A stretch of 55,253 nt of DNA from Bacteroidales bacterium (GTDB lineage Bacteria; Bacteroidota; Bacteroidia; Bacteroidales; UBA932). This document shows, one piece after another, positions 1 through 55,253 of this stretch (positions within the stretch are counted from its first letter, which is position 1; each line of letters begins with the position of its first letter). The notes below the pieces were generated by a model, which did not search any database, was not told the origin of the DNA, and saw nothing but the letters and a program-made list of their open reading frames with translations. Made by a program: the position numbers and the translations under genes. The stretch lies in assembly GCA_028700975.1 (NCBI GenBank), contig JAQVRQ010000006.1, forward strand, positions 1-55,253, read 5' to 3'.

Positions 1-1
1 G

Positions 2-22
2 ACAAAGATCTTGACACAATGA
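2..22 (+). CDS. possible 3' end of an upstream gene (partial)
   Basis: Reading frame 2 is open from the window edge to a TGA at 20-22 that overlaps the pyrC ATG in an ATGA arrangement, a common form of translational coupling. Only six codons are visible, so no product can be named. In other Bacteroidota a polyprenol-phosphate mannosyltransferase gene often lies here, but nothing in these bases tests that. Confidence 0.3.
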   Translation, partial: TKILTQ

Positions 23-1359
23 AAACACTAATCAAAAATTGTACAATTATAAACGAAGGTCAAAAGTTCAAAGGTTCTTTGTTAATTGATGGAGAATATA
101 TTTCAGATATATTTTATACAAACCAGGTACTACCTAAAGCAGACATTCAGATAGATGCAGAAGGGCTTATAATGTTGCCTGGCATAATTGACGATCAAGT
201 ACATTTCCGCGAACCTGGGAACACTAACAAAGCAGACATATCATCTGAAAGTGCTGCTGCACTGTTAGGTGGAGTTACTTCATTTATGGAGATGCCAAAT
301 ACGAATCCCCCTGCAACTACTATCAAGCTTCTTGAAGAAAAATATTCAAAAGCTTCTAATTATTCTTTCGCAAATTACTCGTTTTACCTTGGTGGCACCA
401 ATAATAATTTGGAAGAGATTCTCAAGGCAGATCCGTCAACAGTTTGTGGTTTAAAATTATTTTTAGGTTCATCAACAGGAAATATGCTTGTTGATGATTA
501 TTCATCTCTTGAAAAGATATTTGCTGAATCAAAAATGACTATAGCTGTACATTGCGAAGAAGAGAGTATTATTCGATCTAATTTGGAAAGCGCAAAAGAT
601 ATGTACGGAGATGAAATTCCATTTAGTCTTCACCCAATAATAAGAAGTAAAGAGGCCTGTATTGAGTCTACATCGAAAGCAATTAAACTCGCTCTTAAGC
701 ACAACTCTTCCCTCCATATTTTACATATTTCTACAAAAGAGGAGCTTGAGTTGATAAAGGAAGCTAGTAAAATTAATCCAAAAATCACTGGAGAAGTTTG
801 TGTCCATTATATGATGTTTGATGATTCGATGTATTGTGATTTAGGATCAAAGATGAAATGTAATCCTGCAATTAAGTCTTCATCAGATAGAGAGGCAATT
901 ATTAAAGCTGTTAAAAATGGAGTGGTTAAAGTAGTTGCCACAGATCATGCTCCTCATACTTTAGAAGAGAAATCTAGCAAGTATTTAGATGCCCCATCTG
1001 GATTGCCATTAGTTCAGCATAGTTTCCAGGTTATGTGGGAGCTCCATAAAAAAGGTTACTTTACAATTGAAGATATTGCAGACCGTATGTCACACTCTCC
1101 TGCTATTAGATTTGGAGTTGAAAAAAGAGGCTTTATTAGAAAAGGATACTTTGCAGACTTGATGCTCTTTAATCCAAATGAATCTGTTTTGGTCAATAAA
1201 AGCAACATTCAATATAAATGTGGTTGGTCTCCATTTGAGGGTACTAATTTTTGTTCCGCTATTAAACACACCTTTGTCAATGGTGTGCATTCAGTTTCAG
1301 ACAGCAAGCTTACAGGTTTGCGTGCAGGAAAACGTTTAACTTTCTCATATGAAAAATAG
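19..1359 (+). CDS. pyrC: dihydroorotase, class I type
   Basis: This enzyme cyclises N-carbamoyl-aspartate to dihydroorotate, the third step of pyrimidine synthesis, in the cytoplasm. The 446-residue protein is full length for the family. It has the amidohydrolase landmarks DDQVHFREPG (58-67), GLKLFLGSSTGN (144-155, with Lys146 the likely carboxylated metal bridge), HCE (178-180), HILHIS (233-238) and ATDHAPH (307-313, with Asp309 catalytic). The usual HxH metal motif reads Q60-V-H62. From memory the same Gln occurs in the Porphyromonas gingivalis homologue, so it looks like a lineage trait and not a defect. The stop overlaps the next gene's ATG by 11 bases, suggesting coupling with the transporter downstream. 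Confidence 0.95.
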   Translation: MKTLIKNCTIINEGQKFKGSLLIDGEYISDIFYTNQVLPKADIQIDAEGLIMLPGIIDDQVHFREPGNTNKADISSESAAALLGGVTSFMEMPNTNPPATTIKLLEEKYSKASNYSFANYSFYLGGTNNNLEEILKADPSTVCGLKLFLGSSTGNMLVDDYSSLEKIFAESKMTIAVHCEEESIIRSNLESAKDMYGDEIPFSLHPIIRSKEACIESTSKAIKLALKHNSSLHILHISTKEELELIKEASKINPKITGEVCVHYMMFDDSMYCDLGSKMKCNPAIKSSSDREAIIKAVKNGVVKVVATDHAPHTLEEKSSKYLDAPSGLPLVQHSFQVMWELHKKGYFTIEDIADRMSHSPAIRFGVEKRGFIRKGYFADLMLFNPNESVLVNKSNIQYKCGWSPFEGTNFCSAIKHTFVNGVHSVSDSKLTGLRAGKRLTFSYEK

Positions 1360-2269
1360 ATCTGATGGACTAATTGTCTATCTCTCAATAATTGCAGCTG
1401 TAATTTTTTGGGGCTTTTCGTTTATTTGGACTAATTCACTGTTGAAACAAGGTTTCCCCCCAATGGCTATACTTTTGTTTAGGATGACTCTTGCGTCTAT
1501 CTTTCTGATAATATTATCATTAAGCGCGAAAAAAATTCAAAAAGTAAAAAGAAAAGATTTTAAATGGTTTCTCCTTCTAGTTTTCCTTGAGCCATTTTTG
1601 TATTTTATTGGAGAAACATTGGGACTTAAGGCTGTTAATTCTCCTACACTTAGCTCTATAATTATTGCAACAATTCCCATTTTTGCCCTTATACCAGGTG
1701 TTCTAATTTTCAAAGAAAAGATAACAATGATAAATATTATCGGTGTTTTTATAACATTACCAGGTATTCTTTTAGTAGTTTTTGACGGAGATAAAATTTC
1801 AGCAGATCACTTATGGGGACTTGGTTTTCTTTTTATGGGAGTTTTTGCTGCAGTAGGATATTCAATCCTTGTAAAAAAACTGGCAGATACATATAATAGC
1901 TATACTATAGCAACTTATCAGCATATTCTTGCTGCTCTATATTTTCTTCCATTATTCCTTTACTTTGACTCTAAAGGATTTACTTTTTCAATGATTACTT
2001 TGGACATAATAAAACCCCTAATATTTCTGTCTGGGCTTTGCTCTTGCGCAGCATTTATTCTTTTTATTAATTCAATAAAAGCTCTTGGAGTTGCTCGATC
2101 AAATATATTTACATCTCTAGTTCCTGCAATTTCTGCTTTTGGTGCATATATAGCTGGTCAAGAGGGATTAGGGACATACAAAATTGCAGGGATAGCCATT
2201 GTTGTTACTGGTGTAATAATAGCTCAGCGAGAAAAAAAGAACAAGGTTAAGACTTGTTATTCTTCATAG
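1349..2269 (+). CDS. EamA/DMT-family transporter
   Basis: This is an inner-membrane protein of 306 residues with about ten hydrophobic segments arranged as two EamA repeats, the pattern of the drug/metabolite transporter superfamily. The first segment (about 10-30, containing FWGFSFIWTN) carries the typical WGxxF signature, and the second half restarts near GLGFLFMGVFAAVGYS. The substrate cannot be deduced. The gene begins inside the end of pyrC (11-base overlap), so the two are probably co-transcribed. Its 3' end overlaps the convergent tex gene by 23 bases. I saw no convincing terminator at this junction. Confidence 0.88.
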   Translation: MKNRSDGLIVYLSIIAAVIFWGFSFIWTNSLLKQGFPPMAILLFRMTLASIFLIILSLSAKKIQKVKRKDFKWFLLLVFLEPFLYFIGETLGLKAVNSPTLSSIIIATIPIFALIPGVLIFKEKITMINIIGVFITLPGILLVVFDGDKISADHLWGLGFLFMGVFAAVGYSILVKKLADTYNSYTIATYQHILAALYFLPLFLYFDSKGFTFSMITLDIIKPLIFLSGLCSCAAFILFINSIKALGVARSNIFTSLVPAISAFGAYIAGQEGLGTYKIAGIAIVVTGVIIAQREKKNKVKTCYSS

Positions 2270-4394
2270 ATAGCTGTATTCTAGACCTAATTTTATCGAC
2301 TTCTATTACTTTAACCATTACATGTTGGTGAAGTTTGACAATCTCTTGAGGTGAGGATATAAATCTTTCTGAAAGTTGTGATATGTGAACAAGTCCATCT
2401 TGCTTAATTCCAATATCCACAAAAGCGCCAAAATTAGTTATATTAGTAACTATGCCTGGTAGGATCATTCCAATCTTTAGATCGTCAATAGTGTGCACTT
2501 CCTGTGAAAACTCCATAACCTTGGCAGTACTTCTGGGATCTCTACCTGGCTTGGAAAGTTCATAAACAATATCTTTTAAAGTGGGAATTCCAATATCCTC
2601 AGTTATATAGTCTTCAATTTTTATTGAGTCGCGTACTGAGTTATCACTTATTAACGTAGAGATATCTACCTTTTTATCAGCAGCAATTTTAGTGACTAAA
2701 TCGTATCTTTCAGGATGGACTGCAGTGTTATCCAAAAGATTATCACCATTTTGAATTCTCAAAAATCCTGCGCATTGTTCAAATACCTTACTTCCAAGTC
2801 TTTTTACTTTTAAAAGCTCTATTCTAGATATAAATGGGCCATTTAGAGTTCTATGATCAACAATATTTTGAGCAAGGACTGGTCCAATACCCGAAACATA
2901 ACTTAACAGGTGTTTACTTGCTGTATTTAAATTAATTCCAACTTTGTTTACACAACTTACTACGGTATTATCAAGCATCTCCTTAAGTAAAGTTTGATCT
3001 ACATCGTGCTGATACTGACCGACACCAATTGACTTTGGATCAATTTTAACAAGTTCAGCTAAAGGATCCATAACTCGTCTTCCAATTGAAACTGCTCCAC
3101 GAACAGTAACATCATAATTTGGAAACTCCTCTCTTGCTAATGGGGAGGCTGAATAGACAGAAGCGCCATCTTCACTAACTGAAAATACTTGAATGCCTTT
3201 TGGCATAGGTATCTTTTTGATAAACGATTCTGTCTCTCGACTTGCTGTACCGTCACCTATAGCTATAATATCAATTTTGTATGACTCAACTAAATTTGAT
3301 ATTTTTTTGATTGATTGAATTTTCTCATTTACAGGTGGATGAGGATAAATTGTATCGTTATGTAGAAGCTCCCCCTGCTCACCTAAACAGACAATTTTAC
3401 ATCCAGTTCTAAATCCAGGATCTATTGCTAAAACTCTTTTTTGCCCAGCTGGTGGAGCTAGAAGAAGAGCACTTAGATTATCTCCAAATACTTTTATAGA
3501 ATCAATATCTGCTTTCTCTTTTGCTGCTCTTATAGTTTCGTTTTCAATTGAAGGATGAAGAAGTCTTTTGTAAGAATCTTCAATTGATTTCTCAATCTCA
3601 TTTTGGCAAAGCTTATTTAGAGGCATATTATTTGAAAATATAATTCTTCGAACAAAGTTTAGTGAATACTCCGCGTCTACTTCTAATTTTGTTGTAAGCT
3701 CACCCTCTCTTTCACCTCTTAAAACAGCTAATACTCTATGAGATGGCATATTGGAGATACTACCTGAGAAATTAAAATAATTACTAAATTTACTTTCAAC
3801 ATCGTCAGGTAAATCTTTATGTTTTTTAGAGACTAGTTTAGCATATTTTGAATATTGTTCACGAAGGACCTCTCTTACTTTTATGTTTTCAGACACCCAT
3901 TCTGCTATTATATCTCTAGCTCCTTCAAGTGCTTGTTCAACTGTCTCAATTTCTTTATTAATAAACTCTTTTGCTTCCCCCACTGGGCAGTCTGTTTTGT
4001 GATTATAAATCATTTCCGCAAGAGGCTCAAGTCCTCTCTCTTTAGCAATAGATGCTCTTGTTCTTCTTTTTTGCTTATATGGAAGGTAAATATCTTCCAA
4101 TTTTGGCATATCAACACAGTTATCAATATTCCTAGCTAACTCATCAGTTAGTTTTCCTTGTTCTTCAATTGATGAGAGAATACTTTTTTTTCTTTTTTCT
4201 AATTCTAAAAATCTTGTATGATAATGCTTAATTTGTGTAACTTGAACCTCATCTAATGATCCAGTTCTCTCTTTTCTGTATCTTGATATAAAAGGTATTG
4301 TAGACCCATCATCGAAAAGTTCAATACAATGCTCTACCTGCCATTTGTTGATTGCAAGATCTGATGCAATAAAATCTATATATAATTTATTCAT
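2247..4394 (-). CDS. tex: Tex-family RNA-binding transcription accessory protein
   Basis: Tex is a cytoplasmic nucleic-acid-binding protein linked to transcription and RNA metabolism. In order it shows a Tex N-terminal helical region, a YqgF/RNase H-like core (AIDPGFRTGCK near the middle), helix-hairpin-helix motifs (KVGINLNTAS and SYVSGIGPVLAQNIVDHR) and a C-terminal S1 domain (GIVTNITNFGAFVDIGI). I place the start at 4394 (MNKLYIDFI, 715 residues). The frame stays open to 4478, but the extra 28 residues lie inside the preceding ClC gene and do not resemble Tex. With this start the ATG overlaps the ClC stop by 8 bases, a typical coupled junction. Confidence 0.93.
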   Translation of the reverse strand: MNKLYIDFIASDLAINKWQVEHCIELFDDGSTIPFISRYRKERTGSLDEVQVTQIKHYHTRFLELEKRKKSILSSIEEQGKLTDELARNIDNCVDMPKLEDIYLPYKQKRRTRASIAKERGLEPLAEMIYNHKTDCPVGEAKEFINKEIETVEQALEGARDIIAEWVSENIKVREVLREQYSKYAKLVSKKHKDLPDDVESKFSNYFNFSGSISNMPSHRVLAVLRGEREGELTTKLEVDAEYSLNFVRRIIFSNNMPLNKLCQNEIEKSIEDSYKRLLHPSIENETIRAAKEKADIDSIKVFGDNLSALLLAPPAGQKRVLAIDPGFRTGCKIVCLGEQGELLHNDTIYPHPPVNEKIQSIKKISNLVESYKIDIIAIGDGTASRETESFIKKIPMPKGIQVFSVSEDGASVYSASPLAREEFPNYDVTVRGAVSIGRRVMDPLAELVKIDPKSIGVGQYQHDVDQTLLKEMLDNTVVSCVNKVGINLNTASKHLLSYVSGIGPVLAQNIVDHRTLNGPFISRIELLKVKRLGSKVFEQCAGFLRIQNGDNLLDNTAVHPERYDLVTKIAADKKVDISTLISDNSVRDSIKIEDYITEDIGIPTLKDIVYELSKPGRDPRSTAKVMEFSQEVHTIDDLKIGMILPGIVTNITNFGAFVDIGIKQDGLVHISQLSERFISSPQEIVKLHQHVMVKVIEVDKIRSRIQLSMKNNKS

Positions 4395-6162
4395 GTGATA
4401 CTTTTTGAAGTTGTTCTCTATAAGCCGAAAATATTTTTGATTTTGAAACAAACCCTCTATAAATCCCATTTTTATCAATTACGGGAAGATTCCAAGAAGA
4501 GCTTTTTTCAAATTTTTCCATTACTTTTTCCATCGGGTCCTCTTCTAATACATATACCTCAATAGGTTGCATTAATTCAGATATTTTAGAACAATCATAT
4601 TTACTAGAATCAAACATAATTTGCCTAATGCTGTCAAGTAGTAGTACTCCTCTTAGTTTGCCATTGTCATCAAGAACAGGAAAAAAGTTTCTGTTCGACA
4701 TCCTTACCTGTTCAATAACATCTTTTAAAGTCCCGTTAAAATTCAAGGTTCTGAAATCTGTCTCAACTAATTGGGATGTTTTTAATAGAGTAAGAACTGC
4801 TTGGTCGCTATTATGAGTTAGAAGAGCTCCCTGTTTAGCGATTCTTTTTGTATAAATTGAATATGATTCAAATGTTCTTATTGTTGCAAAAGAAATTGCT
4901 GATGTAATTATAAGTGGCATTAGTAAAATATATCCACCTGTAATTTCAGCGATAAGAAAGATTGCTGTCATAGGAGCTTGCATTACGCCTGCCATTAAAC
5001 CGGCCATACCGACTAAAGCAAAATTAGCTTCAGGAAGTGAATAAATGCCCGTTAAATTAATAACCCTAGCGATAACAAAACCCGAGATACCACCAATAAA
5101 TAGCGTCGGACCAAAGGTACCTCCTACTCCACCTCCTGCATTTGTAAATGACATAGTCCAGACTTTGAAAAATATTATTGCAGTAAAAAATATTGGAATA
5201 AACCAATCATAATCGAACAAGTCTGAAAAGATACTTGGACCAATTGCGCCAATTGTATTATTATTTAGGAGTGCCGTCAATGATTCATAACCTTCACCGA
5301 ACAGTGGCGGAAATAAAAAAATCAACAACCCTAGAGAGAGTGCAGAGATTGCCCATTTTTTATATGTTCCATTAATCGATGAAATTTTATCCTCCATTTT
5401 TAATGTCGTTCTTATAAAATAAAGCGAGATTAAACCACAAGCCACTCCTAAAATAATGTAGAATGGCATATTACTCATAGTAAAGGGAAGAATTGAATTT
5501 GCAAATACTACTTTATCGCCCAAAAAAAGGTAGGATATTGTTGTCGCTGTTACAGCAGACACTAGAAGAGGTAAGATTGATGTCATTGAGATATTAAATA
5601 GCAAAATCTCAAGTGTAAAAAGTATGCCAGCTAAAGGTGCTTTAAAAATCCCGGCAACAGCTCCTGCAGCACCACATCCCAGCAATATTGTCATATGTTT
5701 TCTGGATAGTCCAAGTACTCTAGCTAAATTAGATCCAATCGCTGCACCCGTATAAACTATTGGTGCTTCAGCTCCAACAGAGCCACCAAATCCAATTGTA
5801 AGTGAACTTGCTATAACGGAACTCCAGGTGTTATGGGGTTTTATTTTTGATTCATTTCTTGAGATAGCAGTTAGGACCTTTGTAACACCGTGTCCTATAT
5901 TATCTTTAACAAAATACTTTACAAATAAGAGAGAGAGTAGCATTCCTACACCTGGGTATACAAAGTATAAAATACTCTCTGCCGGTGTATTAAACCACCC
6001 TTTTAACATCCAGGCTACAAAATGTATAGAATGCTTTAGGATGACAGCTGCAACACCACTACCTAAACCAACAATAATTGACATTAGAAATAGCAGTCTA
6101 TTCTCCGGGAGCTGCCTGATTCTACAGAGTAATTCTCCTATAACTTTTTTAAGATTGGCCAT
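4387..6162 (-). CDS. ClC-family chloride channel or Cl-/H+ antiporter with CBS pair
   Basis: This membrane protein of 591 residues moves chloride, or exchanges it for protons. The ClC selectivity motifs are visible: GFGGSVGAEAP, whose Glu is at the gating-glutamate position, and GGVGGTFGPTLFIGG. The hydrophobic core spans about residues 20-430, followed by a cytoplasmic tail with two CBS domains (about 450-585) that in relatives bind adenosine nucleotides and regulate gating. The retained gating Glu is compatible with an exchanger, but sequence alone does not separate channel from antiporter. A terminator lies just upstream (6174-6200), so transcription must start in the short gap between it and the ATG, or read through. 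tex follows with an 8-base overlap. Confidence 0.92.
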   Translation of the reverse strand: MANLKKVIGELLCRIRQLPENRLLFLMSIIVGLGSGVAAVILKHSIHFVAWMLKGWFNTPAESILYFVYPGVGMLLSLLFVKYFVKDNIGHGVTKVLTAISRNESKIKPHNTWSSVIASSLTIGFGGSVGAEAPIVYTGAAIGSNLARVLGLSRKHMTILLGCGAAGAVAGIFKAPLAGILFTLEILLFNISMTSILPLLVSAVTATTISYLFLGDKVVFANSILPFTMSNMPFYIILGVACGLISLYFIRTTLKMEDKISSINGTYKKWAISALSLGLLIFLFPPLFGEGYESLTALLNNNTIGAIGPSIFSDLFDYDWFIPIFFTAIIFFKVWTMSFTNAGGGVGGTFGPTLFIGGISGFVIARVINLTGIYSLPEANFALVGMAGLMAGVMQAPMTAIFLIAEITGGYILLMPLIITSAISFATIRTFESYSIYTKRIAKQGALLTHNSDQAVLTLLKTSQLVETDFRTLNFNGTLKDVIEQVRMSNRNFFPVLDDNGKLRGVLLLDSIRQIMFDSSKYDCSKISELMQPIEVYVLEEDPMEKVMEKFEKSSSWNLPVIDKNGIYRGFVSKSKIFSAYREQLQKVSHE

Positions 6163-6173
6163 GCACGAAAATA

Positions 6174-6200
6174 CGAAAAAAGGCTGAAAAATCAGCCTTT
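6174..6200 (-). terminator. intrinsic terminator after the acidic small-protein gene
   Basis: A 9-bp perfect stem (AAAGGCTGA / TCAGCCTTT, arms 6179-6187 and 6192-6200) with a 4-base loop is followed on the minus strand by a run of T. It sits 26 bases beyond the stop of the gene at 6226-6630 and just before the ClC start. Confidence 0.82.
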
Positions 6201-6225
6201 AAAATATAAATGGATAATGATTTAT

Positions 6226-6630
6226 CTATTCGTCGGAATCCTCAGATTCTTCTGCAAACGAACCAGCAGTGTCATCTTCTGGAAACTCATCAGAATCTGC
6301 TCCATCTACATCAGACGAACCACCCCCAAATAACTCGTCAGCAGCCTCTTCATAATCATCAATTTTGACATCCACTTTTACTAGATAGACTGCATCAGGA
6401 ACCTCTAATGATATTGCATAGAAGAAAGATCCATCAGGTTTATCTACCTTGAATATTTCTCCCATATAATCTGCATATCCTTTTGGATATTTATCTTTAA
6501 GAATTGCAAGTAATTCAGGACTAAGGTTGTTATAACTAACTACTGATCTGCGTTTTGACTGATTTGGCGCTGTCTTATTCACCGATTTGTCTTTAGTTGT
6601 ATTTGTCTTTTTCTCCATAAATGATGTCAA
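6226..6630 (-). CDS. small conserved Bacteroidota protein with acidic tail, function unknown
   Basis: I recognise this as a conserved hypothetical protein of Bacteroidota but know no proven function. It has 134 residues, or 130 if translation starts at the second Met (MEKKTN, 6618), which is equally plausible. A basic, low-complexity N-terminus (Lys/Thr/Asn/Arg-rich, about 1-30) leads to a folded core of about 70 residues containing NNLSPELLAILKDKYPKGY, FKVDKPDGSFFYA and VPDAVYLVKVDVKID. It ends in a very acidic Gly/Asp/Glu/Ser tail (about 98-134). There is no signal peptide or membrane segment. The charged, two-ended layout would suit a nucleic-acid or basic-protein partner, but that is inference. 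It is a single-gene unit closed by a terminator. Confidence 0.85.
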   Translation of the reverse strand: MTSFMEKKTNTTKDKSVNKTAPNQSKRRSVVSYNNLSPELLAILKDKYPKGYADYMGEIFKVDKPDGSFFYAISLEVPDAVYLVKVDVKIDDYEEAADELFGGGSSDVDGADSDEFPEDDTAGSFAEESEDSDE

Positions 6631-6684
6631 GTATTATTCGGGGTGCAATTATAGTGCAAAAAAATAAGTTTTTTACAAGCTTTT

Positions 6685-8421
6685 TTACTTTTTATTGAAA
6701 AAAAATGACTTTTGTTTAATCTTCATCCGTGGATCTTTCTCTACAAATATATTTTTCAATGTTTTAGGATCAATTCCAGTATGAAAAGAAATTGAAGAAC
6801 GAGTCATTGGAGTTGGAGTAAAATCCTGAACCTGTTCTAAGCTAATATTCTTTAGTTGTGGATTTTGCGAAAGAGCTCTCATATCTTCCATTCTACAACC
6901 TGGATGGCTTGATATAAAATAAGGTACAATTTTATACTTTAATCCCTCTCTCTTAACTATTGAATCAAATTCATTTTTTAAGATTGTAAATAGCTTAAAT
7001 GAGGGCTTGCCCATTGCCTTAAGCACGTGTTCTTCTGTATGTTCAGGCGCAATCTTTAACCAACCAGATGTATGATTTTTTATTACCTCTTCAAGATATA
7101 CTTTTCCTGAAGCATCAATGTAGCCATCTTTATTAAGAAAAAGATCATATCTTATTCCACTTCCAATAAAAACCTTTTTAACACCATTAATTTCTCCAAC
7201 TTTTGTATATAAATTTATTAAAGATAAATGAGAAACATCTAAGTTTTTGCAGATATTTGGAAAAATACAACTATCTCTTTTACACGAATAGCATATCTCC
7301 TGCTCACGACCTTTCATTTTGTACATATTAGCGGATGGACCTCCTAAATCTGAAATATATCCTTTAAAATTATCCATTTTTACAATCTGTTCGGCCTCTT
7401 TAAGAATGGATTCTTCTGATCTTGATTGAACAAATTTACCCTGATGAGCAGATATCGTACAGAAGGAACAGGAGCCAAAACAACCTCTATGAGTATTGAT
7501 GGAAAATTTGATCATCTCGTATGCCGGAATAGTTTTACCTACATATCTTGGGTGTGGTTTTCTTGTATATGGCAAGTCATATATTGAATCAATCTCTTCT
7601 CTTGTAAGTTGAGGATATGGTGGAGTAACGTGAACATAGTAATCTCCAGTTGGCTCAATTATATGTTTAGGGTTCCAAGAATTTGATTCCGTTTCAATTA
7701 TTTTAAAATTTTCAGCAAATGCAAGATTATTTTTAAGAGACTCCTCGTGTGAATTTAGAACAATCGGATCTGAATAGAAAGTATTTTTTTTATTTGACAA
7801 ATAGGCAATCTGGTTTGTTCGTCTTATCATTTCTAAACTTTCACCCGAAGAAATTTTAAAGGCTAATTCAAGTATAGGTTTCTCACCCATACCATAAACT
7901 AACCAATCTGCTCCAGAGTCTAGAAGAATTGATGGCAACACTCTGTTTTGCCAATAATCGTAATGGGAGAACCTTCTTAGAGATGCTTCAACACCTCCAA
8001 TTATAATTGGAGTATTTGGATAAATACTTTTAAGAATTTTTGAGTATATAGTTACAGCATAATCTGGTCTTCGCCCTGATTCTCCCCCGGGTGTGTAAGC
8101 ATCGTTGCTTCTTAGCCTTTTATTGGCAGTATAATGATTTATCATTGAATCCATTACTCCTGCATTAACGCCAAAAAAGAGTCGTGGTTCTCCAAGTTTT
8201 TTAAAATCTCTCAGATCATCTCTCCAATTTGGTTGAGGGATAACTGCTACTTTGTATCCGTTATCAAGCAAAACTCTAGCAATTACTGCTGTTCCAAATG
8301 ATGGATGATCAATAAATGCATCTCCAGAGAAGAGGATAACATCTGGCTGCTCCCAACCAAGATATTGCATCTCTTTTCTGGAAGTAGGAATGAAAATTGA
8401 TTTGTTAATAGATAAGTCCAT
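6685..8421 (-). CDS. YgiQ-family radical SAM protein
   Basis: This is a cytoplasmic radical SAM protein of the UPF0313/YgiQ family, whose reaction is unknown to me. The iron-sulphur motif CxxxCxxC is at Cys314, Cys318 and Cys321, in the context THRGCFGSCSFC. The upstream half contains the family's cobalamin-binding-like region with IIGGVEASLRRFSHYDYW and the motif PGGESGRRPDYA. I start it at 8421 (MDLSINKSIF, 578 residues). The open frame reaches 8484, but those 21 residues lie within argS. With this start there is exactly one base between the argS stop and the ATG. The protein lacks the long basic C-terminal extension of E. coli YgiQ (about 740 residues), as do many relatives. Confidence 0.9.
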   Translation of the reverse strand: MDLSINKSIFIPTSRKEMQYLGWEQPDVILFSGDAFIDHPSFGTAVIARVLLDNGYKVAVIPQPNWRDDLRDFKKLGEPRLFFGVNAGVMDSMINHYTANKRLRSNDAYTPGGESGRRPDYAVTIYSKILKSIYPNTPIIIGGVEASLRRFSHYDYWQNRVLPSILLDSGADWLVYGMGEKPILELAFKISSGESLEMIRRTNQIAYLSNKKNTFYSDPIVLNSHEESLKNNLAFAENFKIIETESNSWNPKHIIEPTGDYYVHVTPPYPQLTREEIDSIYDLPYTRKPHPRYVGKTIPAYEMIKFSINTHRGCFGSCSFCTISAHQGKFVQSRSEESILKEAEQIVKMDNFKGYISDLGGPSANMYKMKGREQEICYSCKRDSCIFPNICKNLDVSHLSLINLYTKVGEINGVKKVFIGSGIRYDLFLNKDGYIDASGKVYLEEVIKNHTSGWLKIAPEHTEEHVLKAMGKPSFKLFTILKNEFDSIVKREGLKYKIVPYFISSHPGCRMEDMRALSQNPQLKNISLEQVQDFTPTPMTRSSISFHTGIDPKTLKNIFVEKDPRMKIKQKSFFFNKK

Positions 8422-8422
8422 T

Positions 8423-10201
8423 TTACATTCTTTCCGGTAGCTCAATACCGAGTATTCCCATTCCTCTGGATAGAATATTTGCAATGGCAGCTATCAAAAC
8501 TAATCTTTGAGACCTTGTAGGAGCATCATTCTCTCTTAAAATTGAAACTTCGTGATAATAACGATTAAACTCTTTAGCAAGATCATAACAATAGTTTGCT
8601 ACTAATGCTGGAGAGTGTGCTTCACCTGCCTCTGAGATTTTATCTGGAAAATAATTAAGCATCTTAATTATCTCAACTTCAATTGGATTAATGGGCGCAT
8701 CAGTAAATTGAGAAATAATTTGTTGCTCATCTGCTTTTCTTAAAATGGATTTTATTCTAGCGTGTGTATATTGTATAAATGGACCCGTATTTCCATTGAA
8801 ATCAATTGATTCTTTTGGATCAAAGAGCATTGTCTTTTTAGGATCAACTTTAAGAATGAAATATTTTAATGCACCTAATCCAAGAATTTCGAAAAGTTTA
8901 AGCTGCTCATTTTCATCCATATTATCCAGCTTTCCAAGCTCTAAAGATGTCTCTTTTGCAGTAGTGACCATATTTTCAATTAAATCATCTGCGTCCACAA
9001 CAGTTCCCTCTCTGGATTTCATTTTTCCTTGAGGAAGTTCCACCATACCATAAGAGAGATGATATATAGATTCTGCCCAGTTAAAGCCGAGTTTCTTCAA
9101 AATAAGCTTTAGGACCTGGAAATGGTAATTCTGCTCATTACCAACAATATATATGTGTTCGTCTAAATTGAATTCTGAATACCTTTGATGTGCAGTACCT
9201 AGATCTTGAGTCATATAAACGGATGTTCCATCGGATCTTAATAGCAATTTTTCGTCCAATCCATCATTTGTTAGATCGCACCATACAGAGCCATTTTCTT
9301 TTTTTATAAAGACTCCTTTCTCAAGCCCTTTTTTAACTAATTCCTTCCCTAATAAGTAGGTGTTTGACTCAAAGTAAGTTTTATCAAAAGAGACACCTAG
9401 TCTTAAGTATGTCTGATCAAAACCGTCGTACACCCATCCATTCATTTTCTTCCACAATTCAACAACTTCTTTATCTCCTTTTTCCCATTTGACTAGCATC
9501 TCTTGGGCCTCTTTCATAATTTGGCTAGATCTCTCTGCTTCCTCTCTCTCCATACCAGATTCGACTAATGAGTCAATCTCCTTTTTAAGCATATTATTGA
9601 AAATGACGTAGTATTTTCCAACAAGATGATCACCCTTTAATCCTGAGCTATCCGGTGTCTCCCCATTTGATTCTTTTTTCCAAGCAAGCATTGACTTGCA
9701 AATATGGATTCCTCTGTCATTAACTAAGTTTACCTTTACAACCTCGTGACCATTACATTCAAGAAGCTTAGATACCGACCAACCTAACAGATTGTTTCTA
9801 ATGTGGCCTAAATGAAGTGGTTTATTTGTATTAGGTGATGAATACTCAACCATAAATCTTTTACCTGATTTAGGTAATACACCCCAGTTATCATCAGATG
9901 AGATTGTTTTTAGACACTCTCGCCAGTAATCGTCAGACACTGTTAAGTTGAGGAATCCTTTTACGACATTATATGAAGATATCTCTATAACATTATCAAA
10001 TAAGAACTTTCCAATTTCATCAGCCGTTTGCTCCGGTGATTTCTTTGAAATTTTCAATAATGGAAAGATTACAGCTGTTAGATCTCCCTCAAACTCTTTT
10101 CTTGTAGCCTGTAATTGAAGTGTCTCTGGTGAAACTGAAGTTCCATAAATTTTAAAAATTGCTTCAGAAAGTTTTTGAGTTATTAATAATTCTAGATTCA
10201 T
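8423..10201 (-). CDS. argS: arginyl-tRNA synthetase
   Basis: This class I aminoacyl-tRNA synthetase of 592 residues charges tRNA-Arg in the cytoplasm. The domain order is standard: an N-terminal additional domain (about 1-100), a catalytic Rossmann fold with the HIGH-type motif in KPLHLGHIRNN (near 130), the KMSKS-equivalent stretch KMKSREG, and an all-helical anticodon-binding DALR domain ending ILSRGMGILGIELPERM. Its start is 5 bases after the stop of the AGCS symporter gene and its stop is one base before ygiQ. The three form a tight operon likely driven by the promoter at 11588-11595. Confidence 0.97.
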   Translation of the reverse strand: MNLELLITQKLSEAIFKIYGTSVSPETLQLQATRKEFEGDLTAVIFPLLKISKKSPEQTADEIGKFLFDNVIEISSYNVVKGFLNLTVSDDYWRECLKTISSDDNWGVLPKSGKRFMVEYSSPNTNKPLHLGHIRNNLLGWSVSKLLECNGHEVVKVNLVNDRGIHICKSMLAWKKESNGETPDSSGLKGDHLVGKYYVIFNNMLKKEIDSLVESGMEREEAERSSQIMKEAQEMLVKWEKGDKEVVELWKKMNGWVYDGFDQTYLRLGVSFDKTYFESNTYLLGKELVKKGLEKGVFIKKENGSVWCDLTNDGLDEKLLLRSDGTSVYMTQDLGTAHQRYSEFNLDEHIYIVGNEQNYHFQVLKLILKKLGFNWAESIYHLSYGMVELPQGKMKSREGTVVDADDLIENMVTTAKETSLELGKLDNMDENEQLKLFEILGLGALKYFILKVDPKKTMLFDPKESIDFNGNTGPFIQYTHARIKSILRKADEQQIISQFTDAPINPIEVEIIKMLNYFPDKISEAGEAHSPALVANYCYDLAKEFNRYYHEVSILRENDAPTRSQRLVLIAAIANILSRGMGILGIELPERM

Positions 10202-10206
10202 TTCGT

Positions 10207-11565
10207 TTATTTTTGTTTGTTGAAATAAATTTTCATCTCCTTTTTTACTTTTGGAGACAATACAATTAAAGTAAACATCGTTGGAATCGCCATAAGTGCA
10301 TAAGCACTATCAATTACACCCACTACAACATCTAGAGAAATCATAGCACCAACTATAAGCATTCCAAGGAAAAAATAGTTATATAAATGAGCGTATTTGG
10401 CACCAAACAAGAAGTTTGTACACTTGACACCATAGTACGAATATGAGAACATTGTTGAAAAGGCAAATATAACAGCCATTCCAAGTAAAAGATAGTGTCC
10501 TACCCCTGGAATTGAAACCTGAAAGGAATTCATTGCCATTTGTATTCCTTGAAGTTGTGATACTTCATAATTACCATTGACAAGGATAGCAAGTGCTGTA
10601 AGAGTGCATACAAGTCCAGAATCAATTGATGGTCCAAGCATCGCAACAAGCCCTTCTCTTACAGGTTCGGTATTTTTAGATGCTCCGTGCATCATAGACG
10701 CTGTACCGACCCCTGCTTCATTAACAAATGCAGCTCTTCTAGCTCCAATTACAATTGCTGAACCAGCAAGGCCACCAAGCCCCGCTTTAAATTGAAATGC
10801 CTCTCTGAAAATTGAAGCAAAGACATCCGGGATGAGAGGTATGTGAGTGATTAAAATATAACCAACAAGTAAAAAGTATAAAGCAACCATAGCAGGCACC
10901 ATTCTAGAGGCAACTCTTGAAATTCTTTTTATACCGCCAAGCACAACAACTGCTACGATTAAAGTCATCCCTGTACCAATTGAAAATCTTAGAAGATGAG
11001 AGTTCTCAATTCCTATAGGAGTTGTAATTACAGTTGTTATTGCCTCTGTAAGTTGATTTGCCTGCATAAGGCATAGAGTACCAAAGAGACCAAATACAGA
11101 AAAAAATATTGCAAGGGGTTTCCACGACTTTCCCAACCCTTCTGTTATCATATACATTGGACCACCCTGTACTTCACCAGAGGAATCTTTCCCTTTATAC
11201 ATAATTGTAAGAGTACCCTCGAAAAATTTAGTTGCCATTCCAACAATTGCGCTAACCCACATCCAAAAAATCGTTCCAGGTCCACCCATTGTTAAGGCTA
11301 CAGCGACACCTGATATATTACCCATACCTACTGTTGAGGCAATTGCACTTGCTAAAGCCTCAAAAGAGCTAATCTGTCCAGGTGCATTATCCTCCTTTTT
11401 GCCTAATGATTTTATTGCTCTTCCAAAGTATCTGAATGGTACGAACCCAGAATAAGTCAGAAACCAAAATCCACCTCCAATAAGTAATAAAAAAAGGGGT
11501 AAACCCCAGAGCCAGTTGCCAAATGAGACAATAAACTCTCCAACCTCATTTAAGATTTGAGACAT
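10207..11565 (-). CDS. AGCS-family sodium/amino-acid symporter
   Basis: This inner-membrane carrier of 452 residues has about ten to eleven hydrophobic segments. Family landmarks include GGGFWFLTYSGFVPFRYF near the N-terminus, ASTVGMGNISGVAVALTMGGPG (about 72-93) and ARRAAFVNEAGVGTASMMHG, the conserved substrate and sodium region. Relatives import alanine or glycine with sodium, but the exact substrate here is uncertain. It begins with MSQILNEVGEF, 33 bases after the upstream antiporter gene, and a -7 element lies just in front. argS and ygiQ follow almost without gaps. Confidence 0.92.
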   Translation of the reverse strand: MSQILNEVGEFIVSFGNWLWGLPLFLLLIGGGFWFLTYSGFVPFRYFGRAIKSLGKKEDNAPGQISSFEALASAIASTVGMGNISGVAVALTMGGPGTIFWMWVSAIVGMATKFFEGTLTIMYKGKDSSGEVQGGPMYMITEGLGKSWKPLAIFFSVFGLFGTLCLMQANQLTEAITTVITTPIGIENSHLLRFSIGTGMTLIVAVVVLGGIKRISRVASRMVPAMVALYFLLVGYILITHIPLIPDVFASIFREAFQFKAGLGGLAGSAIVIGARRAAFVNEAGVGTASMMHGASKNTEPVREGLVAMLGPSIDSGLVCTLTALAILVNGNYEVSQLQGIQMAMNSFQVSIPGVGHYLLLGMAVIFAFSTMFSYSYYGVKCTNFLFGAKYAHLYNYFFLGMLIVGAMISLDVVVGVIDSAYALMAIPTMFTLIVLSPKVKKEMKIYFNKQK

Positions 11566-11587
11566 AAGAACGATTTTTAGATTTATG

Positions 11588-11595
11588 CAAAGATA
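11588..11595 (-). promoter_or_regulatory. -7 element for the AGCS symporter-argS-ygiQ operon
   Basis: On the minus strand this reads TATCTTTG, an exact match to the Bacteroidota -7 consensus TAnnTTTG. It would start transcription about 15 bases ahead of the ATG at 11565. I found no clear -33 TTTG at the right distance. Confidence 0.55.
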
Positions 11596-11598
11596 ATA

Positions 11599-12828
11599 TT
11601 AAGAATTCAATGATTTTTCTACATCTTGGCTCAAAGATAATTTTCTTGCAGCCATACTTACTGATGTTCCCTGAAGTAACAGAGATACAATCGTTACAAA
11701 GAAGACAATATCAAACATTAGTTGACCATTTTTGATGCCGGCAATTAATGGATAGGTCGCAAATACAATTGGAACTGCTCCTCTTAATCCAATCCAGGCA
11801 ATAAAATGTTTTGCCTTTACTGATAAATTTCTGAACGGAGAGAGTGTAATAAATACAGCAAAAGGTCTTGAAATAAAAGTAAGCGAAATTGCAATTAAAA
11901 TACCCGGAATCGCAATAGTAAGCAACTCATTTGGATTAACAAAAAGACCCAAAGTAAGGAATAGCACCAATTGACTCAACCAGGCAACACTATCAAAAAA
12001 AGTATAAGCTGTTGGATCACATTGAATTTTGTTGTTGCCTATGACAAGTCCGGCGATATAAACTGCAAGAAAACCATTTCCACCAATAAGACCTGTTGCA
12101 GATTGAGTAAAAAATAGGGAGGCGAGTAAAAGAATGTGATATAATGATTTATTATCAGTATTCAATCTTTTTATAAAAAAGAGTGTTAGTTTGGCAAATC
12201 CATATCCACACAAGGCTCCCACAGAGAATTGAATAAGAAATGAAGTTATAAATGAAGATGCTGTAGAATTGCCTGTTATAACCATCTTTAGAAATATCAG
12301 CATTAACATATATGCCATTGGATCATTACTTCCACTTTCCAACTCTAGCAAAGGTTTAAGAGTTTGTTTTAGAACAATGCCTTTCGATCTTAAAATTGAG
12401 AAAACTGAAGCAGAATCTGTAGAAGACATAACTGATGCAAGAAGCATAGATTCAGCAATTGAAAGGCCAGGGAATCCAGTTAGTAGAGAGGTTATTAAGT
12501 AAATTAGCATCCCTGTAAAAAGAGTTGTGAGCAGAACCCCTAATGTTGACATTAATATACCGGGTGCAAGTACTGGCCTAATATCCTTAAACTTAGTGTC
12601 TAGTCCTCCAGAAAAAAGAATCACACTAAGGGCAACATTACCAATGAATTGAGCGATATAAGGACTGTCAAACTTAATTCCTATACCATCACTGCCAAAA
12701 ATCATCCCTACTGCTAAAAAAAGCAACAGCAGAGGAACACCAAATTTATATGCTGCTTTGCCAGCTAAAACGCTAACAAATATTAATACCGACCCAATTA
12801 ATAATATATTTTCAGCTGTTAATTGCAT
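11599..12828 (-). CDS. CPA1-type potassium (or sodium)/proton antiporter, CvrA/NhaP2-like, short form
   Basis: The protein (409 residues from MQLTAENILLIG) resembles the K+/H+ antiporter group CvrA/NhaP2. It has about twelve membrane segments, FGVPLLLLFLAVGMIFGSDGIG near the N-terminus, the ion-binding region SVMSSTDSASVFSILR, and WIGLRGAVPIVFATYP late in the core. Typical relatives of roughly 490 residues end with a cytoplasmic TrkA-C domain, whereas this one stops soon after the last helix. The frame is open up to 12882, but the extra 18 codons coincide with the terminator hairpin of the upstream peptidase gene, so I reject that longer start. Confidence 0.86.
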   Translation of the reverse strand: MQLTAENILLIGSVLIFVSVLAGKAAYKFGVPLLLLFLAVGMIFGSDGIGIKFDSPYIAQFIGNVALSVILFSGGLDTKFKDIRPVLAPGILMSTLGVLLTTLFTGMLIYLITSLLTGFPGLSIAESMLLASVMSSTDSASVFSILRSKGIVLKQTLKPLLELESGSNDPMAYMLMLIFLKMVITGNSTASSFITSFLIQFSVGALCGYGFAKLTLFFIKRLNTDNKSLYHILLLASLFFTQSATGLIGGNGFLAVYIAGLVIGNNKIQCDPTAYTFFDSVAWLSQLVLFLTLGLFVNPNELLTIAIPGILIAISLTFISRPFAVFITLSPFRNLSVKAKHFIAWIGLRGAVPIVFATYPLIAGIKNGQLMFDIVFFVTIVSLLLQGTSVSMAARKLSLSQDVEKSLNS

Positions 12829-12846
12829 ATATGCAAATATAATAAA

Positions 12847-12879
12847 AAAGAGACCGGCTTTTATTAAGCCGATCTCTTT
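12847..12879 (-). terminator. intrinsic terminator of the M3 peptidase gene
   Basis: Two 14-base arms (12847-12860 and 12866-12879) pair with one mismatch around a 5-base loop and are followed on the minus strand by a T-rich run. The hairpin lies 17 bases beyond the peptidase stop and occupies the only possible N-terminal extension of the antiporter gene, which fixes that gene's start at 12828. Confidence 0.82.
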
Positions 12880-12895
12880 CATTTATTAAGAGTGA

Positions 12896-14998
12896 CTATT
12901 TAAGTCCTCTATTCTTTAATAGTGGTTCAATTCCAGGTTCTTTTCCTCTGAAATTAACGTATAACTTCATAGCATCATCCTGACCAGCTCTGGCAAGTAC
13001 CTCTTTACGGAACTTTTGAGCCACTTCTTTGTTGAATATATCTCCTGTCTCAACAAATGCCTGATAAGCGTCGCTGTCAAGAACTTCAGCCCAGATATAA
13101 GAGTAATAACCAGCGGTATATCCACCACCAAAAGTATGACTAAAATATGTACTTCTATATCTTGGCGGAATTTGATTAATCAAACCTCTATCAGATAGAA
13201 CTTTTGCTTCAAACGCAGTAACATCCAAATCTGCAGGAATCTCTTTCAAAACGTGAAAGTCCATATCCAACAAAGATGCAGCTAGATATTCTGTTGTAGC
13301 AAATCCTTGACCATATTTTCCTGAATTAACTATCTTATCAACAAGCTCTTGAGGTATAACCTCTCCTGTTTGATAATGTTTGGCATACTCTTTAAGTAAC
13401 TGTGGTTCAAAAGTCCAATGTTCCATTATTTGAGATGGTAGTTCAACAAAATCTCTAGTCATACCACCTACACCATAATAATGTACATCTTTGAGAAGAC
13501 TGGCAAGTGCGTGGCCAAATTCGTGAAAGAAAGTACCTACTTCATCAGTACTTAACAATGCTGGCTCATCGCCATTAGGTCTTGTAAAGTTGCCTACTAT
13601 TAAAACTAATGGTGCAACCCTCTCCCCATTTCTGTATGTTTGTGAACGGAATCCGCTACACCAAGCACCACCCCTCTTTTCTCCAGGGCGTGCAAACATA
13701 TCCATATAAATGATTCCAAGATGTGATCCATCTTCATCTTTACATTCAAAAACAGTGGATTCAGAATGTGGCATTGGGACATTATCAAGCTGAGTGAATG
13801 TTATGCCATAAAGTTGTTTTGAAAGATAGAAAATGCCATCTCTAACGTTTTCCATTTTAAAATATGGTCTAAGTTGAGCATCACTGAGATCAAATTTCTT
13901 AGCCATAGCTTTTTCAAAATAGTATCTCCAGTCTGCAGCCTCAAGATCTCCTTTAAGACCATCTGCTTTTGCAATTGCTTTCATATCAGCTAGTTCTCTT
14001 TTTGCTGATGCAAGAGCAGGAGTCCACAATTTATTAAGAAGATTATAAACATTCTCTTCTGTTTTCGCCATTCTAGTCTCAAGCTGATATTGAGCAAAAT
14101 TTTCAAAGCCCAACAACTTTGCTCTCTGAAGTCTAAGGTCAACTAATCTCTTAATGACCTCTTTATTATCAAACTCGTTATTGTTATTACATCTGTTCAG
14201 ATATGCATTTAAAATCTCTCTCCTTAGTTCTCTGTTATCTGCCTGCTGAAGAAATGGAATAATGCTTGGGTTATCCAAACCAAACACCCATTTTCCTGCT
14301 GTTGCAGAATCCTTTTCTCCCCTTGCCAGAGCAGAAGTTTTCAAAGCTTCGGAAAGTCCAGAAAGATCTGATTCACTATCAATAACCAACTTATAGGAGC
14401 CAGTTTCTGAAAGTAAGTTCTGACCAAACTTTAACTGAAGTGCAGAAATTTCTTGATTGATTTCCTTTAGTGCCTCTTTTTTGTCTTCAGGAAGATCTGC
14501 ACCACTTCTCACAAAACCTTTGAACATCTCCTCAAGAAGTCTCATTTGCTCTAGATCAAGACCTAAAGAGTCTTTTTGAGTATAAACTGTTTTAACTCTT
14601 TCAAATAGGCCCTGATTCAGACTAATCTCATTGAAATGTTTGCTTCTAAGTGGTGATAATTCCTTCTCCAAAGCAATAACATCAGCATTTGAATTAGTTC
14701 CACTAATGTGCGAAAAAACCGGTGAAATTTTATCGAGAAGAGCTCCAGCGTTGTCATAAGCAACAATTGTATTTTCAAAAGTAGGCTCTTCTGTGTTGTT
14801 AACAATAGCATCAATTTCAGCCTTATGTTGATCCATAGCCTCAACAAAAGCTGGCATAAAATGCTCAATTTTAATTTCTTCAAATGGTGGAATTCCAAAG
14901 GGAGTATTCCACTCTTCCAGCAAAGGATTTGATCCTTTTTGACTGCAAGATGTAAAAAGTGCACCTGCTGCAATCATTACGAAAAGTAGTTTCTTCAT
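12896..14998 (-). CDS. dcp: M3-family peptidyl-dipeptidase (Dcp-like), lipoprotein
   Basis: This zinc metallopeptidase of 700 residues removes dipeptides from peptide C-termini. The zinc motif HEFGH has ligands His492 and His496 with catalytic Glu493. Other M3/Dcp landmarks are WNTPFGIPPFEEIK at the mature N-terminus and the C-terminal region SHTFGGGYTAGYYSYIWAE. The N-terminus MKKLLFVMIAAGALFTSCSQ is a lipoprotein signal with the lipidation Cys at 18, so the enzyme is probably anchored in the periplasm or outer membrane and degrades peptides there. It starts 27 bases after rpoD ends, so read-through from rpoD is likely. A terminator follows. Confidence 0.94.
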   Translation of the reverse strand: MKKLLFVMIAAGALFTSCSQKGSNPLLEEWNTPFGIPPFEEIKIEHFMPAFVEAMDQHKAEIDAIVNNTEEPTFENTIVAYDNAGALLDKISPVFSHISGTNSNADVIALEKELSPLRSKHFNEISLNQGLFERVKTVYTQKDSLGLDLEQMRLLEEMFKGFVRSGADLPEDKKEALKEINQEISALQLKFGQNLLSETGSYKLVIDSESDLSGLSEALKTSALARGEKDSATAGKWVFGLDNPSIIPFLQQADNRELRREILNAYLNRCNNNNEFDNKEVIKRLVDLRLQRAKLLGFENFAQYQLETRMAKTEENVYNLLNKLWTPALASAKRELADMKAIAKADGLKGDLEAADWRYYFEKAMAKKFDLSDAQLRPYFKMENVRDGIFYLSKQLYGITFTQLDNVPMPHSESTVFECKDEDGSHLGIIYMDMFARPGEKRGGAWCSGFRSQTYRNGERVAPLVLIVGNFTRPNGDEPALLSTDEVGTFFHEFGHALASLLKDVHYYGVGGMTRDFVELPSQIMEHWTFEPQLLKEYAKHYQTGEVIPQELVDKIVNSGKYGQGFATTEYLAASLLDMDFHVLKEIPADLDVTAFEAKVLSDRGLINQIPPRYRSTYFSHTFGGGYTAGYYSYIWAEVLDSDAYQAFVETGDIFNKEVAQKFRKEVLARAGQDDAMKLYVNFRGKEPGIEPLLKNRGLK

Positions 14999-15025
14999 TT
15001 AAATTAAGTTTATGGTTATTGATAT

Positions 15026-15886
15026 TTAGCCCAAGTATGATTTAAGTAACTTGCTTCTCGCACTATGCCTAAGCCTTCTAATGGCCTTCTCTTTAATCTG
15101 TCTCACTCTCTCTCTCGTAAGACCAAAATGCTCGCCTATCTCTTCTAATGTCATTTCAGTTGTTCCTATGCCAAAGAAATATTTAACAATATCTCTTTCC
15201 CTTTCTGTAAGAGTAGAAAGAGCTCTCTCTATCTCCTTGTTTAGTGATTCATTTAGCAATCCTCTATCTGCATTTGGCGAATCAGTATTAGGCAGGACAT
15301 CTAACAAATTGTTGTCCTCTCCATCAACAAAGGGAGCATCAACAGAAACATGCCTCCCTGAAACCCTTAGTGTATCTGCAATTTTTTCTCTTGGGATATC
15401 CAAAATAACTGCCAACTCTTCTGGTGAAGGAAGTCTTTCATTCTCTTGCTCAAACTTTGATAATGCTTTGTTGATTTTATTCAGAGAGCCTACTTGGTTC
15501 AGAGGAAGTCTAACAATTCTTGATTGTTCGGCAAGAGCCTGAAGAATTGATTGTCTAATCCACCAAACGGCATAGGAGATGAATTTAAAACCCCTCGTTT
15601 CATCAAATTTCTCCGCAGCCTTAATAAGACCAAGGTTGCCTTCATTAATTAGGTCTGGAAGACTAAGGCCTTGATTCTGATATTGTTTCGCAACAGATAC
15701 TACAAAACGAAGATTGGCCCTGGTAAGTTTTTCCAAGGCCTCTTGATCTCCTTTTCGTATTCTTTGTGCTAATTCTACTTCGTCCTCAACAGTTATAAGT
15801 TCCTCTCTTCCTATCTCTTGTAAATACTTATCTAAAGAGGCACTCTCTCTGTTTGTAATTGATTTTGTAATCTTAAGTTGTCTCAT
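15026..15886 (-). CDS. rpoD: primary sigma factor RpoD/SigA
   Basis: This is the housekeeping sigma factor that directs RNA polymerase to -7/-33 promoters. At 286 residues it is the short Bacteroidota form: region 1.2 begins almost at once ([15 protein letters not shown]), with no region 1.1. Region 2 contains [20 protein letters not shown] and the -10-binding segment [15 protein letters not shown]. Region 3 covers the middle, and region 4 contains the helix-turn-helix [20 protein letters not shown]. The C-terminus ends [14 protein letters not shown] clear promoter precedes it, and the M3 peptidase gene follows closely. Confidence 0.97.
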
Positions 15887-15903
15887 GTATACATATTATC
15901 TTG

Positions 15904-15935
15904 CAAAGCTATAAAAATTTGAGAATAGCAGCAAA
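15904..15935 (-). promoter_or_regulatory. rpoD promoter (-33/-7)
   Basis: On the minus strand TTTG (15932-15935) is followed after 20 bases by TAGCTTTG (15904-15911), matching the Bacteroidota -33 and -7 elements with ideal spacing. The predicted leader is only about 10 bases. The -33 box abuts the htrA stop codon. Confidence 0.75.
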
Positions 15936-15937
15936 AA

Positions 15938-17368
15938 TTAAAGTCCCATTCCGTAATAAACTACAGATCCGTCTGGATATACTCCTTCAATTAATAGTGA
16001 TCTTCTGCTTCTCTGAACAATCATCTCAATATCTGAAGGCTTAGAAACTGGTGTTTGATTTACGTATGTAATGATAAACCCTTTTTTAATTCCTATACTT
16101 TTAAATTTACCATCTAAAATCGATACAACCTCTACTCCATTTTTTAAGGACAATTTTGCCAAATTCTCAGGCTTAGCCTCTTTTAATTCAGCTCCAAATA
16201 GTTTTACCAAACCATTTTTTGTATTGGCAATAACTCCATCTTCACCCGATTTGCTTTGTAAAACAACTGAAGCTTTAATTTGTTTTCCATCCCTTAATAA
16301 TGATAACTCTATCTTATCCTTAGGCCTGTATTTACTAATTTGTTCTTGTACAGATGGACCCGAATTTACCTGAACTCCATTTATAGATATAAGAACATCA
16401 CCCTCTTTAACACCAGCCCTATCTGCTGCTCCATCTCTGGCGACCTCTGCAATATATACTCCTGTAGTAGATTGCAAGCCTCTCTCTTTTGCTAATTCAC
16501 CATCGATATCCAGCATTGATATTCCAAGTAAAGCTCTTTGAACAGTTCCAAAATCAATTAAGTCTTCAACAACTTTTTTTGCAATTGAAGATGGGACAGC
16601 AAATGAGTAGCCAGTATATGAACCAGTTCTTGAAGCTATAGCAGTATTTATACCCACTAAATTGCCTTTTGTATTAACCAAAGCTCCGCCACTGTTACCT
16701 GGATTAACTGCCGCGTCTGTCTGTATAAATGATTCAATCTTAAAATCCTCGCTCATACTAGGCATACTTCTAGCTTTTGCGCTCACTATACCAGCTGTTA
16801 TTGTAGATCTTAAATTATACGGATTACCGATAGCAAGCACCCATTCTCCCAACCTGAGGGAGTCAGAATCTCCAAATGTTAGGTATGGAAGATTATCTGA
16901 TTCAATTTTAAGCAGAGCAATATCTGTCACGGGATCATTTCCAATAAGTTTAGCATTATATGACTTATTATTTTCCATAGTTACCAAAATATCATCAGCT
17001 CCTTCAATAACGTGATTATTGGTAATAATAAATCCATCCGAAGTAATTATCACCCCTGAGCCAGAATTGACTTGGTTTTTTGGAGTCATTCCCGGGTTAC
17101 TATAACCAAAAAAGAAGTCATATATTGTGAATGGTTGTTCTACACCCCTCTTAGTTACCTTTACGTGTACAACTGCCTTAACAGCAGTTTCAGCAGCAAA
17201 AGTAAAATCAGGATATAATTGGTCAGACAACGTAACATTGTGAATTGGTAATGAGGTGAGTTTGTCTGACTTAACTCCTTTTTCTTTGTCTGTTAGTTTA
17301 ACAACTGCAAATGCTGTAAATCCGCTTACAAGTGCTGTAGCCAATAAATAAACAAATACTTTTTTCAT
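15938..17368 (-). CDS. degQ: HtrA/DegQ-type periplasmic serine protease with two PDZ domains
   Basis: This envelope quality-control protease of 476 residues is anchored or secreted by an N-terminal hydrophobic segment (about 1-24). The trypsin-like domain has the catalytic triad His119 (TNNHVIEG), Asp149 (DPVTDIALLK) and Ser226 (NPGNSGGAL). Two PDZ domains follow. The first, around residues 270-360, contains DRAGVKEGDVLISINGVQV. The second, around 380-470, is more diverged. The family degrades or refolds misfolded envelope proteins as oligomers. It is divergent from dnaN across an 82-base gap, and rpoD lies immediately downstream with its own promoter. Confidence 0.95.
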   Translation of the reverse strand: MKKVFVYLLATALVSGFTAFAVVKLTDKEKGVKSDKLTSLPIHNVTLSDQLYPDFTFAAETAVKAVVHVKVTKRGVEQPFTIYDFFFGYSNPGMTPKNQVNSGSGVIITSDGFIITNNHVIEGADDILVTMENNKSYNAKLIGNDPVTDIALLKIESDNLPYLTFGDSDSLRLGEWVLAIGNPYNLRSTITAGIVSAKARSMPSMSEDFKIESFIQTDAAVNPGNSGGALVNTKGNLVGINTAIASRTGSYTGYSFAVPSSIAKKVVEDLIDFGTVQRALLGISMLDIDGELAKERGLQSTTGVYIAEVARDGAADRAGVKEGDVLISINGVQVNSGPSVQEQISKYRPKDKIELSLLRDGKQIKASVVLQSKSGEDGVIANTKNGLVKLFGAELKEAKPENLAKLSLKNGVEVVSILDGKFKSIGIKKGFIITYVNQTPVSKPSDIEMIVQRSRRSLLIEGVYPDGSVVYYGMGL

Positions 17369-17425
17369 ACAATTCTGTTTTTTAAAAGCACTAAAATCAA
17401 ATTATATGCCATAACTATTTTTTAT

Positions 17426-17433
17426 TATCTTTG
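17426..17433 (+). promoter_or_regulatory. -7 element for dnaN
   Basis: TATCTTTG matches TAnnTTTG and ends 17 bases before the dnaN ATG. No clear -33 box was found. Confidence 0.6.
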
Positions 17434-17450
17434 TTCAAAATTGAAAACAT

Positions 17451-18578
17451 ATGAAATTCGTTGTATCGAGCACTGAACTTCTTGCAAGACTTCAATCAGT
17501 TACCAGAGTTATATCATCAAAAAACTCACTCCCAATTCTTGATAATTTTCTCTTTATTCTTAAAGAGGGTACTTTGTCAATAACTGCTTCAGACCTAGAA
17601 ACCACTCTTAAAACGAGTATGTCTATTGAAAATGTCTCTGAAGAGGGTGAAATTACAGTTCCTGCAAAGCTCTTGGTTGATTCTCTTCGAGAATTTGCAG
17701 ATCAGCCTCTTGAATTCAAGACAAATGAAACTTATTCGATACTTGATATTACTTGGGCAACTGGTAATGCAAAACTTCCTTGCACAACTGCAGAAGACTA
17801 TCCTGCAATACCTGAACTTGAAGATAGCTTTACAACAATAACTATAAATTCACATACTCTTTTAGAAGGTATTAACAGAACTCTTTATGCAACAGCAGAA
17901 GAAGAACTTAGGCCAGTAATGAATGGCATTTTCTTTGATATTGAAGAATCGGATTCTACACTTGTTGCTTCTGATGCTCATAAATTAGTTTGCTACACAA
18001 GACGTGACATAAAGTCAGAAAATAAGTCATCGTTTATACTTCCTAAAAAACCTGCGTCTGTTTTAAAAAATATTCTCAGTAAAGGGGATGAGGATGTTGT
18101 TATAAGATTTGACACAAGAAATGCAACTTTCATTTTTGAATCTTTTAATTTGGTCTGCAGGTTAGTTGAGGGTAATTATCCTGCATACAAATCTGTAATC
18201 CCAAAAAACAACACAAATAAACTTGTTATCAATAGACTTGATTTTTTAAACTCCGCAAGAAGAGTAGCGGTTTGCTCCAATCAAGCAAGTAGCCAAGTAA
18301 GATTAAAGCTCACATATAACACTTTAACACTTTCTGCTCAAGACTTGGACTTTTCAATATCCGCAAATGAGAACCTTATTTGCCAATATGAAGGTGACAA
18401 TATGGAGATTGCATTCAAATCTACTTTTCTAATTGAAATACTAACAAATCTACCATACACAGATATTTCTCTTGAGCTATCAGATCCATCAAGAGCAGCA
18501 TTAATTTTGGCAGCAGGACCTGTTGATCCTCAAGAGGAGATATTGGCACTTCTTATGCCAATGATGGTTAATGCTTAA
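17451..18578 (+). CDS. dnaN: DNA polymerase III beta subunit (sliding clamp)
   Basis: DnaN forms the ring-shaped dimer that tethers DNA polymerase to the template. The 375-residue protein has three repeated clamp domains of about 120 residues each. It starts MKFVVSSTELLARLQSVTRV and contains the typical LPILDNFLF and RPVMNGIFFDI segments. It ends with the family's conserved tail (LMPMMVNA, matching the usual xMPMRL-type end). The gene is not next to dnaA here. It is followed after 12 bases by a DnaQ-like exonuclease, a replication pairing common in this phylum. Confidence 0.97.
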   Translation: MKFVVSSTELLARLQSVTRVISSKNSLPILDNFLFILKEGTLSITASDLETTLKTSMSIENVSEEGEITVPAKLLVDSLREFADQPLEFKTNETYSILDITWATGNAKLPCTTAEDYPAIPELEDSFTTITINSHTLLEGINRTLYATAEEELRPVMNGIFFDIEESDSTLVASDAHKLVCYTRRDIKSENKSSFILPKKPASVLKNILSKGDEDVVIRFDTRNATFIFESFNLVCRLVEGNYPAYKSVIPKNNTNKLVINRLDFLNSARRVAVCSNQASSQVRLKLTYNTLTLSAQDLDFSISANENLICQYEGDNMEIAFKSTFLIEILTNLPYTDISLELSDPSRAALILAAGPVDPQEEILALLMPMMVNA

Positions 18579-18590
18579 ATATTATTTTAA

Positions 18591-19364
18591 ATGAAGCTTA
18601 ATCTAAAGAATCCAATTATTTTTTTTGACATAGAGAGCACTGGACTTAATGTTGCATCAGACAGAATAGTTGAGCTAAGTGCTCTTAAAATTTTCCCTAA
18701 CGGTGATCAAGAGCTCAAAACTAGAAGACTTAACCCAACAATATTAATCTCTCCTGAAGCACAGGCAATACACGGGATTTCAAATGATGATGTTAAGGAT
18801 TGTCCAACATTCAAAGAAATTGCAAAGAGTCTATCAAACTGGATGCAAGGTTGCGATTTTGCAGGGTATAACTCAATAAAATTTGACATCCCAATGCTTG
18901 CAGAAGAGTTTCTAAGAGCTGGAATTGACTTTGACTTTAGGAAAAGGAAACTTGTTGATGTTCAAAACATTTTTCATAAGATGGAACAACGCACATTGGT
19001 TGCTGCATATAAGTTTTACTGTAATAAAAATCTTGAAAATGCCCACTCTGCTGAAGCAGACACTGTTGCTACATATGAAATATTAGAATCGCAACTTGAT
19101 GTCTATTCCGAAACACTTGAAAATGATGTTGAATTTCTTTCAAAGTTTTCTACAAGAAGTAATTCTCTCGATTATGCAGGTAGAATAGTTATTAATGACA
19201 AAGAAGTCCCAGTTTTTAATTTTGGGAAACACAAAGGCAAACCTGTTTTTAATGTTTTCAGTAAAGAGCCTAGTTACTACTCCTGGATGATGAATGGAGA
19301 CTTTACTCTTGACACAAAACAGGTACTCACAAAACTGTACAATGAATATTTTCATACTAAATGA
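18591..19364 (+). CDS. DnaQ-like 3'-5' exonuclease
   Basis: The protein (257 residues) is a DEDDh exonuclease related to the proofreading subunit of DNA polymerase III. The metal ligands are in FFDIESTG (Asp13, Glu15), in FAGYNSIKFDIPML, and in the HSAEADT motif. Beyond the exonuclease fold, about residues 200-255 form a small C-terminal module (FGKHKGKPVFNVFSKEPSYYSWM) seen in other Bacteroidota DnaQ-like proteins. It probably travels with dnaN as a replication or repair nuclease. Whether it is the true epsilon subunit cannot be told from sequence. Confidence 0.92.
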   Translation: MKLNLKNPIIFFDIESTGLNVASDRIVELSALKIFPNGDQELKTRRLNPTILISPEAQAIHGISNDDVKDCPTFKEIAKSLSNWMQGCDFAGYNSIKFDIPMLAEEFLRAGIDFDFRKRKLVDVQNIFHKMEQRTLVAAYKFYCNKNLENAHSAEADTVATYEILESQLDVYSETLENDVEFLSKFSTRSNSLDYAGRIVINDKEVPVFNFGKHKGKPVFNVFSKEPSYYSWMMNGDFTLDTKQVLTKLYNEYFHTK

Positions 19365-19917
19365 TTGTTCTGGAGAATTTTACTTTAAGCCTGACACAAC
19401 CTTTTGCAAAGAAAATGCAGATTTTTATTTTCCTCATCATATTGAATTGCTCAAAATAGAGCCTTTAATAGCTACGAAAATTCTTAAAAGCGGCAAATTC
19501 ATATCTTCACGTTTTGCGAATAGATATTACTCGAAAATTGACTTTGCTCTAAATATCTTTCACAATAAAATATTTCAAACGCCAATAACTATTTCAGAAC
19601 TTACATTTTTTTCAGCCATAGACTCCTCTTTCTATTACTGTAGCAGTAATCAGTTGTTAGACATTTCTGAAGATTTGAATATAATCACTTTATTTAATAG
19701 ACATAATACAACATCTATTAATTTAAATATTGATTTAGAAACTAAAATTAATCAGGCAATTGAAAAAATATCATCTTATATAACATTGAAAAGCGGAGAT
19801 ATAGTAGCCATATCTTTTGATTCCACAATTAATATTAAAAGAGGTGATAATATTAAAATGAGAGTAGGTTTCAGCAATGATAACTACGATGAAGTATTTG
19901 ATTTTTTAATTAAGTAG
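19342..19917 (+). CDS. fumarylacetoacetate-hydrolase-fold protein, predicted inactive
   Basis: The protein (191 residues from MNIFILND) matches the FAH fold in outline. FYFKPDT corresponds to the family's FFMKPDT, FANRYYSKIDFALNI to FAxRYYDxIGxGID, and TLKSGDIVAI and KRGDNIKMRV to the closing strands. The metal ligands look lost: the ExE pair keeps only one Glu, the Asp of the GID motif is Asn, and the usual FTGTPxGVG loop is replaced by ISFDSTINI. The N-terminal CxGxNY segment is also missing. The frame is open from 19294, but a start at 19342 gives a 23-base overlap with the exonuclease gene instead of 71. It is apparently co-transcribed with dnaN. Its function is unknown. Confidence 0.7.
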   Translation: MNIFILNDCSGEFYFKPDTTFCKENADFYFPHHIELLKIEPLIATKILKSGKFISSRFANRYYSKIDFALNIFHNKIFQTPITISELTFFSAIDSSFYYCSSNQLLDISEDLNIITLFNRHNTTSINLNIDLETKINQAIEKISSYITLKSGDIVAISFDSTINIKRGDNIKMRVGFSNDNYDEVFDFLIK

Positions 19918-21158
19918 GCAGCTGATTTGCCGGCCAAATTACCGGTTGAAAATGCAATTTGCAAATTATAACCTCCAGTATCACCATCTAAATCAATTAC
20001 TTCTCCAGCAAAAAAGAGATTATTTATCGTTCTAGTTGCCATTGTTTTTGGCACAAGTTCATTAAGAGTAATTCCCCCGGAAGTAACTACACATCTTTCA
20101 AAACCTGTATACGATTCTACATTTATCTTCCAATTTTTTATCGTATCTACAATTAAATAAATCTCCCCAGGTAGCTTTTTGGATAGAATTTTTGATCTTC
20201 CAAGTTTAAGCTCTTCAATAAAGTAGGGGACCATCTGTGATGGTAATAATTTTTTTAAAATCAATTCAAGTGGAATGCGCACCTGATTTCCAAATTCTCG
20301 ATCAATTCTGTTAATTAACTGTTCTTCAGTTAAAGCAGGTTTTAAATCAACAAGTAGAGTCACTCTGTTACCATCAGACATTGCTTTAACTGCCTTACGA
20401 CTTATTCTAAGTCCTATTGGACCTTCAAAGCCATTATTAGTGAACTCAATATCCCCAAATTCTTCCTGCAGAATATCTTTTCCAACGAATAGCTTTGTTT
20501 GTACATTTTTAAGCAACAAGCCCTTTAGAGATAAATCAAAATTTACAGGTTTCATCGCAGTTAATGAGGGTAAAGTTTTATTTATGCCTAAACCTATTTG
20601 TTTAGCAAAATAGTGCCCATCACCAGTTGATCCAGTTAAAGGGTATGAGAGCCCCCCTGTAGTGACTATTAGTGCAGAAGTTTCAATCTCTTGAACTCCT
20701 TGTCCCGATTCTACTTTAACTTTATAGACTGAACCTTCATTTAAAACTATATCACAAACTCTTGAATTTAATTGAACTCTAACCTTAAGTCTTTCAATCT
20801 CTGATAATAAAGCCTTAACTATATCACTTGCTTTACCCGATGCTGGATAAGCTCGATCTCCCCTTTCGATAACAGTCTCAACTCCTATTTCATTAAAAAA
20901 ATTCAAAACATCCTTGTTAGAAAATGTTTTAAACGCAATTTTAAAAAAACTCGGATTTGGATAAATATGTCTTGAAAATTCACTCCACTCTTTTGTATTT
21001 GTTAAGTTGCACCTTCCCTTTCCAGTTATTAGAATTTTTTTCCCTGCTTTCTCCATTTTTTCAAGGAGTAAAACTTTCATCCCCTCTCTAGCTGCTGATA
21101 TTGATGCCATCATACCGGATGCACCTGCTCCTGCTATAATTATATCATATTTCTCCAT
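19884..21158 (-). CDS. BaiN/HI0933-family NAD(P)/FAD-dependent oxidoreductase
   Basis: This flavoprotein (424 residues from MEKYDIIIAGAGASG) begins with a Rossmann FAD-binding motif (GAGASGMMA) followed by EKMEKAGKKILITGKGRCNLTN, the signature of the HI0933 group. A late FAD motif reads NNLFFAGEVIDLDGDTGGYN. A middle insert (about 190-340) is characteristic of the family. Family members are annotated as flavoproteins, or as BaiN in bile-acid dehydroxylation, but the substrate here is unknown. The frame extends to 21227, but that would run into the promoter of the divergent btuF-like gene, so I use 21158. Its 3' end overlaps the preceding convergent gene by 34 bases. Confidence 0.9.
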   Translation of the reverse strand: MEKYDIIIAGAGASGMMASISAAREGMKVLLLEKMEKAGKKILITGKGRCNLTNTKEWSEFSRHIYPNPSFFKIAFKTFSNKDVLNFFNEIGVETVIERGDRAYPASGKASDIVKALLSEIERLKVRVQLNSRVCDIVLNEGSVYKVKVESGQGVQEIETSALIVTTGGLSYPLTGSTGDGHYFAKQIGLGINKTLPSLTAMKPVNFDLSLKGLLLKNVQTKLFVGKDILQEEFGDIEFTNNGFEGPIGLRISRKAVKAMSDGNRVTLLVDLKPALTEEQLINRIDREFGNQVRIPLELILKKLLPSQMVPYFIEELKLGRSKILSKKLPGEIYLIVDTIKNWKINVESYTGFERCVVTSGGITLNELVPKTMATRTINNLFFAGEVIDLDGDTGGYNLQIAFSTGNLAGKSAAYLIKKSNTSS

Positions 21159-21181
21159 TCTGCAAAGTAAACAAATATTGA

Positions 21182-21189
21182 TAACTTTG
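21182..21189 (+). promoter_or_regulatory. -7 element for the BtuF-like lipoprotein gene
   Basis: TAACTTTG matches TAnnTTTG and ends 15 bases before the ATG at 21205, in the short divergent gap with the flavoprotein gene. No -33 box is obvious. The position argues against longer starts for either gene. Confidence 0.55.
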
Positions 21190-21204
21190 TACAAATTGAT
21201 TATT

Positions 21205-22278
21205 ATGAAATTCTTTTCATTAGCCACTGCATTATTAGTTATCTTATATTCTTGTGACGGAGTTTCAAGTAATGTTTTATACGAAACCGGACCTGGTTGC
21301 GAATACGCCTCTTTTTTTGGACTAAAAACAGAAGGAGAAAATTCTGATATAATAATTAAATCTTCTGAAGGGAAGATGAGTCAGTGGATAACTCTTCCGC
21401 ACAATAAAGATTATCAAAGAATTGTTTGTATGTCTACAAGTCATATTTCATATATAGAATCATTAGGCGAGAGCAAAAGAATTATCGGTGTTTCAGGTGG
21501 TCAATATGTTTCTAGCGAGTATATTCAATCAGGATTATCATCTGGTAGAATAGCCGATATTGGTTATGAAGGATCGTTAAACTATGAACTTCTGATTTCT
21601 ATACAACCAGACCTAGTACTAACATATGGGATTGATGGTGAAGACAATCAATATATTGAGAAAATTAAACAGTTTGGCATTAATGTAATTTCACTTGGAG
21701 ATTATCTTGAAAATCACCCGTTAGGGAAATTGGAGTATATTAAACTTTTTGGGAAGCTATTAAATAAATCTGAAGTTGCAGACTCCATTTATAATGAAAC
21801 TAAGGATAGGTATATCAAACTTAAAGAGATAGTAAAGGACATCAGGATATCTAATGTTTTGATTAATGCTCCCTGGAAAGAGGTGTGGTATATTCCAGGA
21901 AAGAAGAGCTATATGAATATTCTAATTGAAGACGCTGGTGGGAAAACTCTTGGATCATCTGATGGCTCATCCTACACAAAACCATATAGCATCGAAGAGA
22001 TATTTATCCTTTCTGCTAAGGCTGATGTATGGATAAATCCTAATTCCATCTCTTCAATGCTTGAGCTTTTATCCACGAACTCTTTATTTTCAGATATACC
22101 TCCAGTCAGACACAAAAAAGTATATAATAATATTAAACTAAGCACTCCCGGAGGAGGAAGTCAATTTTGGGAGAGAGGAGTAGTTGAGCCTGATATAATT
22201 CTTAAAGATCTAATATCAATTTTTCATCCTGAATTACTTAGTAATTATCAGCAAAAATATTATCTCCATCTTGACTGA
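21205..22278 (+). CDS. BtuF/FepB-type substrate-binding lipoprotein
   Basis: The protein (357 residues) is a periplasmic-binding protein of the helical-backbone type used for cobalamin, heme or siderophore uptake. A lipoprotein signal (MKFFSLATALLVILYSCDG, Cys at 17) predicts membrane anchoring. Two lobes are visible: the N-lobe with ERxxGVSGG-like IIGVSGGQYV and SYEGSLNYELLISIQPDLVLTYG, and the C-lobe with NAPWKEVWYIPGKKSYMNIL and DVWINP. The permease and ATPase genes that normally accompany it are absent, since the neighbours are a flavoprotein gene and buk. The ligand cannot be assigned. The longer open frame to 21007 lies on top of the flavoprotein gene and is rejected. Confidence 0.85.
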   Translation: MKFFSLATALLVILYSCDGVSSNVLYETGPGCEYASFFGLKTEGENSDIIIKSSEGKMSQWITLPHNKDYQRIVCMSTSHISYIESLGESKRIIGVSGGQYVSSEYIQSGLSSGRIADIGYEGSLNYELLISIQPDLVLTYGIDGEDNQYIEKIKQFGINVISLGDYLENHPLGKLEYIKLFGKLLNKSEVADSIYNETKDRYIKLKEIVKDIRISNVLINAPWKEVWYIPGKKSYMNILIEDAGGKTLGSSDGSSYTKPYSIEEIFILSAKADVWINPNSISSMLELLSTNSLFSDIPPVRHKKVYNNIKLSTPGGGSQFWERGVVEPDIILKDLISIFHPELLSNYQQKYYLHLD

Positions 22279-22291
22279 TTTTAAATAAAAA

Positions 22292-22320
22292 ACACCCTAA
22301 CAAAAGCTATGTTAGGGTGT
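22292..22320 (-). terminator. intrinsic terminator between buk and the BtuF-like gene
   Basis: A perfect 11-bp stem (arms 22292-22302 and 22310-22320) with a 7-base loop lies between the two convergent stops. On the minus strand it is followed by TTTTTATTTAAAA, making it a strong terminator for buk. On the plus strand the tail is A-rich, so it is probably weaker for the lipoprotein gene. Confidence 0.82.
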
Positions 22321-22337
22321 CTAAAAAATAAAGGTTT

Positions 22338-23408
22338 TTAATAAACAGATGGAGTCACCTCTCCTGTTAATACTGAGAGTCCATTCATTGCTAATGCTGC
22401 CATTTCGTCTTCACCTGGATATATCTTAACGGGTGCAATAAAAGTAACCATTTCGGATATTTTTTCCATAAGTTTAGTGTTATATGCGATGCCTCCTGTA
22501 AGTAGTATAGCGTCTACCTTTCCTGAAAGAACTGCCGCTCCTGCTCCTATAGCTTTTGCTACATTATATCCAAATGCATCAGATATAAGTGTGAAATGCT
22601 CGTCTCCCTCAGAGACTCTCTTCTCAACTTCATTAAAAGAATTAGTACCAAGGTGAGCAACTATTCCACCCTCTCCGGTAATCATCTTTTTAATTTGAGA
22701 GAAATCGTATTTGCCAGAAAAACAGAGTTCTGCTAAAGCTAAGGCTGGAAGTGTTCCAGATCTTTCCGGAGAGAATGGGCCTTCTCCATTTAGAGCATTG
22801 TTAACATCAATTACACGACCATTTCTATGAACACCTACTGAAACACCTCCTCCAAGATGAACAACTATAAGATTAAGATCTTCATACTTCTTACCCTCAG
22901 AATTTGAGTAGATCTTTGCAATTGCCTTTTGATTAAGAGCGTGGAAAATTGAGACTTTAGGTAGAAGTGGGTGACCACTAATCCTAGCAATAGGTTCAAG
23001 TTCATCTACTACAACAGGATCTGCAATGTATGCTTTACAGTCACCTGACTCTTTTGCCAGATTTGAGGCTATAAGTCCACCCAGATTGCTAGCGTGTTCA
23101 CCTGATACTCCTTTTGTCAAGTCTTCAATCATTCTCCTATTTACCTCATAAACACCAGATTTAATTGGTTTAAGCAACCCTCCCCTACCAACAATAACAG
23201 AAAGTTCTTGAAGTGATATGCTATTATCAGAAAGAGCTTTTAAAATTGCATCTTTTCTGAATTCGTACTGGTCTGAAATTTTTTGAAATTTGACTAAATC
23301 TTCGGTTGAGTGTCTTAAAGTGTGGGTGAAAATTTGCTTGTGATCTTCAAAAACAGCGATTTTTGTTGAAGTTGATCCAGGATTTATTGCCAATATTTTG
23401 TATCCCAT
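22338..23408 (-). CDS. buk: butyrate kinase
   Basis: Butyrate kinase converts butyryl phosphate and ADP to butyrate and ATP in the cytoplasm. The 356-residue protein shows the acetate/butyrate kinase (ASKHA) landmarks: the phosphate-1 loop AINPGSTSTKIAVF at the N-terminus, GRGGLLKPIKSGVYEVN, HLGGGVSVGVHRNGRVIDVNN and, near the end, LTGGIAYN. The butyrate-kinase-type spacing and the gene order, 2 bases after ptb, separate it from acetate kinase. A branched-chain fatty-acid kinase role is also possible, since family members accept isobutyrate and related acids. A terminator follows. Confidence 0.93.
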   Translation of the reverse strand: MGYKILAINPGSTSTKIAVFEDHKQIFTHTLRHSTEDLVKFQKISDQYEFRKDAILKALSDNSISLQELSVIVGRGGLLKPIKSGVYEVNRRMIEDLTKGVSGEHASNLGGLIASNLAKESGDCKAYIADPVVVDELEPIARISGHPLLPKVSIFHALNQKAIAKIYSNSEGKKYEDLNLIVVHLGGGVSVGVHRNGRVIDVNNALNGEGPFSPERSGTLPALALAELCFSGKYDFSQIKKMITGEGGIVAHLGTNSFNEVEKRVSEGDEHFTLISDAFGYNVAKAIGAGAAVLSGKVDAILLTGGIAYNTKLMEKISEMVTFIAPVKIYPGEDEMAALAMNGLSVLTGEVTPSVY

Positions 23409-23410
23409 TG

Positions 23411-24316
23411 TTATTTAGCAGTTAAAGCCGCCAAGGCGATTGAATTAAGTTTTGTATCAATACTATCTGCCCTACTAGAAAGCACGCAAGGAGCCTTTGC
23501 TCCAGCTACAATCGCAGCTTGACGACTACCAGTACAAAGTTGTGAATTAACCTTATAGAAAACATTTGCAGACTCAAGGTTAGGGAATACCAGACAGTCA
23601 GCATCACCTGCAACTGGACTAACCAATTTTTTAACAGCGCACGCCTCGGCAGAAATTGCAACATCCAATGCAAGTGGTCCATCCACAAAACAGCCAGAAA
23701 TTTGACCTCTGTCTGCCATTTTTGAAATTATTGCAGCGTCAACACAAGCTTGCATTCCAGGTAACATTTGTTCTGTTGCCGCAATTAATGCTACTTTTGG
23801 TTTCTGAATACCCAGTGCTTGAGCAGTCTTTACTACATAATTTGTAATTGCAATTTTCTGGTTAAGGTCTGGTGCTGGAATTACAGCGATATCACCTAAT
23901 ACTAGTAATTTGTGATATTGAGTATTGAACATTACAGTAACGTGACTTAATACAGCCTTTGGAGGAAGCAATCCACGTTCTTTATTCAGAATTGCTCTCA
24001 TATATTTATCTGTACTGCAAAGTCCCTTCATCAGAATATCTCCCTCTCCGGAATTAACTAAATCAACTGCCATAGAGACGGCTTTTAACTCATCATCATT
24101 AGGTACAATTCTAAAAATTGATGGATCAATATTCTCTTGTGCGCAAACCTGACGAATCATCTTTTCATCACCAACTAAAGTAGCCTCAACTATCCCTGCC
24201 TCTACTGCTAATTTTGCAGCATTAATCGTATGGTCATCAACAGCCCACGCCGCAATTAGACGTTTTTTTGGCATTGATCTGAGTTTGTCGTAAATCTGTT
24301 CAAACGTGGTAATCAT
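23411..24316 (-). CDS. ptb: phosphate butyryltransferase
   Basis: This enzyme exchanges CoA for phosphate on butyryl-CoA. The 301-residue protein has the Pta/Ptb fold. It starts with ITTFEQIYDKLRSMPKKRLIAAWAVDDHTINAA, contains the conserved ILMKGLCSTDKYMRAIL, and continues with the C-terminal part FVDGPLALDVAIS and DCLVFPNLESANVFYK. The second half is closer to butyryl- than acetyl-specific enzymes, as far as I can judge by eye. It is separated from ackA by 20 bases and from buk by 2 bases, so the three form one operon. Confidence 0.92.
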   Translation of the reverse strand: MITTFEQIYDKLRSMPKKRLIAAWAVDDHTINAAKLAVEAGIVEATLVGDEKMIRQVCAQENIDPSIFRIVPNDDELKAVSMAVDLVNSGEGDILMKGLCSTDKYMRAILNKERGLLPPKAVLSHVTVMFNTQYHKLLVLGDIAVIPAPDLNQKIAITNYVVKTAQALGIQKPKVALIAATEQMLPGMQACVDAAIISKMADRGQISGCFVDGPLALDVAISAEACAVKKLVSPVAGDADCLVFPNLESANVFYKVNSQLCTGSRQAAIVAGAKAPCVLSSRADSIDTKLNSIALAALTAK

Positions 24317-24336
24317 ATGAGTTATATTTTAATAAT

Positions 24337-25539
24337 TTATACAAGTTTCATTGTGTCCTGAGCAATTACAAGCTCTTCATTTGTTGTAACTGTAGCAATT
24401 TTTACCTTTGAGGATTTCTTAGTAAGTATAACATCTTTACCTCTGACACCATTATTTGCTTCTTTATCAAACTCTACGCCAAGATATTCAAGATGAGTTC
24501 CTACCATCTCTCTAATATGAGGATCATTTTCACCGATACCGCCAGTAAATACGACAAGGTCGCAACCATTCATTACTGCAGTATATGATCCAATATACTT
24601 AAGCACCCTGTAGTATAAAAGATTTAAAGTCAGGATTGCTCTCTTGTCACCTTGAGAAGCTGCATTTTCAATATCTCTTGCATCTGATGATTTTCCAAAT
24701 ACTCCAAGAAATCCGCTTTTTTTGTTTAGCAAAGCGTTAACACCTGCAGCATCCAATTTCTCTCTTTCCATTATATAAGTAATAATACCAGCATCAAGAT
24801 CTCCACTTCTTGTACCCATTATTAATCCTTCTAGAGGAGTAAATCCCATTGATGTATCCAGAGAGTGGCCATTCTTAATAGCTGTTATTGAGCTTCCGTT
24901 TCCAAGATGGCAAGTGATAACCTTTGAGGTTTCAAAATCAATGCCAGCCAAGTCACAGGCTTTTTTGGCTACGAATTTGTGACTTGTGCCATGAAATCCA
25001 TATCTTCTAATTTTATGCTCAGTATAATATTCATAAGGTATAGCATACATATATGCATAATCAGGCATTGTTTGATGGAACGATGTATCAAATACAGCTA
25101 CTTGAGGAACCAGAGGCATTAAAGTATTAACTGCCTCAATACCTAAAAGGTTAGCTGGATTATGAAGGGGAGCAAGTTCACATAGTTGTTTGATCCCATC
25201 AATTACTTTCTGATCAATCAAAGTACTCTCTTTAAAGAGTTCACCTCCGTGAGCAACTCGATGGCCAACTGCATTAATCTCAGACAGAGCTTTAAGCACA
25301 CCAAGTTTATCGTCAACTAAAATATCAAGTACTTTTTTGATACCTACTGTATGGTTTGGTATAGGTGTTTCAGTTTCAAATTTGTCTCTTCCATCTACTC
25401 TATGAGATAAGATACCCATATCAAGTCCAATACGTTCTACCAAACCTTTAGCTAGCAGTTTATATTGTGATTCACTGTGCATATCAAGCACCTGATACTT
25501 TAGGGATGAACTCCCGCAATTCAATACTAGAATGATCAT
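24337..25539 (-). CDS. ackA: acetate kinase
   Basis: Acetate kinase makes ATP from acetyl phosphate. The 400-residue protein is full length with the ASKHA motifs VLNCGSSSLKYQ at the N-terminus, AVGHRVAHGGE, RRYGFHGTSHKFVA, CHLGNGSSITAI and VFTGGIGEND. It is first in an operon with ptb and buk, which is unusual because ackA is more often paired with pta. No pta is seen in the window. This suggests that Ptb may also supply acyl phosphates to AckA, or that pta lies elsewhere. Confidence 0.96.
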   Translation of the reverse strand: MIILVLNCGSSSLKYQVLDMHSESQYKLLAKGLVERIGLDMGILSHRVDGRDKFETETPIPNHTVGIKKVLDILVDDKLGVLKALSEINAVGHRVAHGGELFKESTLIDQKVIDGIKQLCELAPLHNPANLLGIEAVNTLMPLVPQVAVFDTSFHQTMPDYAYMYAIPYEYYTEHKIRRYGFHGTSHKFVAKKACDLAGIDFETSKVITCHLGNGSSITAIKNGHSLDTSMGFTPLEGLIMGTRSGDLDAGIITYIMEREKLDAAGVNALLNKKSGFLGVFGKSSDARDIENAASQGDKRAILTLNLLYYRVLKYIGSYTAVMNGCDLVVFTGGIGENDPHIREMVGTHLEYLGVEFDKEANNGVRGKDVILTKKSSKVKIATVTTNEELVIAQDTMKLV

Positions 25540-25586
25540 TACAATTATCTATTTATAAATTTGTTTAAATTTCATCTAAAATCGTG

Positions 25587-25594
25587 CAAATATA
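25587..25594 (-). promoter_or_regulatory. -7 element for the ackA-ptb-buk operon
   Basis: The minus strand reads TATATTTG, matching TAnnTTTG, and predicts a leader of about 40 bases before the ackA ATG. No matching -33 TTTG was found. Confidence 0.5.
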
Positions 25595-25655
25595 GCAAAT
25601 ACAGCCTCATTTTAGTTATAAATTATCATATATTTCAACTATATAACTAAAAATA

Positions 25656-27077
25656 ATGAGAAGAAGACCTCCTTTATTGAAAGCCTCCTTGTCTTATCTT
25701 ACTGGTATCATAACTGCCTCCATAATGATGCCTAGTTTTAACCTTTTAGTAGTTACAGCTACCAGCTCTATAATTGCTTTAACTGCAATTTACTATTTTC
25801 ATTACTGTAATCAATTCGCTTCAAAAGAATTATTTAGTAAAAGAGTTCTTCTTGCAACCTCAGTTATATCATTTTTCCTTTTAGCTCAATTAAATCTAAG
25901 TTTAAGTGGATACCATTACAAAATTACAAAAATTACTTCAATTCCTTCTGGGAAAATTAAATATGCAGAACTAACAATTGAGGAGATTTGGAGAAAAGAG
26001 AAGAGTCAAATAACAGTAGTTGCATTTTACTTAAAATACAATGAAAAAATTAGTTTGAAAATCAACAATTTTAAAGATGAAGTTTCTATTGGAGATACTA
26101 TCAGGGGAAAAATTTATGTTTATCCAGTGAAAAGAGATTCTTCAAATATGAGATATTTACGTTATTTAGCTTTAAATGATATATACTCTCTTGGTTATCT
26201 ATATAATGGTTCTTTTACGTTACATAAATTATGTAGTAACCACAACAAAAGACTATATAAAAAGCTTAAAACTAATTTTATCGCAAAAATTAAAGAACTT
26301 ATAAAAGACGAAGATAGATCCTCTGTTATAATTGCACTGACAACCGGATTCAAAGGAGAGTTGAAACGAGAGACTGCCAGGTCATTTTCAAAGTCAGGTT
26401 CAATGCATTTAATGGCTGTATCTGGTTTACACGTTGGATTTATCTATCTGTTTTTAAGTAGCATATTGTTTATTTTTGGAAACACTAAATGGATTAAGCT
26501 AGCAAGATGTATAATTATTCTTGGGTTTATCTGGTCCTATGCACTATTTACTGACTTGCACTCCAGTATAGTGAGGGCATCATTAATGATAAGTTGTTTG
26601 GAAATTTCAAAAATTAGTGGTAGAAATAGTAATAGCTTAAATAATTTAGCCTTCGCCTTTCTTCTTATATGTATATTTAATCCATTATCATTTTTTGAAG
26701 CGGGATTCAAGCTCTCATTTATTGCAACACTTTCTATAATTATTATTAACCCAAAAATTCAACGTTGCTTTAATTCAAACATAAAAATCGTTAAACATAT
26801 TTGGAAAAGCATATCATTATCTCTTAGTTGTCAAATAGGAACACTTCCATTAACAATCATATATTTTGGATATATACCGGTCTATTTTATGGTTTCAAAC
26901 CTTCTAACAATACCGTTAAGCGCTATGGTAATTATCTCTACTGCTTTAGTCATAGCAACTGAAGGATCTCTATTTGAAACAGTTGGGTTAACACTATTGA
27001 ATAACTCAAGTGGAGCATTAATTTGGATTGTTAAGAGTATTGAATCACTCCCTTATGCTACAATAGAAATTAAATAG
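25656..27077 (+). CDS. comEC: ComEC/Rec2-family protein, short form without C-terminal domain
   Basis: ComEC forms the inner-membrane channel for DNA in transformation. This protein (473 residues) has two N-terminal membrane helices, a soluble OB-like (DUF4131) region at about 85-185, and then the Competence domain with LTTGFKGELKRETARSFSKSGSMHLMAVSGLHVGFIYLF split across the conserved GxxxxLxxxxxxxFxxSGxxHLxAxSGxHV pattern. It also has SIVRASLM and multiple helices to the end. It stops just after SLPYATIEIK, where longer Bacteroidota homologues continue for roughly 200 residues. The metallo-beta-lactamase domain of Bacillus ComEC is also absent. It may be a natural short form or a truncation. 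The stop overlaps the convergent transporter gene by 8 bases. Confidence 0.85.
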   Translation: MRRRPPLLKASLSYLTGIITASIMMPSFNLLVVTATSSIIALTAIYYFHYCNQFASKELFSKRVLLATSVISFFLLAQLNLSLSGYHYKITKITSIPSGKIKYAELTIEEIWRKEKSQITVVAFYLKYNEKISLKINNFKDEVSIGDTIRGKIYVYPVKRDSSNMRYLRYLALNDIYSLGYLYNGSFTLHKLCSNHNKRLYKKLKTNFIAKIKELIKDEDRSSVIIALTTGFKGELKRETARSFSKSGSMHLMAVSGLHVGFIYLFLSSILFIFGNTKWIKLARCIIILGFIWSYALFTDLHSSIVRASLMISCLEISKISGRNSNSLNNLAFAFLLICIFNPLSFFEAGFKLSFIATLSIIIINPKIQRCFNSNIKIVKHIWKSISLSLSCQIGTLPLTIIYFGYIPVYFMVSNLLTIPLSAMVIISTALVIATEGSLFETVGLTLLNNSSGALIWIVKSIESLPYATIEIK

Positions 27078-27951
27078 CGGCAGCAATAAGTATCACTGAA
27101 ACAATTGCAATCGCAACACCCACCCATTGTCTGTTAGTAAATTTTTCTTTAAAGAAAAGCACACCGGAAAGTGCCGTTAGCATAACAACGGCAGCATTAT
27201 GAACAGGAAAAACAACAGAACCACCCATAAGCCCAACGTTAACAAGGATCATCTTAGAAACTAAAAAATTAAAGATCCCCATTACAGATCCCCATATTAT
27301 TGGCTTAAAAGAGAGCTTTGATTGAGGTTGATTCTTGGATAGATCTATTATAATAGTTATCACTCCAATAAGTGAGGCTGTTGCAAAAATGCCCATTAGA
27401 AAAATCTCTTGAGGAGAATTAATGTTTATAAATTTTTTATTTACAACCTCCATTGATGTATCTATTAATCCCGAAACAATAAATACAGAAAGTGGGAGAT
27501 ACAATGCTTTTAGACTCACTCTCTCATTTTTACCTTTAAAAAGGATCAGGAAAAAAGAGATAAGAGCGAGCAGAATCCCTGTAAGTTTGAAAAGTAGACT
27601 GTCGTTCTGGTTTAAATAAAAGATTCCAACTAGTACTGGTATGACAACTGCCATTTTATTAAGTGCCGTTGTAATTCCGATACCTGCTTTTATTGTTGAA
27701 AACGACATAATTATAAATGAGAAGATAAACAAAAAGCCAACCCAGAGTGACGAAAAGAAAAGTGGCTTTGTCATAGCTGCAACTGCGACACTAAAGGGTT
27801 CTCCATAACTAAGTGCGGTCAATAGAAATGCAATTATATAATTTATTGTTATTGCCTGATACATATTTAGATTTTTGGCATTTATTATCTTTAAAGATAA
27901 AAACATCCCAATCGCAAATAATATGTGAATTATCAAGTATATAGTATTCAT
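27070..27951 (-). CDS. EamA/DMT-family transporter
   Basis: This is a second drug/metabolite-type membrane protein (293 residues) with about ten hydrophobic segments in two EamA-like halves. The C-terminal half contains SVMGIFNFLVSKMILVNVG and the closing FFKEKFTNRQWVGVAIAIVSVILIA, typical of the superfamily. It is not a close copy of the transporter at 1349-2269: the spacing and sequence differ throughout. The substrate is unknown. It is divergent from the PurF-like gene over an 80-base gap. Confidence 0.85.
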   Translation of the reverse strand: MNTIYLIIHILFAIGMFLSLKIINAKNLNMYQAITINYIIAFLLTALSYGEPFSVAVAAMTKPLFFSSLWVGFLFIFSFIIMSFSTIKAGIGITTALNKMAVVIPVLVGIFYLNQNDSLLFKLTGILLALISFFLILFKGKNERVSLKALYLPLSVFIVSGLIDTSMEVVNKKFININSPQEIFLMGIFATASLIGVITIIIDLSKNQPQSKLSFKPIIWGSVMGIFNFLVSKMILVNVGLMGGSVVFPVHNAAVVMLTALSGVLFFKEKFTNRQWVGVAIAIVSVILIAAAI

Positions 27952-27998
27952 ATAACAACTGTAATAAAATATTCTGCGAAGATAAAATTTAAATTACT

Positions 27999-28006
27999 TA
28001 CTTTTG
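27999..28006 (+). promoter_or_regulatory. -7 element for the PurF-like gene
   Basis: TACTTTTG matches TAnnTTTG and ends 25 bases before the ATG at 28032. No clear -33 box is visible. Confidence 0.55.
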
Positions 28007-28031
28007 TCTCCTTCATTTCAAATAAACAATT

Positions 28032-29441
28032 ATGGGCGGACTTTTTGGAGTTATTTCTAAGGAGAGGTGTGCAACCGATCTATTTTATGGTACCGATTAT
28101 CATTCGCACTTAGGTACAAGAAGGGGTGGAATGGCTACCAGAAACTCAGAAGGGCATTTTTCAAGATCGATACACAATCTTGAAAACTCTCACTTTAGAG
28201 CAAAATTTGAAGATGAACTTAAAAAATTTGATGGCAACTCTGGTATTGGAGTGATTAGTGACACAGACCCTCAACCAATGATTTTAAATTCTCATTTAGG
28301 GAAATTTGCTATTGCTACTGTTGGCAAAATCATTAACATAGAGGAGTTGGAAAATATGCTCATTGAAAAGGGGCGAAACTTTACTGAACTGAGTTCCGGT
28401 AAAACAAATCCAACGGAGCTTACATCAATATTGATAACTGAGGGTGAAAATTTCATTGATGGTATAAGAAATGCTCAGAACTCAATAAGAGGATCCTCTT
28501 CTTTGCTTATACTTTGTTCAGATGGGATTATTGCATCTAGAGATAAATATGGGAGGACACCTCTAATTATAGGCAAAAAAGATGGAGCCTACTCTGTTGC
28601 ATCAGAAACCTGTGCATTTCTTAATTTGGGTTATGAAGATGAATATTACATTGGACCAGGAGAGATTGTTCTGATAACTGAAAATGGTTACAGGCAACTT
28701 GCTCCTCCTGGTAATAAAATGCAAATATGCTCATTTCTGTGGGTATACTATGGTTATCCAACTAGCTCTTATGAAAAAATTAATGTAGATGATGTACGTT
28801 ATTCGCTTGGATATCTTCTTGGCGAGAAAGATAATACAGAGCTTGACATATCGTCTGCCATACCCGATTCTGGCACGTGTATGGCAATCGGATTTGCAAG
28901 TGGCAAAAAAATCCCATATAGATGCGCCATAGTTAAATACACTCCAACTTGGCCCAGAAGTTTTATGCCCTCTGACCAGGCTGTTAGAAACCTAGTGGCA
29001 AAAATGAAACTGATTCCAAATAAGAGTCTTCTCAGGGAGAAAAAAATCGCATTTTGTGATGATTCAATTGTAAGAGGCACCCAACTTGGAGACAATGCAA
29101 AAACATTAATTGATTATGGTGCGAGGGAAATCCATATTAGAATAAGTTGCCCACCCCTAGTTTATCCTTGCCCTTTTTTGAATTTCTCAGCTTCAAGATC
29201 ACCTTTGGAATTGATTACTAGAAGATTTATCCAACAAAAAGAGGATGCACACGATAAAAATCTACATCTATATTCTGACAACACTACTGAAGAGCATAAA
29301 GAGATGATTGAATTCATCAGAAAAGAGTTAAAACTATCTAGTCTTCAATTTAATACAATTGATGATCTCATTTCATCGATAGGACTTGACAAATCAGCTA
29401 TTTGCACTCATTGCTTTGATGGTAGCAGCTTTGGAAATTAG
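28032..29441 (+). CDS. PurF-like amidophosphoribosyltransferase homologue lacking the N-terminal Cys
   Basis: The protein (469 residues) has the PurF plan: an N-terminal Ntn glutamine-amidotransferase-like domain (SHLGTRRGGMA, SHLGKFAIATVGKI, RDKYGRTPLIIG) followed by a phosphoribosyltransferase domain with the PRPP loop IAFCDDSIVRGTQLG. The catalytic Cys that should follow the initiator Met is replaced: the protein begins MGGLFGV instead of MCGIVG. The glutaminase half should therefore be unable to use glutamine by the normal mechanism. Similar MGGxFGV proteins occur in other Bacteroidota, so this is probably a paralogue family and not a mutation. The true purF is presumably elsewhere in the genome. 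Confidence 0.88.
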   Translation: MGGLFGVISKERCATDLFYGTDYHSHLGTRRGGMATRNSEGHFSRSIHNLENSHFRAKFEDELKKFDGNSGIGVISDTDPQPMILNSHLGKFAIATVGKIINIEELENMLIEKGRNFTELSSGKTNPTELTSILITEGENFIDGIRNAQNSIRGSSSLLILCSDGIIASRDKYGRTPLIIGKKDGAYSVASETCAFLNLGYEDEYYIGPGEIVLITENGYRQLAPPGNKMQICSFLWVYYGYPTSSYEKINVDDVRYSLGYLLGEKDNTELDISSAIPDSGTCMAIGFASGKKIPYRCAIVKYTPTWPRSFMPSDQAVRNLVAKMKLIPNKSLLREKKIAFCDDSIVRGTQLGDNAKTLIDYGAREIHIRISCPPLVYPCPFLNFSASRSPLELITRRFIQQKEDAHDKNLHLYSDNTTEEHKEMIEFIRKELKLSSLQFNTIDDLISSIGLDKSAICTHCFDGSSFGN

Positions 29442-29461
29442 TAATAAAATGATGTAAAATT

Positions 29462-29490
29462 TTGGTGTTTAAGATTTTTAATTATCTTTG
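29462..29490 (+). promoter_or_regulatory. promoter of the RRM gene (-33/-7)
   Basis: TTG (29462-29464) and TATCTTTG (29483-29490) match the -33 and -7 elements with an 18-base spacer, about 45 bases ahead of the ATG. Confidence 0.65.
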
Positions 29491-29534
29491 TTATGCATAA
29501 TTAAAATTTCTTAACCTTATTCACTTCGGTTCTT

Positions 29535-29792
29535 ATGAACATCTTTGTTTCAAGTTTGAGTTTCCGCGCTAAAAAAGAAGATTTAGCCGAACTTTTCGCT
29601 CCTTATGGAGAAGTTATATCTGCCAGGATAATTTTCAATCGCGAAACTCGTCGCTCAAAAGGCTACGGATTCGTTGAAATGCCAAATGAATCAGAGGGCA
29701 ATGCTGCAATAGCTGCACTGAATGGCTCTGAACATATGGGTCGTACAATTAATGTTGCTGTTGCAAATGAAAGGCCACCCAGAGAAGAGTAG
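29535..29792 (+). CDS. small RRM RNA-binding protein
   Basis: A single RNA-recognition motif makes up nearly the whole 85-residue protein. RNP2 is NIFVSSLSF (2-10) and RNP1 is SKGYGFVEM (about 42-50), with the aromatic residues in place. Such small glycine-poor RRM proteins are widespread in Bacteroidota, which generally lack Hfq, and in Bacteroides relatives affect global gene expression. No target can be named here. The gene is a single unit with its own promoter and a very strong terminator. Confidence 0.95.
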   Translation: MNIFVSSLSFRAKKEDLAELFAPYGEVISARIIFNRETRRSKGYGFVEMPNESEGNAAIAALNGSEHMGRTINVAVANERPPREE

Positions 29793-29800
29793 ATTATATT

Positions 29801-29848
29801 TTAAACTAAAAAAGGAGGGTGATTTGTCACCCTCCTTTTTTAGTTTAA
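29801..29848 (+). terminator. strong bidirectional terminator between the RRM and S46 peptidase genes
   Basis: A perfect stem of about 22 bp (arms 29801-29822 and 29827-29848, 4-base loop TTTG) has A-rich and T-rich flanks within the stem, so it can end transcription from both sides. It lies 9 bases after the RRM stop and 9 bases before the peptidase stop. Confidence 0.92.
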
Positions 29849-29856
29849 TTAGCAGA

Positions 29857-31977
29857 TTAGTCTACAAGATTCATTTCACTAATCAGATGACCTGCACCTG
29901 CAACCTTATCAATTACAAATAAAACGTATCTAATATCAAGTGAAATATTCCTACATACATCAGGATCATAAACTATATCACTCATTGTTCCTTCCCAAAC
30001 TCGGTCAAAATTAATCCCAATAAGATTACCTTGAGCGTTGATTACAGGACTACCTGAATTTCCTCCTGATGTATGATTTGAAGCTACAAAACAAACAGGA
30101 ACTGTACCATTAACAGACCACCTGCCAAAATCCTTTAATTTATACACATCCCTAAGTTTCTGAGGAATATTATAATCGTATATTTCTGGATTATCCTTTT
30201 CCATAATCCCATCTAAAGTTGAATAATAATTGTAATAAATTGCATCAGATGGGCTGTATCCTCTTACTTTACCATAAGTAATTCTTAGTGTAGAATTTGC
30301 ATCAGGGTAGAAATCTCTATTTTTATCAAACTCCATTTGTCCTCGCATATATCTTCTATATAAAAGAGATAATTTTGAATTATAATTGTCAAGTTGAGGT
30401 TTTATATTGGAATTGAAATGATCACTAAACTTAAGATAAAATTCAAATGCAGGGTCGTTTGCAAGTGTCTTTAAATCAATTCCATCCCCAATTTGTTTTT
30501 CTAACTTCTCTTTTGAGGCAAATATTGAATTTGAAAAAATATTTTCAACGATATTATCCGTAGATTCAAATTTTTCTATTAATTGATTAAAATAAAGCGG
30601 CTGAAAATCCTTAGGTACATTTCTGTCATACTCTTTTAAAAGAGCTTTAAATGATCTTTTGTCAATTACTAAATGATAATCTTTGAAGTATCTTTCAACA
30701 ATTTCAAGAATATTTTTATCACTTATCTCTTTGGACATTTTTGAATTTCTAATAATTGCTCCTCTGATAGTTCCCGCGAATTTGATAATTTCATTTGCGT
30801 TAATGGCTTCGGCTTGGTAGTCGTTTGCAAATGAATATGGTTCTATCATTTTATATATTACAGCAAGAGAGTCAATTAAACCTTTATATTCACTTTTTGA
30901 GGATGCCCATAATGAAAATCGATCTTCAAAAGCTTTTTTAATATTAACAGTATTCATTTTTTTGATTCCCTTTGCCTCTCCTTGCCACTTTTTCCAAGCA
31001 TTAGCAACTGAAGCATTTTTTGAAGCATATTTAATCCGTACCTCTTGACTTGAGGACATTTCATCCTTTTGAATATTAAGTCTAAGAGTTCTCAAATTTA
31101 TTTTATGTGGATTTGAAACATCAGAGACATATCTAACAGCTTCACTATGCAAATATTCTTGTGTTCTACCGGGGAAACCATATACAAGTGTAAAATCGCC
31201 CTCTTTAACTCCAGATGTTGATATTGAGAAAAATTTCTTTGATTTATATGGAATATTTTCGGCTGAATATGGGGCTGGTTTATTATCTTTTCCTGCGTAA
31301 ATTCTAAAAAGAGAGAAGTCGCCGGTGTGTCTTGGCCACATCCAATTATCCGTATCACCACCAAATTTACCTATTGAAGATGGTGGAGCACCAACAAGTC
31401 TTATATCTGTATATGTTTCGTAAACAAAAAGGAAATATTGATTTCCATAATAAAGGGCTTCAACTCTTGCATCATAGTGATTTCCCCTTTTAGCATCTTC
31501 TATTAAAAGAGAAGAATTTTTCTTAATTATATCAGCTCTATCATTCTCATTCGTTTTTTTATTGATTCCTTTAAATACTTTGGATGAGACATCTTCCATC
31601 CTGACTAGAAATCTTACAGTCAATCCTTTATTAGGCAATTCATTCTCTCTGCTCATAGCCCAAAAGCCATCCTTTAAATAGTCATTTTTGACACTACTAT
31701 GAGATTGAATTTGACCAAAGCCACAATGATGGTTTGTTATTAAGAGTCCGTCAGAAGAGATCAATTCTCCTGTGCAACCTCCCCCAAAATGAACTATAGC
31801 ATCCTTCAATGATGCGTTATTAATATCATACAAATCCTTTGAAGTAAGCTTAAACCCATTTTTCTGCATATCGGGAAGTCGGTCTTTAATAAGTGATGGC
31901 AACCACATTCCTTCATCTGCTCTGATAGATATGAATGACATTGAAAATAACAGAGTGATTAATAAAATTCTCTTCAT
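29857..31977 (-). CDS. S46-family dipeptidyl-peptidase, DPP11-like specificity
   Basis: This secreted or periplasmic serine exopeptidase (706 residues) releases dipeptides from oligopeptides. A Sec signal peptide spans about 1-20 (cleavage near SIRA/DEG). The S46 landmarks are TNHHCGFGQIQSHS (catalytic His near 83), GGDTDNWMWPRHTGDFSLFR and the nucleophile Ser641 in GGNSGSP. Residue 659, 18 positions after the nucleophile, is Arg. In the Porphyromonas enzymes the corresponding residue is Arg in DPP11 (Asp/Glu at P1) and Gly in DPP7 (hydrophobic P1), so acidic-residue specificity is expected. Such enzymes feed amino-acid fermentation in asaccharolytic Bacteroidota. Confidence 0.94.
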   Translation of the reverse strand: MKRILLITLLFSMSFISIRADEGMWLPSLIKDRLPDMQKNGFKLTSKDLYDINNASLKDAIVHFGGGCTGELISSDGLLITNHHCGFGQIQSHSSVKNDYLKDGFWAMSRENELPNKGLTVRFLVRMEDVSSKVFKGINKKTNENDRADIIKKNSSLLIEDAKRGNHYDARVEALYYGNQYFLFVYETYTDIRLVGAPPSSIGKFGGDTDNWMWPRHTGDFSLFRIYAGKDNKPAPYSAENIPYKSKKFFSISTSGVKEGDFTLVYGFPGRTQEYLHSEAVRYVSDVSNPHKINLRTLRLNIQKDEMSSSQEVRIKYASKNASVANAWKKWQGEAKGIKKMNTVNIKKAFEDRFSLWASSKSEYKGLIDSLAVIYKMIEPYSFANDYQAEAINANEIIKFAGTIRGAIIRNSKMSKEISDKNILEIVERYFKDYHLVIDKRSFKALLKEYDRNVPKDFQPLYFNQLIEKFESTDNIVENIFSNSIFASKEKLEKQIGDGIDLKTLANDPAFEFYLKFSDHFNSNIKPQLDNYNSKLSLLYRRYMRGQMEFDKNRDFYPDANSTLRITYGKVRGYSPSDAIYYNYYSTLDGIMEKDNPEIYDYNIPQKLRDVYKLKDFGRWSVNGTVPVCFVASNHTSGGNSGSPVINAQGNLIGINFDRVWEGTMSDIVYDPDVCRNISLDIRYVLFVIDKVAGAGHLISEMNLVD

Positions 31978-32010
31978 TCGTTATTGATTATTATAATTAG
32001 ACATTAATTA

Positions 32011-32018
32011 CAAACTTA
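32011..32018 (-). promoter_or_regulatory. -7 element for the S46 peptidase gene
   Basis: The minus strand reads TAAGTTTG, matching TAnnTTTG, about 34 bases before the peptidase ATG. It is back to back with the -7 element of the AI-2E family gene. Confidence 0.5.
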
Positions 32019-32029
32019 CGAAATTTTCT

Positions 32030-32037
32030 TACTTTTG
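32030..32037 (+). promoter_or_regulatory. -7 element for the AI-2E family transporter gene
   Basis: TACTTTTG matches TAnnTTTG. It overlaps a possible TTG start codon at 32035, so that codon would lie upstream of the transcript. The ATG at 32053 is therefore the better start. Confidence 0.6.
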
Positions 32038-32052
32038 AAGAAAAGAGAACTT

Positions 32053-33156
32053 ATGAATCAGTTGGGAAAATATATAGCAGGTATTGCTGGAGCACTTATT
32101 ATTATGTTTCTTGCGTGGATTTTTGCAGATATTCTAATATACATTCTAATATCAGCAATCCTCTCTCTTATAGGTAAACCTCTAATGAGCCATATCTCAA
32201 GTATAAAGATTAAGGGTCACTCTATAAATATCAATCTCTCTGCCTCAATTACTCTTATAGTAATTCTAGGATTATTCTTTAGTTTCTTCTTCTTTGTGGC
32301 ACCATTGGTTGGCGATTTGATTGGATCTGTAAGATCAATGGATATGAATACTTTGAATGAAAAGATTGGGATTCCACTATCAACTTTCAACAATTACTTA
32401 CTAGAGACCTTTCCTGGTCTAACCGCTGAGTTTAAAATTGAAAACATAATATTCAATGAGTTCAAAAATCTCATTAACGCAGAGACTATTACAAATTTCT
32501 TCACATCAATAACTTCGTTTGTCTTTGATTTTGCAATAGGTGTTTTCATTGTCTCTTTTATAACCTTTTTCTTTTTAAAAGAGAAAGATATGTTTTCAAA
32601 TATGGTTCTTGCCCTCTTTCCTGATAAATATGAAACAAATGTTAAAAGAGCACTAAACTCCGTTTTCAACCTCTTAGCAAGATATTTTATTGGAATATCA
32701 CTAGAGACTGTCCTTATAACCCTTCTAAATGGACTTGGTCTTTACTTTATTGGTGGAGTTCACTTTTCTTTGGCAATTGTTTTGGGGTTAATCTCGGGTA
32801 TATTGAATGTAATCCCTTACATTGGACCTTGGCTTGGTGGAATAATTGGAGTACTTATTTCGATGACAGAAATTGGGCTAAATATTCCAGACGCTGGTAT
32901 GGTAATCATTACATTGGCTCTTATTTTCTTCATAACACATATGATTGATGTTTTCCTCTTCCAGCCATATATATACTCAAATAGTGTCCAAGCTCATCCT
33001 CTTGAAATTTTTATAGTTATATTAATTGCTGCTAGCATTGGTGGAATAATTGGTATGCTTGTCGCCATACCTGCCTACACAGTTATTAGAGTCTTTGCAA
33101 AGGAATTCTTCTCAAACTTTAAACTTGTTCAGAAACTTACTGAGAAAATTGAATAA
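32053..33156 (+). CDS. AI-2E family (TqsA/PerM-like) permease
   Basis: This inner-membrane protein (367 residues from MNQLGKYIAG) has about seven to eight hydrophobic segments and a soluble insert near residues 85-140. The C-terminal part carries the family motif region LGLISGILNVIPYIGPWLGGIIGVL and HMIDVFLFQPYIYSNSVQAHPL. The family includes E. coli TqsA and PerM and archaeal Na+/H+-type exporters, so the name should not be read as proof of autoinducer-2 transport. The frame is open from a TTG at 32035, but that codon is part of the promoter -7 box. A bidirectional terminator follows. Confidence 0.9.
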   Translation: MNQLGKYIAGIAGALIIMFLAWIFADILIYILISAILSLIGKPLMSHISSIKIKGHSININLSASITLIVILGLFFSFFFFVAPLVGDLIGSVRSMDMNTLNEKIGIPLSTFNNYLLETFPGLTAEFKIENIIFNEFKNLINAETITNFFTSITSFVFDFAIGVFIVSFITFFFLKEKDMFSNMVLALFPDKYETNVKRALNSVFNLLARYFIGISLETVLITLLNGLGLYFIGGVHFSLAIVLGLISGILNVIPYIGPWLGGIIGVLISMTEIGLNIPDAGMVIITLALIFFITHMIDVFLFQPYIYSNSVQAHPLEIFIVILIAASIGGIIGMLVAIPAYTVIRVFAKEFFSNFKLVQKLTEKIE

Positions 33157-33157
33157 A

Positions 33158-33190
33158 AAAGAGGATGACCATATATTGATCATCCTCTTT
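33158..33190 (+). terminator. bidirectional terminator between the AI-2E family and TPR genes
   Basis: An 11-bp perfect stem (33158-33168 with 33180-33190) and an 11-base loop lie between the two convergent stops. There are A-rich bases on one side and T-rich bases on the other. Confidence 0.8.
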
Positions 33191-33209
33191 ATATTATTGA
33201 GAAGAGATA

Positions 33210-34523
33210 TTACTCCCTATTTGCTTCAAAAATGGCATTGTACTTATCATATCCAGCTTTAAAATTTTCTCCCTTTTCACGGAAACGGAAATAAATATTC
33301 TTCAAATACTCTGCAACGATAGCTTTAACATCTGCATCTTGAGCTACATTATAAGCATTTTCAAATGGTTCAATAGCAAGTTCTAGATATTGCTCTAATT
33401 GCTTAACCATCTCTTCGTATTTTTTGTCGTCCATTTCATCTGCAGCTTTTGTTTGAAGATCTACAGCTGTATCGTAATAGGTTGTTCCTACTGCAAACGA
33501 ACCAAATACATAGTTAGGGTCAACTTCTACTGATTTATTAAAACTTTCAATCGCTTTTTCCATATTGTTAAGCTTCTTCCAAACATTTCCTTCAGCATAG
33601 TATAGAGAAGCATTTGTTGGTTCATTCTCCTGTGCTTTTCTAATTAAATCAAGTACCTTATTTGGATCATCATTAGTCTCTAGATAAAGATTAATAAGCG
33701 AAACCAAAATACTTTGATTTAGTGGGTATTTTGTAAATCCTGCAAGTAAAACATCTTTTGCCTTGTCTGGATTTTCAATATTTTTATATGCTTCCGAAAG
33801 ATTTGAAAAAAGATCTCCGTTGGAATCAAAATTGTAAGAAAGAGCTAGTTCAAAAAACTTGATTGCTCTTTGGTAGTCGCCATACATATTAGCAGTTAAA
33901 CCAGTATAATACATCATTGTCGTATCTGGATTGTTAATCAGTGGGTTAACGCTTATCAATGAGGAAACTTCAAAATTTGCGGATGCCGACTTAAAATCAC
34001 CAAGGGTATAACTATTCATCCCTTCATTGTAGTAGCGAATCTTAAGTTGAGCAAGTCTGTCTGCAATATCTTTATTTTTTGAACCATTTGCGGTCTCAAC
34101 TGCCTTGTCTAAAGACTCCATTGATTTTTTTAACAAATCCCCTTCCATATAAGGTTTCGTAATTACCCAAGCAGCAAGAGAACCGTCAGGTCCGTAGTAA
34201 AGATCCTTATCTGCATAAGAATCTACATTATAATCTTCTCCGTTTACTTTTTTAGTTTCAGAGGATATAATTCTCTGATCTTTTAGAACGACTTTAAGCT
34301 CCAATTGAGATGCTCCAAGCCAAATTGTTTTTACTGGTGCATCATAGATTGAAGAATAAGCATCTGACATTTTCAGCCAAGTTGTTGGATTAGTGGCTCT
34401 CTTTGGATTCGAAGCATCCTTCTGTGCCTTTTCAAGATCCTTTATTGCTTTTTCTGCATCTTTGTTTTGAGCGCCCAGCGAAATTGATAATATCAATGTA
34501 AGGGCTAATAGTAATTTTTTCAT
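33210..34523 (-). CDS. secreted tetratricopeptide-repeat protein
   Basis: This protein (437 residues) has an N-terminal signal peptide (MKKLLLALTLILSISLGAQN, cleavage near 18-19), so it acts outside the cytoplasm. At least four TPR-like helical pairs are visible between about 190 and 370, for example GDYQRAIKFFELALSYNF, LFSNLSEAYKNIENPDKA, ASLYYAEGNVWKKLNNMEKA and KAIESFNKSVEVDPNYVFG. The N-terminal part resembles other Bacteroidota envelope TPR proteins that contain a conserved Asp/Tyr-rich segment. It presumably acts as a scaffold for protein partners. It follows gyrA after 42 bases and may be co-transcribed with it. Confidence 0.85.
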   Translation of the reverse strand: MKKLLLALTLILSISLGAQNKDAEKAIKDLEKAQKDASNPKRATNPTTWLKMSDAYSSIYDAPVKTIWLGASQLELKVVLKDQRIISSETKKVNGEDYNVDSYADKDLYYGPDGSLAAWVITKPYMEGDLLKKSMESLDKAVETANGSKNKDIADRLAQLKIRYYNEGMNSYTLGDFKSASANFEVSSLISVNPLINNPDTTMMYYTGLTANMYGDYQRAIKFFELALSYNFDSNGDLFSNLSEAYKNIENPDKAKDVLLAGFTKYPLNQSILVSLINLYLETNDDPNKVLDLIRKAQENEPTNASLYYAEGNVWKKLNNMEKAIESFNKSVEVDPNYVFGSFAVGTTYYDTAVDLQTKAADEMDDKKYEEMVKQLEQYLELAIEPFENAYNVAQDADVKAIVAEYLKNIYFRFREKGENFKAGYDKYNAIFEANRE

Positions 34524-34565
34524 TGAGATTTCGATAATTTGATTAATCGTAAATATTATTTTTGT

Positions 34566-37058
34566 TTATTCTTCAGTTTCTACAGGTTTCTCTTCACTTT
34601 TATTTACTCTACACACAGCTGCTATCATATCTCCCTCTCTAAGGTTAATAAGCTTTACACCTTGTGTTGCTCTACCAGCTACCCGTATATTTTCTACCGC
34701 AACTCTAATAGTAATTCCGGATTTATTAATAATCATAAGATCGTTTTCATCCGTAACATCTTTAATAGCAATAAGTGAACCAGTTTTATCGGTTATATTT
34801 ATTGTTTTAACGCCTTTTGCACCTCTGCTAGTTATCCGGTAGTCTTGTAAATCTGATCTTTTACCATATCCATGTTCACTAACTACTAATATATGCTTCT
34901 CATCACTATTGTTATCTGTAGTATCTACACAAATCATACCAATTACATCATCGTCTTCTGAGATGTTAATTCCACGTACTCCAGAGGCTGTTCTTCCGAT
35001 TGCTCTAACATTCTCTTCTTTAAATCTCACACATTTTCCCTCTCTTGCTGCAAGTAGTATATCGCAATTACCATTTGTAAGTACTGCTTCAAGCAATTCG
35101 TCGTTATCACGAATCGTAATAGCATTTACTCCATTTGTTCTTGGTCTTGAATAGGCCTCAAGTGAAGTCTTTTTAACGATACCCTTTTTAGTAGCTAAAA
35201 TTATGAAATTTGAATTAATGTACTCTTCGTCATTAAGTTTCTTTACATTAATATATGCTTTAACTTTATCTTCAGGGTCAATATTTAGAACATTCTGAAT
35301 AGCTCTTCCTTTTGAAGCTTTTGAGCCTTCTGGTACTTCATAAACCTTTAGCCAGAAACACCTTCCCTTTTGTGTAAAGAAAAGCATAGTACTATGCATA
35401 TTTGCAACATAAATATGTTGGATAAAGTCTGCGTCACGTGTAGTACTGCCCTTTGCCCCTACTCCACCTCTATTTTGTATTCTGTACTCTGCCAGAGGGG
35501 TTCTTTTAATATATCCTAGATGTGAAATTGTAATAACTACATCCTCATCAGGATAAAAATCTTCTGGATTAAATTCTTCTGCAGATGGCTGAATTTCTGT
35601 TCTTCTTGTATCTCCAAACTTTGCCTTAAGTTCGGCCAGTTCATCTTTAATTATTTGCATTTGCAAACTAAGATCTGCAAGTATCTCTTTAAGGTGATTG
35701 ATGATTTTGGTAAGTTCATCGTACTCAGCTTGTAACTTTGATCTTTCAAGACCAGTAAGTTGCCTGAGTCTCATCTCAACTATTGCTGTAGCCTGAACAT
35801 CTGAAAAAGCGAATCTTTCAATAAGCCTGTTTTTTGCCTCGTCAACAGTTTTTGACTCCCTTATCAGTGATATTATTTCATCAATATGATCCAGAGCTTT
35901 CAAAAGAGCCTCCAGAATATGTGCCCTTTTCTCTGCCTGTTCAAGTTCGTGTTTAGCCCTTCTAACAACTACATCGTGTCTGTGACGCACAAAGTATTTT
36001 ATTATTTGTTTAAGGTTAAGTAATCTAGGCCTACCATCAACCAGAGCTATATTATTGACAGAAAAACTTGATTGTAATTGTGTATACTTATACAGAGTAT
36101 TAAGTACAACATTAGCAACAGTACCTATCTTTAATTTAATGACAATTCGCATACCCTTCCTGTCGCTCTCGTCATTAATATATGCAATGCCCTCAACACG
36201 TTTCTCCTCAACAAGCTCTGCAATTTTCTCGATGAGCTCACGTTTGTTTACCATATAAGGTATTTCTGAAACAACAATGGTCTCTCTTCCGCTATCACTT
36301 ACTTCAATTTCTGTTTTAGCTCTTACTACAACCTTACCCTTACCTGTTTCAAAGGCGTCCCGAATTCCCTGCATTCCTATAATAGTACCGCCTGTTGGGA
36401 AGTCTGGCCCTTTAATATATTGAAGAATTTCATCTATTGTAATCTCATTATTGTCTATGTAGGCTGAAATGGCATCAACCACCTCAGAGAGATTATGCGG
36501 AGGCATATTAGTTGCCATACCGACAGCTATACCCGATGCACCGTTTAAAAGTAGTAAGGGTGCCTTTGCAGGAAGTACTGTTGGTTCTTGAAGAGAGTCG
36601 TCAAAATTTAATTTAAAGTCAACAGTATTTTTATCAAGATCTGCGAGCACCTCTTCAGCAATTTTTTTAAATCTGGCTTCAGTATATCTCATTGCTGCAG
36701 CAGAGTCTCCGTCTATAGAGCCGAAGTTACCCTGTCCGTCAACTAGCATATATCTCATACTCCACTCTTGGGCCATTCTTACCATAGCCTCGTATACACT
36801 TGAATCACCGTGTGGGTGAAACTTTCCCAGTACTTCACCGACTATACGAGCAGACTTCTTATAAGAGGCCCCGGAAGTAAGTCCAAGTTCGGACATTCCA
36901 AAAAGCACTCTCCGGTGAACTGGTTTTAATCCATCTCTCACATCAGGTAGTGCACGCGAAACAATCACAGACATCGAATAGTCGATGTATGCGCTCTTCA
37001 TTTCGTCCTCTATATTAATTTTGATTATTCGTTGGTTATTTTCAGGCTCTTGTATCAT
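34566..37058 (-). CDS. gyrA: DNA gyrase subunit A
   Basis: GyrA is the breakage-reunion subunit that introduces negative supercoils together with GyrB. The 830-residue protein has the winged-helix/tower domain with [27 protein letters not shown] and the active-site Tyr in MRYTEARF (near 120). After a coiled-coil region comes a C-terminal beta-pinwheel with several GRxTxGVK-type boxes, including [10 protein letters not shown] and [10 protein letters not shown]. The quinolone-determining region reads [10 protein letters not shown]: Ser is kept at the E. coli position 83, and Glu replaces Asp at 87. The gene is divergent from clpC. Confidence 0.97.
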
Positions 37059-37150
37059 TGTTACTTGTTCTTTCCTTCAAAAAAATGAGGTGTAAAATTA
37101 GGAATAAAAAATAGATTGAACAAATTGAAATTCTATTTGTCTAAATTGAG

Positions 37151-37158
37151 TAAATTTG
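37151..37158 (+). promoter_or_regulatory. candidate -7 element for clpC
   Basis: TAAATTTG fits TAnnTTTG and ends 22 bases before the clpC ATG. A TTG at 37125-37127 is 23 bases upstream, slightly too far for an ideal -33 box. Confidence 0.45.
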
Positions 37159-37180
37159 CACATTATTCTATAATTACACG

Positions 37181-39700
37181 ATGAATCTTATACTATCAAA
37201 CGAACTGAACGAGATTATCTCATATAGCAGAGAAGAGGCTATGAGGATGGGAAGCTACACAATTGGGGTTGACCATCTGATAATGGGTATAATAAGACAC
37301 CAGGATAATGCTGCCTTCGAGGCAATTAATAGTTTTGGCATAAATCACAAGGTCCTTAAAACAAAAATTGAAGAGCAGTTAAAAAGTGGACAAGTTGTAC
37401 CTTTTGATCAAGCTGAAAAACTAAATTTATCAAAAGGCGCCGAAAATGCACTTAAGATAATGTATCTTGAAGCACGCTCTTTAAAAGAATCAAAACCAGG
37501 TCCTCTGCACCTTTTTCTATCAATTTTAAGAAGCGATGAGGGTGTTGGTATGGCCATTCTGAGGGAACACAATATGACTTACGAAAGAGTTAAAGATCTT
37601 GTTAAAGGTAAAGATCCATCTAAGCCTATATCCGGCCCTCAATTCGAAGAGACATATAATATGGGTCAAGAGGGAGATGGAGAAGGAAGGATTAGATCAG
37701 TAAAATCCGTAAAATCTCAAAGTGACACTCCAGTTCTTGATAGTTTTGGATTTGATCTTACTGCTGCAGCTACTGAAGGCAAGCTAGACCCTGTAGTTGG
37801 GAGAGACAAAGAGATTGAAAGACTAGCTCAAATTCTTGGAAGGCGAAAAAAAAATAATCCTGTTCTGATAGGCGAGCCGGGAGTAGGAAAATCTGCTATT
37901 TCAGAAGGTCTTGCACTAAGGATTGCTCAAAAAAGAGTATCACGAGCTCTGTTAAATAAAAGAATTATCACTCTTGATATTGGTTCTATTGTTGCTGGAA
38001 CAAAATATAGAGGGCAGTTTGAAGAGAGGATGAAATCCATCCTAAGTGAAATAACTAAAAACCCAGACATTATTCTCTTTATTGATGAACTTCATACACT
38101 AGTAGGTGCTGGTGGTGCTTCTGGCTCCCTCGACGCAGCTAATATGCTCAAACCAGCCCTTGCACGAGGAGAAATTCAGTGCATAGGAGCTACAACTTTG
38201 GATGAATACAGGGAATTTATTGAAAAAGATGGAGCATTAGAGAGAAGGTTTCAAAAAATAATGGTTGATCCCACCGATTTTAATGAGACTCATATCATAC
38301 TTCAGAACATAAAAGAAAAATATGAAAAGCACCATAATGTAAAGTATACAGATGAGGCTTTAATTGCCTGCATAAGGCTCTCCCAGAGATACATTACAGA
38401 CAGATGCCTTCCTGACAAGGCCATTGATGCACTTGATGAGGCTGGATCAAGAGTGCACCTGATGCACCTTAAGGTTCCGGATTTTATTTCATCAATAGAA
38501 AAAGAGATTGAACCTATTAGACTAGAAAAACGCTTAGCTGTAAGCCAAAGTCAATATGAAACAGCAGCTAAATTAAGAGATTTGGAGAAACAGAAGATTG
38601 AAGAGCTAGAACTAGCACAGAAGTCGTGGAACGAAGAGCAAAACCTTCATCCACAAGTTGTTGATGAGAATGACGTAGCAGAGGTCCTATCAATGATTAC
38701 GAGCGTACCTATTCAAAAACTTGCAGAAAAAGAGGGTGACAAGCTTTCAAAAATGGGAATTAACCTAAAAAAACGAATAATTGGGCAGGATGAAGCTGTA
38801 GACAAAATTGTAAGGGCAATTCAACGTAACCGAGCGGGACTAAAAGACCCTAACAAACCCATAGGCAGTTTTCTATTCTTAGGACCAACTGGAGTCGGAA
38901 AAACTCAATTAGCAAAAATTCTTACTGAGTATCTTTTTGACTCTGTTGATAACCTTATAAGAATTGATATGAGCGAATATATGGAAAAATTTGCCGTTAG
39001 CAGACTTATCGGCGCCCCTCCAGGTTATGTCGGTTATGAGGAAGGAGGACAGCTAAGTGAAAAGGTTAGAAGAAGGCCATATTCAGTTATTCTGCTTGAT
39101 GAAATTGAGAAGGCCCATCCTGACATATTCAATCTTCTTTTACAGGTTATGGATGAAGGAAGATTAACTGATAGCAATGGAAGACACATTGACTTCAGAA
39201 ATACCCTAATGATTTTAACATCGAACATTGGCAGTAGAGAGGTTAAAGATTTTGGAGCCGGACTTGGATTTTCAAATTCTACTAAAAGAAACATAAACGA
39301 TAATACTAAGCACGTAATTGAAAAGGCACTAAAGAAGACCTTCTCTCCTGAATTTCTTAACAGACTGGATGAACAAATTCTTTTCAATACTTTAGGAAGA
39401 GAAGACCTGTGCAAAATTATTGATATTGAACTAGATGAACTTTTGAAAAGAATTGAGATGGCTGGTTATACTCTTACTATAACTGATAAAGCAAAACAGT
39501 TTGTTGCAGAAGAGGGTTATGATCCTCAATTTGGAGCAAGGCCTCTAAAACGTGCAATACAGAGAAACATCGAAGATTTAGTTGCAGAAGCAATTATCAG
39601 TGGTCAATTCAAGCAGGGAGATAAACTCCTTATAGATGTTAAGGAAGAATTAACAGATAAGGAATCTCTTAAGAAACTTCAAGTTTCCTTGAGTTATTAA
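37181..39700 (+). CDS. clpC: ClpC-type AAA+ protease ATPase
   Basis: This Hsp100 unfoldase (839 residues) delivers proteins to ClpP. Domains in order are two Clp-N repeats (about 1-145), AAA-1 with Walker A GEPGVGKSA, a UVR-containing middle domain (QYETAAKLRDLEKQKIEEL), and AAA-2 with Walker A GPTGVGKTQ and Walker B VILLDEIEKAHPD. A C-terminal small domain ends LKKLQVSLSY. The UVR motif and compact middle domain identify ClpC and not ClpB. A candidate -7 element TAAATTTG lies at 37151-37158, upstream of the ATG. Its 3' end overlaps the next, convergent gene by 51 bases, and its terminator lies inside that gene. Confidence 0.96.
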   Translation: MNLILSNELNEIISYSREEAMRMGSYTIGVDHLIMGIIRHQDNAAFEAINSFGINHKVLKTKIEEQLKSGQVVPFDQAEKLNLSKGAENALKIMYLEARSLKESKPGPLHLFLSILRSDEGVGMAILREHNMTYERVKDLVKGKDPSKPISGPQFEETYNMGQEGDGEGRIRSVKSVKSQSDTPVLDSFGFDLTAAATEGKLDPVVGRDKEIERLAQILGRRKKNNPVLIGEPGVGKSAISEGLALRIAQKRVSRALLNKRIITLDIGSIVAGTKYRGQFEERMKSILSEITKNPDIILFIDELHTLVGAGGASGSLDAANMLKPALARGEIQCIGATTLDEYREFIEKDGALERRFQKIMVDPTDFNETHIILQNIKEKYEKHHNVKYTDEALIACIRLSQRYITDRCLPDKAIDALDEAGSRVHLMHLKVPDFISSIEKEIEPIRLEKRLAVSQSQYETAAKLRDLEKQKIEELELAQKSWNEEQNLHPQVVDENDVAEVLSMITSVPIQKLAEKEGDKLSKMGINLKKRIIGQDEAVDKIVRAIQRNRAGLKDPNKPIGSFLFLGPTGVGKTQLAKILTEYLFDSVDNLIRIDMSEYMEKFAVSRLIGAPPGYVGYEEGGQLSEKVRRRPYSVILLDEIEKAHPDIFNLLLQVMDEGRLTDSNGRHIDFRNTLMILTSNIGSREVKDFGAGLGFSNSTKRNINDNTKHVIEKALKKTFSPEFLNRLDEQILFNTLGREDLCKIIDIELDELLKRIEMAGYTLTITDKAKQFVAEEGYDPQFGARPLKRAIQRNIEDLVAEAIISGQFKQGDKLLIDVKEELTDKESLKKLQVSLSY

Positions 39701-40444
39701 TTGATAATAATTCTCATTAATAAAATCCGGAGAGATCTCTTTCAAGTCTCGCCGGATTTTTTTTATACTAATCCTTTCAAAATTGTTTTTATCAACTAAG
39801 TAGTCTAAATCTTTACGTGTTGGTTGCTGAGTAAAACCGAGTTTTATATAAGAGTTTCCACTAGACCAATCTGCGTCACAATATGTCATTATCTCTTCTG
39901 GACTAACTTCATTTACAAAATGAGTCAACAATTTACCCATACCTCCAGAAACCCTAACACCTTTTGCATTTGCGTATCTAACCCATTCATATGATTTAAG
40001 AGACAACTCTTCTCTTTTCATCACTCTTGGTAACGAAAAAGAGGCAACCGCAACAAATAATCCATTATATTTTGATTTTAAGCCATAATTAAATTTTGCA
40101 TTTACTCCTCCTATTAGATGATTTGTATTGTAAAATCCCTTTGCAGTGGCTTTGTCAATTTTTTCCACTATACAATTTCTGGCAAATACAGTTTCAACGA
40201 TACCCACTTTTGCTAAAATAATGCTTTTAACTATTTTCTGTTTGCAAAGCCATCTATCTTGATGAATTATTAAAGTCTTACGGGGATATGAGTCATATCT
40301 GATTACCGATAAATAGTCCTCAAAGGGGACTAGTTTTACATAAAAATCCCCTTTGACGATATATAAAAAATCTTTTTCCAGAGAATAACTAATTTTGTTA
40401 TCATCTAGGAATCTCCTGAATTCTAAAGAAAAAAGAGTCTCCAT
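39650..40444 (-). CDS. conserved protein of a phage-associated, homing-endonuclease-linked family; function unknown
   Basis: I do not know a tested function. The protein (264 residues from METLFSLEF) has a C-terminal half resembling a module found in phage proteins annotated as Hef-like or homing-endonuclease-associated. The similarity includes the segments IVKSIILAKVGIVETVFARNC, NTNHLIGGVNAK, GLFVAVASFSLPR, RYANAKGVRVSGGMGKLLTHF and the closing YCDADWSSGNSYIKLGF. The frame opens at 40522, but the first 26 codons would cover the promoter of tRNA-Lys on the other strand, so I prefer 40444. Its last 40 or so codons run across the clpC terminator. It may be a domesticated phage gene, but that is inference. 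Confidence 0.7.
   Translation of the reverse strand: METLFSLEFRRFLDDNKISYSLEKDFLYIVKGDFYVKLVPFEDYLSVIRYDSYPRKTLIIHQDRWLCKQKIVKSIILAKVGIVETVFARNCIVEKIDKATAKGFYNTNHLIGGVNAKFNYGLKSKYNGLFVAVASFSLPRVMKREELSLKSYEWVRYANAKGVRVSGGMGKLLTHFVNEVSPEEIMTYCDADWSSGNSYIKLGFTQQPTRKDLDYLVDKNNFERISIKKIRRDLKEISPDFINENYYQLITQGNLKFLKRFLIC
39722..39764 (+). terminator. clpC intrinsic terminator, inside an antisense gene
   Basis: Two 14-base arms (39722-39735 and 39747-39760) pair with one mismatch and are followed by a run of eight T (39757-39764, the first four inside the arm). It starts 22 bases after the clpC stop. On the other strand the same bases are codons near the end of the gene at 39650-40444. Confidence 0.85.
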
Positions 40445-40487
40445 AGGTAGCAAAGTTAAGAGATTCCAGAATAATTCTTGAAAGAAA

Positions 40488-40519
40488 TTTGGAAATATAA
40501 TTCCGTTGCCATATCTTTG
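40488..40519 (+). promoter_or_regulatory. promoter of tRNA-Lys(TTT)
   Basis: TTTG (40488-40491) and TATCTTTG (40512-40519) match the -33 and -7 elements with a 20-base spacer. The tRNA begins 17 bases after the -7 box. It overlaps the apparent N-terminal extension of the gene on the minus strand. Confidence 0.78.
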
Positions 40520-40536
40520 CACTCCCTGAAACGGAA

Positions 40537-40609
40537 GATTCAGTAGCTCAGCTGGTAGAGCACAACACTTTTAATGTTGGGGTCCTGGGTTCGAGCCCCA
40601 GCTGGATCA
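40537..40609 (+). tRNA. tRNA-Lys, anticodon TTT
   Basis: All four arms fold: acceptor GATTCAG/CTGGATC (one T-G pair), D stem GCTC/GAGC, anticodon stem CAACA/TGTTG with loop CTTTTAA (anticodon TTT), and T stem CTGGG/CCCAG with loop TTCGAGC. The discriminator base is A at 40609. It has its own promoter and terminator. Confidence 0.97.
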
Positions 40610-40613
40610 CAAA

Positions 40614-40646
40614 AGCAGCCAAGTAAAAACTTGGCTGCTTTTTTTA
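40614..40646 (+). terminator. terminator of tRNA-Lys(TTT)
   Basis: A perfect 10-bp stem AGCAGCCAAG/CTTGGCTGCT (40614-40623, 40630-40639) with a 6-base loop is followed by six or more T. Confidence 0.92.
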
Positions 40647-40703
40647 TTAGACTGATAGCCAGGTTAATAATCAGACACATAGCTAATAATTCAAATAATT
40701 ATT

Positions 40704-40711
40704 TATATTTG
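40704..40711 (+). promoter_or_regulatory. -7 element for the WG-repeat lipoprotein gene
   Basis: TATATTTG matches TAnnTTTG and ends 19 bases before the ATG at 40731. No -33 TTTG is seen at the right distance. Confidence 0.55.
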
Positions 40712-40730
40712 GATAAATAAACCCTGAGCT

Positions 40731-42353
40731 ATGAAAAATTTTATTAAATGGTTTGCGCTACTTACATTTCTTCAGGCGCTGCTTCTTTCGTGTATATCAT
40801 CAGAAAAATCACCAATAACTCACCTTCCTTTTAAGCTAACAGAAGAGGGTAATTGGGGATTAATTTCTTCTGATGGAACAATTGTCGTTTCAGGTGAATA
40901 TTCAAACCCTCCCTACGTCGCAACAGAGGGTATCTATATAGTTCAAAATAAAAGTGGCAAATTTGAATATTTCAGAGCTGAAACTATCCCTACTAAAGTT
41001 GGTACCCAGTATATAAAAGCTTCTGCGTTTAGTGAATCACTGGCTCCTGTTATTGAGAATGAGGAGATAATATCTGTAATCAATTCAAAAGGAGAGATAG
41101 TCTTTAACATTGAAGACATTGATGGCAAAAAGATAACATCCTGTTCTTCTTTTTCTGAAGGATTTGCAATAATAGAAAACGAAGAGGGGTTAAAGGGGTA
41201 TATAGATAAGACCGGAAGAATTATAGTTAAGCCAAAATATTCAGAAGCGAATAATTTTTCAGAAGGTGTTGCAATTATCAGGAGTGATTTTGATAAAAAA
41301 TCTTATTGGCAAATTATTGACAAAAAGGGAGAAATAATCTTGGAATTAGACTCTGATATAAAAGCCACATTAGGTATAGTTTCATCAAGTTTGCTTGGAT
41401 ATTCTAAATCTGAACAATTAGATTCTTGGGGATTTCTTAATTTAGAAGGGGAACAGGTAATTCACTCATCTAGGGACTATGTTAATGTTTCTCCTCTCTT
41501 TGGTAATTTATTCATATACAACAACGGATTAAAATTTGGTGTTGCTGATGTGGACGGAAAAAGAATTATTCCAGCAGAGTATGATCAAATTGAATATTCA
41601 GATAATGGATATTTTATTGTCAAAAAGGGAGATGTCTGGTTTATAATTGACAATGAAAACAGAGAAACTACAAATATTGACTTTACTAATCACACTAGTA
41701 ATATAAACGGTAATATATTTGTAAAAGTTCGAGATAAATACATATTAATCAACTCTAAAGGAGATAGAATAGGTAATACCGAGATTGCGGACGTGGCTCT
41801 AAATATGCCTCCACTTATTGTCTCAATTGATTTGCAAAACTTTAACAAAACCATTTTAGATCTTTTCCAAAACATTGGTCCGGGAAAGTTATGGCACTTT
41901 TCAATTGGGAGCTCCGCATCTGAAGCTGCTAATCTTCTCGGTGCTGGAAGTGCTGAATTTCTAAAATCCACTCGCTCACTAACAACAAAAAGGGTTGCAA
42001 CTAATATAGAGTCAATTATCACTGTTGGTTTTAGTGAAGAGATGGCAGTTGCGATTACTGAGAGAGAGATGTTAAGAGATATGTGGGGAAGAGCTTACTG
42101 GGACAATGTTGTGAAAGGGTATTCTTTTAATTCAAATTCACACCTTCAAGATATTTCAGCAAACATTAAACTTATGAGTGATTTGAAAGGAAAAGAAAAC
42201 GAAATTGTCAAAGCATTAGTTGAGATTGCAAGAGTATCCGGTTTCTCAATTGATAATGAAAAGTCAGGTTCCATTAAATTATCTACTGGAATGGGAAGAA
42301 CTTTAAATATTAACTATGCCCAAAATACTGGAGTTAATCTAATCTTTAGATAG
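40731..42353 (+). CDS. WG-repeat lipoprotein with an uncharacterised C-terminal domain
   Basis: The protein (540 residues) starts with a lipoprotein signal (MKNFIKWFALLTFLQALLLSC, Cys at 21), predicting envelope anchoring. From about 35 to 350 it has WG-type beta repeats of roughly 30-60 residues, recognisable by NWGLISSDGTIVVSGEYSNP, LKGYIDKTGRIIVKPKYSEA, WQIIDKKGEII, SWGFLNLEGEQ, KFGVADVDGKRIIPAEYDQI and KYILINSKGD. The last 170 residues form a separate domain with WHFSIGSSASEAANLLGAG and EEMAVAITEREMLRDMWG that I do not recognise. No function is known to me. The stop is 4 bases from the stop of the convergent transporter gene. Confidence 0.85.
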   Translation: MKNFIKWFALLTFLQALLLSCISSEKSPITHLPFKLTEEGNWGLISSDGTIVVSGEYSNPPYVATEGIYIVQNKSGKFEYFRAETIPTKVGTQYIKASAFSESLAPVIENEEIISVINSKGEIVFNIEDIDGKKITSCSSFSEGFAIIENEEGLKGYIDKTGRIIVKPKYSEANNFSEGVAIIRSDFDKKSYWQIIDKKGEIILELDSDIKATLGIVSSSLLGYSKSEQLDSWGFLNLEGEQVIHSSRDYVNVSPLFGNLFIYNNGLKFGVADVDGKRIIPAEYDQIEYSDNGYFIVKKGDVWFIIDNENRETTNIDFTNHTSNINGNIFVKVRDKYILINSKGDRIGNTEIADVALNMPPLIVSIDLQNFNKTILDLFQNIGPGKLWHFSIGSSASEAANLLGAGSAEFLKSTRSLTTKRVATNIESIITVGFSEEMAVAITEREMLRDMWGRAYWDNVVKGYSFNSNSHLQDISANIKLMSDLKGKENEIVKALVEIARVSGFSIDNEKSGSIKLSTGMGRTLNINYAQNTGVNLIFR

Positions 42354-42357
42354 TATT

Positions 42358-44034
42358 TTAGGAAAACATAATTAGAAGTTGAGCAAATAATACTCGCAAG
42401 AACATTGTTAAGGGATATACTGTAGCGTATGTAACAGCAGGTATATCATTTCCAGATGTTTTCCCGGAAAAAGCTAAGGCAGGGGGATCAGTTGTACTTC
42501 CAGCTATTAGTCCCATTAATGCAAAATAATTTAGCTTAAAGAATTTTCTGGCTATAACGGCTGTTAGAACTAAAGGGGCTACTGTTATCAATAATCCGTA
42601 TAACATCCAGAGCACTCCATCTCCATTAACTAATGTCTCAACAAACCCTCTTCCGGCCTCTAATCCTACACAGGCAAGAAATAGAGAAATTCCAACCTCT
42701 CTCAGCATAAGATTAGCACTCATAGTAGTGTAAGTAACAAGTTTTAACTTAGGTCCAAATCTACTAATAAGAATTGCGACAATGAGCGGACCACCAGCAA
42801 GGCCTAATTTTACGGGTTGTGGTACTCCTGGCAGAATGAAGGGTATGCTACCAAATAAAATTCCAATTGCTATACCTAAAAAAATTGCAATAAGGTTTGG
42901 TTCATTCAATCTTGATTGAGAATTTCCAATGATATGTGTAGCTGCGTCAATAGCTTCAGATGTGCCTACTAGGGTAATCCTGTCTCCAATTTGTAGTCTT
43001 AAGTCTGGTCTTGCAACCAGATCTACCCCAGCTCTGTTAATTCTGGTAACAATTATCCCAAAAGCTTTTCCAAGTTTAAGACTTGCAAGACTTTTGCCAT
43101 GAATATCCTCTTTTGTAACCAGTACTCGCCTTGGTGAAACATTTAAATCATATGTTAACCATTCGTCGCTCTTCATATCGGATTCCCCTCCGAATAAAGC
43201 TAATATAGTATCCCTGTCTGTTTTTCTTAAAATTACAAGTACCTCTCCTCCTAGATAAAGTAAAGTGTTTGCACTAGCAATTTCAATAACTCCATCACTA
43301 TTCTTATATCTAGAAATAATAAATGGTTTATCTGAAAACTTTCTAATTTGGCTTATTGTTTTTTCTGCGATAAGAGGATTTAAAATTTTAAACGATAATT
43401 TAATTGTCTCTTCTGGATTATCACCCTCTTCATTTTTATAATTATCATATTCGCGATTAACATCAATTTTAAACATTCTTTTAAGTGAAATAATGACAAT
43501 AATAATTCCAACTACACCGAGTGGATAGGCAACTGCATAACCTGTTGCAATTGATGGATCATTAAATCCGTTAAGTTCAAAATATGTTTGCTGTGCAGCA
43601 CCAAGACCAGGAGTATTGGTTATTGCCCCAGACATAACTCCTGTCAATGTATGAAGGGGTACGCCAGAAATAAAATGAATTAAGATTGTTATAGTAACGC
43701 CGAGAAGCACAATAGATGCGGCTAGTAAATTCAATTTTACCCCTCCTTTTCTGAACGAAGAGAAAAATCCCGGGCCAACTTGAAGACCAATTGAGTATAC
43801 AAAAAGAATAAGACCTAACTCCTTAACAAAATGGAGAGTGTTGGGTGAAGGATTAAACCCAAAATTTGAGAATGCTATTCCAGAGAAGAGTATCCAAGTA
43901 ATACCTAACGAGATTCCTTTATACTTAATTTTTGAGAGGATAATCCCAAAAGATATCACAAGGGACAAAACAATTACAGTTTGCGCAACGCCTTCAAAAA
44001 AGAGTAGTTTTATTAACCAATCCATATCATTCAA
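42358..44034 (-). CDS. YidE/AspT-type (AAEx family) transporter with TrkA-C domains
   Basis: This membrane protein (558 residues) has two hydrophobic halves, about 10-180 and 380-555. Each contains a conserved Gly-rich signature: LGLILFVYSIGLQVGPGFF and TNTPGLGAAQQ in the first half, and EVGISLFLACVGLEAGRGF and STTDPPALAF in the second. Between them lie two TrkA-C domains (about 205-370), which in relatives bind regulatory ligands. The family includes the aspartate/alanine exchanger AspT and E. coli YidE and YbjL, but the substrate here is unknown. It is divergent from mscL. Confidence 0.92.
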   Translation of the reverse strand: MNDMDWLIKLLFFEGVAQTVIVLSLVISFGIILSKIKYKGISLGITWILFSGIAFSNFGFNPSPNTLHFVKELGLILFVYSIGLQVGPGFFSSFRKGGVKLNLLAASIVLLGVTITILIHFISGVPLHTLTGVMSGAITNTPGLGAAQQTYFELNGFNDPSIATGYAVAYPLGVVGIIIVIISLKRMFKIDVNREYDNYKNEEGDNPEETIKLSFKILNPLIAEKTISQIRKFSDKPFIISRYKNSDGVIEIASANTLLYLGGEVLVILRKTDRDTILALFGGESDMKSDEWLTYDLNVSPRRVLVTKEDIHGKSLASLKLGKAFGIIVTRINRAGVDLVARPDLRLQIGDRITLVGTSEAIDAATHIIGNSQSRLNEPNLIAIFLGIAIGILFGSIPFILPGVPQPVKLGLAGGPLIVAILISRFGPKLKLVTYTTMSANLMLREVGISLFLACVGLEAGRGFVETLVNGDGVLWMLYGLLITVAPLVLTAVIARKFFKLNYFALMGLIAGSTTDPPALAFSGKTSGNDIPAVTYATVYPLTMFLRVLFAQLLIMFS

Positions 44035-44039
44035 TTTTT

Positions 44040-44047
44040 CAAAAATA
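44040..44047 (-). promoter_or_regulatory. -7 element for the YidE/AspT-type gene
   Basis: The minus strand reads TATTTTTG (TAnnTTTG) six bases before the ATG. This implies a very short leader or a slightly later start, so the assignment is tentative. Confidence 0.35.
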
Positions 44048-44059
44048 GTATATATTATC

Positions 44060-44067
44060 TATATTTG
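44060..44067 (+). promoter_or_regulatory. -7 element for mscL
   Basis: TATATTTG fits TAnnTTTG and ends 26 bases before the mscL ATG. No clear -33 box is visible. Confidence 0.5.
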
Positions 44068-44093
44068 GTAAATATCTTCTAAAACTTAAAATT

Positions 44094-44522
44094 ATGAAAA
44101 TGTTAAACGAATTCAAACAATTTGCAATGCGAGGAAACGTTGTGGATATGGCTGTAGGTATTATAATTGGTGGAGCATTCGGTAAAATTGTATCTTCAGT
44201 AGTCTCTGATGTAATAATGCCTCCTATTGGCTTATTGGTTGGTGGCGTAAATTTTTCAGACCTAAAGATTATTATTAAGGAGCAAATACTTGATGCCGCA
44301 GGTGAAGTTACTGCTCAAGCAGTATCAATTAATTATGGTAACTTCATACAAGTTACATTTGATTTCATAATTATCGCTTTTGCCATTTTTATGATGATAA
44401 AATTTATGAATAATCTTTCACGTAAAAAAGAGATTGAACCAGCTGCTCCCGCCACTCCTCCCCCACCACCGGAGGATATTGAACTACTGAAGGAGATTAG
44501 AGATTTGCTAAAGAAACAATAA
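44094..44522 (+). CDS. mscL: large-conductance mechanosensitive channel
   Basis: MscL opens under membrane tension to release solutes during hypo-osmotic shock. The 142-residue protein shows the N-terminal amphipathic helix and pore helix [29 protein letters not shown] (broken here by residues typical of TM1), a periplasmic loop (about 45-75) and TM2 ([20 protein letters not shown]). A Pro/Ala-rich linker (about 115-127) leads to the C-terminal helical bundle [14 protein letters not shown]. Either Met1 or Met3 could be the start. A tRNA-Lys gene follows, and no terminator is seen between them. Confidence 0.96.
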
Positions 44523-44550
44523 AAAAAGAGTTATCAAGAGATGTTTTTTC

Positions 44551-44558
44551 TACCTTTG
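44551..44558 (+). promoter_or_regulatory. -7 element of tRNA-Lys(CTT)
   Basis: TACCTTTG matches TAnnTTTG and lies 16 bases ahead of the mature tRNA 5' end. No TTTG is found at the -33 position. Confidence 0.6.
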
Positions 44559-44574
44559 CTACGTAATTTTTAAT

Positions 44575-44647
44575 GGTTCTGTAGCTCAGTTGGTAGAGCA
44601 CGACACTCTTAATGTTGGGGTCGTGGGTTCGATCCCCACCGGGACCA
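44575..44647 (+). tRNA. tRNA-Lys, anticodon CTT
   Basis: The cloverleaf is complete: acceptor GGTTCTG/CGGGACC (two T-G pairs), D stem GCTC/GAGC, anticodon stem CGACA/TGTTG with loop CTCTTAA (anticodon CTT), T stem GTGGG/CCCAC with loop TTCGATC, and discriminator A at 44647. It complements the TTT isoacceptor 4 kb upstream. Confidence 0.97.
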
Positions 44648-44682
44648 CAGAAAGCCGAAGATCTCTTCGGCTTTCTGTTTTA
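44648..44682 (+). terminator. terminator of tRNA-Lys(CTT)
   Basis: A perfect 13-bp stem (44648-44660 with 44665-44677), loop ATCT, follows the tRNA directly and is itself followed by TTTT. Confidence 0.92.
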
Positions 44683-44725
44683 AACAATTTGATTATCAGT
44701 TTTGTTACAACTAATAAAATCACTT

Positions 44726-45874
44726 ATGAATAATTTTATATTTCAAAATCCAACAAAAATAATATTTGGCAAGGGGACAATCTCCTCATTATCAGCAGAG
44801 ATTTCTCCAAGTAAAAAGATTCTTGTTACATTTGGAGGTGGCAGCATCAAATCAAACGGAGTTTATGACCAAGTAGTTAAAGCGTTGAATAAATATAGTT
44901 ACATTGAATTTTGGGGAATTGAAGCTAATCCGGATATATCAACCTTAAGGAAAGCAATTGAAATTGGCAAAAGAGAGAATTGTAACTACATTCTCGCCGT
45001 AGGTGGTGGTTCAGTCATTGATGGCTCAAAGCTTATTGCTGCAGGAATTCCCTATAATGGAGATGCTTGGGATATTGTAATGAAACGAGACTGGACAGAC
45101 AAAGAATCTTTACCACTTGCATCTGTTCTCACTCTACCAGCTACTGGTTCAGAAATGAATAGTGGAGCTGTAATATCAAACAGGCAAGAAAAAGAGAAAT
45201 TTGCATTTTATTCAAAGTATCCGGTATTTTCAATTCTAGACCCAGAAACAACATTTAGTCTGCCCAAACATCAAATTGCTTGTGGCCTAGCTGATACCTT
45301 TATCCACGTAATAGAGCAATATCTCACTACTCCAAATCAATCGCCGCTAATGGACAGATGGGCAGAAGGTATCCTTCAAACAATTTTAGAAATATCTCCA
45401 AAGGCTCTAAATGAAATAAAAAATTACGATGCTATGTCCACTTTTATGCTTTCAGCTACAATGGCACTTAACGGATTTGTATCAATGGGAGTTACACAGG
45501 ACTGGGCAACACATATGATAGGACACGAGATCACAGCATTGCTTGGAATTACTCACGGCCATACTCTAGCTATTGTACTTCCGGGAACAATGTGGATTCT
45601 TAAAGATGAGAAAGGAGACAAAATTCTTCAATATGGTAAAAGAGTTCTGGGTATTGAAGGAAGAGAGAGAGAAAAGACAATTATGGAAATAATTGACAAA
45701 ACAGAGATGTTTTTCAACTCTCTAGGCCTTAAAACAAAGCTCTCTGAAAATGGAGGAGATGTTTCAATAATAGATGAAATTGAAAAGCGATTTAAGGAGA
45801 GAGACGTGAAATACGGTGAAAACAGGAGCGTTAATTCAGAGATAGCAAGGAAGATTCTTGAAAGAGTGCTTTAA
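44726..45874 (+). CDS. iron-type alcohol dehydrogenase (butanol dehydrogenase-like)
   Basis: This group III Fe-ADH (382 residues from MNNFIFQNPTKIIFGKG) reduces aldehydes or oxidises alcohols with NAD(P)H. The cofactor motif is AVGGGSVIDGSKLIAAG (about 88-104). The metal-binding region includes the Asp and His of ADTFIHVIEQYLT, the His of HMIGHEITALLGITHGHTLA and the later His in the same segment. The closest named relatives by eye are the NADPH-dependent butanol dehydrogenases (BdhA/YqhD group). This would fit the butyrate genes at 22338-25539, but the substrate is not proven. The frame is open from a TTG at 44702, but the ATG gives the family's usual N-terminus. Confidence 0.93.
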   Translation: MNNFIFQNPTKIIFGKGTISSLSAEISPSKKILVTFGGGSIKSNGVYDQVVKALNKYSYIEFWGIEANPDISTLRKAIEIGKRENCNYILAVGGGSVIDGSKLIAAGIPYNGDAWDIVMKRDWTDKESLPLASVLTLPATGSEMNSGAVISNRQEKEKFAFYSKYPVFSILDPETTFSLPKHQIACGLADTFIHVIEQYLTTPNQSPLMDRWAEGILQTILEISPKALNEIKNYDAMSTFMLSATMALNGFVSMGVTQDWATHMIGHEITALLGITHGHTLAIVLPGTMWILKDEKGDKILQYGKRVLGIEGREREKTIMEIIDKTEMFFNSLGLKTKLSENGGDVSIIDEIEKRFKERDVKYGENRSVNSEIARKILERVL

Positions 45875-45878
45875 TGTA

Positions 45879-46472
45879 CTATTTGTTCATCAATCCATTT
45901 AACATTGCATAGACAGTAAGACCGGAAATACTTTTTATTCCGGTCTTTTTAATAATATTTTTTCTGTGAGACATTACTGTATGAACAGATATATTTAGCT
46001 TTTTGGCAATCTCTTTATTAGTCTTTCCATTAGCTACATAAACTAGTACATCTTGCTCTCTCTCTGAGATGTCATACATTTCTGAATTGATATCTTGACT
46101 CTTAACATTTTCTTCCGTAACAAGAATTCTAATAATTGATATGATTTCTGAATTGGACATATAGAGATTTAGTAACGAATCGAATCCTGATAGAAGTGAA
46201 GGTGGGAGGCACGATGTTGGCATTGCTATCAGCTTTGATTTAAAACCCAAATCATTCAATCTTCTTTTTATTGACAATTCAGAATCACACAACATTGGGT
46301 TAATTATAATCACAGAGGGTGAGTCTTCAAAATTATAGCCACAAAATTGATCTAATGAGTCAAACTTAAATACAGGATGAAATAACAATGATGTATCTGT
46401 AATTGCCTTAGCCAGTCCCTCTCTTATGATATTTGATGGTTCAATTATCACCAAACTCCCTACTCTTTTCAT
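45879..46472 (-). CDS. LuxR-type regulator with a degenerate receiver domain
   Basis: This DNA-binding protein (197 residues) has an N-terminal receiver-like domain (about 5-115) and a C-terminal LuxR/NarL helix-turn-helix (about 132-195). The HTH includes SEREQDVLVYVANGKTNKEIAKKLNISVHTVMSHRKNI. The receiver lacks the phosphorylation chemistry: the acidic pair reads IEPSN, Asn58 stands where the phospho-Asp should be (IIINPML), and the conserved Lys is not recognisable. It is therefore probably not controlled by a histidine kinase. The start lies 2 bases after the hemerythrin gene's stop, so the two are coupled. The terminator of the convergent alcohol dehydrogenase gene lies within its 3' coding part. 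Confidence 0.88.
   Translation of the reverse strand: MKRVGSLVIIEPSNIIREGLAKAITDTSLLFHPVFKFDSLDQFCGYNFEDSPSVIIINPMLCDSELSIKRRLNDLGFKSKLIAMPTSCLPPSLLSGFDSLLNLYMSNSEIISIIRILVTEENVKSQDINSEMYDISEREQDVLVYVANGKTNKEIAKKLNISVHTVMSHRKNIIKKTGIKSISGLTVYAMLNGLMNK
45918..45950 (+). terminator. terminator of the alcohol dehydrogenase gene, inside an antisense gene
   Basis: A perfect 10-bp stem (45918-45927 with 45938-45947) and a 10-base loop are followed by more T, 44 bases after the dehydrogenase stop. The same bases encode the HTH C-terminal helix region of the LuxR-type regulator on the other strand. Confidence 0.78.
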
Positions 46473-46474
46473 TG

Positions 46475-47176
46475 TTATAAAGTTCTGTAACTCTTTTCAA
46501 GAAATTCAACGTGAGGAACTAGGAGATTATCTTCAAGATAAGCATGACTCTCAAATTCAGATTGTAGTATGTAAAGATCCTCTACCAAATCATAGAGAGC
46601 TGGATGAGGATTTTGTGATGGGAAGTATTTCAAAAGAATGTTTTTAAGATCACTAATTTTAGACTCAATGTTTGTATGATTCTCCTCAAACTTCTCAATA
46701 GAATATCCGGGATATATTTTACCATCAATTACCCCTGAAATATACGGAAATACTATACTATCCTCATATTCAAAGTGAGAAATTAGTTCAGACTTATACT
46801 CTTCAAAGAAATTGATAAAAATTGTTGAGTGAGAATTTTGGAAATCACTTTTTAATGCTATTTCTTTAATTAGAATCTCAACTTTTGGTATATCATTTAA
46901 AATAAATTCACTATGAGTTTTTTTAAGATAGTTTATAAGTTGTTCTGTAGGCAGAGCTTTAAGAGATTCTACATCTGGAAAAAAATCCCTGAATAATGAC
47001 ATATTAACAAGAATTATAAATAATTCAGGAGAAACAATATTTGATATACATACATCTTTAATACTTTTATTCCCAAAGCCTGGTTTTATCCCAAGTCTCT
47101 TTAACACTCTTAATATTTTATAATTCTCTTCTACTATTGTAGATAGTTTTTTATCAGAGGTAATATAAGAAGTCAT
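46475..47176 (-). CDS. hemerythrin-domain protein (ScdA/RIC-like)
   Basis: The protein (233 residues) contains a hemerythrin-like four-helix bundle for a diiron centre. Candidate ligands are the His of KKTHSEF (near 90), HFEYED (near 135-140), the His of EENHTN and the HAYLEDNLLVPH segment near the C-terminus. An N-terminal region of about 80 residues (IVEENYKILRVLKRLGIKPGFG) resembles the DUF1858-type helical segment seen in RIC/ScdA iron-centre repair proteins. The family senses or detoxifies oxygen or nitric oxide, or repairs iron-sulphur centres. It is directly coupled to the LuxR-type gene and divergent from the chemosensory operon over 91 bases, so it may supply a redox input. Confidence 0.86.
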   Translation of the reverse strand: MTSYITSDKKLSTIVEENYKILRVLKRLGIKPGFGNKSIKDVCISNIVSPELFIILVNMSLFRDFFPDVESLKALPTEQLINYLKKTHSEFILNDIPKVEILIKEIALKSDFQNSHSTIFINFFEEYKSELISHFEYEDSIVFPYISGVIDGKIYPGYSIEKFEENHTNIESKISDLKNILLKYFPSQNPHPALYDLVEDLYILQSEFESHAYLEDNLLVPHVEFLEKSYRTL

Positions 47177-47267
47177 ACATACAAGATTAACTTTATTAAC
47201 AACATTGTATAATAGAAAAAGTTTACGTTTCTTTTGTTTATATTTACAATAGAATTTATGGAATCGT

Positions 47268-47729
47268 ATGAATCAAGATAATCTTACCGTACTATTAATT
47301 GGCATTGCAAATTTAAATTTCTCTTTTCCTGTTGAGATGATTGAAAGGGTCATCCTAGCTCAAGACATTTCTCCGTGCGACAATACAAATAGTTTAGTAA
47401 TTGGTGTTATAAATATTCATAGTGAAATTATTCCCGTTATCTCATTAAGAAAGAGGTTTTCTCTTCCAGAGATTGAAATTAAATCAGATAATTTCTTAGT
47501 AATTCTCTCATTCAAAAATATAAAAATTGCTATTATTGCTGATAGTGTAAGTGGCATAATTAATATCTTAAGATCTGATATTAGAGAATATACCGAAATT
47601 CTTCCTGGAATGAGTGAGCTCCAATTTGTAACACACTCAGATGGTATATATTACATTTACAATTCAGAGAATCTCCTATCCACTACCGAGGAGGAGAGCA
47701 TAAGAGATTTGCAAAAATATGATGACTGA
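47268..47729 (+). CDS. cheW: CheW-like coupling protein (WspB position)
   Basis: CheW proteins link receptors to the CheA kinase. The 153-residue protein is a single CheW domain. It begins LTVLLIGIANLNFSFPVEMIERV and contains the typical GVINIHSEIIPVISLRKRF and IAIIADSVSGII strands. It is the first gene of a seven-gene chemosensory operon, and its end overlaps cheR by 11 bases. No clear promoter was found in the 91-base divergent gap in front. The operon order places it at the WspB position. Confidence 0.92.
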   Translation: MNQDNLTVLLIGIANLNFSFPVEMIERVILAQDISPCDNTNSLVIGVINIHSEIIPVISLRKRFSLPEIEIKSDNFLVILSFKNIKIAIIADSVSGIINILRSDIREYTEILPGMSELQFVTHSDGIYYIYNSENLLSTTEEESIRDLQKYDD

Positions 47730-49170
47730 AAATGTAGCAAAAAATATTGCAAAGCTTATAGAGTCATCAATGGGACTCACATTTCAACCAAACAGATTTT
47801 CAGAGTATACTAAACAACTCAATAGTGTAATTAAAACTCTTGGTTACGATAATCTTGATGCCTTTTATGCAAAAATTTCTCGATCAAACAATTCTTTATC
47901 ATTAGATGAAAAAAAAATAATTGCTACACATCTAACAGTTAGTGAAACTTATTTTTTTAGAGAGGCACCAGCAATCTCAATGTTTAAAAATAAAATAATA
48001 CCTGAAATTATCCGGAAAAAAAATGGTTCATTAATTACAATCTGGTGTGCAGGTTGTAGTTCAGGCGAGGAGCCTTACACTCTTTCAATGATTCTTAAAG
48101 AAAACTTCCCACAGCTATCTTCTGAGAACTACAAAATAATTGCAACAGATATCAATCCTAATGTTTTAGAGAAAGCCAAAAATGGCATATATACTCAATG
48201 GTCCTTCAGAGAAATGCCAGATAAATATTTAAAAAAATACTTTGTAAAAGAGGGAAATAATTATAAAATATCTGATAGGATCAAAAACAGTGTCATTTTT
48301 GAATTCCTCAATCTGGCTTCTGATCCATTTCCAGGTGAATCTTTAAAAGATGAACCAATTGACATAATATTTTGCAGGAATGTTTTAATGTATCTTAATC
48401 ACGAAATTATTAAAAAAATTGCTCAAAGATTTTATAATATTTTAAATGATAGTGGATGGTTTATTCCAAGTCAGGTTGAGCTAAATGATGAGTTTTTCGG
48501 CCATTTTAATAAGATTTACAGTGAAGATGCCGTTTTTTATAAAAAGGAGAAGAACGAAACTACCAAATTAATCTTCCCTTTTTCTCTTAATAAGACTGAT
48601 AAATGTATTGTAAAAAAGACTAAGCCTATTAAGGATAAAAAGAGTTTTGAATCTGTAAATTATAATAAAGAAAAGGAAAACACGTTCAGCAATAGTCAAT
48701 TAGAAAATTTATTCTCAGACGGAAAATACAAAGAATGCATTGAAATATCAAAGGAAGAGATAGAGACTGGAAGTAATAACGTTTTTTTATTGCAAACAAT
48801 TGCCAAATGTTATGCCAACACAGGAGAGTATGAGAAGGCAATTTTACTATTGGATCAGTTGATTTCAAAAGGGGGATCATCTGATGATATTTTTTATCTT
48901 TATGGTACAATTCTAATAGAACAAAACCAGATTGAAGAGGCTAAAGCAATGTTCAAAAAAGGGCTATATATGAATTCCGAACACCTACTTTCGCATCTTA
49001 TGCTCGGTAATATTCTAAGAATTGAAGGAAATAATCGTGCGGCCTCTATCCATTACAGAAATGTCTATGAAATTTCACTTAAGATAAAAGATGACGATTT
49101 AGTGAGGGTAAGTGGTGGATTAAACGGAGAACGAATCCGTGAATTAGTTGAAAAATACATTAAACACTAA
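47719..49170 (+). CDS. cheR: CheR methyltransferase with C-terminal TPR repeats (WspC-like)
   Basis: CheR methylates glutamates of the receptor using S-adenosylmethionine. The 483-residue protein has a CheR N-domain (about 1-75, ending TVSETYFFRE at 73-82), a methyltransferase domain with SAM motif IWCAGCSSGEEPYTLSMIL (about 108-126) and DIIFCRNVLMYL, a linker rich in Lys and Asn (about 280-330), and TPR repeats (about 330-475, e.g. NTGEYEKAILLLDQLISKGG). A TPR tail is the hallmark of WspC and FrzF-type methyltransferases, not of the classical chemotaxis enzyme. One spare base separates it from the next cheW. Confidence 0.93.
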   Translation: MMTENVAKNIAKLIESSMGLTFQPNRFSEYTKQLNSVIKTLGYDNLDAFYAKISRSNNSLSLDEKKIIATHLTVSETYFFREAPAISMFKNKIIPEIIRKKNGSLITIWCAGCSSGEEPYTLSMILKENFPQLSSENYKIIATDINPNVLEKAKNGIYTQWSFREMPDKYLKKYFVKEGNNYKISDRIKNSVIFEFLNLASDPFPGESLKDEPIDIIFCRNVLMYLNHEIIKKIAQRFYNILNDSGWFIPSQVELNDEFFGHFNKIYSEDAVFYKKEKNETTKLIFPFSLNKTDKCIVKKTKPIKDKKSFESVNYNKEKENTFSNSQLENLFSDGKYKECIEISKEEIETGSNNVFLLQTIAKCYANTGEYEKAILLLDQLISKGGSSDDIFYLYGTILIEQNQIEEAKAMFKKGLYMNSEHLLSHLMLGNILRIEGNNRAASIHYRNVYEISLKIKDDDLVRVSGGLNGERIRELVEKYIKH

Positions 49171-49171
49171 A

Positions 49172-49675
49172 ATGAATAAAGACTCTGAAATACTTCATAA
49201 AAGGGCATTAAATAATGCATTAAGACTAAAAACAGATGAGAACGAGGTCAAAGTGGACTATTTAGTTTTTAGGGTCGTTAAGGAGTTATATGCACTTGAG
49301 AAAAAGTGGGTTAAGGAGGTTGTTAAAATTAACAGTTTTACCAAGATTCCTGGTACACCGGAATTTGTTACAGGTGTTTCAAATGTTAGAGGTATAATAT
49401 ACTCTGCAATAAACATTAACAGATTCTTATCATCAAAAGAATTTGGTCTTTCTGATCTTAACAAAATGATTATTATATCTAACGGAGAGATTGAGTATGG
49501 AATTTTAGCTGATGAAATTATTGGGTTCTCTGAAAATTTAGTTGATGTTAAATCTGAAATACCTGATAACTACAGCAATATCTACAAAGAATTTATCATT
49601 GGCATAACTACAAATAGTATATTAATTCTAAATGGAAAAGCATTAACTGAAAATAAAAAAATAATTATTGAATAA
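49172..49675 (+). CDS. cheW: second CheW-like coupling protein (WspD position)
   Basis: This is a second single-domain CheW (167 residues from MNKDSEILHK) with a short charged N-terminal extension (about 1-30). Typical strands are YLVFRVVKELYALEKKWVKEV, FVTGVSNVRGIIYSAINI and YGILADEIIGFSE. I start it at 49172, one base after the cheR stop. A Met at 49148 is in frame but lies inside cheR. Having two CheW proteins flanking CheR is the Wsp arrangement. Confidence 0.92.
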   Translation: MNKDSEILHKRALNNALRLKTDENEVKVDYLVFRVVKELYALEKKWVKEVVKINSFTKIPGTPEFVTGVSNVRGIIYSAININRFLSSKEFGLSDLNKMIIISNGEIEYGILADEIIGFSENLVDVKSEIPDNYSNIYKEFIIGITTNSILILNGKALTENKKIIIE

Positions 49676-49676
49676 A

Positions 49677-51170
49677 ATGGAAAAAATCTTCAAATTTAAA
49701 ACTCGAGGTAAAATGATTATTGGGTTTACAATTGTTGTCGCTGCAACAATTTTTTTCTCAGTAATCTCATATACAAATCATAATCGAATGAATAAAGTAA
49801 TTCAAGAGAATACACTTCTTGATACTCTTGCATATGAGTTAACCGGACTTAGAGCTGACGAAAACAGACTAAGAGCACTAAGCCTGGAAGCATTATTCTA
49901 TCCTGAGAGATTAACAAAAACAGATCTTCATAATAAGATAAACCAGAAACAATATGATATTTTACAGAAAAGCAGAGGATTGGACAGCCTGCTAAAGCCA
50001 TATCCACAGCAGTTACTATTAATGAAGGATCTCTCGATAGATGTAAGAAAGTACGTAGAAAATAGAGATAAAATGATCTCTATGATATTAATGGGCGAAA
50101 AAGATAGTGCAAACGATATCGTCAACAAAGAACAAGACTCTCTATATGAGTTAATAAGAGATAAATCAATAGTTATTGAAACTCAACTTTTGGAAATGAA
50201 AGCAAAAACTGAAGCACTTACAATAAAAGCCGAAAGAATTGTAGTTTGGCAGCTTCAGGTTTTAGGGGGTATTTTAATCCTTCTTGTGATTTCAATGGCA
50301 ATATGGACATTACGAATTGTAAGAAAGATATCGGCAGAAATAAAAGCTGGTATAGATATACTAGGAAATGCCTCAACTGATATTCTAAGTGCTGTTACAG
50401 AAATATCAGCAGGTGCAGCAGAGACATCGACTGCTGTAACTGAAACAACCACAACAATTGAAGAGGTAAGACAAACTGCTATGGTATCTAACCAAAAAGC
50501 ACAGTCTCTTATGGAAAGCTCTCAAAAGGCATCAGATTCAGCAGATAAGGGCAGAGATTCAGTTAAAATGCTTATAGAGTCTATTCAACACATTGATAAA
50601 CAGATGAATCTTATTTCTGAAACTGTAGTAAAGCTATCTGAGCAAAATAGAACAATTGCAGAAATCACATCAACTGTTGCCGACATTGCTGATCAATCAA
50701 ATCTTTTGGCAGTAAATGCTGCTATTGAGGCTGCAAAAGCAGGTGAGCACGGAAGAGGATTTACAATTGTTGCTCAGGAAATACGCTCTTTAGCAGATCA
50801 GTCGAAAAAAGCCACACTGCAGGTCAAAGAGATACTTAATGAAATAAACAAATCTGTAAACTCAACTGTTGGAGTTACAGACCAAGGTTCAAGAAGTGTT
50901 ATAGAGGGAATTAAAAGAGTGAAGGAGAGTGGTGAAGTAATTGATATCTTAGCAGATAATGTAGAGGATGCGGTTGAGGCAGCTATACAGATATCTTCAT
51001 CAACAAGACAACAGATGGCCGGGATGGATCAAATAGTACCAGCTATGGAGAATATTAAACGAGCTAGTGAACAGAATGTTACTGGAATAAATCACACACA
51101 GGATACTGCTCATAAAATTCATCAGCTAGGAAGAACTCTAAAATCAATAATTATTAAATACAACCTTTAG
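49677..51170 (+). CDS. methyl-accepting chemoreceptor (WspA-like)
   Basis: This inner-membrane receptor (497 residues) has TM1 at about 12-33, a mainly helical periplasmic region (about 35-187, four-helix-bundle type) and TM2 at about 189-210. A long cytoplasmic coiled-coil follows directly. A HAMP domain is not evident. The signalling hairpin tip (about 335-370: DQSNLLAVNAAIEAAKAGEHGR and the rest of the conserved glycine hinge region) is intact. There is no C-terminal CheR-binding pentapeptide, and the protein ends KSIIIKYNL, consistent with a CheR that docks by TPRs. An in-frame TTG at 49668 is rejected because the ATG follows the cheW stop by one base, as at the other junctions. Confidence 0.93.
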   Translation: MEKIFKFKTRGKMIIGFTIVVAATIFFSVISYTNHNRMNKVIQENTLLDTLAYELTGLRADENRLRALSLEALFYPERLTKTDLHNKINQKQYDILQKSRGLDSLLKPYPQQLLLMKDLSIDVRKYVENRDKMISMILMGEKDSANDIVNKEQDSLYELIRDKSIVIETQLLEMKAKTEALTIKAERIVVWQLQVLGGILILLVISMAIWTLRIVRKISAEIKAGIDILGNASTDILSAVTEISAGAAETSTAVTETTTTIEEVRQTAMVSNQKAQSLMESSQKASDSADKGRDSVKMLIESIQHIDKQMNLISETVVKLSEQNRTIAEITSTVADIADQSNLLAVNAAIEAAKAGEHGRGFTIVAQEIRSLADQSKKATLQVKEILNEINKSVNSTVGVTDQGSRSVIEGIKRVKESGEVIDILADNVEDAVEAAIQISSSTRQQMAGMDQIVPAMENIKRASEQNVTGINHTQDTAHKIHQLGRTLKSIIIKYNL

Positions 51171-51175
51171 AAGGA

Positions 51176-53332
51176 ATGTCAATTAATCAGGATGAGTTCT
51201 TAAAAGAGTTGCTCAATGATTTCAGGCAAGAAGCCGAAGAACATCTCTCTTCAATTGAAGAGGGAATATTAGAGCTTGAAAAAAATGGTGCGACTCCAGA
51301 TTTCTCTGTTTTAGAGCGAGTATACCGAGAGACTCACTCTCTAAAAGGTGCTGCTAGAGCTGTAAATCTGTCAGATACAGAAAAAGTCTGTATGAGTATG
51401 GAGAACGTGATGAACACATTAAAAGAGGGTGAAGGCATACTATTTGATTCGCTCTTTGAGGTGATGCAAAAATCTGTTGACACATTAAGACTGATGCTAT
51501 CTAACCTAAAAGAGAGCGGAACAGAGAAAAAACTCCCAAATCTGATACAGTTACTAAAGAACCTAAATTTTATTCAAAAGGAGTCGGTTAGGAGAAAGAA
51601 TGGAACAGTCCTAAAAGATGATATTGTTGAAATAAAGAGTAGAGAAAATTTTCAAATAAATAAATCTGAAATTATCCAAATCCCAAATATTCCAGTTAAA
51701 GTTGATCTTGAAAATGAAACAATCCGAGTCTCCGCTTATAAACTGAATAATGTTTTATCTCAGAGTGACGATTTTCTCGCAATCAAAACAACTTTATCAT
51801 TTTATAAAAAAGAGTTAGAAGAGATAAAGCAAAAGATAAATGATGAAAGGCTTGATAATTTATACGGAGACCTATCACGTTTTATTCACGTAGCTAATAG
51901 AATGGTAGACGACCTCATAATTAATGTAAAGTCAACACTTCTGCTCCCATTTTCAACAATCTTAAATATTGTACCTCGCGTTGTAAAGGATCTGAGTAGA
52001 GATAAGGGTAAAGATATTAATATTGAAATAACTGGGGAACACTATGAAATTGACAAACGAATACTAGAAGAGATTAAGGATCCAATTATTCATATTATTA
52101 GAAATTGCGTTGATCACGGAATTGAAAATTCTAATGAGAGGATAAAAGCGGGAAAAAAACCAGTTGGTAACATTTTAATACAAATTACAAAAGATGCAGA
52201 TGCGAAGTTGTCATTATTAATAAGTGATGATGGTGAAGGAATAAAACTAGATAAAGTTATAAAGTCTTCGGTAAAACTTGGTATTATTAGCAAAGAAGAA
52301 GCCTCTGAAATGCCTGATAAAGAAAAAGTCAACCTAATTTTTTCTTCTGGAGTTTCATCAAGTGAATTGATAACTGAAATTTCCGGAAGAGGCTTGGGAA
52401 TGGCAATTGTTGCTGAAAAAATTTCTAATCTGGGTGGAACTATAACTGTTGATACAATTGAAGGAAAAGGCACTTCATTTTCGATTAAGATTCCTCAAAC
52501 CATTGCTACGTTTCGTGGATTATTAGTGAGAAGTGGAGAAAACAAATATCTCATTCCAAATATCTTTGTTGAAAAGGTAATCGGCGTTGCGGACTCAGAT
52601 ATTATTAGTTCAGGCAATAAACCATCTGTATATGTCTCCGGAGCATACATTGGTATTATCGGGTTATGTGCCTCTCTTGGAATTAAAGAGGCACCAGTTT
52701 CTACTAATAACAAAAAGCCAGCACTAATTCTTAGCTCAAATAGAAAACAAATGGCATTTTTAGTTGATGAGATTATTGAGGAGGTTGAGGGTATAGTTAA
52801 ACCTCTTGGAAAGCAGCTTAAAAAGATATCAAAAATCACTGGAGTTACTATGATTGGAAATGGAATTCTAATTCCGGTTTTAAATGTCACTGAATTAATT
52901 GAGAGCTCAACTAGAGCAGAGTTTAATGAGCTATCGCAAACCACTCAGTTTAATGGTTTAAACAATCAAAAGCAAAGAGTGCTAATAGTGGAGGATTCTA
53001 TCACTGTAAGGAGTATGCTTAAGAGTATTGTTGAAAATGCCGGTTATGAGACTGAAGTTGCTGTTGATGGTATTGATGCTTTCAAGAAACTTAATGATGG
53101 TAATTTTGATGCTGTTGTAACGGATATTGAAATGCCCAATATGAATGGATTTGAACTTACTTCAAAAATTCGTAATGACGATAAATTCTCTGAAATGCCT
53201 GTAATTTTAGTAACGACGCTTGAGTCACCAAAAGATATGCAAAAAGGTTTAGAATCTGGCGCAAATGCTTACATTGTAAAAGGAAGTTTTGAGAAAAGCA
53301 ATTTAACAGATACCATCAGGAGATTAATATAA
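51176..53332 (+). CDS. cheA: CheA kinase fused to a receiver domain (WspE-like)
   Basis: The 718-residue hybrid has an Hpt/P1 domain with phospho-acceptor His54 in RETHSLKGAARA and a short linker without a recognisable P2 domain. Dimerisation and ATPase domains follow (N box IIRNCVDHGIE, G1 SDDGEGIK, G2 GRGLGMAIV), then a CheW-like regulatory domain (about 440-575) and a C-terminal receiver (about 600-718) with acceptor Asp650 (VVTDIEMPNMNG). Kinase and receiver in one chain is the WspE/FrzE/ACF form. The lack of P2 fits the absence of a separate CheY in the operon. The gene starts 5 bases after the receptor gene. Confidence 0.94.
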   Translation: MSINQDEFLKELLNDFRQEAEEHLSSIEEGILELEKNGATPDFSVLERVYRETHSLKGAARAVNLSDTEKVCMSMENVMNTLKEGEGILFDSLFEVMQKSVDTLRLMLSNLKESGTEKKLPNLIQLLKNLNFIQKESVRRKNGTVLKDDIVEIKSRENFQINKSEIIQIPNIPVKVDLENETIRVSAYKLNNVLSQSDDFLAIKTTLSFYKKELEEIKQKINDERLDNLYGDLSRFIHVANRMVDDLIINVKSTLLLPFSTILNIVPRVVKDLSRDKGKDINIEITGEHYEIDKRILEEIKDPIIHIIRNCVDHGIENSNERIKAGKKPVGNILIQITKDADAKLSLLISDDGEGIKLDKVIKSSVKLGIISKEEASEMPDKEKVNLIFSSGVSSSELITEISGRGLGMAIVAEKISNLGGTITVDTIEGKGTSFSIKIPQTIATFRGLLVRSGENKYLIPNIFVEKVIGVADSDIISSGNKPSVYVSGAYIGIIGLCASLGIKEAPVSTNNKKPALILSSNRKQMAFLVDEIIEEVEGIVKPLGKQLKKISKITGVTMIGNGILIPVLNVTELIESSTRAEFNELSQTTQFNGLNNQKQRVLIVEDSITVRSMLKSIVENAGYETEVAVDGIDAFKKLNDGNFDAVVTDIEMPNMNGFELTSKIRNDDKFSEMPVILVTTLESPKDMQKGLESGANAYIVKGSFEKSNLTDTIRRLI

Positions 53333-53339
53333 TTCGCTA

Positions 53340-54419
53340 ATGAAAAAAGAGACTCACAAATTGGTAAGAGTTTTAATTGCAGATGACTCCTCTGTTGGGA
53401 GAAGACTTCTTGCAGGTATACTCTCACAAGACCCGTTTATTGAGGTAGTAGCAATGGCCACTGATGGTAAAGAAGCTCTTGAACTGACAATTAAGCACAA
53501 ACCGGATGTTGTGAGTATGGATATTAATATGCCGGTAATGAACGGAATAGAGGCCACTAGAAGAATTATGAGCGAATCTCCTGTACCGGTAATAATCGTT
53601 AGTAGTATATATAGAAATTCAGATGTCTTAACCGCAATAAGCGAGTTGGAGGCAGGTGCAGTAATGGTTCTTCCTAAACCACACGGACCAGGACACGAAT
53701 CATTTGAGTCATCATCTGCAAAATATATAAACTCTGTCAAACTAATGTCAGATGTGAAGGTTGTTAGAAGACAATTAAACGGGAACGGAACTGCAAAAAA
53801 AATAACAACAAATCACTTAAGAATTCCTCATTCAGAGACCTGTAAAGTTAATAATAAAGCAAAAATAGTTGTAATCGGCTCTTCAGCTGGAGGTCCTGAA
53901 GCACTTAGATTTTTTCTAACCCAAATATCAACTGAATTTCCGCTTCCAATAATACTTGTTCAGCACATCGATTCGAATTTCATAAATGGTTTTGTCTCCT
54001 GGCTAAACACATTTTCAAATATTAGAGCCTTTATTGCACAAAATGGCGAAAAACCTGAAAGGGGAAAGCTTTACTTGCCTCCGCCGGATTCTCACATTGC
54101 AATTGTTAATGGCACAATTACAATTATGAATGGTGACAATATTAATTCTCTTCATAAGCCCTCTGTAGACATACTTTTTAAAAGTGTAGCGAGGTATTAT
54201 TTAGAAAATTCTGTTGGAATCATCTTTTCTGGAATGGGAAGAGATGGTGCAGATGGTCTAAAAATGATGAAAGATTCAGGGGCTTTTACATTTATTCAAG
54301 ATAATGAATCATCCCTAATTTATGGAATGCCTGGTGAGGCACTTAAAATTGGTGCTGCTTGCGCAGTTTTATCACCAAAAGAGATGGCAATCAAACTAAA
54401 TCATATATATTCAAAATGA
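53340..54419 (+). CDS. cheB: CheB methylesterase (WspF-like)
   Basis: CheB removes receptor methyl groups and resets the signal. The 359-residue protein has an N-terminal receiver with acceptor Asp61 (VVSMDINMPVMNG), a linker (about 135-172) and the methylesterase domain with catalytic Ser182 (VVIGSSAGGPEA), His209 (VQHID) and Asp302 (GMGRDGADG). In the Wsp system phosphorylation of this receiver by the kinase activates demethylation. The stop TGA overlaps the next gene's ATG (ATGA), showing tight coupling. Confidence 0.94.
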   Translation: MKKETHKLVRVLIADDSSVGRRLLAGILSQDPFIEVVAMATDGKEALELTIKHKPDVVSMDINMPVMNGIEATRRIMSESPVPVIIVSSIYRNSDVLTAISELEAGAVMVLPKPHGPGHESFESSSAKYINSVKLMSDVKVVRRQLNGNGTAKKITTNHLRIPHSETCKVNNKAKIVVIGSSAGGPEALRFFLTQISTEFPLPIILVQHIDSNFINGFVSWLNTFSNIRAFIAQNGEKPERGKLYLPPPDSHIAIVNGTITIMNGDNINSLHKPSVDILFKSVARYYLENSVGIIFSGMGRDGADGLKMMKDSGAFTFIQDNESSLIYGMPGEALKIGAACAVLSPKEMAIKLNHIYSK

Positions 54420-55253
54420 ATAATAGCAGAATTTCAAGATTATTAGGTAGTAGACATATTGTAGCTTCAGAGGACTCACTTGTACAAGCAAAGAGACTTG
54501 AATATCTGTTTAAGAAAAATGAGATTAATTATAAAATCTTCAATAATGCATCTGATGCGTACGAATCAATAATTGTGTCTAAGCCTGCCTTGATCATAAG
54601 TGATGTGGTAATGCCCGGAATGGATGGTTTTGAATTTTGCACAAAAATCAAAAGCAACAAATCGCTAAGCAATATTCCAGTTATGTTATTAACAGCGCTG
54701 CAGGACTCTGACGATATTATTAAAGGGCTTCAGTCTGGTGCTGATAACTTTGTAACCAAACCATATGAGGAGTCTGAAATTCTTGAGCGTATTGAACATC
54801 TTCTTGAAAATCGTGAAATTGAATCTATTTCAGAAGATAGTGGGGAGATAAATCTTAAGTTTCGAGGAAATGAGTATAAAATTACCTCATCAAAGCGGCA
54901 AATTATTGATCTCCTAATATCTGTATATGAAACAGCATCAAAAAGAAATAGCGAATTAACAGATATTAAATCTCAACTGGAGAGGTCGAATATTGAATTA
55001 CAACAAGCAAATAATGATTTGGAATCATTCTCTCGCTCTGTTTCTCACGACCTTAAGTCTCCTCTTTCTGTTATAATGGGATTTGCATCCGCAATTTTAG
55101 ATAACCCCAATAGCAAGATCTCTGATGAAGAGAGAGAATTTATGGGATATATTAACGAATCTGCGGAGGAGATGTCTCAACTCATTAAAGATTTACTGGC
55201 ATTTTCTCAATCAGGAACCACAGAATTGAAGAAGGAGTTTGTAGATATTTCAG
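54416..55253 (+). CDS. receiver-histidine kinase, probable system output (partial, runs off window)
   Basis: The frame is open from the ATG at 54416 to the window end (279 codons). An N-terminal receiver (about 13-135) has the acidic pair Glu19/Asp20, acceptor Asp63 (ISDVVMPGMDG), Thr93 and Lys115 in VTKPYEES. A linker with a conserved ITSSKRQIIDLL block and a coiled coil (about 165-205) leads to a HisKA domain with phospho-His211 in SVSHDLKSPLSVI. The ATPase domain must lie beyond the window. Its position as last gene, coupled to cheB, is where Wsp operons carry the diguanylate cyclase WspR. Here the receiver drives a kinase instead. Confidence 0.9.
   Translation, partial: MNNSRISRLLGSRHIVASEDSLVQAKRLEYLFKKNEINYKIFNNASDAYESIIVSKPALIISDVVMPGMDGFEFCTKIKSNKSLSNIPVMLLTALQDSDDIIKGLQSGADNFVTKPYEESEILERIEHLLENREIESISEDSGEINLKFRGNEYKITSSKRQIIDLLISVYETASKRNSELTDIKSQLERSNIELQQANNDLESFSRSVSHDLKSPLSVIMGFASAILDNPNSKISDEEREFMGYINESAEEMSQLIKDLLAFSQSGTTELKKEFVDIS

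Follow-up and report, generated by a model that had tools for sequence, protein, structure and literature searches.

A single-receptor chemosensory operon with a terminal REC-HisKA kinase gene in a genus of Bacteroidales

The window analysed, 55,253 nucleotides of a Bacteroidales genome (G000, 86% complete), ends in an operon that probably encodes a single-receptor chemosensory system of the alternative cellular function (ACF) type, in which an adapting phosphorelay would lead to a putative response regulator and gene regulation. Seven consecutive genes on the + strand run from position 47268 to the contig end in the order cheW, cheR-TPR, cheW, mcp, cheA-REC, cheB and REC-HisKA kinase (Table 1). 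Their spacing ranges from an 11-bp overlap to a 7-bp gap. All seven have Pfam matches, counted above cut-off, which bears out the tightly packed chemotaxis-type genes described in a first-pass annotation of the window. The core of an ACF-type system is present, namely an MCP, CheW, and CheA with CheB and CheR. The ACF class models of MiST are reportedly those of Wuichet and Zhulin. The genome contains three CheW-domain matches, every one inside the operon, and mcp is the sole MCP-domain match in the assembly. Rfam identifies only two tRNAs in the window.

Table 1. Genes of the chemosensory operon and their Pfam matches
Gene	Product	Position	Strand	Match
cheW1	WspB-like coupling protein, 153 aa	47268..47729	+	PF01584 7.3e-21
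cheR	Methyltransferase with C-terminal TPR tail, 483 aa	47719..49170	+	PF01739 1.4e-49 at 76-248
cheW2	CheW, 167 aa from likely ATG start	49172..49675	+	PF01584 5e-19
mcp	Receptor, 497 aa	49677..51170	+	PF00015 (MCPsignal) 5e-33, PF12729 (4HB_MCP_1) 2e-7
cheA	CheA with C-terminal receiver, 718 aa	51176..53332	+	Pfam: P1 (Hpt), HATPase, CheW-like, REC
cheB	Methylesterase with receiver, 359 aa	53340..54419	+	PF01339 1.2e-53, PF00072 2.2e-21
kinase	REC-HisKA kinase, first 279 codons, cut at contig end	54416..55253	+	PF00072 4.3e-22, PF00512 5.3e-14

CheR contains the motif GCSSGEE, which we take to be its SAM-site motif, and Pfam TPR models match above cut-off at residues ~352-422. The start of the second cheW was judged from an ATG located 1 bp after cheR. 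In CheA, H54, the N-box, the G boxes and D650 are present and are invariant or nearly so across 13 aligned CheAs. Neither the P2 nor the dimerisation model of Pfam matched this protein. CheB retains its Ser, His and Asp motifs.

Since the window spans its contig completely, the last gene breaks off at the window end. The gene and another contig of this genome, C58, have exactly 127 bp in common, and the ATPase part lies on C58. The gene had been annotated as a receiver protein; it instead encodes REC followed by HisKA (5e-14), and is neither a plain receiver nor REC-GGDEF. Its relative in genome G013 is composed of REC, HisKA and HATPase_c. The operon pairs CheR-TPR with a multidomain response regulator, the REC-HisKA kinase, and its REC-histidine kinase output is as in WspH-type Wsp systems. 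Across the 19 kb of C58 read past the kinase, neither a match the size of a lone receiver nor another che match appears. A gene common to loci after the kinase was considered as an output clue and discarded, as the genes scanned elsewhere are unrelated: alpha-galactosidase (L077, L082), beta-CASP (L109) and IMS polymerase (L073). The genes following the kinase in L091 and the G060 kinase have no family match.

The receptor has two transmembrane segments by hydropathy and a four-helix bundle (4HB) periplasmic domain. Pfam detects no HAMP domain up to an E value of 5. The cytoplasmic hairpin is symmetrical, with 145 residues from TM2 to the tip and 146 from the tip to the C terminus. Each arm of ~145 residues corresponds to roughly 20 heptads, counted without a heptad-class model. 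Heptad class 40H is typical for receptors of ACF-type clusters. In the AlphaFold model (mean pLDDT 71.7, pTM 0.39), the helices of the periplasmic part are confident and confidence is low beyond about residue 210. Foldseek returned nine matches to this model at E 0.001 or better, all of them chemoreceptors, and the nine give no hint of a ligand.

In the proposed mechanism, the 4HB receptor with its HAMP-less hairpin, the two CheWs and CheA would constitute the signalling core, and CheR-TPR and CheB would adjust receptor methylation and so provide adaptation. Phosphate from CheA would have three destinations: CheB, CheA's own receiver, which is probably a phosphate sink, and the terminal REC-HisKA-HATPase kinase at its receiver; this direction of flow is suggested by analogy with WspH and Che3. 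The terminal kinase would phosphorylate, or stop phosphorylating, a putative unlinked response regulator. Both this regulator and the signal are presumed. The regulator would most likely be DNA-binding, with gene regulation rather than motility as the outcome.

The nearest described analogues are the WspH system of Burkholderia and the Che3 system of Rhodospirillum centenum. According to part of its published account (PMC8552884), the WspH system shares two CheW-type proteins, a methyltransferase, a receptor, a CheA-REC and a methylesterase with the present operon, and a REC-histidine kinase replaces WspR. The same part describes unchanged c-di-GMP in the WspH-system mutants tested, and WspH with RowR sets a precedent for kinase output. 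The arrangements differ: wspH appears to be a separate upstream unit of a cluster in wspA-F order, whereas here the kinase ends the operon. Che3, as presented in a portion of its description (PMC3868531), resembles the operon in its CheA-REC, in a second REC-bearing kinase (CheS3) and in a non-motility output, and CheA3 phosphorylates the receiver of CheS3. It differs in possessing a stand-alone CheY3 and a PAS domain in CheS3 and in controlling cysts; the name REC1 in that portion suggests that CheS3 perhaps has more than one receiver. The clusters surveyed by Munoz-Martinez et al. 2012 (PMC3447774) likewise combine CheR-TPR with multidomain response regulators, ~40% of which carry a HisKA-HATPase module in the part of the survey drawn on here. 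The taxa that this part of its text names do not include Bacteroidetes.

The operon was followed through a sample of 25 genomes of the genus, with 14 control genomes as a comparison set. Strong CheA matches (E below 1e-100) occur in 14 of the 25, and MCP matches in 13, one apiece. The gene order, whose conservation in relatives had been set as a check, is whole in ten of the 14 carriers, and the other four agree as far as their contigs reach. The operon occupies one site, beside a dehydrogenase gene (aldDH), and the upstream site is the same in all 12 of the 14 carriers in which it is visible. An aldDH tree of 22 genomes is compatible with one operon gain and two losses.

The first-pass annotation had likened the operon to the Pseudomonas Wsp system. 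In a true Wsp system the receptor would sense surface contact, and a diguanylate cyclase of the WspR type would convert this into c-di-GMP. The likeness holds for the core, which has the same members (B, C, D, A, E and F, with two CheWs, CheR-TPR, CheA-REC, CheB and a 4HB receptor), but not for the defining output: the REC-GGDEF gene equivalent to WspR is absent from the operon, the last gene being a kinase, and GGDEF was found in 0/25 genus genomes versus 8/14 controls. A c-di-GMP output of the Wsp kind is thus excluded as far as GGDEF enzymes go, and a true Wsp system is extremely improbable. The order is also B-C-D-A-E-F-kinase and not A-B-C-D-E-F-R, with the receptor gene between the second cheW and cheA. 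Part of the WspH report (PMC8552884) bases Wsp membership on wspA-wspF synteny and at least 30% identity to the Wsp proteins of Pf0-1 or HI2424, and places Wsp in beta- and gammaproteobacteria alone and H-systems solely in Burkholderia. Three traits held to be specific to Wsp, TPRs on CheR, two CheWs and a receiver on CheA, are not so: by partial accounts, ~35% of CheA homologues carry a receiver (PMC10782961) and CheR-TPR belongs mainly to ACF clusters generally (PMC3447774). Control of surface movement, by gliding or type IV pili, is quite unlikely. Other chemosensory systems do affect surface behaviour, a relative on an S. meliloti plasmid sits among Tad/Flp pilus genes, and the PilT model has five weak sub-cut-off matches in the genus, one from carrier G022. 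Yet PilT has no match above cut-off in the 25 genomes, and GldL was found in none of the carriers and in a single genus genome, the operon-less G018, which is the sole positive, the controls giving 0/14. Gliding, proposed earlier as an output to test, is unlikely because GldL is confined to this operon-less genome. FliM, the only flagellar family searched as a sign of flagellar (F) chemotaxis, matched 0/25 genus genomes and 4/14 controls.

Two neighbouring loci were also weighed as partners. That the patatin-like phospholipase gene after the kinase (Pfam match 3e-40) is an eighth operon member and effector, the pathway controlling lipid turnover, is unlikely. The gene starts no more than ~20 bases from the kinase in ten of the 13 carriers with a visible kinase end, but it directly follows aldDH in the operon-less G006, G010 and G018 and lies near aldDH in the operon-less G007 and G021, so that its placement is independent of the operon. 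It is an old neighbour, and it does not adjoin the operon in G008, G016 and G017; this empty-site comparison rejects it as a specific partner. A divergent gene pair upstream, one member encoding a RIC-like hemerythrin and the other a LuxR-type protein, adjoins the operon both in G013 and at 45879-47176 of the window. That this pair belongs to the pathway, which would then serve redox or NO signalling, is very unlikely. No other carrier read has it intact next to the operon; G011 and G024 retain just a short luxR match, and the operon-less G007 and G021 possess the pair. It is not co-distributed with the operon in the loci read and was rejected as a partner. In addition, the LuxR protein has no receiver match in its N-terminal half at E 0.001.

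The ACF-type phosphorelay thus remains the preferred reading, and in this genus neither GGDEF-made c-di-GMP nor any motor searched for can serve as its output. A chemotaxis-type gene set in a bacterium without a detected motor is of a kind already known and widespread. Chances are about even that an apparently non-motile, GGDEF-less Bacteroidales lineage has kept a single array in which a HAMP-less receptor with CheR/CheB adaptation feeds a kinase-to-kinase phosphorelay, giving a stand-alone adapting transcription sensor with H-type output outside Proteobacteria. Kinase-ended chemosensory operons are known in detail from Burkholderia (WspH) and R. centenum (Che3); the present operon extends them to a Bacteroidales genus with small genomes. 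Its single receptor, single CheA and single terminal kinase make it a simple case for asking what an adapting receptor array contributes to gene regulation.

A quick CheA tree, with long branches, uneven composition, E. coli as the sole named flagellar-class row and no function-tested ACF-class reference, groups the protein with ACF-type relatives from clusters of the same gene order and apart from E. coli CheA. The other side of the branch (SH-aLRT 99) holds E. coli CheA, Deferribacter CheA and two Bacteroidales CheAs from clusters with short receivers. The grouping, together with CheR-TPR, a CheA-REC without a P2 match, the kinase-type response regulator and the FliM result, supports the earlier view that the operon serves something other than swimming.

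The gene order recurs across many phyla. The CheA search yielded 16 loci whose titles are of a Bacteroidota type; nine of them show the W-R-W-M-A-B order in full, and most of the remainder are cut by contig ends. Named Wsp references were sought in plasmids, where no gene named wsp was found; the search returned the S. meliloti cluster and one from Alteromonas, a Deferribacter cheA region and an unannotated Novosphingobium stretch. Outputs were read next to cheA/cheB in 80 named loci picked by CheA similarity. They comprise a full REC-HK in 35, a partial REC-HK in 7, GGDEF in 9 and both in 1; the rest show a receiver match only (15), are cut or have none in reach (12), or are of another type (1). 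As GGDEF is the output in 9 of the 80 loci, or 10 with the mixed one, a kinase is not the sole output of this gene order.

The window is an entire contig of 55253 bp, from a source genome of 1.95 Mb in 130 contigs that is 86% complete. Its operon contains seven genes, so closely packed that neighbours overlap by up to 11 bp or lie at most 7 bp apart, and by Pfam they sequentially encode a CheW, a CheR with TPRs, a second CheW, a 4HB receptor, a CheA, a CheB and a REC-HisKA protein. The CheA is composed of Hpt, HATPase, CheW and REC domains and has no match to the Pfam P2 or dimerisation models. CheA, CheB, CheR and the terminal kinase all carry their catalytic and phospho-acceptor motifs. The P1 histidine, receiver aspartate and receiver lysine are invariant in 13 aligned CheAs. 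The chemosensory operon is real and conserved, and it looks functional. It is a kinase-ended operon of the alternative cellular function (ACF) type. Its kind is ordinary; some interest comes from its having one receptor and from the lack of those usual outputs that were searched for.

The last gene, listed in the first-pass annotation as a receiver protein, is instead the first 279 codons of a REC-HisKA kinase. The last 127 bases of the window are exactly identical to the first 127 of the reverse complement of C58, another contig of the same genome. This has the look of a break in the assembly graph, not of a true end of the gene. On C58, the reading frame continues for about 138 codons to a stop, and a patatin-like gene begins within a few bases 3′ of the kinase. 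The relative in G013, of the same genus, is a REC-HisKA-HATPase_c protein by Pfam.

Coordinates of features in the window and in related records
Feature	Record	Position	Remark
Chemosensory operon	window	47268 to contig end	+ strand
Hemerythrin (RIC-like) and LuxR-type pair	window	45879-47176	divergent, upstream of operon
Overlap with C58	window	55127-55253
Split cheR	L044 (G019)	6814-8170
Two-receptor operon	L048 (G060)	11401-14593
luxR match	L170 (G011)	1369-1491	short
luxR match	L171 (G024)	2680-2802	short
GldL match	G018:C5	139159-139896
Chemosensory genes on S. meliloti plasmid	L195	156-15224

CheA was searched over 99 genomes, comprising 25 of the genus (window included), 34 others of the family and 40 others of the order. 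With an E-value below 1e-100, strong matches were obtained from 14 genus genomes, one other family member (G035) and two further members of the order (G060 and G065); a fifteenth genus genome, G020, shows only the edge of cheW1 at a contig end. Conservation of the seven-gene order in related Bacteroidales, raised at first pass as a check, is borne out: the order is whole in 10 of the 14 genus carriers (G000, the source genome, and G002, G011, G012, G013, G016, G017, G019, G022 and G024) and consistent in the visible part of the other four (G003, G005, G008 and G009), which are cut by contig ends. In G019, cheR is divided between two frames that overlap, through either a frameshift or an assembly error. 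Weaker CheA matches exist elsewhere in the order, for example in G064, G074, G086 and G094. In the two such clusters read, from G086 and G081, short receiver-sized genes lie beside cheA and the CheRs carry no TPR-length tail.

The protein set had been likened to Pseudomonas Wsp. PMC8552884 recognises Wsp systems by synteny of wspA-F together with identity of 30% or more, and states that they are exclusive to beta- and gammaproteobacteria, with WspH exclusive to Burkholderia. The window operon lacks wspA-F synteny; by these published criteria it is not Wsp, and thus it does not contradict that restriction. It shows that kinase-ended cousins are widespread outside the proteobacterial groups named there. 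Among the matches listed from the open-licence literature, none was recognised as describing an operon of this kind in Bacteroidota, which does not prove that no such paper exists.

A quick tree was built from 95 CheAs; its program gave warnings on long branches and on uneven composition. The window CheA falls in a group of 15 rows (SH-aLRT 100) made up of Bacteroidota, a single row titled Ignavibacteria and relatives from the genus or order, and this group is nested in one of 89 rows (SH-aLRT 99). The next to join are the plasmid CheAs of S. meliloti and Alteromonas, forming a 91-row branch (SH-aLRT 99); the CheAs of E. coli, Deferribacter, G086 and G081 fall outside it. The S. meliloti plasmid carries cheR-cheW-mcp-cheA-cheB among Tad/Flp pilus genes. 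L121, titled a Klebsiella pneumoniae MAG, has a CheA of the operon type, placed in the tree with rows that are mostly betaproteobacterial; the record is perhaps a mislabelled or mixed bin.

Eighty named loci were chosen by CheA similarity among the matches listed, so that their counts are not a survey. The cheW-cheR-cheW-mcp-cheA-cheB order is complete in 29, and contig ends truncate many of the rest. Outputs comprise 35 full REC-histidine kinases, 7 partial ones, 9 GGDEF proteins, one locus with both, 15 with a receiver match only, 12 cut or with none found in reach, and one other; these counts are rough because the scoring relied on profiles made for this analysis and, for GGDEF, on a text pattern. 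In L064, which was scored as none found, a gene with the GGDEF pattern and a receiver/kinase match lie further along.

Among the 25 genus genomes, no GGDEF, FliM or above-cut-off PilT match was found; five weak PilT matches lie below the cut-off, one in carrier G022. GldL matches only in operon-less G018, and in none of 14 controls. The operon probably does not control GGDEF, flagellar (FliM), PilT or GldL outputs. One MCP apiece is present in 13 of the 25, all CheA carriers; none was counted in the fourteenth, G008, whose contig ends inside cheA.

In the proposed mechanism, receptor state would set CheA activity, with CheR-TPR and CheB adapting the receptor. Phosphate from CheA would pass to CheB, to the receiver of CheA itself and to that of the kinase, and the terminal kinase may control an unlinked regulator. 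Among tested systems, CheA3-CheS3-CheY3 is the closest precedent for this phosphate flow; its authors propose that receiver phosphorylation switches CheS3 off (PMC3868531). PMC8552884 reports B. cenocepacia wsp mutants with altered colony form and biofilm and unchanged c-di-GMP, and implicates the DNA-binding regulator RowR. In cheR-TPR clusters, according to PMC3447774, some 40% of the response regulators bear a kinase module.

With a cut-off as loose as E 5, the receptor still gives no match to HAMP. The tip of its hairpin lies 145 residues from TM2 and 146 from the C-terminus, which suggests that the hairpin begins at the membrane. In the predicted structure one helix runs across the membrane from residue 142 to residue 255, with low confidence after about residue 210. 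A Glu pair (262-263) and a Gln pair (445-446), invariant in 16 sequences, are likely methylation sites. The receptor has the C-terminus IIKYNL, which looks unlike a pentapeptide tail for binding CheR. The G060 operon has two adjacent receptors, one with HAMP and one without, both with the tip 145 residues from the end.

The same dehydrogenase gene lies upstream of cheW1 in 12 of the 14 carriers, which are all those whose contigs show this flank, and also in G020. The hemerythrin/LuxR pair intervenes in the window and G013; G011 and G024 retain only a short luxR match beside the dehydrogenase gene. At the other end, the kinase gene can be seen to its end in 13 carriers; in 10 of them a patatin gene comes next, no more than about 20 bases away, and it is absent there in G008, G016 and G017. 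In operon-less G006, G010 and G018 the dehydrogenase and patatin genes directly adjoin, and in operon-less G007 and G021 four other genes, the hemerythrin/LuxR pair among them, separate the two. The G018 GldL match is on the same contig as the dehydrogenase-patatin site of that genome.

A tree of the dehydrogenase (aldDH) from 22 genomes, of which 14 were labelled as carriers, including G020, requires three changes of operon presence. It is compatible with one gain and two losses; since its root is a midpoint, three losses may have occurred instead. In the CheA tree, the sequence of G035 (L047, contig C31), from another genus of the family and cut at a contig end, nests inside the genus of the window (SH-aLRT 97), and transfer between genera is therefore possible.
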